35,282 nucleotides of DNA. Source: Rikenellaceae bacterium. GTDB taxonomy: Bacteria > Bacteroidota > Bacteroidia > Bacteroidales > Rikenellaceae. The notes beneath the pieces are model-generated. The model had not been told where the DNA came from and ran no database searches. It worked only from the letters and a program-made list of their open reading frames with translations. The stretch lies in NCBI GenBank assembly GCA_031262465.1, contig JAISHQ010000041.1, positions 1-35,282 on the forward strand. The letters are read 5' to 3'. Positions 1 through 35,282 of this stretch are shown one piece after another; position 1 is the stretch's first letter, and each line of letters begins with the position of its first letter. Both the position numbers and the translations under genes were made by a program.

Positions 1-1439
1 GCGGCTCCCTTCATCGCCGGATAGACCTCTGCCAAAAAGGCTTTGTCTGCCGTATAAAGGTAGTGTTCCCACAGGTGTTGGCTGACCCACGCGCCGCCGG
101 TCGGCCACATTCCCGAGGCCGCATAGTCGATCGGGCTGGTCACCCGCCAAATGTCGGTGTTGTGGTGAGCCACCCACCCCTCGGCACCGTACATGGTTTT
201 GGCCGTACCCCAACCACTTTCGCTCAGCTCCTGAACCATTTTCAAGAAAGGTTCGTGGTTGGCCGAAAGGTTGGTCACCTCGGCGGGCCAATAATTCATC
301 TCGGCGTTGATGTTGATCGTGTATTTGCTGTCCCACGGCGGAACCAGCGCGTTGGCCCAAATCCCTTGCAGGTTAGCGGGTTGACCTCCCGGCTGGGAGG
401 AGGAGATGAGCAGGTAACGCCCGAATTGGGTCAACAGGGTAACCAGTCCGGGGTCTTGATTTTCAGCGTATTGGACAATCCGCTCGGTGGTCGTCAGGGC
501 TTCAGCTTCCGGAAGGCTCCCCAAGTCGAGCTGAAAGCGGTCGAACTGTTCGGCGTAGATTTTCGAGTGGGCCTTGACGGCCTTTTTGTATTTTTGGGTC
601 ATGGCCGCCGCCAATTTCGATGAAGCCTTTTCGGCGGGATCACCGCCGAGGGCCTTGTAGTCGATGAAATTCGTGCCGATCGAAAGGTAGAGGGTTGCCG
701 TGGTGGCTCCGGTGACCGAAATTTTGTCGTCGGTGACCGTGACGCTCCCGCCCTCGTTCTGAATCGCCGTATGAATTTGGTAGCGCACTTCGCCCGGAAT
801 CCCCTCGTGGGCAGTGCCTTCGCCCGAAAGCACCAACACATCGCCCTGCGCCGCCACGGTGTGGGGAGCCGGAGAGAGGTACTCGGCATCGAACGAAAGC
901 GCGCCTTTTTTGCTGGCCGTCAGCCGCATAACAATCACATCATCGGCAAAAGAGGCGAAGACCTCCCGCCCGTAATCGACTCCGTCGACGGTATAAGTGG
1001 TTCGGGCCACGGCGCGGTTGAGATCGAGTTCTCTGTAATAATTGGTACAACTATCTTGACCGGAGAAATTCAGGATCAGGCTCCCGGCAGTTTGATAAGG
1101 CATCCCGTGTGCTCGGGTAAAAAAGTTCTCGTTGATGAGCCGGTCGGCCTCGCTGTTTTTCCCCTCGAAGATCAGTCGGCGCACCTCGGGCAAGACTTCC
1201 AATGCCTCCGGGCGGTCGTTGCGGTAGGGACGGCCTCCCCATATCGTCTCTTCGTTCAGCTGAAGCTCTTCCCGACCGGGGATGCCGTAGACCATCGCCC
1301 CCAAGCGGGAGTTGCCCAACGGCAGAGCCTCCTCCCAGCGCGAGGCCGGTTGGTCGTACCACAATTTGAGTTCCTGCTTTGGCTCGGAGCCGCAACAGGC
1401 CGAAAGCAACAGCGCGAAGAGATAAACTATTTTTTTCAT
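1..1439 (-). CDS. GH95 alpha-L-fucosidase lipoprotein (3' end outside window)
   Basis: The ATG at 1439 opens a frame that stays open to the left edge, giving 479 residues of a protein family that usually has about 750-800. It begins with a hydrophobic signal and the lipobox LLSAC (Cys15), so it is probably an outer-membrane or periplasmic lipoprotein. The N-terminal beta domain has the GH95 hallmarks WEEALPLGN and LNEETIWGG. The (alpha/alpha)6 region starts with NLQGIWAN, ININAEMNYWPAE (the N-x-N pair that matches catalytic-site asparagines of characterised GH95 enzymes), HHNTDIWR and WPTGGAWVSQHLWEHY. The downstream catalytic Asp and Glu motifs lie off the window. Family members remove terminal alpha-1,2-L-fucose; some act on alpha-L-galactose. 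It is the last visible gene of the fucP operon, 24 nt after the DUF6786 stop, which supports a fucoside substrate. Confidence 0.92.
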   Translation of the reverse strand, partial: MKKIVYLFALLLSACCGSEPKQELKLWYDQPASRWEEALPLGNSRLGAMVYGIPGREELQLNEETIWGGRPYRNDRPEALEVLPEVRRLIFEGKNSEADRLINENFFTRAHGMPYQTAGSLILNFSGQDSCTNYYRELDLNRAVARTTYTVDGVDYGREVFASFADDVIVMRLTASKKGALSFDAEYLSPAPHTVAAQGDVLVLSGEGTAHEGIPGEVRYQIHTAIQNEGGSVTVTDDKISVTGATTATLYLSIGTNFIDYKALGGDPAEKASSKLAAAMTQKYKKAVKAHSKIYAEQFDRFQLDLGSLPEAEALTTTERIVQYAENQDPGLVTLLTQFGRYLLISSSQPGGQPANLQGIWANALVPPWDSKYTININAEMNYWPAEVTNLSANHEPFLKMVQELSESGWGTAKTMYGAEGWVAHHNTDIWRVTSPIDYAASGMWPTGGAWVSQHLWEHYLYTADKAFLAEVYPAMKGA

Positions 1440-1463
1440 TCTATTTTGTTTTAAATTAGTGGC

Positions 1464-2564
1464 TTACAGGCTAAAGATTTGTTTGGCCAATTGCTCCAAC
1501 AGGGCCAATTCGCCCTTGAAATGGATCGTCGTGTGGCGATGGGTCAGGGTCTGCCCCGGGCGCAGGTTGGCCGCCGGTGACGACGTTTCCAACTCGTAGA
1601 AAGGCCCCATGATCGAGCCGTCGTCCAACGGCCCGTCGTTGTAGGCGTTGATGACATCGCCCCGGAACGGGTCGTCCTGATGCTCCCACATCGAGTTGAC
1701 ATAGGTCGTTTGCTTCGGGTCGAAACTGAAGCGGACAAGGGTCAGCGTCCCGTTCTGGCGATCGAGCGCGCCACACAGGGGGAGGGTCATCGCGGGCGGG
1801 ATGCCGATCTTTCCGCGCATCCGGCCATCGCCCGTGTAGTAGAGCGCGGTATCGGTGACCCGAAGGCGATCGGCGGGAATCTTCCCGAAATAGGCATCGT
1901 TGATCGTAGAATCGGCGGCGGGGCGCACGGGGATGATGATCGTATTGTCGTCCGAAGGGGTAAACTGCCCGAGAATCCAAATCGACGGCATCCCGGTTTG
2001 GCGGTTCCATTCAAAGTCGCCCCGGTTGGTCAGCCTGTTTTCGCTCTCGAAAGCGACGTAATCGACCCCGGCCGGGAGCGAAATCGGAAGCATTTCGCCC
2101 AACTGGGCATCGTCGAGCAACCGAACTCGCCGTTCAAACCCGAGGGCCAGCGGCGTTCCGCCGTAATTCTGCAACAGCGCCTCCTTGCGGAAGGACACCA
2201 GCGCCTCGCTCTTTTCGGTCACCGCCCACGCCTCGGTGTCGATCACCGCCGGAGTTTGCCAATCGTCAAACGAAAAATCGGAGCCGCTGCGGAAAAACAG
2301 GGAGTGTTGTCCCCCTTCCGGCCCGAGCCAAAAACGGTCTTCACCGCCGAAATTGTTGCAATGGGGCAGGGTTTTCCCGCTGGAAATCAGCGCGTAATTG
2401 ATCCAGCCGAAGCTGTATCCGCCCTCGCCTGCCGTTGTGCTGGTCACGACCCGCCCCTGCAACGAGGGGGTCGTCAACACCCGCTTCTCGCCGAGCGCGA
2501 TTTCGACCGTATCAAGATGCTGTTCGATAAACCGGCGGTCGTTGCCGTAAGTTTTAGACTCCAT
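1464..2564 (-). CDS. DUF6786 family, galactose-mutarotase-like protein
   Basis: A 366-residue protein with no signal peptide or membrane segment, so probably cytoplasmic. The sequence resembles the Bacteroidota family annotated DUF6786. Its all-beta character, the central FERRVRLL and VAFESENRLTN segments, and the C-terminal LTHRHTTIHF segment recall the supersandwich fold of aldose-1-epimerases and related sugar-binding proteins. The biochemical role is not known to me. A sugar mutarotase or epimerase acting on fucose is an inference from the fold and from its place between a dehydrogenase (3 nt gap upstream) and a fucosidase (24 nt downstream). The ATG at 2564 is chosen because it follows the upstream stop closely and no better start is seen. 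Confidence 0.7.
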   Translation of the reverse strand: MESKTYGNDRRFIEQHLDTVEIALGEKRVLTTPSLQGRVVTSTTAGEGGYSFGWINYALISSGKTLPHCNNFGGEDRFWLGPEGGQHSLFFRSGSDFSFDDWQTPAVIDTEAWAVTEKSEALVSFRKEALLQNYGGTPLALGFERRVRLLDDAQLGEMLPISLPAGVDYVAFESENRLTNRGDFEWNRQTGMPSIWILGQFTPSDDNTIIIPVRPAADSTINDAYFGKIPADRLRVTDTALYYTGDGRMRGKIGIPPAMTLPLCGALDRQNGTLTLVRFSFDPKQTTYVNSMWEHQDDPFRGDVINAYNDGPLDDGSIMGPFYELETSSPAANLRPGQTLTHRHTTIHFKGELALLEQLAKQIFSL

Positions 2565-2567
2565 TCT

Positions 2568-3629
2568 TTATTTCAATTCTTCGTCAAAGACCACAGCTAC
2601 CTTTCCGCATTTGCCTTCGGCCATCAGGGCAAAGGCCTCCGGGGCTTTGTCTAAGGGATAGCGGTCGGTCACCAAATCTTCGGGGTGGATGCCCCAGCGG
2701 ACGATGCGTTCGACCAGCTCTTCCATGCGCCAGAGGTTGGTCACCCAAGAGCCGTAAACCGATTTTTGGTCGTGGATCAGGTCGGGGCTGGGGTTCAATT
2801 CCATGGTACCTCCCTCACCGATCAGGACGATTTTGCCCCATTTGCGCGCCGCGCGTACCGCCAATTGACGACCATAAGTATTGCCGGAGCAGTCAACGGC
2901 CTTTTCGACCCCATTGCCGCCGGTCAGTGCCTTGATTTTTTGGAGTGTCTCCCCGTCCGAGAAAAAGGCATGATCGACCAACCCTTTTTCGCGGGCGATC
3001 TCGATTCGCTCGGCCACGGTATCGGCACCGATCACCAGATTGGCCCCCATGGCCTTAGCCAACATACAGGCCGCCAGCCCGACCGGCCCGAGGCCAACGA
3101 CCAACACGGCGTCGTTGCCGCTGATGCCGATCTTTTCAAGCCCTTCGTACACCGTGCCGAAGCCGCAGGCGATCTGCGCCCCGTCGGTATAGGTCAACGA
3201 GTCGGGCAACAGAATGAGGTCTTTCTCCTCGGCCAGCAGGTATTCGGCCATCCCGCCGTCGCGTTGCCAGCCATAAGCCCGGCGGAAGGGGCTGGTACAG
3301 CTAATCATATAGCCCCGGCGGCAATCGTTGCAGACGCCGCACCCCGAAATGTGGTAAACCACCACCCGGTCGCCCTCCTTGAAACGGCGCAAGCCCGGCC
3401 CGGCCTTGACGATCTGTCCGCTCGGCTCGTGGCCGCAGATTTTATCCTGATACCCTTCGGGGCCTTTGCCCACGTGCTCGTGGTAGATGGCGCGGATGTC
3501 GCTCCCGCATATCGTCGACGATTTCATCTTAATCAGCACCTCCCCGTGACCCGGTTCCGGTATGTCGACCTGCTTGAAAATCACGGTACTATCGCCCGGC
3601 AAATAGGCCGCCTTCATTTTGTTTCCCAT
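2568..3629 (-). CDS. Zinc-dependent medium-chain alcohol dehydrogenase
   Basis: A 353-residue MDR-family NAD(P)-dependent dehydrogenase, probably cytoplasmic. The catalytic zinc ligands are visible as Cys41 (ICGSD), His67 and Glu68 (CGHEPSG). The structural zinc lobe has four cysteines, Cys97, Cys100, Cys103 and Cys111. The Rossmann nucleotide-binding motif VVGLGPVGLAA lies near residues 177-188. The family oxidises secondary alcohols of sugars or polyols or reduces aldehydes. In this operon plausible substrates are L-fucose or L-fucose-derived alcohols, or L-lactaldehyde; the sequence alone cannot choose. A second in-frame ATG at 3617 (MKAAYL) is an equally good start. The start lies about 45 nt downstream of a hairpin repeat that separates this gene from the aldo/keto reductase. 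Confidence 0.9.
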   Translation of the reverse strand: MGNKMKAAYLPGDSTVIFKQVDIPEPGHGEVLIKMKSSTICGSDIRAIYHEHVGKGPEGYQDKICGHEPSGQIVKAGPGLRRFKEGDRVVVYHISGCGVCNDCRRGYMISCTSPFRRAYGWQRDGGMAEYLLAEEKDLILLPDSLTYTDGAQIACGFGTVYEGLEKIGISGNDAVLVVGLGPVGLAACMLAKAMGANLVIGADTVAERIEIAREKGLVDHAFFSDGETLQKIKALTGGNGVEKAVDCSGNTYGRQLAVRAARKWGKIVLIGEGGTMELNPSPDLIHDQKSVYGSWVTNLWRMEELVERIVRWGIHPEDLVTDRYPLDKAPEAFALMAEGKCGKVAVVFDEELK

Positions 3630-3674
3630 TGTTTTTATTGTTTTTGGTTTTTTGTAACAATTCTTACACTTTAG

Positions 3675-3795
3675 GGGACTTCCAAAAATTCAAAAGACAA
3701 GGCTTGCGACCAAAGAAAAAGCGCAGTGTACTAAACGTACTCGAGCATTTTTCTGAGGGAGCGTAACGCAGTATTTTGGATTTTTCGAAGTTCCC
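3675..3795. repeat. 121-bp inverted-repeat element inside the fucose operon
   Basis: The two ends are imperfect inverted repeats about 21 bp long: GGGACTTCCAAAAATTC at the left and GATTTTTCGAAGTTCCC at the right. A second, inner inverted pair flanks the centre (GAAAAAGCGC versus GAGCATTTTTC, with GTAC on both sides of TAAAC). The element starts 4 nt after the aldo/keto-reductase stop codon and fills most of the 170-nt gap before the alcohol dehydrogenase. It looks like a small non-autonomous dispersed repeat of the kind common in Bacteroidota, and as RNA it would fold into nested hairpins. I see no further copy in the window, so dispersal elsewhere is inferred. Short open frames crossing it are not considered genes. 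Confidence 0.75.
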
Positions 3796-3799
3796 TTTA

Positions 3800-4792
3800 T
3801 TAGTCCCAGAGGTCTTCCCACGTCGCTCCCGGCCAGCAAAACACCTGCCCTTTGACCAGACGGCACTCGCGGTCGATCTGCCCGATCGCCTCCATTTCGG
3901 CGGCGGAAAGCGGATCACCGACCACGCCCGAGAGGTTCGACGCTATCTTTTCGGCCTTGACCGAAAACGGAATGACCACCTCGCCGCGCTGAACGCCCCA
4001 TTTTAGGCAAACAACAGCCGGATGAACACCATGAGCCTCGGCGATCCGGCGGATCACCGGGTCTTCCATCGGGCTGGTATCCTCCGGGGTGCGGTCGCGT
4101 TCGGGGCGGTTGGGTGACCCCAACGGGCAAAAACCGATCGGCTGAATGGTCTCCTGCATCAGGTAATCAAACCATGCGGGCTGTTGAAAATGGGGATGCA
4201 ACTCCATCTCGTTGACCGCCGGGCGAATCCGGCAATCGGCCAAGAGCCGCTCCATCTTCGGACGGGTCATGTTCGAGGTGCCGATGTTACGCACCCAACC
4301 CTTGTCGACCAATGTCTCCATCGCCCGCCAAGTCTCGCGATAGGCCTCGTGGCTGTATGGCCGCGCACTCGGGTCGCGCGATTCGACCGAAACCCCTTTG
4401 GCGTGGGAGTTGGCAAAAGGCCAATGCACCAAGTAAAGATCGAGGTAATCCAGCCCCAAATCGTCCAACGTGCGCCGACAGGAACCTTCGACATCGCCGT
4501 GGCTGTCGTTCCACACCTTCGAGGTGATCCACAACTCGGCGCGGGTGACCGTACCCTCGGCGATCAGTTCGCCGATCACCGCCCCGATCTCCTTTTCGTT
4601 GCCATAGACCGAGGCGCAGTCGATGTGACGATAACCCAAACGCACGGCAGTGCGCACGGCCTCGGCAACGGTGGGGTTGTCGTAATTGTCGGAGGCAAAG
4701 GTGCCCAGCCCGATCACGGGAATTTCGTCCCCCGTATTCAGTTTTTTCTTCGGCACCGAGGCCGGATCAATCGGTTGTATGGTTTGTGACAT
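3800..4792 (-). CDS. Aldo/keto reductase
   Basis: A 330-residue NADP(H)-type aldo/keto reductase with the full catalytic tetrad: Asp58 and Tyr63 (DCASVYGNE), Lys92 (TSKVW) and His123 (LVHWP). The GTSNM and MELHPHFQQP segments are typical of the family, and the C-terminus IPFSVK...GATWEDLWD resembles the aldehyde-reductase and sugar-phosphate-reductase group. It is cytoplasmic. The start is set at 4792 (MSQTIQ) because this lies 4 nt after the fucP stop; the longer frame to 4855 would overlap fucP and adds unrelated residues. In a fucose operon it may reduce L-lactaldehyde to propanediol or oxidise/reduce the free sugar. The reaction direction cannot be read from sequence. Confidence 0.92.
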   Translation of the reverse strand: MSQTIQPIDPASVPKKKLNTGDEIPVIGLGTFASDNYDNPTVAEAVRTAVRLGYRHIDCASVYGNEKEIGAVIGELIAEGTVTRAELWITSKVWNDSHGDVEGSCRRTLDDLGLDYLDLYLVHWPFANSHAKGVSVESRDPSARPYSHEAYRETWRAMETLVDKGWVRNIGTSNMTRPKMERLLADCRIRPAVNEMELHPHFQQPAWFDYLMQETIQPIGFCPLGSPNRPERDRTPEDTSPMEDPVIRRIAEAHGVHPAVVCLKWGVQRGEVVIPFSVKAEKIASNLSGVVGDPLSAAEMEAIGQIDRECRLVKGQVFCWPGATWEDLWD

Positions 4793-4796
4793 AGTA

Positions 4797-6110
4797 TTAT
4801 TCAGTTTTATAAAAGACACGGAACGTTCGGTAGCCATACACGGCAACCACGACAAAACAAATCAACGGCAAGACAAAGGAGAGGTTGACCGCCGGAAAGC
4901 CGGAAACCGTTCCCAAGTCGATGATCGAAGCCTGCAAAGGCGGCATCACCGAGCCCCCAAGAATAGCCATGATGAGGCCGGCGGCACCGAATTTGGCATC
5001 GTCACCGATGCCGTCCAGCGCGATGCCGTAAATGGTCGGGAACATCAGCGACATACAGGCCGACACACCGACCAGACAGTACAGCCCGTTGATGTCGCGC
5101 AAGCCGATCACCCCGGCCACCAACACCGAGGCCGCCACGGAAAGAGCCATCAGCAGTTTGCCGGGAGAGATGTATTTCAGCAGGAAGGTGCAGATAAACC
5201 GGCTGACACAGAAGCCGATCATGGCCACGATGTTGTATCGCTGGCTCAACACTTCGGCATCGGCCTCGGCCATGCCCTGCCCGACGAAAATCCGCGTGCC
5301 GTACTGAATGATAAAAGTCCAGCACATGATCTGCGCGCCGACGTAAAAAAATTGAGCGACCACGCCCTCGCGGTAACGGGGCAGGCGCAACAGCCGCTTC
5401 AACGAGGCTCCGATGTGCAGGGAGTGTTCCCGGTCGGCGTTTTTCGGCATCCGCACAAAGAGGATCAAGAAAAACAGCACCAAAATAGCCAAACCGAGGA
5501 TCACATAAGGTGAGATCAGGACCTCCAAATCGGCCGCCTTAACGGCCTGAAAATCGGCCTCCGAAAGGGTGGCCCGCCCGGCTGTATCGAGTGGGTTGAG
5601 CCGAGCCTGAATAAAATTCATCGCGCAAAACATACCCAACAACGACCCCATGGGGTTGAACGCCTGTGCCAAATTGAGCCGACGGGTCGCCGTGCGCGGA
5701 TCGCCCATGCTCAGGATATAGGGGTTAGCGCTGGTTTCGAGAAAAGAGAGGCCGCAGGTCAAAATAAAATAAGCGATCAAAAAGGGAAAATAAACCCCAA
5801 TGGCCGCCGACGGAATAAAGAGCAGGGCACCGACGGCATAAAGCCCTAAGCCCATCAAAATCCCCGCCTTGTACGAAAATTTGCGGATGAACATCGCCGC
5901 CGGAAAGGCCATCGCAAAATAACCGCCGTAAAAGGCCAACTGTACCAGCGCGCCGTCGGTGACGCTCATGCGGAATATTTTGGAAAACGCCTTGACCATC
6001 GGATTGGTGATGTCGTTGGCAAACCCCCAGGCAAAAAAGAGGGAGGTAACCAAGATAAACGGGATGATCGTCGCCCTTGAGAGCAGTTTGGGTAGATTCT
6101 CTGTTTTCAT
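4797..6110 (-). CDS. fucP: L-fucose:H+ symporter of the MFS
   Basis: A 437-residue inner-membrane transporter with about twelve hydrophobic segments. It matches the FucP family: the first helix carries FFAWGFANDITNP, whose Asp33 corresponds to the substrate/proton-coupling aspartate of E. coli FucP, and a later helix carries FLETSANPYIL, whose Glu125 corresponds to the second key acid. Long hydrophobic helices around a central polar loop (residues about 185-250) fit two six-helix bundles. Related sugars such as glucose, galactose or mannose are imported by paralogues, but the neighbouring GH95 fucosidase favours fucose. It is the first gene of the minus-strand operon. The ATG at 6110 is chosen because the in-frame codon at 6131 falls inside the promoter box at 6129-6136. 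Confidence 0.88.
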   Translation of the reverse strand: MKTENLPKLLSRATIIPFILVTSLFFAWGFANDITNPMVKAFSKIFRMSVTDGALVQLAFYGGYFAMAFPAAMFIRKFSYKAGILMGLGLYAVGALLFIPSAAIGVYFPFLIAYFILTCGLSFLETSANPYILSMGDPRTATRRLNLAQAFNPMGSLLGMFCAMNFIQARLNPLDTAGRATLSEADFQAVKAADLEVLISPYVILGLAILVLFFLILFVRMPKNADREHSLHIGASLKRLLRLPRYREGVVAQFFYVGAQIMCWTFIIQYGTRIFVGQGMAEADAEVLSQRYNIVAMIGFCVSRFICTFLLKYISPGKLLMALSVAASVLVAGVIGLRDINGLYCLVGVSACMSLMFPTIYGIALDGIGDDAKFGAAGLIMAILGGSVMPPLQASIIDLGTVSGFPAVNLSFVLPLICFVVVAVYGYRTFRVFYKTE

Positions 6111-6128
6111 ATTTGTTTGGATTGAAAG

Positions 6129-6136
6129 CAAAGTTA
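6129..6136 (-). promoter_or_regulatory. Bacteroidota -7 box for the fucP operon
   Basis: Read on the minus strand this is TAACTTTG, a perfect match to TAnnTTTG. It ends 18 nt before the fucP ATG at 6110, giving a predicted short leader. No convincing -33 TTTG is seen at the usual spacing. The whole fucP-GH95 gene set could be expressed from here. Confidence 0.55.
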
Positions 6137-6189
6137 GTTTTTAATTTGTAAAAAGAGTGTGAAAAAATACGCTATTTCAACTTAATTTG

Positions 6190-6197
6190 TACTTTTG
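6190..6197 (+). promoter_or_regulatory. Bacteroidota -7 box for the GH43 gene
   Basis: TACTTTTG matches TAnnTTTG and is followed by C, as in many Bacteroidota promoters. It lies 64 nt upstream of the GH43 ATG, so a leader of roughly 55-60 nt is expected. The box is only 53 bp from the oppositely directed fucP box, so one regulator could control both transcripts. Confidence 0.55.
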
Positions 6198-6261
6198 CAA
6201 GTAGTTTCAAGGTTGTAACAGAAATATCTTTTTTTAAACTTCTTACTAAAAATACGTGCTT

Positions 6262-7368
6262 ATGAAAAACATTTTTACCGCAGCTATTTGCCTGTTGGCA
6301 CTCCTGTCGTCCTGCGATTCGGGCCAAAAGTTCAAAATCACCGGGAACCCGATCATTACCAACGTCTTCTCGGCTGACCCGGCACCGCTGGTTTACGACG
6401 GAAAACTCTACCTCTATGTCGGTCACGACGAAGCACCGGACGGGGTCGATTTCAACATCACCGAATGGCTGTGCTATTCGACCAAAGACATGAAAACGTG
6501 GACGGATCACGGTTATGTGCTGGCTCCGACCGACTTTGAATGGGGTATCGGCGAGGCATGGGCTTCGCAAGTGGTTGAACGCGACGGCAAATTCTATTTC
6601 TACACCACCGTGCAGGCCGGTGAACCGTACAACAGCAAGACGGTCGGTGTGGCCGTTGCCGACAGCCCGCTTGGGCCTTTTACCGACGCGATCGGCAAAC
6701 CGCTCATCACAGACGACATGACCCCGAACGGGATGCGTGGCTGGTGGAACGACATCGACCCGACCGTCCTGATCGACGACGACGGAACGCCGTGGATGAG
6801 CTGGGGGAACGGTACCTGCTTCCTCGTGAAACTCAAACCGAACATGACCGAACTCGACGGCGAAATCAAGGTGTTACGCACACCGGGGTATGTCGAAGGC
6901 CCTTGGTTGAGCAAACACAACGACCTCTATTACCTCACCTATGCTTCGATGGGTCAGGGTCGCGAGACAATCAGTTACGCCACCGCCCCGAGCATGGAAG
7001 GCCCGTGGACTTATCGCGGCCTGCTGAGCGGAATGGCTGAAAACAGCTTCACCATCCACCCCGGAATCGCCGAATTTAAAGGCCAAAACTACCTCTTCTA
7101 CCACAACGCCACCCTGACCCTCAATGGAGTATCGGGTGCAACGGGACGCAGAAGCGTCAGTGTGGATTACCTCTATTACCTGCCCGACGGAACCATGGCT
7201 TACGTTGAGCAAACCAAAGAGGGGATCACCGTACCGCCCAAAACAGCGGAAGAAGTGGCACAAATCGTCAATCCGTCGGGTGTTCAAAATACCCCGGTTC
7301 AAGAAGTTAGCATCGACAGCCTCCGCCGCCCGATGCCCCCGATGCCTCCCCGTGAAGTAGCAGAATAA
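6262..7368 (+). CDS. GH43 glycoside hydrolase lipoprotein
   Basis: A 368-residue secreted enzyme with signal peptide and lipobox ALLSSC (Cys18). The five-bladed beta-propeller GH43 catalytic residues are visible: the base Asp39 (SADPAPLVYDG), the transition-state Asp near 164-166 (WNDIDPTVLIDDDG) and the acid Glu212 (YVEGPWLSK). GH43 enzymes release L-arabinofuranose, D-xylose or related sugars; I cannot assign the subfamily. The C-terminal tail after about residue 345 is proline-rich (RRPMPPMPP) and probably disordered. The start is the ATG at 6262, because the GTG two codons upstream has no support. It is divergent from the fucose operon and followed by a strong terminator, so it is probably monocistronic. 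Joint action with the fucosidase on a fucosylated plant or host glycan is an inference. Confidence 0.9.
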   Translation: MKNIFTAAICLLALLSSCDSGQKFKITGNPIITNVFSADPAPLVYDGKLYLYVGHDEAPDGVDFNITEWLCYSTKDMKTWTDHGYVLAPTDFEWGIGEAWASQVVERDGKFYFYTTVQAGEPYNSKTVGVAVADSPLGPFTDAIGKPLITDDMTPNGMRGWWNDIDPTVLIDDDGTPWMSWGNGTCFLVKLKPNMTELDGEIKVLRTPGYVEGPWLSKHNDLYYLTYASMGQGRETISYATAPSMEGPWTYRGLLSGMAENSFTIHPGIAEFKGQNYLFYHNATLTLNGVSGATGRRSVSVDYLYYLPDGTMAYVEQTKEGITVPPKTAEEVAQIVNPSGVQNTPVQEVSIDSLRRPMPPMPPREVAE

Positions 7369-7385
7369 TTTTTCTAATAACCCAT

Positions 7386-7425
7386 AAAAAAACCCCTCGG
7401 CAAAAAGTTGCCGAGGGGTTTTTTT
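7386..7425 (+). terminator. Rho-independent terminator after the GH43 gene
   Basis: A perfect 13-bp stem, AACCCCTCGGCAA pairing with TTGCCGAGGGGTT, is followed by a run of seven T and preceded by a run of A. It begins 17 nt after the GH43 stop. The A-run on the other side would also let it work on the minus strand. Confidence 0.92.
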
Positions 7426-7437
7426 ATGTAAATCACG

Positions 7438-8024
7438 AACTGTTCTTAAAGAACCCCGCCTCGAACTGCCGCTTTTAGAAAGCGGCGCAAATCGTCGCCT
7501 TTTGTAAAAGGCGACACCGAAAACTTTTGGGCTTGTCTTTACAGGACGATCATCCCTTTAGGACATCGTCTTGTTTTTCATATCCCCCTGCCCTCCAAGC
7601 GAGCTTGGGGCGGGACATGAAAAACAAAACGCATTCGCCTGCGGCGAATGTGATCGCCCTGAAAACACATTCTATAACAGTGTGTTAAGGTTTCAAACAT
7701 CTTGCGGACGAGTTTGTGTAAGAAACTTTCGTCTATATTTTTGTCTGAAGTCGATAAAACGAAAATGCCTGTGTTTTTTCAGGGCGAAAACATTCACTCC
7801 GCAGGAGGTGAATGCCTCTTGTTTTGGATGCACCTGCCCAAGCTCGCTTGGAGGCAAGGGGGCATCCGGAACAAGAGGATTATTCCCGCAAGGGAATTTT
7901 CGTCCTGCCAACACAAGCACAAAAGTTTTTGATGCAACTTTTTACAAAAAGTTGCGATTTGCGCCGCTTTCTAAAAGCGGCAGTTCAAGGCGGGCGACTT
8001 TTCTAAAAAGTCGCAGTCAAAGGC
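7438..8024. repeat. Large modular hairpin element, copy A
   Basis: About 590 bp with no credible gene. Two arms (about 7438-7690 and 7775-8024) are imperfect inverted repeats around a roughly 100-bp unpaired core. Each arm is a chain of local hairpins: an outer GC stem with a CTTTTnnAAAAG-type top (7468-7486; 7963-7981), a second one (7494-7515; 7934-7955), a CCAAGC-TC-GCTTGG palindrome inside a longer branched stem, and an ATTCGC/GCGAAT or CATTCAC/GTGAATG stem next to the core. The same parts occur in the same order, in opposite orientation, at 17807-18363. The element lies between convergent genes (GH43 on the left, the 8039 gene on the right). No transposase is present. The open frame covering 7571-8101 is judged spurious. 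Confidence 0.85.
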
Positions 8025-8038
8025 ACAAAAGAATCACC

Positions 8039-9037
8039 CTAATACGCCCTAAATCTTGTATTTGTGATGCGGATGTGTCTCACTTCACCGCTCACCTCTG
8101 ATGTATAGTCGATAGTTTGGGGGATTAGCATTCGGTGATTTCTTCGGTAAATGTATTCGGAATAATCAATAACAACAGTAGCTTTGATATTATCTAATAA
8201 GCCTGAGATTAATAGCGATACTTCGGTACGCAGGAGTGTACGTGTGGCAGGATCCACATACAATAAACTCTGATAAATAAACGAATTATCCTGTTTGGAT
8301 GTATGGGTGACACGGAACTTTTTTATATCGTTCTCTTTGCCTAAATAACCGTATTGATTGTTATAATTTTTTCGATGCAACACCCTGGCCGACGAAGAAA
8401 AAGGCCCTTGGGCAAAACTACCCATAGCATCCCGAACCAGCCTGTCGAGTTTACCGGCCAACTTTGTCGTGTCGTCTGAGGTTTGTATCTCTTTCAATAC
8501 GTGGAAGCGACCGAACTGGGCAAACCGTTCGAATGACTTGTCTCTGACCAAATTCTCGACCCTCAATGTCCCTTTGATTGTTTTCTTTAGCGAGTCTTCT
8601 GTGGTTAGTTCGGCTTCAAAATCGGCCTCTAATATTCCATTAACAGAAACAACATAACTGTTTTTCAACGATTTCGCTAAAAACTTCTCTGCACTGCCTG
8701 TAACAACGACCTCGTCGACCACACCTCCGAATAACGGACTATCATAGAATAACTCACACAAGCCGCTTTCCCGGATTTGCTCGGTATATACCGTGCTGAC
8801 CGAAGGTGTCCCTATATAAGATGCCGAAATGGTGTCTCCCACGGATAATAGGTCGTAAGAAATCCAACCGACTCCCAACGAATCGGTATAGGTCACCGTG
8901 TGACTGTTGATCTCCAAATAGGCATAAGCGAGATATCCTTCCGTATCTTTTACCACCACTTTAAGCCTTTGCTCCCCGGCGGCGGATAGAACCGGAGAAC
9001 ATAAAATCAACAAGAGTAACGCAATAATTTTTTTCAT
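8039..9037 (-). CDS. Exported protein of unknown function
   Basis: A 332-residue protein with a clear signal peptide (MKKIIALLLLILCSPVLSAAG). Residues about 24-100 look like a small beta-sandwich of the carboxypeptidase-regulatory-like type, followed by VVDEVVVTGSA, a linker often seen before TonB-plug domains. No plug or barrel follows. The rest is mixed charged sequence with beta strands in the last 100 residues. I do not recognise a function. It starts 10 nt after the stop of the upstream propeller lipoprotein, so the two are very likely co-transcribed and may act together in the envelope. Base composition is visibly more AT-rich than the flanking fucose and nadA genes, which suggests a different history. 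The stop codon lies 14 nt from the hairpin element. Confidence 0.75.
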   Translation of the reverse strand: MKKIIALLLLILCSPVLSAAGEQRLKVVVKDTEGYLAYAYLEINSHTVTYTDSLGVGWISYDLLSVGDTISASYIGTPSVSTVYTEQIRESGLCELFYDSPLFGGVVDEVVVTGSAEKFLAKSLKNSYVVSVNGILEADFEAELTTEDSLKKTIKGTLRVENLVRDKSFERFAQFGRFHVLKEIQTSDDTTKLAGKLDRLVRDAMGSFAQGPFSSSARVLHRKNYNNQYGYLGKENDIKKFRVTHTSKQDNSFIYQSLLYVDPATRTLLRTEVSLLISGLLDNIKATVVIDYSEYIYRRNHRMLIPQTIDYTSEVSGEVRHIRITNTRFRAY

Positions 9038-9047
9038 AGACTTAACT

Positions 9048-10232
9048 TTATTGGTTGATTTTTCCCCGTTTGGCTATCGCTACGATGGTATTTGTGTTTT
9101 CATTTATCCCGTCGATAAACGTTTTGAACTCGGGAGCAAGGTCGGTCGCATCTTCCGTTGCCTCCAATAATTTGTAAGCCTCCACTACCGAAATGTATCT
9201 ATCCTCGGTGATAATCTCCGGCCAAAAAGCGGGGCCACGCAGCATATCGTCTTCAATTCCAGCCTCACCCGAGGCAGTCACAGCTGAAAATCCCACACCT
9301 GTCGCCTTGTCGAACATAACTCTCGGCGACCCCATCTTAGGATTATAATAGGGTTCACAAGTCAAATAAATGTAATCGTCATCCTCTTGCGCCTTGTTGA
9401 CCTGATAAAAATCGCCCGTCTTTGCAATGAAATCCCTGTGCCAATTCTCCATGCCACCTACATCTGTCGGCTCAGGATACTTGTATCGACCCATATCTAT
9501 CACCGCATGGGTCGCGTAATCCGACCCGTCCATTCGCCAGATGGTGTCGTTATCCTGATACCCCTTAAAATACACCTGATTATTGTGTTTGTAGAAAGGT
9601 TCACGAAATTGTTGGCTCAACATAACTGTATATCCGTTCGTATTAAACAGATTGTGATTTGGAATCCCTCCAAGCGTATCCTTATTGCTGTCTAAAGATA
9701 GGAGTTTATATGTCTGATAGCCGAAAGGAACCGACGAAGCATAAATTAAAGAGTCAGAGACAATCAGTAAATCGTCGTATGTAGACATTTCGACACTGCC
9801 CAAGAAACTACCGTCGAAAGAGTAGTGATATATGGCGGGGTAGCTCATAATCGACACCCGCCGATTCTTTTCATCCACCACGACATCCATCGCGCTGAGA
9901 TACTCTCCCGGCCCACGGCCTATTCTGCCTACCGGACGGATAAAATCGCCAGACATACTAAACTGATAGACCTCCCCCTTGCAAGTCACAAAGATATACT
10001 CCTTCGATACAGCGATATGGACTGCCATTATCACCATTCCGGGCGGGGTCTTGAGTTCTACATATTCGAACGACTCCGCAATGTCGGAGAGTTTGAACTG
10101 TTGTTTGCTTTTGAGTGCATCACTCAATACAATATTATAAATAGAAGATTTATCCTCTTGATTGGTTGTTTTACGATTTCCGCATGAACCAATCAATAGT
10201 AGAAGCGAGATAAAAAAAATAGTATTTCTCAT
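9048..10232 (-). CDS. 6-bladed beta-propeller lipoprotein
   Basis: A 394-residue lipoprotein with signal sequence and lipobox LLIGSC. After it comes ESFEYVELKT, the usual opening of the Bacteroidota '6-bladed beta-propeller' family, then repeated blade-like segments such as YIFVTCKGEVYQFSMSGDFIRPVGRIGRGPGEY and VYFKGYQDNDTIWRM. These NHL-like proteins are surface or periplasmic and are thought to bind ligands or partners; no enzyme motif is visible. The start is the ATG at 10232; the codon three bases upstream is GTG. It lies 23 nt downstream of nadA on the same strand, so read-through from nadA is possible although no functional link is obvious. Lower GC than neighbours, like its partner at 8039. 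Confidence 0.82.
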   Translation of the reverse strand: MRNTIFFISLLLLIGSCGNRKTTNQEDKSSIYNIVLSDALKSKQQFKLSDIAESFEYVELKTPPGMVIMAVHIAVSKEYIFVTCKGEVYQFSMSGDFIRPVGRIGRGPGEYLSAMDVVVDEKNRRVSIMSYPAIYHYSFDGSFLGSVEMSTYDDLLIVSDSLIYASSVPFGYQTYKLLSLDSNKDTLGGIPNHNLFNTNGYTVMLSQQFREPFYKHNNQVYFKGYQDNDTIWRMDGSDYATHAVIDMGRYKYPEPTDVGGMENWHRDFIAKTGDFYQVNKAQEDDDYIYLTCEPYYNPKMGSPRVMFDKATGVGFSAVTASGEAGIEDDMLRGPAFWPEIITEDRYISVVEAYKLLEATEDATDLAPEFKTFIDGINENTNTIVAIAKRGKINQ

Positions 10233-10255
10233 CACAAGAGTCTGTTTACATGATT

Positions 10256-11251
10256 TTAAATCTCCAACATCCGCCGGATTGACTTTTCAGCCTTTTGTCT
10301 TAGGGCTTCGGGGACTGTAATTTCCGGCAGTTCGTATTTTAGGGTCAGGTAGATTTTTTTCAGCGAAATCAGCTTCATAAAGGCGCAATCGTTACATCCA
10401 CACATCGAATCCATCGGTGGCGCGGCGATCAATGTTTTCTGTGGGAGAGACTTGCGCATCTGGTGTAAAATACCCGACTCGGTCGCCACGATGTACGTAT
10501 CTGCCGTGTCGGTTTGGGCGAAACGAAGGATACCCGCCGTGGAGCCGACGTAATCGGCAATCAGCTGGATCGGCTTTTTACACTCGGGATGCACCAAGAT
10601 TTTGGCCTGCGGAAACTCTTTTTTCAGCTCCAAAATACGTTCCAATGAAAATTCCTCGTGGACGTGGCACGCTCCATCCCAAATCAACATATTTTCCCGC
10701 CCGGTCACCTGCCGGATGTAGTTGCCCAAATTGCGATCCGGGCCAAAAATCAGGGGTTGATCCGCCGGAATGCTCTCGACCACCTGCACCGCATTACTGG
10801 AGGTACACACCACATCGGTCAACGCCTTGATCTGGGCGCTGGTATTCACGTAACTAACGACCGTGTGGCCGGGATGTTCGGCGATAAACCGTTCAAAATC
10901 GGCCGGTTTACAGGAATCAGCCAACGAACAACCGGCATTCAGGTCAGGGATCAACACCTTTTTCTGCGGAGAGAGAATTTTTGCCGTCTCCCCCATGAAA
11001 TGAACCCCGGCAAAGAGGATGATATCCGCCTCTGTATCAGCCGCCTGCTGAGAAAGCGCCAAGCTGTCACCCACAAAATCGGCGATGTCCTGCACCTCGG
11101 GCACCATGTAGTAATGGGCCAAAATAATCGCATTCTTCTCGCGCTTCAGCCGCGCGATCTCCTGAGCCAAATCCAACGCCGGATCAACCTCCTGACGGAT
11201 AAATCCCTCGTTCGATACCTGGTCTATTAAAGCCGTATTTTTATTCTCCAT
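10256..11251 (-). CDS. nadA: Quinolinate synthase A
   Basis: A 331-residue cytoplasmic enzyme that condenses iminoaspartate with dihydroxyacetone phosphate to quinolinate in de novo NAD synthesis. The family is clear from AHYYMVPEVQDIADFVGDS near residues 45-63 and SYVNTSAQIKALTDVVCTSSNA. The three cluster-binding cysteines expected for the [4Fe-4S] centre are present: Cys108 (NAGCSLADSC), Cys195 (WDGACHVHE) and a cysteine of MCGCNDCAF (Cys289 is the best match). Length is normal. The ATG at 11251 (MENKN) is preferred over the GTG-started extension to 11296. A TAAATTTG box sits only 3 nt before this ATG (11255-11262, minus strand), so either the transcript is leaderless or that box is accidental. 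nadB and nadC are not in the window. Confidence 0.96.
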   Translation of the reverse strand: MENKNTALIDQVSNEGFIRQEVDPALDLAQEIARLKREKNAIILAHYYMVPEVQDIADFVGDSLALSQQAADTEADIILFAGVHFMGETAKILSPQKKVLIPDLNAGCSLADSCKPADFERFIAEHPGHTVVSYVNTSAQIKALTDVVCTSSNAVQVVESIPADQPLIFGPDRNLGNYIRQVTGRENMLIWDGACHVHEEFSLERILELKKEFPQAKILVHPECKKPIQLIADYVGSTAGILRFAQTDTADTYIVATESGILHQMRKSLPQKTLIAAPPMDSMCGCNDCAFMKLISLKKIYLTLKYELPEITVPEALRQKAEKSIRRMLEI

Positions 11252-11296
11252 AGTCAAATTTAATTCAAAGTTTTCCTCACGCACCTCATTACACAC

Positions 11297-11736
11297 CTCA
11301 TTATTCTTTTATTTACTTCTTTATTTAAATTTAAACTAATAATAAGAATAATAGCTGTTGATGGTGTGGAAAAAACCATTTTTTCCCTTTGCAAAATTGG
11401 TTATTAAAGTTTTAAAAACAATTTTTTTACCCCTTTAATTTCACTAAACCACACCCATTATTTGCTTTACACCCATTATTAACAACGGTTAATAATAATT
11501 ATCCACACATCAATTTTTCTTTTTTATCTGAAAATCCAACCCCAAACCTGTCAATTTTTTCACCGTCGTTTTCCAATAAATAAATTTGGAAAATTCATCC
11601 CCTTTCGAGTATAAAAATCCCAACCCAAATTCCTAACCCCAACCACCCCCTTTTTTCTTTTTTCAACCGACAATTTATCCCCAACTTATTCCGCCTTTTT
11701 TTCTGGTTTTCCTCCACTTATTAACAATCCTTTTTA
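11297..11736. other. G-poor AT-rich intergenic region with DnaA-box-like sites
   Basis: No gene is seen. The plus strand is dominated by T, A and C with very few G. It contains TTATCCACA (11499-11507, exact DnaA-box consensus), TTTTCCACA on the minus strand (11365-11373), TTATCCCCA (11675-11683, one mismatch), and TTATTAACA twice (11476-11484 and 11718-11726). A 9-bp palindrome ATTATTAAC-AACG-GTTAATAAT is at 11475-11496, and the 12-mer ACACCCATTATT is repeated directly at 11451 and 11469. It separates nadA (minus) from folC (plus). It could be a replication origin or simply a long promoter/leader region; see the finding. Confidence 0.4.
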
Positions 11737-11780
11737 GCCTTCGACTGCGACTTTCTAAAAGTCGCAGTTCAAGGCGGGGA
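11737..11780. repeat. Solo end-module of the hairpin element family
   Basis: A single hairpin, GCCTTCGACTGCGACTTT / AAAAGTCGCAGTTCAAGGC, followed by GGGG. The left part matches the outer end of copies A and C (GCCTTTGACTGCGACTTTT), and the AGTTCAAGGCGGG tail matches 7980-7994 of copy A. It is isolated, 29 nt upstream of the folC promoter box, and is either a fragment or the minimal mobile unit. Confidence 0.75.
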
Positions 11781-11808
11781 GAGGCCGACTGAATGTTGGA
11801 TTTTTCCG

Positions 11809-11816
11809 TAACTTTG
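11809..11816 (+). promoter_or_regulatory. Bacteroidota -7 box for folC
   Basis: TAACTTTG, a perfect TAnnTTTG match, ends 7 nt before an ATG at 11824 and 19 nt before the preferred ATG at 11836. The short distance is one reason to prefer 11836 as the folC start. Confidence 0.55.
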
Positions 11817-11835
11817 TGTTTTTATGGAGAAAAGC

Positions 11836-13140
11836 ATGACTTACGACGAGACGATAGATTTTCTGTACGGTTCTTTGCCTGTTTTTCAGCAGGTTGGGGC
11901 GGCGGGATATAAGCCGGGGTTGGAGACTATCCGCCGGTTCGATGCTTATTTTGACCACCCTCACGGCAAGTTTCACACGATTCACGTGGCGGGAACCAAC
12001 GGCAAAGGCTCTGTCAGCCATGCCCTTGCGGCTATTTTGCAAGAGGCGGGGTATAAAACCGGGCTTTACACCTCTCCGCACCTGCTCGATTTTCGGGAGC
12101 GCATCAAGGTCAACGGGACGATGATTCCTCAAGATAAGGTGGTTGCGTTTGTTGAAAAACACGGGAATATGATAGAGGAGATCAATCCGTCGTTTTTTGA
12201 GATGACGGTGGCGATGGCTTTTGACTATTTTGCCCGACAGGGGGTTGATGTCGCTGTGGTTGAGGTCGGTATGGGCGGACGGCTCGATGCGACCAACATC
12301 ATTACGCCTTTATTGAGCGTGATTACCAACATCAGCCACGACCACGGGCAGTATTTGGGGGATACCTTGGAGCAGATTGCGGCTGAAAAGGCCGGGATCA
12401 TTAAGGCTGGCGTTCAGGTGGTTATCGGCGAGACACAGCCCGAAACCGCTCCGGTTTTTACCCGCATTGCCGCCGAGCGGGAGGCTCCGATTTGCTTTGC
12501 GGATCAACGGTTTGAAACGGTTTCGCAGGAGATACACCTGTACGATCAGGATATTGTAATAAAAAATACAGAAACAGGCGTTTTAACCACCTATCGCTTG
12601 GATTTACCGGGCATCTACCAGACCAAAAACCTGAAAACGGTTTTGGCTTCCGTGGAGGCTTTGAACCGCGCGGGGGTGTTGATCCTTTCGGAACAAGCCC
12701 TGAAGCAGGGATTGGCTTCAGCGGCTCACTTGACGGGGCTTTCGGGCCGTTGGCAGGTGCTGGCCGAGAGGCCATTAGTCGTTGCCGACACGGGGCATAA
12801 CGAGGCGGGTCTGCGCGAGGTGATGGAGCAACTCCGCCGGACACCGCACAACCGGCTTTTTGTGGTCTTCGGAGTGGTTAATGACAAAGATTTGTCCCGC
12901 GTGTGGCCGCTGTTGCCCCGGGAGGCTTATTATCTTTTTACGCAGGCGACTATCGAGCGGGCGTTGAATGCCAATGTGTTAGCACAGCAGGCTTTCGATA
13001 GAGGGTTTACCGGCGAGGTGATTCCCTCGATTCCGGCGGCGGTTCATCGCGCTCAGGCGCTTGCCGCCCCCGATGACCTGATTTTTATCGGGGGGAGTAC
13101 GTTTACAGTGGCCGAAGCCCTATCGGTAGGGGGCCTCTAA
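11836..13140 (+). CDS. folC: Folylpolyglutamate / dihydrofolate synthase
   Basis: A 434-residue Mur-ligase-family enzyme that adds glutamate to dihydropteroate and to folates in the cytoplasm. The ATP P-loop is GTNGKGS (residues 53-59). TSPHLLDFRERI, VEVGMGGRLDATN, ISHDHGQYLGDTLEQIAAEKAGIIK and the C-terminal DTGHNEAG follow in the order expected. Length is normal. The start at 11836 (MTYDETIDFLYGSLPVFQ) aligns with the usual start of Bacteroidota homologues and leaves a short leader after the promoter box; the ATG at 11824 would add four residues (MEKS). The plus strand is clearly G-rich here, in contrast to the gap upstream. A weak GGCC...GGCC hairpin spans the stop codon. Confidence 0.95.
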   Translation: MTYDETIDFLYGSLPVFQQVGAAGYKPGLETIRRFDAYFDHPHGKFHTIHVAGTNGKGSVSHALAAILQEAGYKTGLYTSPHLLDFRERIKVNGTMIPQDKVVAFVEKHGNMIEEINPSFFEMTVAMAFDYFARQGVDVAVVEVGMGGRLDATNIITPLLSVITNISHDHGQYLGDTLEQIAAEKAGIIKAGVQVVIGETQPETAPVFTRIAAEREAPICFADQRFETVSQEIHLYDQDIVIKNTETGVLTTYRLDLPGIYQTKNLKTVLASVEALNRAGVLILSEQALKQGLASAAHLTGLSGRWQVLAERPLVVADTGHNEAGLREVMEQLRRTPHNRLFVVFGVVNDKDLSRVWPLLPREAYYLFTQATIERALNANVLAQQAFDRGFTGEVIPSIPAAVHRAQALAAPDDLIFIGGSTFTVAEALSVGGL

Positions 13141-13208
13141 AAGGCCAAACTTGTTTTTATTCACGCATAAAAATAGTGGCTGGCTGAAGCGATCTCAACT
13201 TTTATGTT

Positions 13209-13216
13209 TATTTTTG
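13209..13216 (+). promoter_or_regulatory. Bacteroidota -7 box for glnS
   Basis: TATTTTTG matches TAnnTTTG, is followed by CC, and lies 35 nt upstream of the glnS ATG. No clear -33 TTTG is found at standard spacing. Confidence 0.5.
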
Positions 13217-13251
13217 CCTTTTAATCAGACTCTTTTAAAAATAGGATAATC

Positions 13252-14934
13252 ATGAGTGATATTAGTGAAGCAGGGACGATCAACGAAAAACCGTTGAATT
13301 TTTTGGAAGAGATTATCGAGAACGACTTAGCCAATGGGATGGAGGCGATTCAAACTCGTTTCCCACCCGAGCCGAACGGCTATCTGCATATCGGTCACGC
13401 TAAGGCAATTAGCATCGACTTTGGGCTGGCCAAGAAGTACGGCGGCAAGTGCAACCTGCGCTTCGACGACACCAATCCGGTCAAGGAGGATGTGGAATAC
13501 GTCGATTCGATCAAGGACGACATTCGCTGGCTCGGCTTTGAATGGGCGGGCGAATATTATGCCTCGGATTACTTTGAACAGCTGTACGATTGGGCTGTCG
13601 AGCTGATCCGGCAGGGCAAGGCTTATGTCGACGATCAGTCGCAGGAGGAGATACGCCTCACCCGGGGAACTGTCACTGTTCCAGGCAAAAACAGCCCGTG
13701 GCGCGAGCGGAGCGTAGAGGAAAACCTCGACCTCTTTGCGCGAATGCGAGCCGGCGAGTTTCCCGATGGGTCGAAGGTTCTGCGCGCCAAAATCGACATG
13801 GCCCACCCTAATATGATGTTGCGTGACCCGCTGATGTACAGAATTTTACACGCTTCTCATCACCGCACGGGCGACAAATGGTGTATCTACCCCATGTACG
13901 ACTACGCGCACGGCGAGTCCGACTCGATCGAAAAGGTGACGCACTCGATGTGTACGCTTGAGTTCGACATCCACCGCCCGCTGTACGATTGGTTTATCCG
14001 CGAACTGGCCATTTACCCCAGCCACCAATACGAATTTGCCCGCCTGAACCTCACGTACACCGTGATGAGCAAGCGGAAATTGTTACAATTGGTACAAGAA
14101 GGCATCGTTTCCGGCTGGGACGATCCCCGGATGCCGACCCTTGTCGGAATACGCCGTCGGGGCTATTCGGCGCAAGGGTTATTGAACTTTGTCGAACGGG
14201 TCGGCGTGGCCAAACGCGATAACTTGATCGACCTCGGCCTGTTGGAGTACTCCGTTCGGGAGGATTTGAACAAGAAGGCTTTGCGCCGAATGGCGGTGCT
14301 CGATCCGCTTAAAGTGGTGATTACCAACTATCCGGAAGGTGCTGTCGAGGAGGTGCAAGCGGTCAATAACCCCGAGGATCCGACCAGTGGCACTCGTCCG
14401 GTGCCCTTTACCCGCGAGCTTTACATCGAGCGCAGTGACTTTATGGAAGAGCCGCCCAAGAAATATTTCCGCCTCTCGCCCGGCAAGGAGGTACGTTTGC
14501 GCTATGGCTACATTATCCGGTGCGACGAGGTGATTAAAGATGCTGAGGGTCAGGTTGTTGAGCTTCGTTGCAGTTACGATGCCGAGTCGGCTCACGGCGG
14601 TTCGTCCGACGGGCGAAAAATCAAGGGCATCATCCATTGGGTGTCGGTTCAGCACACCGTACCCGCCGAAATTCGCCTCTTCGACCGCCTATTCCTCAAG
14701 GAGGACATGGGCAACATGGAGGAGGGCAAAGAGTTCAAAGATTACCTGAACCCCGACTCGCTGAGGGTCGTGACCGGCTACATGGAACCCGCTCTGCAAA
14801 ATGCCCTGCCCGGCGACACCTTCCAATTCGAGCGGATGGGCTATTTTACCAAAGACAAGGACTCGACCGCCGACAGCCCCGTCTTTAACCGCACGGTCAC
14901 CCTCAAAGACTCCTGGGCGAAACTATCCGAGTAA
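13252..14934 (+). CDS. glnS: Glutaminyl-tRNA synthetase
   Basis: A 560-residue class I aminoacyl-tRNA synthetase that charges tRNA-Gln with glutamine. The HIGH signature is at residues 46-49 ([10 protein letters not shown]) and the KMSKS equivalent is VMSKR at 271-275. RFPPEPNG before HIGH, RFDDTNP after it, and [24 protein letters not shown] mark GlnRS rather than GluRS. The C-terminal half is the two-barrel anticodon-binding domain ([19 protein letters not shown] and [20 protein letters not shown]). Length and domain order are normal. It lies 111 nt after folC with its own promoter box, and it converges on ubiE with only 45 nt between the two stop codons. Confidence 0.97.
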
Positions 14935-14979
14935 TAAAACCGAGGATATAGAAGAATCGGACAAATTCAATCGAAAGAT

Positions 14980-15720
14980 TCAGGCTTGTTTTTCCCCTCG
15001 GTAGAGGATAGTCAGCCCTCGGGTCAGGGGGGTTTGGGTCAGGGCGGTGAATCCGGCTTGTTGCATCAGGGTGGCGAAGCGGTCGCTGGAGGGAAAGTCT
15101 TCGACCGACCGTTGCAGGTAGCGGTAGGCCTTGTATTCGCCCGTGAGGAGGCCGCCGATAAAGGGGAGCATCCGGCGGAAATAGAAGTGATAGAGTGCCC
15201 CGAAAAGCGTTCCCCGGGGCATGGCAAATTCGAGGATATGGACGCTTCCGCCGGGGGAGAGTACCCGGTACATTTCGGCCAGCCCCGCCGGGATGTTCTC
15301 GAAATTGCGAATCCCGAACCCAATGGTGACCGCCTCGAAAGCCTCAGTGGCGAAGGGCAGGTGTTCGCCGTCGCCCTCGATCATTGCGGCGACATTCGTC
15401 AGCCTTTTTTTCTCGATTTTGCGCCGCCCGATGGCCAGCATATCGGCCGAAAGGTCGACTCCGGTGACGGTTGCCGTGGGTATGGCGCGCGCCAGCCCGA
15501 GAGCCAGATCGCCCGTTCCGGTGGCCACGTCGAGCACACTTTTGGGGTGTCGGGCGACGACCTGCGCCACCGTTTTTTTGCGCCAATAGCGGTCAATTCC
15601 GAACGAAAGCAGGCGGTTCAGCAGGTCGTACCGAAAGGCGATCCGGTTGAACATCGTCCGCACCTGCTCCTTTTTCGCGGCGTTTTCGTCGTAAGGTTTT
15701 ATCGTATTGATAGTCTGCAT
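14980..15720 (-). CDS. ubiE: Demethylmenaquinone C-methyltransferase
   Basis: A 246-residue SAM-dependent methyltransferase of the UbiE/MenG family, which makes menaquinone from demethylmenaquinone. VLDVATGTGDLALGLA is the SAM-binding motif I. VTIGFGIRNFENIPAGLAEMYRVLSPGG is the family signature, and the N-terminal YDLLNRLLSFGIDRYWR is typical. In a menaquinone-using anaerobe the menaquinone step (menG) is the relevant one. The ATG at 15720 begins 2 nt after the stop of the upstream permease; a longer frame to 15948 would overlap that gene and is rejected. The plus strand is G-rich here even though the gene is on the minus strand. Confidence 0.95.
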   Translation of the reverse strand: MQTINTIKPYDENAAKKEQVRTMFNRIAFRYDLLNRLLSFGIDRYWRKKTVAQVVARHPKSVLDVATGTGDLALGLARAIPTATVTGVDLSADMLAIGRRKIEKKRLTNVAAMIEGDGEHLPFATEAFEAVTIGFGIRNFENIPAGLAEMYRVLSPGGSVHILEFAMPRGTLFGALYHFYFRRMLPFIGGLLTGEYKAYRYLQRSVEDFPSSDRFATLMQQAGFTALTQTPLTRGLTILYRGEKQA

Positions 15721-15722
15721 AA

Positions 15723-16970
15723 TTAGTCGAACCGAATGGTTTTTTCGGGTAAAATGCCGGAGACGATCCGCGCCGGCAGGGTCTGGGTCAGGACGATCAC
15801 GGCCAGCACCCCGAGGTTCAGCGCGCCGACAATCGCCCAGGGGATGTGGATCGGCACGGTGGTCAGGAAATAGCCGTCGGCGTTGAGAGTCAGCCACCCG
15901 GTTTGCTGTTGTAACAGGCAGATTGCCAACCCAATGGCGTTGCCCCAAATCATGCCCCGCAGGGCGATGCGCGCCGAGCGGTAGATGAAAATGCGCTGAA
16001 TGGCCCCGTCGTTCATGCCCAAGGCTTTCAGGATGCCGATCATCGACGTTTTTTCCAACAGGATAATCAGCATGGCGGCGATCATGTTAAAGACCGCGAC
16101 CAAGAGCATTACAATGATGATAATCAGTGCGTTGAGGTCATGCGTGTCGAGCCAATCGAAGATCAGCGGGTTGCTCTCCCGCAGGTTGGTCACCGTGAGC
16201 GGGTCGATGATTCGGTCGCTCATGCCGAGCAATAGGTCGTAAATCTGGTCGCTGAACTCGTCGAGGCGGTCGAAGTCGGTCGTCATGATCTCGAAGCCCG
16301 AAATTTGATCGGCCTCCCACCGATTCAGCCGCTGGACGTTGCGTATATCGGTCAGTAACAACAGGTTATCGATGTCTTGCATATCGGTTTCGTACAGCCC
16401 CGCAATTTTATATTGATCCCGGCGCGGCGGCTGTTGCAGGAACATCAGCTCGATCCGATCGCCCACGGCCAACTTCATCGCCTCGGCCAACCGCTTGGAG
16501 AGCAAAATCTCCTTGTTGCGCACCGAATCGCTCACGGTCGGCAACACCCCCTCGACCAGCGCGCGCTCGAAAAAACGCCAATCGAAATCACCGCCGACCC
16601 CCTTCAGCAGGATGCCCTGAAACGACTCGTCGCTCCGTAGGATGCCTGGCACCTGGGCATAACGGTGCATACTCCCGAATCCGGGGAGCTGTTCAATCCC
16701 GGTCAAAAAGGGCTGATGAGCCGAAATGGGGGCGCTTTCCGAGCTGTTCGAGCCTTCGAAACGGGTGATCTGCACGTGCGACATGACCCCGGTCAGTTTG
16801 GCCGTGATCTCCCGTTTGAAGCCGAAGATCACCCCTAAGGCGAAGATCATCACCGCCAGCCCGATCGCCACGCTGAGGGTCGCGATCCGCATCATCACGC
16901 TGTTTTTCCGCCCGCCCTGCCCCGCTCGCAACCGCTTGGCCAAAAAATAAGGGGTATTGACTTTTGTCAT
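15723..16970 (-). CDS. FtsX-family ABC transporter permease, LolC/E-like
   Basis: A 415-residue inner-membrane protein. It has one N-terminal membrane helix (IATLSVAIGLAVMIFALGVIFGF, about residues 29-52), a periplasmic domain of about 220 residues, then three C-terminal helices (ALIIIIVMLLVAVFNMIAAMLIILLEKT; the MIWGNAIGLAICLL region; the IPWAIVGALNLGVLAVIVL region). That topology and the LLEKTSMIGILKALGM signature fit the FtsX/MacB permease fold, and the length fits LolC/LolE, which extract lipoproteins from the inner membrane with the ATPase LolD. No ATPase gene is adjacent. It is probably the first gene of a two-gene unit with ubiE. A near-match -7 box (TTACTTTG, minus strand 16989-16996) lies 18 nt upstream. 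Confidence 0.85.
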   Translation of the reverse strand: MTKVNTPYFLAKRLRAGQGGRKNSVMMRIATLSVAIGLAVMIFALGVIFGFKREITAKLTGVMSHVQITRFEGSNSSESAPISAHQPFLTGIEQLPGFGSMHRYAQVPGILRSDESFQGILLKGVGGDFDWRFFERALVEGVLPTVSDSVRNKEILLSKRLAEAMKLAVGDRIELMFLQQPPRRDQYKIAGLYETDMQDIDNLLLLTDIRNVQRLNRWEADQISGFEIMTTDFDRLDEFSDQIYDLLLGMSDRIIDPLTVTNLRESNPLIFDWLDTHDLNALIIIIVMLLVAVFNMIAAMLIILLEKTSMIGILKALGMNDGAIQRIFIYRSARIALRGMIWGNAIGLAICLLQQQTGWLTLNADGYFLTTVPIHIPWAIVGALNLGVLAVIVLTQTLPARIVSGILPEKTIRFD

Positions 16971-17008
16971 GTCGATAGTTTCTGCTTACAAAGTAACGGA
17001 AAAAAAGG

Positions 17009-17016
17009 TACATTTG
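17009..17016 (+). promoter_or_regulatory. Bacteroidota -7 box for the VanX-like gene
   Basis: TACATTTG matches TAnnTTTG perfectly. It ends only 4 nt before the ATG at 17021, so the transcript would start at or next to the first codon. The region also carries the weaker opposite-strand box for the permease at 16989-16996. Confidence 0.5.
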
Positions 17017-17020
17017 TTCC

Positions 17021-17776
17021 ATGCGAACATCTATTTATAGCCTAATCTGCGTGTTGCTCCTCACGGCCTGCGGTGGTCGAAGCCGCTCCAATCGACCGGC
17101 GGATAACCCGGCTCTGCCGACGGACAGCACGATTGAAACGGCCTTACAGGAGTCTCCGGTGGCGATAAGCCCCACGGCTCAGCAGTTGGAAGCGATGGGC
17201 TATGTCAATGTCGCAACGCTCGATCCGACCCTCGCGGTGCATATCGTTTACGCCACAGCGGATAATTTTGTGGGCGAGGTGCTCTATGTCGATTTGACCG
17301 AGGCTTACCTGTTGCCCGAGGCGGCGGAAAAGTTGGTCAAGGCGCATAACCTGTTGAAAGAGAGCCATCCCGGCTATCGTTTTATCATTTACGACGCGGC
17401 GCGACCGATGTCGGTGCAACGCGCCCTGTGGGAGGTCGCCGTCCGCAACGGAAAACAATACTATGTCTCCAACCCCACCAAAGGCGGCGGCCTGCACAAC
17501 TATGGCGCGGCGGTCGACCTGTCGATCCTCGACGCGAGCGGCACCCCGTTGCCGATGGGCACCGGGTACGACTTTTTCGGCCTCGAGGCCAATACCGACC
17601 GGGAAAATGCGCTGGTGGCCGAAGGCAAGCTGACTGAAGAGCAGTTGCAAAACCGCCTCCTGTTGCGCGAGGTGATGCGCGAGGCAGGCTTTCGAACAAT
17701 CACCAGCGAATGGTGGCACTTCAACCATTGCTCGTTGCCCGAAGCCATTGAACGCTACAAACTCATTGATTTTTAA
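17021..17776 (+). CDS. VanX-like D-Ala-D-Ala dipeptidase lipoprotein (M15)
   Basis: A 251-residue protein with signal peptide and lipobox LLTAC (Cys17). The peptidase domain keeps the VanX active site: Arg128 (DAARPMSVQ), zinc ligands His159 and Asp166 (GGLHNYGAAVD), catalytic Glu230 and zinc ligand His233 (SEWWHF). VanX and DdpX cleave D-Ala-D-Ala. As a lipoprotein, this enzyme would act outside the cytoplasm, more likely in peptidoglycan peptide recycling or remodelling than in glycopeptide resistance, since no vanH/vanA or regulator genes are nearby. It is divergent from the LolC/E-like gene and convergent with gltD, with hairpin element C in between. Confidence 0.9.
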   Translation: MRTSIYSLICVLLLTACGGRSRSNRPADNPALPTDSTIETALQESPVAISPTAQQLEAMGYVNVATLDPTLAVHIVYATADNFVGEVLYVDLTEAYLLPEAAEKLVKAHNLLKESHPGYRFIIYDAARPMSVQRALWEVAVRNGKQYYVSNPTKGGGLHNYGAAVDLSILDASGTPLPMGTGYDFFGLEANTDRENALVAEGKLTEEQLQNRLLLREVMREAGFRTITSEWWHFNHCSLPEAIERYKLIDF

Positions 17777-17806
17777 GGCAACTGTTCTTGACAGCACCAT
17801 TGCGCC

Positions 17807-18363
17807 GCCTTTGACTGCGACTTTTAGAAAGTCGCCCAAATCGTCGCCTTTTGTAAAAGGCGACACCGAAAACTTTTGGGCTTGGGTGCGCAGGGCGAAA
17901 ATTCCCTGCGGGAACAACCCCTCTTGTTCCGGATATTCCTCTGCCTTCAAGCGAGCTTGGGCAGGAATATCCAAAACAAGAGGCATTCACCTCCTGCGGA
18001 GTGAATGTTTTCGACCTGAAAACTCAACGGCCATTCCGTTTTGTCTGCGTCTTCAAATCAATATAGAAACGAAATTGTTTTCAGAGAGAACACTTTTCGA
18101 CAAAAATCCGAATCCCTAATACGCTGTTTCAGAATGTGTTTTCAGGGCGATCACATTCGCCTGCGGGCGAATGCGTCTTGTTTTTCATGTCCCGCCCCAA
18201 GCTCGCTTGGAGGGCAGGGGGACAGGAAAAATAAGACGAAGTCTCGGAGAGATGGTCGCCCTGCACACACAAGCAGAAAAGTTTTTGGGGCGCCTTTTTG
18301 CAAAAAGGCGCGATGGTTCTCTAAGAACAGTTCGAGGCTGTAAAAAAAGTCGCAGTCAAAGCC
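17807..18363. repeat. Large modular hairpin element, copy C (inverted relative to copy A)
   Basis: About 557 bp. The ends are near-perfect inverted repeats: GCCTTTGACTGCGACTTTT at the left, its complement with one change at the right. Inside are hairpins at 17817-17835 (GCGAC/GTCGC), 17843-17864 (GTCGCC/GGCGAC), 18290-18311 (GCGCC/GGCGC), the CCAAGC/GCTTGG palindromes in both arms, a TTCCC/GGGAA hairpin, and the CATTCAC and ATTCGC stems next to a diverged core (about 18010-18145). The order is that of copy A read on the opposite strand. An AACTGTTCTT / AAGAACAGTT pair lies just outside the left end (17780) and inside the right end (18323). It sits between the convergent VanX-like gene and gltD. 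Open frames in it are judged spurious. Confidence 0.85.
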
Positions 18364-18368
18364 ATATA

Positions 18369-18408
18369 ACACAACAGGCGGAACCCGAAAGGGTTCCGCC
18401 TGTTGTGT
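18369..18408. terminator. Perfect 18-bp hairpin with GAAA loop, downstream of gltD
   Basis: ACACAACAGGCGGAACCC pairs perfectly with its complement at 18391-18408 around a GAAA tetraloop (plus strand). It starts 24 nt after the gltD stop and abuts element C. There is no U-run on either side, so it is not a standard intrinsic terminator; a 3'-end stabiliser or transcript-end hairpin is also possible. Confidence 0.6.
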
Positions 18409-18432
18409 ATGTGTAAATCGGTTGTACTGACT

Positions 18433-19848
18433 TTATCGCAGGAAGCGGTCGATGTTTTCGGCGGCTTTTTGGGCGGAGGCCATGGCTCGTACCACCAGCG
18501 AAGCGCCTGTGGTGGCATCGCCTGCCACGAAGACTTTCTTGTGCGAGGCGCGCATCGAATCGTCGCACCGGATGTTCTTGCGGGGGTCGATGGCCAATTG
18601 CAGTTCGGCGACCACGTCGTCCTGCGCCGGGTGTACAAAGCCCATCGACAGGAGTACCAAATCGGCCTCGATCACCTCTTTTTCGCCCGTGCGGCTCATC
18701 TGCCACCGGCCGTCTTCGCCCTTCGTCCACTCGACCCGTTCGACCTCCACGCCTTTCACTTGGCCTTTCTCGCCGATGAAACGCAGGGTGTCCAAATTCC
18801 AGCGGCGCGCGCACCCTTCCTCGTGCGAGGAGGAGGTCTTCAGCACATTGGGCCACGCCGGCCACGGGGTGTCGGGGTTGTGTCCTTCGGGCGGTTGGGG
18901 CATGATCTCGATCTGGGTGACCGATGCGGCTCCCTGCCGAATGGAGGTGCCCACGCAGTCCGATCCGGTATCGCCGCCGCCGATGACTAAGACTTTTTTG
19001 CCTTTGGCCGAGATGCGCTCTTTCGGCGCGATTTCGGCTCCGGAGACCACGCGGTTTTGCTGTTTCAACAGCTCAAGGGCAAAATAAACCCCTTTCAGGT
19101 CACGCCCTTCGACCGGCAGATCGCGCGGAACGCCCGCCCCGATGGCGATACAAACGGCATCGAAATCCTTTACCAACGTGCTGATCGGCAAATCTTTGCC
19201 CACCTGCACCCCGGTTTTGAATTCGACACCCTCTTCCTGCATCAGGTTGACTCGCCGTTCGACAATCCGTTTACTCAGTTTGAAGTCGGGAATCCCCAGC
19301 CGGAGCAATCCGCCGACCACTTCGTCCTTTTCAAAGACCGTCACCTTGTGCCCCATTTGGTTGAGGCGGTTGGCCGCAGCCAGCCCAGCCGGGCCGGAAC
19401 CGATGACGGCCACCTTTTTGCCGGTGCGCTTTTTCGGCGGACGGGGTGTGACGTGCCCTTCGGCCCAAGCGCGTTCGACGATGGCCACCTCGTTTTCGCG
19501 GATGGTGACCGGCTCGTTGTGCAGTTTCAGCACACACGACTTCTCGCACAAGGCCGGGCAGACCCTCCCGGTAAATTCGGGGAAATCGCAGGTTTGCGAC
19601 AACACCCGATAGGCTTCGCCCCATTTCCCCCGGTAGGCCAAATCTTGCCATTCGGGTTGGCGGTTGCCGACCGGGCAAGCCCAGTGGCAAAACGGCACAC
19701 CGCACTCCATACAGCGCGAGGCCTGGAGTTTGCGGTCTTCGATGTTGAGGGTTTGTTCGACCTCGCTATAGTCGTACACCCGGTCCACAACGGGACGATA
19801 ACCGGCTTCCTTGCGCCGGATGGTCAAAAAGGCTTTCGGATTTCCCAT
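18433..19848 (-). CDS. gltD: Glutamate synthase small subunit
   Basis: A 471-residue flavoprotein that passes electrons from NADPH to the large subunit for glutamate synthesis. The N-terminal cysteines that bind [4Fe-4S] clusters are Cys46, Cys49, Cys54 and Cys58 (CMECGVPFCHWAC) with Cys97, Cys101 and Cys105 (VCPALCEKSC). The FAD-binding motif VIGSGPAGLAAA lies near residue 150 and the NADPH-binding motif VIGGGDTGSDCVG near 290. The C-terminal FVAGDATTGASLVVRAM is typical. Length is normal for the subunit. It lies 34 nt downstream of gltB in the same direction and the two encode the same complex. A purine-rich stretch (GAGAGAGATAGGGAG) precedes the ATG. Confidence 0.97.
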   Translation of the reverse strand: MGNPKAFLTIRRKEAGYRPVVDRVYDYSEVEQTLNIEDRKLQASRCMECGVPFCHWACPVGNRQPEWQDLAYRGKWGEAYRVLSQTCDFPEFTGRVCPALCEKSCVLKLHNEPVTIRENEVAIVERAWAEGHVTPRPPKKRTGKKVAVIGSGPAGLAAANRLNQMGHKVTVFEKDEVVGGLLRLGIPDFKLSKRIVERRVNLMQEEGVEFKTGVQVGKDLPISTLVKDFDAVCIAIGAGVPRDLPVEGRDLKGVYFALELLKQQNRVVSGAEIAPKERISAKGKKVLVIGGGDTGSDCVGTSIRQGAASVTQIEIMPQPPEGHNPDTPWPAWPNVLKTSSSHEEGCARRWNLDTLRFIGEKGQVKGVEVERVEWTKGEDGRWQMSRTGEKEVIEADLVLLSMGFVHPAQDDVVAELQLAIDPRKNIRCDDSMRASHKKVFVAGDATTGASLVVRAMASAQKAAENIDRFLR

Positions 19849-19882
19849 CGCTATATCTCCCTATCTCTCTCGTTTCTAATTC

Positions 19883-24412
<4,530 letters not shown>

Positions 24413-24616
24413 AGTCGTCCTTCGGTTCCTGCCGACAGAGCCTCCCTCGCCAATGCAAAGGGTCAGCCCTGCGGGCCTGTTATCATGGTTTTATCTGTTC
24501 GATGGTATGGTGTGCCACTTTCCCTCTCTCGTCTCTCGTCTCTCTCCTCTTTTCCCTCCCCCTGCGGCTCCGGAAAAAGATTGATATAGGCTTCCGGATC
24601 AGCGATAAAATTTCCA

Positions 24617-24624
24617 CAAAAGTA
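24617..24624 (-). promoter_or_regulatory. Bacteroidota -7 box for gltBD
   Basis: On the minus strand this reads TACTTTTG followed by TGG, a perfect TAnnTTTG match. It implies a leader of about 195-200 nt before the gltB ATG. On the minus strand that leader is purine-rich near 24520-24560, from repeats of GAGACGAGA-type units. Nitrogen-responsive control of the long leader is possible but not shown. Confidence 0.45.
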
Positions 24625-24752
24625 GTAAAAAAATCACACCGTTGTTCTTTTCCTGCTTTTTTTGTGGCCGGACAGCCCTTTTTGGAAGGCCTTTCCGGAA
24701 ACGAAAAAGCACAAAGAAGCGCACTTTCATAACGGTTTTTAAAACAATTTAG

Positions 24753-24760
24753 TATATTTG
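24753..24760 (+). promoter_or_regulatory. Bacteroidota -7 box for the GH9 gene
   Basis: TATATTTG matches TAnnTTTG, is followed by TG, and lies 67 nt upstream of the GH9 ATG. The rest of the 415-bp divergent gap between gltB and this gene holds the gltB promoter and a C/T-rich tract; no gene is seen there. Confidence 0.55.
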
Positions 24761-24827
24761 TGGGCTTAGGCTAAAACAGAATATCCGAACAAGTACTAAT
24801 ATACATAACCTAACTCTAAAAAAATCT

Positions 24828-27410
24828 ATGAAGAAGTTTTTCTTTCTCTCCCTCTTCCTGTTGTTGGTGGGGGTCTCCTACGGGCAATCCTTGAAATTGA
24901 ACGATCAGGACTATTTCGAGGCTCGCGGTGTCAACGTGCTGGTTTATAGCAACCGGTACAGCCCGGTGTTTTTCGACGAAAAGCTGGCCGGGATCGAGTT
25001 GATCCACCACGGGGTTCGTACCGCCACGGGCGGTGCCGTGCGCCTGCACAACGCCCCCGAACAGTGGGACTTGGTGCCCGCCATCGTCGACCGCAAAGTC
25101 GACCGCGAAACCAACACGATCAGCACCACGCTCCGTTATGCCGACTTTGAGTTCGACTCCGAAATGCGGGTCACCCCCAGCGGTAAGGGCTTTTTGGTGC
25201 AAGTTTACCTCGACAAACCCGTGCCCAAGGAGTTGGAGGGGCGCGCCGGGCTGAATTTTGAGTTTCTGCCCGCGATCTATTGGGAGAGCAACTATTTGGC
25301 CGACGGCAAGCCGGGCATCTTCCCGCGCTATCCGATGACCGATGTCTATATGCGTCCGATGGGCGAAAAAATCCAACAGATTTACGACCACATCACCTTC
25401 GACGATCGCGGACGTGGCGAATTTCCCGAACCGGTGGCCATTTCAAAGGCCAAAACCTTTGTGCTCGCTCCCGAAGACCCCGAACACCGGGTGACGATCC
25501 GTTCGGAGGCCGACATCGAGTTCTTCGACGGGCGGATTTTGGCGCAAAACGGCTGGTACGTCTTCCGCAGTGTTTTTCCTACCGGGCAAACGGGCAAGGT
25601 GATGGAGTGGTACATCGAGCCGGGAACGATTCCCAATTGGGTTCGCGAACCGAACATCGGCTTCTCGCAGGCCGGTTATACCCCCGGCCAGCAGAAAGTG
25701 GCTGTCATCGAGTTGGATAAAAATGCCGCTCCTCAGCCCACGGCCTCCCTCTATCAGGTCAACGCCGACGGCTCCACGACCGAGAAATTTACCGCCGGAG
25801 CACAAGGCTGGGGACGCTTCCTGCGTTACGACTATGTCACTTTCGATTTCAGTTCGGTGACCGATCCGGGGCTTTATTACATCGAATACGACGGGGTGAA
25901 AACCAACACCTTCCCGATCGACAACGAAGTCTATAAAGGGATTTGGCACGCCACGCTCGATGTTTGGTTGCCGATCCAAATGGACCACATGACCGTCAAC
26001 GAGGGGTACCGCATCTGGCACGGAACGCCTTACCGCGACGACGCTTTGCAGGCTCCCACGAACCACGCCCATTTCGACGGCTATCGGCAGGGCGAGAGCA
26101 CCGATACCCGCTTCAAACCCTATGAACGCATCCCGGGGCTGGCGACCGGCGGCTGGTACGATGCCGGTGACTTCGACATCCAAACCGGTTCGCACAACCG
26201 CGTGGTCAACGACTTGGTGCTGATTTGGGAGGTCTTCAACCCCGATCGAGACATGACCTATGTCGATCAAAAGACCCAATACACCGACCTGCACCGTCCC
26301 GACGGCCAAAAAGACATCCTGCAACAGATCGAACACGGGGCATTGGCTTTGGTCGCTCAGATCGAGAACATCGGCCACCCGGTGCGGGGCATCATCGTGG
26401 GCAACCTGCACCAATACCACCACTTGGGCGATGCGGCGAGCATCACCGATGGGCTGCCTTATAATCCGGATTTAGAGCCTTATGAAACGGACGGCGTGTC
26501 GAGTGGCACGATGGACGACCGCTGGGTCTTCTCGAACCGGAGCGCAGGTACCGACATTTCGACCGCCGCCGCGCTGGCCGCCGCGAGCCGGGCTTTGAAA
26601 GAGTTCAACCCCGACCTGTCGCGCCGCGCACTGGCCGCCGCGCAAAAGATGTTGGACGAAAACGAAGAGTACATCGCCTCGTTGCGGAATCCCGCACCTG
26701 CGGCTCCCGGTCGGATGATGATGTTCGGCGGTGGTTCGGGGATGTTGGTCAACCTCGGCCTGCAAATGTGGCTGGCCACCGACAAGGAGGAGTATAAGGA
26801 GATGTTCGAAGAGTCGCTCTGGAAAGCCATCGAATCCAACAACGCGCCCGAAACCCGCCGGGGAGGCAATTCGACCGATTTCCCCGCCCTGATGAGCGGT
26901 TTGCGCGCCTATCCTTACATGGATCAGGCCTTCCGCGACAAACTGCGCGGGTACGCCCAACAGTATAAGGAAAATAGTGACAAAGTGACCGCCGAAAACC
27001 CCTACGGTGTGCCGATGGGCGGCCGCAGTTGGGGCGGCAACACCCCCATTTCGCAGTGGGCAGGCACTAACTACATGATTAACAAGTACTATCCGGGCAT
27101 TGTCAGCAAAGAGGACGTGCTCCGGGGCATGGAGTACCTGTTCGGGTGTCACCCCTATTCGAACCTCTCGTTTGTGATGGCCGTGGGTGTCAAATCGAAA
27201 CACGTCAATTACGGGATGAACCGGGCCGATTTCTCGTTCATCGCCGGAGGCGTTGTTCCGGGCCTGCTCTTCCTGCAACCCGATTTCTATGAAAATCAGG
27301 ACAATTGGCCCTTTATTTGGGGTGAAAACGAGGCGATCATCACCGACGCGATCCCTTACATCTTCCTCGCCCTCGCCGCCGAAGAGATGACGCTCCGAAC
27401 TAACGAATAA
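24828..27410 (+). CDS. GH9 glycoside hydrolase, exported
   Basis: An 860-residue enzyme with signal peptide (MKKFFFLSLFLLLVGVSYGQ) and no lipobox. Residues about 21-270 form an all-beta domain I do not recognise, somewhat mutarotase-like. An Ig-like CelD_N domain follows (NIGFSQAGYTPGQQKVAVIEL, about 275-370), then the (alpha/alpha)6 catalytic domain. The GH9 catalytic aspartates are Asp445/Asp448 (GGWYDAGDFD) and the acid is Glu835 (WGENEA, the NE of the family signature). GH9 includes endo- and exo-beta-glucanases and some glucosaminidases; the exact substrate is not evident. It has its own promoter and terminator, so is probably monocistronic. The plus strand here is C-rich. Confidence 0.9.
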   Translation: MKKFFFLSLFLLLVGVSYGQSLKLNDQDYFEARGVNVLVYSNRYSPVFFDEKLAGIELIHHGVRTATGGAVRLHNAPEQWDLVPAIVDRKVDRETNTISTTLRYADFEFDSEMRVTPSGKGFLVQVYLDKPVPKELEGRAGLNFEFLPAIYWESNYLADGKPGIFPRYPMTDVYMRPMGEKIQQIYDHITFDDRGRGEFPEPVAISKAKTFVLAPEDPEHRVTIRSEADIEFFDGRILAQNGWYVFRSVFPTGQTGKVMEWYIEPGTIPNWVREPNIGFSQAGYTPGQQKVAVIELDKNAAPQPTASLYQVNADGSTTEKFTAGAQGWGRFLRYDYVTFDFSSVTDPGLYYIEYDGVKTNTFPIDNEVYKGIWHATLDVWLPIQMDHMTVNEGYRIWHGTPYRDDALQAPTNHAHFDGYRQGESTDTRFKPYERIPGLATGGWYDAGDFDIQTGSHNRVVNDLVLIWEVFNPDRDMTYVDQKTQYTDLHRPDGQKDILQQIEHGALALVAQIENIGHPVRGIIVGNLHQYHHLGDAASITDGLPYNPDLEPYETDGVSSGTMDDRWVFSNRSAGTDISTAAALAAASRALKEFNPDLSRRALAAAQKMLDENEEYIASLRNPAPAAPGRMMMFGGGSGMLVNLGLQMWLATDKEEYKEMFEESLWKAIESNNAPETRRGGNSTDFPALMSGLRAYPYMDQAFRDKLRGYAQQYKENSDKVTAENPYGVPMGGRSWGGNTPISQWAGTNYMINKYYPGIVSKEDVLRGMEYLFGCHPYSNLSFVMAVGVKSKHVNYGMNRADFSFIAGGVVPGLLFLQPDFYENQDNWPFIWGENEAIITDAIPYIFLALAAEEMTLRTNE

Positions 27411-27441
27411 GAAGGAGTTTTTAAAAATTCCCTGAAACAAA

Positions 27442-27476
27442 AAAGGATTTACCGCCGCCGGTAAATCCTTTTTTTA
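27442..27476 (+). terminator. Rho-independent terminator after the GH9 gene
   Basis: AAAGGATTTACC pairs perfectly with GGTAAATCCTTT around a GCCGCC loop and is followed by a run of T. It begins 31 nt after the GH9 stop. Confidence 0.93.
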
Positions 27477-27593
27477 TTTATGTTTTTCCCGCGTTATCCT
27501 TAAAAGTGTGCAAGAAAATGTTAAAAATAGAGAATAAAAACGGTGGAAAGTTTAAAAACATATAAATGATAGTAAAAAACGAATAATTTTTTC

Positions 27594-27601
27594 TATATTT
27601 G
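27594..27601 (+). promoter_or_regulatory. Bacteroidota -7 box for the Big2/FISUMP lipoprotein gene
   Basis: TATATTTG matches TAnnTTTG, followed by TGCC, 108 nt upstream of the ATG. The predicted leader is about 100 nt and A/T-rich. The stretch before it (27477-27590) is AT-rich and shows nothing else. Confidence 0.5.
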
Positions 27602-27709
27602 TGCCGTTACCATAGCATATAGGGTGTGCCTTGTGCTCTATCTTTGAAAATATATTTTTTTACGAAATCAACCTGAATAGTAACCGTTTTTTAAAAACAC
27701 GAAGTACAG

Positions 27710-28942
27710 ATGAAAAAAATCTTAATGTTGAGCCTTGCGGCGGCAGTGATTTTCTCCGGATGCAAGAAAGACGATCCGATCCCGGTGGCCTCTGTTACGG
27801 TCGACCCGGCTACGCAAACCGTCGAAGTGGGGGCTGCCCTGCCGACGCTGACCGCCAAAATTACGCCGACCGACGCAGGCGACAAATCCGTCAAATGGAG
27901 TTCCGATAAGGCGACTGTTATCACCGTCAACGAATCGACGGGCGCATTGGCATGGGCCGTTCAGGAGATTCAGTCCGAGACGGAAACGGTTGTAATTACC
28001 GCCACTGCCTCCAACGGCAAGTCTGCCAGTGCGACGATCACGGTGACCCGCAAACCGATTCCGGTATCAGGCGGAACGATCACGGCATCGGCCGAGGCAT
28101 TTGTTGTCGATGAAGAACTGCCGACCTTGTCCGTTGCTTGGACTCCGGAAGGGGCTGTGGCTCCGACCTCGGTGGCGTGGAGTTCCGATACTCCGACCGT
28201 GCTGGACGTTACTTCGGCTGGTGTGCTCGAACTGAAGGTGGCCGACGTGGCCGATCCGGTCGAAGTGGTGATTTCTGCTACGGCCCAACCGGCAGGCGTT
28301 ACTGCTTCTGTGACCCTCACCGTGCAGGGCAAGATTACCCGCTATGAAGTGATCGACTGCAGTGCAGAGCTTGGCTTGCTGGTGCTCGACCGCAATGTCG
28401 GTGCCACAGCGGCTTATGATCCGGATGCTACCGATAACACCGCTTCAATTGGCAATTATTACCAATGGGGAAAAAATGTGATTGTTGCTTATGGTGCTCA
28501 AGAAACGGCAGATGCAGAACTTTTTGATCCGACTTGGAACGCCGAAGGAGAAAATTTTTCTGACTGGAGTGTACCGGCTAATACTCCATGTCCGATCGGG
28601 TGGAGCATTCCCGACAAGGATCAAACAGAACTCATTGCTAATAAGGCTTGGGCTGATTATGATTGGGGGACACAAACAGATGAAGAATTTGAGGCGGCAA
28701 AAGCACTTTATAAGAAGCTCAAAATAGCACGAAACGGAGCGTTTCGGGTTCAGGGTGAAAAATATTTGCCAAGAGCAGGCTATTTTTGGTCTTCTTATCT
28801 GAATGTTGTAGATGGACCGAACGCTGAAGGCATAAAAATGGCATACGCCGTTCAGGATAACTATGACATCAACCGTTCAAAAAGAGAATTGGTGACTTAT
28901 GCGATGCCGGTTCGTTGCGTAAAAGCCGCTTCGGTTCAGTAA
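27710..28942 (+). CDS. Lipoprotein with two Big2-like domains and a FISUMP-type C-terminus
   Basis: A 410-residue lipoprotein with lipobox IFSGC (Cys18) followed by KKDD. Residues about 25-113 and 115-207 are two bacterial Ig-like (Big2) repeats (VDPATQTVEVGAALPTL ... SVKWSSDKATVITV; then TSVAWSSDTPTVLDV). Residues about 212-406 resemble the Fibrobacter succinogenes major-paralogous (FISUMP) domain, with LLVLDRNVGA, GNYYQWGKN, CPIGWSIPDKDQ, GYFWSSY and a final PVRCVK. Such proteins sit on the cell surface and are thought to bind or adhere, but no precise function is known to me. The 5' two thirds are GC-rich (over 60% in sampled lines) while bases 28440-28880 fall to about 40%, pointing to a composite gene. 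A terminator follows. Confidence 0.85.
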   Translation: MKKILMLSLAAAVIFSGCKKDDPIPVASVTVDPATQTVEVGAALPTLTAKITPTDAGDKSVKWSSDKATVITVNESTGALAWAVQEIQSETETVVITATASNGKSASATITVTRKPIPVSGGTITASAEAFVVDEELPTLSVAWTPEGAVAPTSVAWSSDTPTVLDVTSAGVLELKVADVADPVEVVISATAQPAGVTASVTLTVQGKITRYEVIDCSAELGLLVLDRNVGATAAYDPDATDNTASIGNYYQWGKNVIVAYGAQETADAELFDPTWNAEGENFSDWSVPANTPCPIGWSIPDKDQTELIANKAWADYDWGTQTDEEFEAAKALYKKLKIARNGAFRVQGEKYLPRAGYFWSSYLNVVDGPNAEGIKMAYAVQDNYDINRSKRELVTYAMPVRCVKAASVQ

Positions 28943-28974
28943 CCGCCCTTGCGGGGCTATACCTAACTGTTTAC

Positions 28975-29017
28975 AACCAACCTGTGCGGGCACTGTTCCT
29001 CACAGGTTGGTTCTTTT
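28975..29017 (+). terminator. Terminator after the Big2/FISUMP gene
   Basis: AACCAACCTGTG pairs perfectly with CACAGGTTGGTT around a 14-nt loop and is followed by CTTTT. It begins 33 nt after the stop. The T-run is short. Confidence 0.75.
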
Positions 29018-29021
29018 GGCT

Positions 29022-29289
29022 CAGTGTAAAAAGCTGGTGGGGAAACTAAGTCAAACAATCTCTTAGTTGAGCCAAAGACCTACCACCCCGTCACTTCGTG
29101 CCACCCCTCCTTCGAGGAAGGAGGGGACTTTATTAGAAAGAGAAGAAGGGGAATTAGACAAAAAGTCTCCTCCTTCCCTGAAGGAGGAGTACCCGAGCCG
29201 ACAGGCGAGGGGGAGGTGGTAGGTCTTTGATGAAAGATATTATGCTCCTCTCAGAGCTATTTTTGTCCCTACACCTACTTTTTACACTG
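29022..29289. mobile_element. 268-bp non-coding inverted-repeat element (MITE or IS remnant)
   Basis: The outer ends are inverted: CAGTGTAAAAAGCTGGTG at 29022 and, on the other strand from 29289, CAGTGTAAAAAGTAGGTG (two differences). An inner inverted pair AAAGACCTACCACC / GGTGGTAGGTCTTT lies at 29074-29087 and 29215-29228. Two perfect 10-bp hairpins, CCCCTCCTTC-GAG-GAAGGAGGGG (29104-29126) and CTCCTCCTTC-CCT-GAAGGAGGAG (29167-29189), sit in the middle. No transposase reading frame is present and no target-site duplication is seen, so it is non-autonomous or decayed, perhaps two nested elements. Confidence 0.75.
29258..29265 (+). promoter_or_regulatory. Possible -7 box for the TonB cassette, inside the mobile element
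   Basis: TATTTTTG matches TAnnTTTG and points toward the TonB receptor gene, 93 nt upstream of its ATG. No equally good box is seen between it and the gene. If used, transcription of the cassette starts within the right end of the inverted-repeat element. Confidence 0.35.
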
Positions 29290-29358
29290 CCCCGTTCTTC
29301 TTTTTCAGTTCGTCGGTGAGGCGGGCTGAGTTTAAACCATTTACAAACTTCAATCGGT

Positions 29359-32184
29359 ATGCGGCATTTCCGACACCTCTTTCCTCGATGGACAAGCCTT
29401 TCCTTGCTTTTGTTGGCTCTTCTTGGTCTGACTCCCCGAACGGGGCTTTGGGCACAGAGCGGCTCGCGGAGCAATTTCGAAGGGATTGTGCTGGACAAAA
29501 AAAACAGAGAGCCGATCGCCGGCGCAGTGGTTGCCCTGCCGCAATACGAATTGTGGGCGGTGAGTAATTCCGAGGGGCTGTTTGCCCTGAAAAATGTCCC
29601 CGTGGGCGAGACCGCCATCGAGATTCAACTCTTGGGGATGGTCACCCTGGAGACCACGGTAAACGTCGTTGCGCCAAAGGCGACAGAACCCCCGGTCTTT
29701 CTGATGGAGGAGGCCAGCTTCAGTCTCGACATGGTGACGGTGGTTGCCAAAGCGAGCAAAACCGGCGCTTCGACCGCCTCGACCATCTCCCGCTCGGCCA
29801 TCGACCACCTGCAAGCCACCAGCCTGAGCGATGTGCTCTCGCTGTTGCCGGGGCAATTGGCCTCGAACCCCTCGCTGACCGCCGCCGCGCGCCCGAGCCT
29901 GCGGCAGGTACAGAGCGACGGGATGAACAGCATGGGCACCTCGATCGTCATGAACGGCGCACCCGTCTCCAACAACGCCAACCTTCAGGTGGGCAATACG
30001 GCCACCGACGGGGTGCTGACCACCGGATTTACCTCCACGGCTGGGTCGGGGATCGATATGCGCCGCATTTCGGCGGACAACATCGAATCGGTCGAGGTGA
30101 TCCGGGGGATTCCTTCGGTCGAATACGGAGACCTCACCTCCGGGGTGATTATCGTCAACCCCAAAGCCGGGCGTTCGCCTTTTCAGGCTCGCCTGAAGGT
30201 CAACCCCACGCTCACCCAAGCCTCGCTGAGTAAAGGTTTTGCCGTGGGAGAGCGCGACGGCACCCTGAGTGTCGATTTCGACTACGCCAAATCGCTGGCC
30301 GACGAACGCCGCCCCTATCAGGGGTTCCAGCGCGTGACTGCCAACCTGCTATACTCCCGCACCTTTGCGGACAACGTCCGCACGACGACCGGGCTGGGTT
30401 TCTATTCCGATTTGGATGCCCAAAAACTCGACCCGAGCGATGTGAAGTACCAGCGTCGTCGCTCAGCCGCGAACACGGGCTTCAATTTCAACACGAATGT
30501 CCTTTGGTCGGCAAACCGGAACTTCTTGAAATCCATGCGGTTCAATCTTTCGGCGGATTATACCGAACAGAAAGGATACACCCAGGAGATTCGAGGAAAT
30601 TACGGCTATTTGGTCACCTCGGCCATGCAGGACGGCACCGTGGCCTCGAACCGCACCGAGCCGATTCTCGACGCAAAGGGCAACCCGATCACCAACACCG
30701 ACCAGCCCGGCCACGCCGCGCTGACCAACATCTTGCCCTATGAATTTCTCACCCAACTGACCACCTACGGCAAGCCGCTGAATGTCTTCGCCAAAGCTTC
30801 GGCCAATATGTACGCCGATTTGGCCGGTTTCGGCAACCGCATCGTCGTGGGTGCCGAGTGGAAAACCGATGTCAACTTCGGGCGGGGGAAGGTCTTCGAC
30901 CCGCTCTATCCGCCGACCTCCGGCCTGCGGATGCGCCCCTATACCGACATTCCGGCACTCAACCAATTCTCGCTCTATGCCGAGGACAACCTCTCGCGCA
31001 CCTTTGGCAAGCACGAGTTCCGGCTTCAGTTGGGCGTGCGTTACGACATGATCCAGCCCGGGCGCGAGGAGGGCGGCAATGTGCTCTCGCCCCGCTTTAA
31101 TGCCTCGTTCGAGGCGATCCCCGGTGTGCTCACCCTGCGGGGAGGCTGGGGGATTACGGCCAAAGCTCCGCCGCTGGTTTACCTCTACCCGGACAAGGCC
31201 TATTACGACTTCATCAATTACACCAACATCGGTACTCCGGGGTTGACCGAGGCTCAACGGCTGAGTCTGGTCACCACCAAAGTCTATGAGACGGGTAACC
31301 CGGCACTCAAGATCGCCAAAAACACCAAAAGCGAGGTGGGTTTCGACCTCTCCCTCGGACAGATGACTTTTGCCGTCACCGGATTCAGCGAAAAGCTGAA
31401 GAACGGTTACTCGTTCGGCACGGACATCTCCTCTTACCACCTCTTTGAGTTGATTAAATACAAGGGGACGGAGCGTCCCGGCACCTATCCGGCGTTGAGC
31501 CTCGACCCGGCAACGACCAAAAACGTGGTCATGAGCTACAACACCCCGATGAACGACCGGATCAACGAGACCCAAGGGGTTGAATTTGACTTCGATTTCG
31601 GTCGCATCGACGTGCTTCGTACCTCGTTTGTCCTGAACGGGGCGTGGATGAAGAGTAAAATGTACTCGACCTCCCCGTCGTTTTTTCAGAAAAACCCCGA
31701 CGCGGACGGCAATTACAAGGACATCGGCGTTTACGCTCCCGGAGACGGCAGTGCCTATGAACGGCTGTCGACCAACCTGCGCGTGATCCACAACATCCCG
31801 CAGATCGGCTTTGTGGTGTCGCTTTCGGTGCAAACCATTTGGCGCGATGTACACAAATACCTCGGACTGGAGAACCAAATTCCTGTCGGATACCTCTCCG
31901 TGGCCAACGGTCTGGCCTACAACGCCCTGACACCGGGAGAGGCGGTGCCGCCAGATATTCAGAAGCAGATTTTGGAGAACCGTTTCATCACCGAATCCTA
32001 CAAGCCCCTGTGGCTGTTTAATCTGCGGCTGACCAAGGAGATTCGCGATTTCCTGGGTTTCACCTTCTTCCTGAACAACGTCTTCATGCACCAGCCTCTG
32101 GAGGAGAGCCGCCGAAACCCCGGACAATATACCCAACGCAACCCGAGCCAGTTTTTCGGCGCGGAAGTGTGGATCAAGTTTTAA
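29359..32184 (+). CDS. TonB-dependent outer-membrane receptor
   Basis: A 941-residue receptor with a long signal peptide ending GLWAQ. Residues about 40-115 are a carboxypeptidase-regulatory-like domain (FEGIVLDKKNREPIAGAVVALP). A plug follows (about 135-270: SLSDVLSLLPGQLAS, NIESVEVIRGIPSVEYGDLTSGVIIV), then a 22-strand-type barrel ending WIKF. It lacks the usual SusC features and has no SusD partner, so a glycan substrate is not indicated; similar receptors take up metal complexes, peptides or proteins. It is the first of four genes that follow each other within 14-28 nt (DUF4876 lipoprotein, DUF6850 barrel, M16 peptidase), clearly one operon. Uptake of a peptide or protein ligand is an inference from the peptidase. 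Confidence 0.93.
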   Translation: MRHFRHLFPRWTSLSLLLLALLGLTPRTGLWAQSGSRSNFEGIVLDKKNREPIAGAVVALPQYELWAVSNSEGLFALKNVPVGETAIEIQLLGMVTLETTVNVVAPKATEPPVFLMEEASFSLDMVTVVAKASKTGASTASTISRSAIDHLQATSLSDVLSLLPGQLASNPSLTAAARPSLRQVQSDGMNSMGTSIVMNGAPVSNNANLQVGNTATDGVLTTGFTSTAGSGIDMRRISADNIESVEVIRGIPSVEYGDLTSGVIIVNPKAGRSPFQARLKVNPTLTQASLSKGFAVGERDGTLSVDFDYAKSLADERRPYQGFQRVTANLLYSRTFADNVRTTTGLGFYSDLDAQKLDPSDVKYQRRRSAANTGFNFNTNVLWSANRNFLKSMRFNLSADYTEQKGYTQEIRGNYGYLVTSAMQDGTVASNRTEPILDAKGNPITNTDQPGHAALTNILPYEFLTQLTTYGKPLNVFAKASANMYADLAGFGNRIVVGAEWKTDVNFGRGKVFDPLYPPTSGLRMRPYTDIPALNQFSLYAEDNLSRTFGKHEFRLQLGVRYDMIQPGREEGGNVLSPRFNASFEAIPGVLTLRGGWGITAKAPPLVYLYPDKAYYDFINYTNIGTPGLTEAQRLSLVTTKVYETGNPALKIAKNTKSEVGFDLSLGQMTFAVTGFSEKLKNGYSFGTDISSYHLFELIKYKGTERPGTYPALSLDPATTKNVVMSYNTPMNDRINETQGVEFDFDFGRIDVLRTSFVLNGAWMKSKMYSTSPSFFQKNPDADGNYKDIGVYAPGDGSAYERLSTNLRVIHNIPQIGFVVSLSVQTIWRDVHKYLGLENQIPVGYLSVANGLAYNALTPGEAVPPDIQKQILENRFITESYKPLWLFNLRLTKEIRDFLGFTFFLNNVFMHQPLEESRRNPGQYTQRNPSQFFGAEVWIKF

Positions 32185-32202
32185 TGTACAGAGATTGAAT
32201 CC

Positions 32203-33456
32203 ATGAAAAGAATATCCCATCTACCTGTCGTCGTCGGCCTGTTGCTGACCCTCCTCGGAGCGGGTTGTCGCCGGGACGAAGCCCCAGCTTCTGCGCTGAT
32301 CGACCCGATCTCCGTTCACCTCACCTACGGCGGGTTGGGCGAGAGTCGAGCCTATACCCACCCGTTTCAGATCACGCTGACCAACAACACCGAGCAATTT
32401 ACCTACACCTTCACCTCCGACGAGTGGGGCAAAATTGTGCTGGAACGCTTGTTGCCCGGCGAATACACCGTCAACGTACAGGGCGAGCTGACCGCCGAGG
32501 AGATCGAGTGGACGAGCGGCGAACCGGCAACCCGTCCGGCTCCGTTAGTGGGCTTCCTCTCCGGCATTCGCTTGCGGCTGGGACAGGCCAACTCGCTGGG
32601 AGAGATCACGCTGATCCCCTCCCTGCCGGGTTCGATCCTCTTCAAGGAGCTTTATTACGCCGGTTCGCGCACCCCCAGCAACGGAACCTACCGGAACGAC
32701 AACTTCTATTCGATCTACAACAACTCCCTGTCGCCGATCGAAATCAACGACCTCTACATCGGCATGGTCGAGAATTTCGGCGGCATCGGTGAGAGCGGCC
32801 CCCTTTGGCCGGGCGAAGAGACGGGCAGTTACAAGCACGTGTACGTCAAAAGTGCTTGGAAAATCGTGGCCGGGAGCGATCCGGTGGTCATGCAACCCGG
32901 TCAGACGGTGGTGATCGCCACCATGGCCGCTCCGCACAACCGGGATGCGCAGTACAACCTCAATTCGCCCGTCGACCTCTCCGGAGCCGATTACGAGGCG
33001 TACAGCAACGACCCGCAAAACTCCTACGTCGATTTTCCCGCTCCCAATATGCGGTTGGCTTTTTGGCCGAATTACTCCTACCTCTGGCGCATGGGTGTCT
33101 TCGGTCAGGGCATGGTGCTGATTACCGCCACGCCGGAAGAGTTCGAGTCGTTCGAGGTGCTGCCTCTGCCCGAAGCCTTCCAAGACCCCTTCGAGGACGA
33201 AGAGTACTGGTTCTGCAAAAAAGTGCCGCTGGCTTATGTGTCGGACGCTGTCGACCTGATCCAAAACCCGACGGTCACCAACACCAAACGTTTCCCGCCC
33301 ACGCTGGATGCCGGATACGCCACCGTTTCGGGCACTTATGTCTCCAAGAGCGTGATCCGCAAAGTCCGCGAAACGATCGGGGAAGTGACCATCTATCAGG
33401 ACACCAATAACTCGACGGAAGATTTCCGGGTCAACGAAACCCCCCTCACCGAATAA
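32203..33456 (+). CDS. DUF4876 family lipoprotein
   Basis: A 417-residue lipoprotein with lipobox LGAGC (Cys22). The next 100 residues form a beta-sandwich (ISVHLTYGG ... HPFQITLTNNT ... LLPGEYTVNVQG) like a carboxypeptidase-regulatory or Ig fold. The rest matches the Bacteroidota family DUF4876: ILFKELYYAGSRTPSNGTY, YRNDNFYSIYNNSLSPIEINDLYIGM and NYSYLWRMGVFGQGM. No catalytic motif is seen. The gene begins 18 nt after the TonB receptor stop. A surface-exposed ligand-binding partner of the receptor, comparable in position to SusD-type lipoproteins, is the likeliest role but is inferred from context only. Confidence 0.88.
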   Translation: MKRISHLPVVVGLLLTLLGAGCRRDEAPASALIDPISVHLTYGGLGESRAYTHPFQITLTNNTEQFTYTFTSDEWGKIVLERLLPGEYTVNVQGELTAEEIEWTSGEPATRPAPLVGFLSGIRLRLGQANSLGEITLIPSLPGSILFKELYYAGSRTPSNGTYRNDNFYSIYNNSLSPIEINDLYIGMVENFGGIGESGPLWPGEETGSYKHVYVKSAWKIVAGSDPVVMQPGQTVVIATMAAPHNRDAQYNLNSPVDLSGADYEAYSNDPQNSYVDFPAPNMRLAFWPNYSYLWRMGVFGQGMVLITATPEEFESFEVLPLPEAFQDPFEDEEYWFCKKVPLAYVSDAVDLIQNPTVTNTKRFPPTLDAGYATVSGTYVSKSVIRKVRETIGEVTIYQDTNNSTEDFRVNETPLTE

Positions 33457-33470
33457 ACGCATAACAGACG

Positions 33471-35036
33471 ATGAGAGCGAAAAAGATATTCATTTTACTA
33501 TTCCTTGTTTCCGTCACGAGGGGGATCTATGCCCAGCCTGTCGCAGATACCCTCCGCGCCGGGGGCAATCCGTTGGTGGCCGAGCAGTACCGCACGGCGA
33601 ATCCCTACCTGATGCGGGACAATGCCTCGCTGGTTCTGTTGGGCGAGCGGTTGCTCTATTCCGGCATTTCGCTGGGCACGGAGGCTTCCGACGGCGATTT
33701 CCACCGCCCGCAACAGCCCGCGCGTACCAATAGCTACCTCTTTTCGGCCGAAGGGTCGACCTATCTGGGCGGTTTTTACGTGAGCGGCGGCTTCGATTTC
33801 AGGCAGGCTTCCGAACGGGGCGTGCAATTCAATTCGATCTTCGACCCCTATCGGGGAACTCCCTATATCATCGCCGACAGTACGGGCGGCGATTGGGCCA
33901 AACAATCCTACGGGATGTGGGCCTCGCTGGCCTCTCCCTTTGTGGGTGACCGGATCAGTTTCGGGCTGAGCGTCGGGTTGGATGTCAACCGGGGAGCCAA
34001 AAAGATCGACCCGCGCCCTCAGTCGAACACCAACCGGATCGACCTGTCGCCTTCGCTGACCCTGAGGCTGGGGCAAGGCCATGCCCTGGGCGGGAGTTTC
34101 CTGTACAGCCGTTTCCGGGAGAAGGTCAACCTGATGCTCTACGATTCGAGCGAACCGCAGAAAATCTACCTGTTGAAGGGCATGGGGCAATACACCTATG
34201 ATATTTTCAGTGGCAACGACCGCGAGCGAATGTATGCCGGCGATCTGTTCGGAGCCACGGCGCAATACGCCTACACTTCGGCTCGCGTGAGCCTATTGCT
34301 CGGCGGGGGATACCGCAACGAGTTGGAGGAGACCACCGATCTGGAGATCAACAAGCCCCGGTTGCGGGGACGGTTTTACCGAACGGAAACCAACGCTTTT
34401 CTGCGCCTGAACATCCGGGGCGATGGGGCGTTGCACACCCTGCGCGGGGAGTACCTCCGGCAGGAGGGTTCGGGGCGGGAGATCATTCAGGTCTTCAACC
34501 CCTCGCCGCAGGTCAATGCTTGGGTCACGGAATCGGAAGCACCGCGCCGTTCGGTGACCGAGACCTCCCGGGTGAGTGCCGAATACGCCCTCTACCTGCA
34601 CCCGATAGACGAGAGCCTGTATCGCTGGAAGCTCTCCTTAGGGAGTACGCTGACTGATTATTCGGACACCTATGACGTGATGTACTCTTATATGCGTTTT
34701 CGCTCCGCGCTGACCGCCTTGTCGGCAGAGCGGCTCTTCAGTCGGCAGAGCTGGTACCTGCAAGCCGGGCTTTCGGCGGCATTGCACACCGTTTGGGACG
34801 CGGCGTTGCGTTATACCGAGCGGGAGGAGGACGATCGCTCCATCGCCGACGGATTGGTCTACCCCGACTTTCGGGTGCTGAGCGCAGGATACGCTTCCGG
34901 GACGTTGAGCCTGACCGGGGGCTATCGTCTGCCCGACGACCGCAGTGTGTGGTTGCGCGTTGCAGGGGGATACCTCCGGGCGGAGGATCGGCTCAGCCGA
35001 ACATCCGTTCGGCTCACCGTCGGCTACACGTTCTGA
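33471..35036 (+). CDS. DUF6850 family outer-membrane beta-barrel protein
   Basis: A 521-residue exported protein with signal peptide ending GIYAQ and alternating aromatic beta-strands throughout (FYVSGGFDFRQ, VSLLLGGGYRNEL, LRVAGGYLRAED). It ends RLTVGYTF, the C-terminal aromatic signature recognised by the Bam machinery. It matches the family annotated DUF6850 in Bacteroidota. It begins 14 nt after the DUF4876 stop and precedes the M16 peptidase by 28 nt. No enzymatic residues are obvious. It may be a second channel, a receptor accessory or a surface-assembly factor; function is not known to me. Family name is less certain than the barrel call. Confidence 0.8.
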   Translation: MRAKKIFILLFLVSVTRGIYAQPVADTLRAGGNPLVAEQYRTANPYLMRDNASLVLLGERLLYSGISLGTEASDGDFHRPQQPARTNSYLFSAEGSTYLGGFYVSGGFDFRQASERGVQFNSIFDPYRGTPYIIADSTGGDWAKQSYGMWASLASPFVGDRISFGLSVGLDVNRGAKKIDPRPQSNTNRIDLSPSLTLRLGQGHALGGSFLYSRFREKVNLMLYDSSEPQKIYLLKGMGQYTYDIFSGNDRERMYAGDLFGATAQYAYTSARVSLLLGGGYRNELEETTDLEINKPRLRGRFYRTETNAFLRLNIRGDGALHTLRGEYLRQEGSGREIIQVFNPSPQVNAWVTESEAPRRSVTETSRVSAEYALYLHPIDESLYRWKLSLGSTLTDYSDTYDVMYSYMRFRSALTALSAERLFSRQSWYLQAGLSAALHTVWDAALRYTEREEDDRSIADGLVYPDFRVLSAGYASGTLSLTGGYRLPDDRSVWLRVAGGYLRAEDRLSRTSVRLTVGYTF

Positions 35037-35064
35037 CCGTTTTTTCTTCTAATAAAACCACCTT

Positions 35065-35282
35065 ATGCAAAAGAGATTCAGAATAATAGCCCTGATGATC
35101 GGACTGTTGTCGTTGGTCGCAACGACAACAGCCCAACCCGTTGTCCCGTATGAGCCGCAGGCGCTCCTGCCGGTCGATAGTGCCGTTCTAAAAGGCACCC
35201 TCGACAACGGGCTGACCTATTATGTCCGGCACAACGAGACTCCGGCCGATAAGGTCGAACTCCGGCTGGTCATCGACGCCGG
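35065..35282 (+). CDS. M16 family (insulinase-like) metallopeptidase, N-terminal part
   Basis: The first 72 residues are seen; the rest lies beyond the window. A signal peptide ([24 protein letters not shown]) is followed by [40 protein letters not shown], the standard opening of exported M16 peptidases in Bacteroidota. The HxxEH zinc motif should follow about 20-30 residues downstream. Such enzymes degrade peptides or small proteins in the periplasm. Its position as last visible gene of the TonB-DUF4876-DUF6850 operon suggests it processes whatever the receptor brings in. Confidence 0.85.

What the first reader, a model, noticed from the sequence alone, without database searches (positions are those of the whole stretch)
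7438..8024. Large palindromic element built of hairpin modules whose stems co-vary with a second copy
Corresponding hairpins in copies A and C keep pairing while the bases change: GCCGC/GCGGC (7468-7486) versus GCGAC/GTCGC (17817-17835); GCAAC/GTTGC (7934-7955) versus GTCGCC/GGCGAC (7494-7515) versus GCGCC/GGCGC (18290-18311). The A/T-rich tops (CTTTT..AAAAG) are constant. Compensatory change implies selection for folding (RNA or single-stranded DNA), or a replication mechanism that rewrites stems. I know of no named family with this layout.
Basis: seen in the sequence. Interest (0 to 1): 0.7.

Follow-up and report, generated by a model that had tools for sequence, protein, structure and literature searches.

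The report
Strand-selected three-armed palindromic intergenic repeat
The window carries two copies of a high-copy, non-coding DNA repeat of Rikenellaceae gut bacteria, whose parts fold into hairpins that keep pairing while their letters change, with signs that selection acts on one particular strand; no catalogue searched here names it.

Summary
Copies A (7458-7991) and C (17807-18338) belong to a family with 119 half-elements in this 1.98-Mb Rikenellaceae MAG. A full element is two ~210-nt halves, inverted, inner ends facing (28 of 28 pairs), mostly ~117 bp apart. Each half holds hairpin H1, hairpin H2 and a three-armed domain. Stems covary strongly: 96.4% of cells pair against 37-49% when slid, and 25 of 52 pairs have double changes. 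Alistipes and Tidjanibacter keep the architecture with mostly different stem letters. Four new facts. (1) Stem mismatches are A.C far more often than G.T on the strand read outer to inner, so they become G.U wobbles on the other strand, which folds better in 110 of 115 copies; a 2-nt bulge is kept. This points to selection on one folded strand (RNA or ssDNA). (2) At orthologous sites whole arms are swapped for different self-complementary arms. (3) The two halves of one element are never of the same core type (0/27, expected 7.1). (4) The H2 motif is also high-copy in Acetobacteraceae and Desulfoluna. Best reading: a REP/BIME-grade non-autonomous repeat with unknown mobiliser. No Rfam, Y1-transposase, integron-integrase or resident reverse-transcriptase match. 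Transcription is untested.

The parts
7386..7427 (.). ordinary intrinsic-terminator-like hairpin of the upstream GH43 gene, just before copy A; not part of the repeat
   Evidence: sequence; motif located
7438..7457 (+). extra small hairpin GTTCTTAAAGAAC (H1 of the GTTCT type), abutting the outer end of copy A
   Evidence: sequence; same module as in alignment A1
7458..7665 (+). half-element 1 of copy A (beta-type core)
   Evidence: R1 covariance-model match 229.3 bits, E 1.8e-69
7468..7486 (+). hairpin H1, type GCCGC/GCGGC
7494..7515 (+). hairpin H2, type GTCGCC/GGCGAC, followed by the linked flank ACCG and AAAACTTTT
   Evidence: stem-flank linkage tabulated
7542..7661 (-). three-armed domain: outer stem 7542-7552 with 7651-7661 enclosing arms a, b and c; the minus strand is the better-folding one (example: the A.C mismatch at 7546/7657 is G.U on the minus strand)
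   Evidence: structure; motif positions
7594..7607 (+). 2-nt pyrimidine bulge (7594-7595) and constant cap CAAGCGAGCTTG (7596-7607) of arm b
7666..7775 (.). centre between the two halves of copy A (110 bp; typical for the family)
   Evidence: spacing list
7776..7991 (-). half-element 2 of copy A (alpha-type core), with H2 type GCAAC at 7934-7955
   Evidence: R1 match 226.1 bits
7989..8024 (-). extra small hairpin unit (GCGACTTTTCTAAAAAGTCGC flanked by GCCTTTGACT-type arms) at the outer end of copy A
   Evidence: sequence
11737..11774 (.). solitary minimal H1 palindrome GCCTTCGACTGCGACTTTCTAAAAGTCGCAGTTCAAGGC
   Evidence: repeats D4, D6, I7
17807..18022 (+). half-element 1 of copy C (alpha-type core)
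   Evidence: R1 match 213.0 bits
18023..18138 (.). centre between the two halves of copy C (116 bp)
18139..18338 (-). half-element 2 of copy C (beta-type core), H1 type GTTCT, H2 type GCGCC at 18290-18311
   Evidence: R1 match 208.8 bits

Best explanation
It is a family of non-coding, non-autonomous, interspersed palindromic repeats (REP/BIME/MITE grade) of Rikenellaceae. Shown: it is high-copy and intergenic, mostly between or behind gene 3' ends; each half folds into H1, H2 and a three-armed domain; arms are exchanged between copies as whole self-complementary cassettes; the two halves of an element are less alike than chance. Inferred: the folded form of one strand (read from the inner end through the three-armed domain to H2 and H1) is bound by some host or element factor during spread or function, so selection keeps its pairing, its bulge and its loop. 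Inferred: unlike halves are kept because two identical halves would form a long perfect palindrome, which is genetically unstable, so stem letters diversify while pairing inside each half stays. The mobilising enzyme is not identified.
For: 119 half-elements in 91 places, 28 inner-facing pairs and no outer-facing pair. Covariation far above the slid control. Arm b mismatches A.C 236 vs G.T 21 in this genome and 42 vs 4 in other genera (p 5e-9; sequences are related). Distinct contexts over all arms 60 vs 16 and 13 vs 4. RNA energy of the inner-to-outer strand lower in 110/115 copies by a mean of 10.2 kcal/mol. A 2-nt bulge beside the arm-b cap in most copies and in 21 of 31 from other genera. 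Orthologous G063/G171 sites with the same flanks, H2 and outer stem but all small arms replaced by other self-complementary arms. Halves of one element never of the same core type, 0/27 vs 7.1 expected, P 0.0002, identity 0.650 vs 0.706 shuffled. Outer end faces a stop codon 84 vs 24 times, median 16 bp away. One species lacks the element at a shared site.
Against: No transposition event with target duplication was caught. The one empty site (G105) is too diverged to show a clean boundary. No candidate mobiliser: Y1 transposase is absent from all 18 genomes searched and reverse transcriptase from several copy-rich ones including this one. Other transposase classes were not searched. The dissimilarity of the halves could be inflated by short-read assembly dropping elements with near-identical halves. 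Wobble counts are not independent across related copies.
Confidence: 0.5

Rival explanations
1. A structured RNA: the inner-to-outer transcript of each half is the functional molecule, for example a bidirectional terminator, antisense-transcription barrier or 3'-end stabiliser between convergent genes. Selection on RNA pairing gives covariation and G.U tolerance.
For: G.U-tolerant strand asymmetry, bulge and loop conservation; placement between convergent genes, outer end a few bp behind stop codons in this genome and in other genera (48 stop vs 9 start).
Against: Copies often sit beside ordinary terminators (7386-7427 here; several loci). Sequence outside the inner end is not shared beyond a few bases in Alistipes copies (read), so no common promoter is apparent. 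The better-folding strand is the template strand of the abutting gene in most cases. 119 near-copies in one genome, with great presence/absence variation between species, fits a repeat better than a gene.
Confidence: 0.27
2. No selection on folding: palindromes are kept perfect by template switching inside hairpins during replication, and whole hairpins are copied between loci by gene conversion. Covariation is a by-product.
For: Arms are swapped as cassettes at orthologous sites; stem types are few, discrete and freely combined; one-sided changes are rare in many pairs.
Against: Template correction is blind to strand and would erase mismatches and bulges alike, yet a 2-nt bulge persists across genera and remaining mismatches are strongly A.C-biased on one strand.
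Confidence: 0.15
3. An attC-like recombination site, recognised as a folded bottom strand behind a stop codon, as in integron cassettes.
For: Folded bottom strand preferred, structure kept while letters vary, conserved extra-helical bases, position just behind stop codons; these resemble attC features (bottom-strand use and lack of sequence conservation: abstract of PMC2727003, seen; bulge and position: own knowledge).
Against: No integron integrase above its cut-off in 16 genomes. The copies analysed are dispersed in pairs or alone, not seen as gene-cassette arrays. The paired inverted halves are unlike attC.
Confidence: 0.04

Closest known systems
REP / BIME / REPIN elements with RAYT (TnpA-REP) transposases
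   Same: High-copy intergenic palindromes, often behind genes and between convergent genes; hairpins in inverted pairs.
   Different: Unit is ~210 nt with a three-armed domain, not a 20-40 nt hairpin; no Y1 transposase in this or 17 related genomes; stem letters differ wholesale between copies.
MITEs / ERIC / RUP-type miniature elements
   Same: Short, non-coding, interspersed, internally palindromic, no own enzyme.
   Different: Here the two halves of one element are significantly less alike than chance, whereas MITE termini are normally matched; no target duplication shown.
Integron attC sites
   Same: One folded strand appears preferred; unpaired bases kept; found behind stop codons.
   Different: No integron integrase; not seen in cassette arrays; much larger and multi-armed.
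Catalogued structured RNAs (Rfam 15; palindromic candidates of PMC8040213)
   Same: Conserved secondary structure with covariation in gut Bacteroidetes; PMC8040213 reports 250 palindromic candidates, most predicted terminators.
   Different: No Rfam match at gathering score; low-threshold hits are the neighbouring terminator or weak. Identity with an entry of PMC8040213 could not be checked because supplements were not available.

Membership tests
REP/REPIN with RAYT | short (20-40 nt) intergenic palindrome in high copy | tested here: not met
   High-copy and intergenic, but half-element is ~210 nt
REP/REPIN with RAYT | Y1 (PF01797) RAYT transposase in the genome | tested here: not met
   0 of 18 genomes incl. 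own; control genomes ring
MITE | non-coding, repeated, internally palindromic | tested here: met
   crossing frames judged non-coding by inspection
MITE | matched terminal inverted repeats and target-site duplication | tested here: inconclusive
   TTTTCAG...CTGAAAA seen at many ends, but the outer end is variable and no duplication was demonstrated
MITE | related autonomous transposon | not tested
   DDE and other transposases were not searched
Structured RNA gene or cis-element | significant base-pair covariation | tested here: met
   (shuffle and slide controls); not R-scape, and cassette exchange confounds independence
Structured RNA gene or cis-element | transcription of the structured strand | not testable with these tools
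   no RNA-seq available
Integron attC | integron integrase in genome | tested here: not met
   TIGR02249: matches only below cut-off, as in control genomes
Retroelement-mobilised RNA | resident reverse transcriptase | tested here: not met
   PF00078 absent from G000, G001, G252, G256, G120, G251, G261

The most novel reading that the evidence does not exclude
A previously undescribed class of structured mobile repeat, recognised as a folded single strand, whose H2 module (variable stem, CTTTTTnnAAAAAG, ACC/GC, AAAAACTTTT) is spread in high copy across at least three phyla, and whose multi-armed form in Rikenellaceae diversifies its stems because unlike halves are favoured.
Probability: 0.25. 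Interest if true: 0.85.

Novelty: new variant of a known kind. Interest (0 to 1): 0.6.

Why it matters
Intergenic palindromic repeats are common, but few show which strand is selected. Here sequence alone points to the strand, shows arms exchanged as cassettes at orthologous sites, and shows two inverted halves kept unlike, which would link stem diversification to palindrome instability. The shared H2 motif in Acetobacteraceae, Desulfoluna, Clostridia and Rikenellaceae raises a testable question: common descent by horizontal spread, or convergence on one recognised hairpin. It is also a warning that covariation alone can overstate independent compensatory events when hairpins move as blocks.

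Tried and rejected
Rfam at gathering and permissive thresholds: nothing but the neighbouring terminator and weak matches. RAYT/Y1 transposase: absent. Reverse transcriptase: absent from several copy-rich genomes. Integron integrase: absent above cut-off. Plasmid and phage collections at blastn sensitivity: no match for the 215-nt half. Literature by sequence string: no relevant paper. Coding: ORFs cross the element, but stem changes are not synonymous and the frame shifts between variants (inspection), so rejected. An autonomous IS between inverted motif copies in viral contigs: the ORFs between them look like phage structural genes, so rejected. Fixed orientation relative to transcription: outer ends face stops, but tandem contexts give only 20 vs 9 here (p 0.06) and 4 vs 9 elsewhere, so I do not claim it. 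Mutational skew as the cause of the A.C excess: linkers and tails show no matching strong skew, though this is a weak control.

Full report
What is there. The window is contig C67 of a 1.98-Mb, 120-contig genome, 93% complete with 5.6% contamination. So the family is Rikenellaceae (inference from those matches). Copies A and C are two of many: a covariance model built from 53 half-elements finds 119 half-elements above 100 bits in 91 places. Twenty-eight places hold two halves, always with inner ends facing; the centre is mostly 105-139 bp. None of these has outer ends facing.

Anatomy. From the outer to the inner end a half holds hairpin H1, a short spacer, hairpin H2 (five stem types, each with a linked 3' flank: GTCGCC-ACC(G), GCAAC-ATC, GCGCC and GCGGC-CCC, GTCGC-ACC), AAAACTTTT, a linker, and a domain in which an outer stem encloses three arms. 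Arm b is long and capped by CAAGCnAGCTTG. Extra H1-type hairpins can be stacked outside (7438-7457, 7989-8024, and the solitary one at 11737-11774).

Is the pairing real? Yes. On alignment A1 96.4% of cells pair, against 36.6-48.7% for slid partners; 25 of 52 pairs have double changes; 394 doubly changed cells against 137 shuffled. In other genomes of the family the same model finds full-length matches up to 105 bits (same genus) and 86 bits (Tidjanibacter), with different letters in most stems.

Which strand? I aligned the two sides of arm b with scoring that treats G.T and A.C alike. Read outer to inner, mismatches were A.C 236 and G.T 21 in 114 copies here, and 42 versus 4 in 31 copies from other genomes. 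A.C on one strand is G.U (G.T) on the other. Over all arms, folded without G.U and counted once per distinct context, the figures are 60 versus 16 here (p 4e-7) and 13 versus 4 elsewhere (p 0.049). The inner-to-outer strand folds better as RNA in 110 of 115 copies, by 10.2 kcal/mol on average, and also with DNA parameters in 111 of 115. A 2-nt bulge, mostly TT or TC, sits beside the cap of arm b in most copies here and as TT in 21 of 31 elsewhere. An asymmetric, strand-biased structure argues for recognition of one folded strand. It does not separate RNA from single-stranded DNA.

How do stems change? Orthologous sites answer part of this. In two Alistipes-group genomes with closely similar flanks (L291, L305) the H2 hairpin, the outer stem and the cap are the same, but the small hairpin behind H2 and arms a, b and c are each replaced by a different self-complementary hairpin. 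In a second pair (L284, L297) the three-armed domain is nearly identical while the hairpin behind H2 and H2 itself differ. Arms therefore behave as exchangeable cassettes, most simply by recombination or gene conversion between dispersed copies (inference). Within this genome H1, H2 and core types occur in most combinations. Because a hairpin is contiguous, one exchange changes many pairs at once; counts of doubly changed pairs must not be read as independent events.

Unlike halves. In 27 full elements the two halves are never of the same core type; shuffling partners gives 7.1 expected (P 0.0002), and whole-half identity is 0.650 against 0.706 (0 of 500 shuffles as low). The longest exact shared run has median 15 nt against 24 for all combinations. 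H2 shows the same tendency weakly (3 of 27, P 0.08) and H1 does not. Long perfect palindromes are unstable in bacteria (SbcCD; own knowledge), so loss of same-type pairs is a natural explanation. Short-read assembly could mimic it by failing on such pairs, so it needs closed genomes.

Where do they sit? In this genome the outer end faces a stop codon 84 times and a start 24 times, median 16 bp from the stop. In other genomes of the family 48 versus 9, mostly between convergent genes. This is the usual placement of tolerated intergenic repeats (own knowledge of REP elements). At one site shared by two element-bearing species, a third (G105) has only an ordinary terminator-like hairpin.

Spread. 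An H2 pattern with more than 20 fixed bases hits 36 of 268 family genomes with no hit for the reversed control. It is also high-copy outside the family: 54 in Komagataeibacter xylinus, 77 in Novacetimonas maltaceti, 47 in Acetobacter garciniae, 37 in the complete Desulfoluna limicola genome, with zero control hits, and it occurs in some viral contigs. Whether that is common descent or convergence is open.

What moves it? Unknown. No Y1 transposase, no integron integrase above cut-off, and no reverse transcriptase in this genome. Other transposases were not searched. I therefore place it with non-autonomous palindromic repeats by how it looks and behaves, not as a member of REP, MITE or attC families. 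Interest rests on the strand-specific signal, the cassette exchange and the unlike-halves rule, each of which can be tested directly.

Noticed in passing
L317:1132-1892, L321:401-1152, L324:5047-5815: In viral contigs the H2 motif occurs as inverted pairs behind stop codons between what look like phage structural genes (by position and appearance; not searched against a library), with a central hairpin in the L317 spacer.
   Followed up: partly
L040:140-470: In the same-genus genome G001 the spacer before rpoC (after what looks like the end of rpoB) holds two H1-H2 modules with outer ends facing, the opposite arrangement to full elements in the window genome.
   Followed up: no
L268:2170-2330: An orthologous copy in G063 is interrupted by about 150 bp of unrelated sequence just behind H2; possibly a second mobile insert.
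   Followed up: no
L267, L268, L269, L275 downstream of the gene: Alistipes-group intergenic regions hold another nested palindrome family (ATTTTGTCGTCAGAGCGGGGCA...) wrapped round terminator-like hairpins.
   Followed up: no
solo half-elements in G000, 0-120 bp beyond the inner end: Inner ends of solo halves share tail subfamilies (e.g. CACATTCTACAACAGTGTATTAAGG, CACAATTCACTTCAGTTCCC), so the repeat unit may extend further than modelled.
   Followed up: no
window 7571-8101 and 17748-18343: ORFs of 100-176 aa run through the repeats and might be annotated as hypothetical proteins; they look spurious.
   Followed up: no
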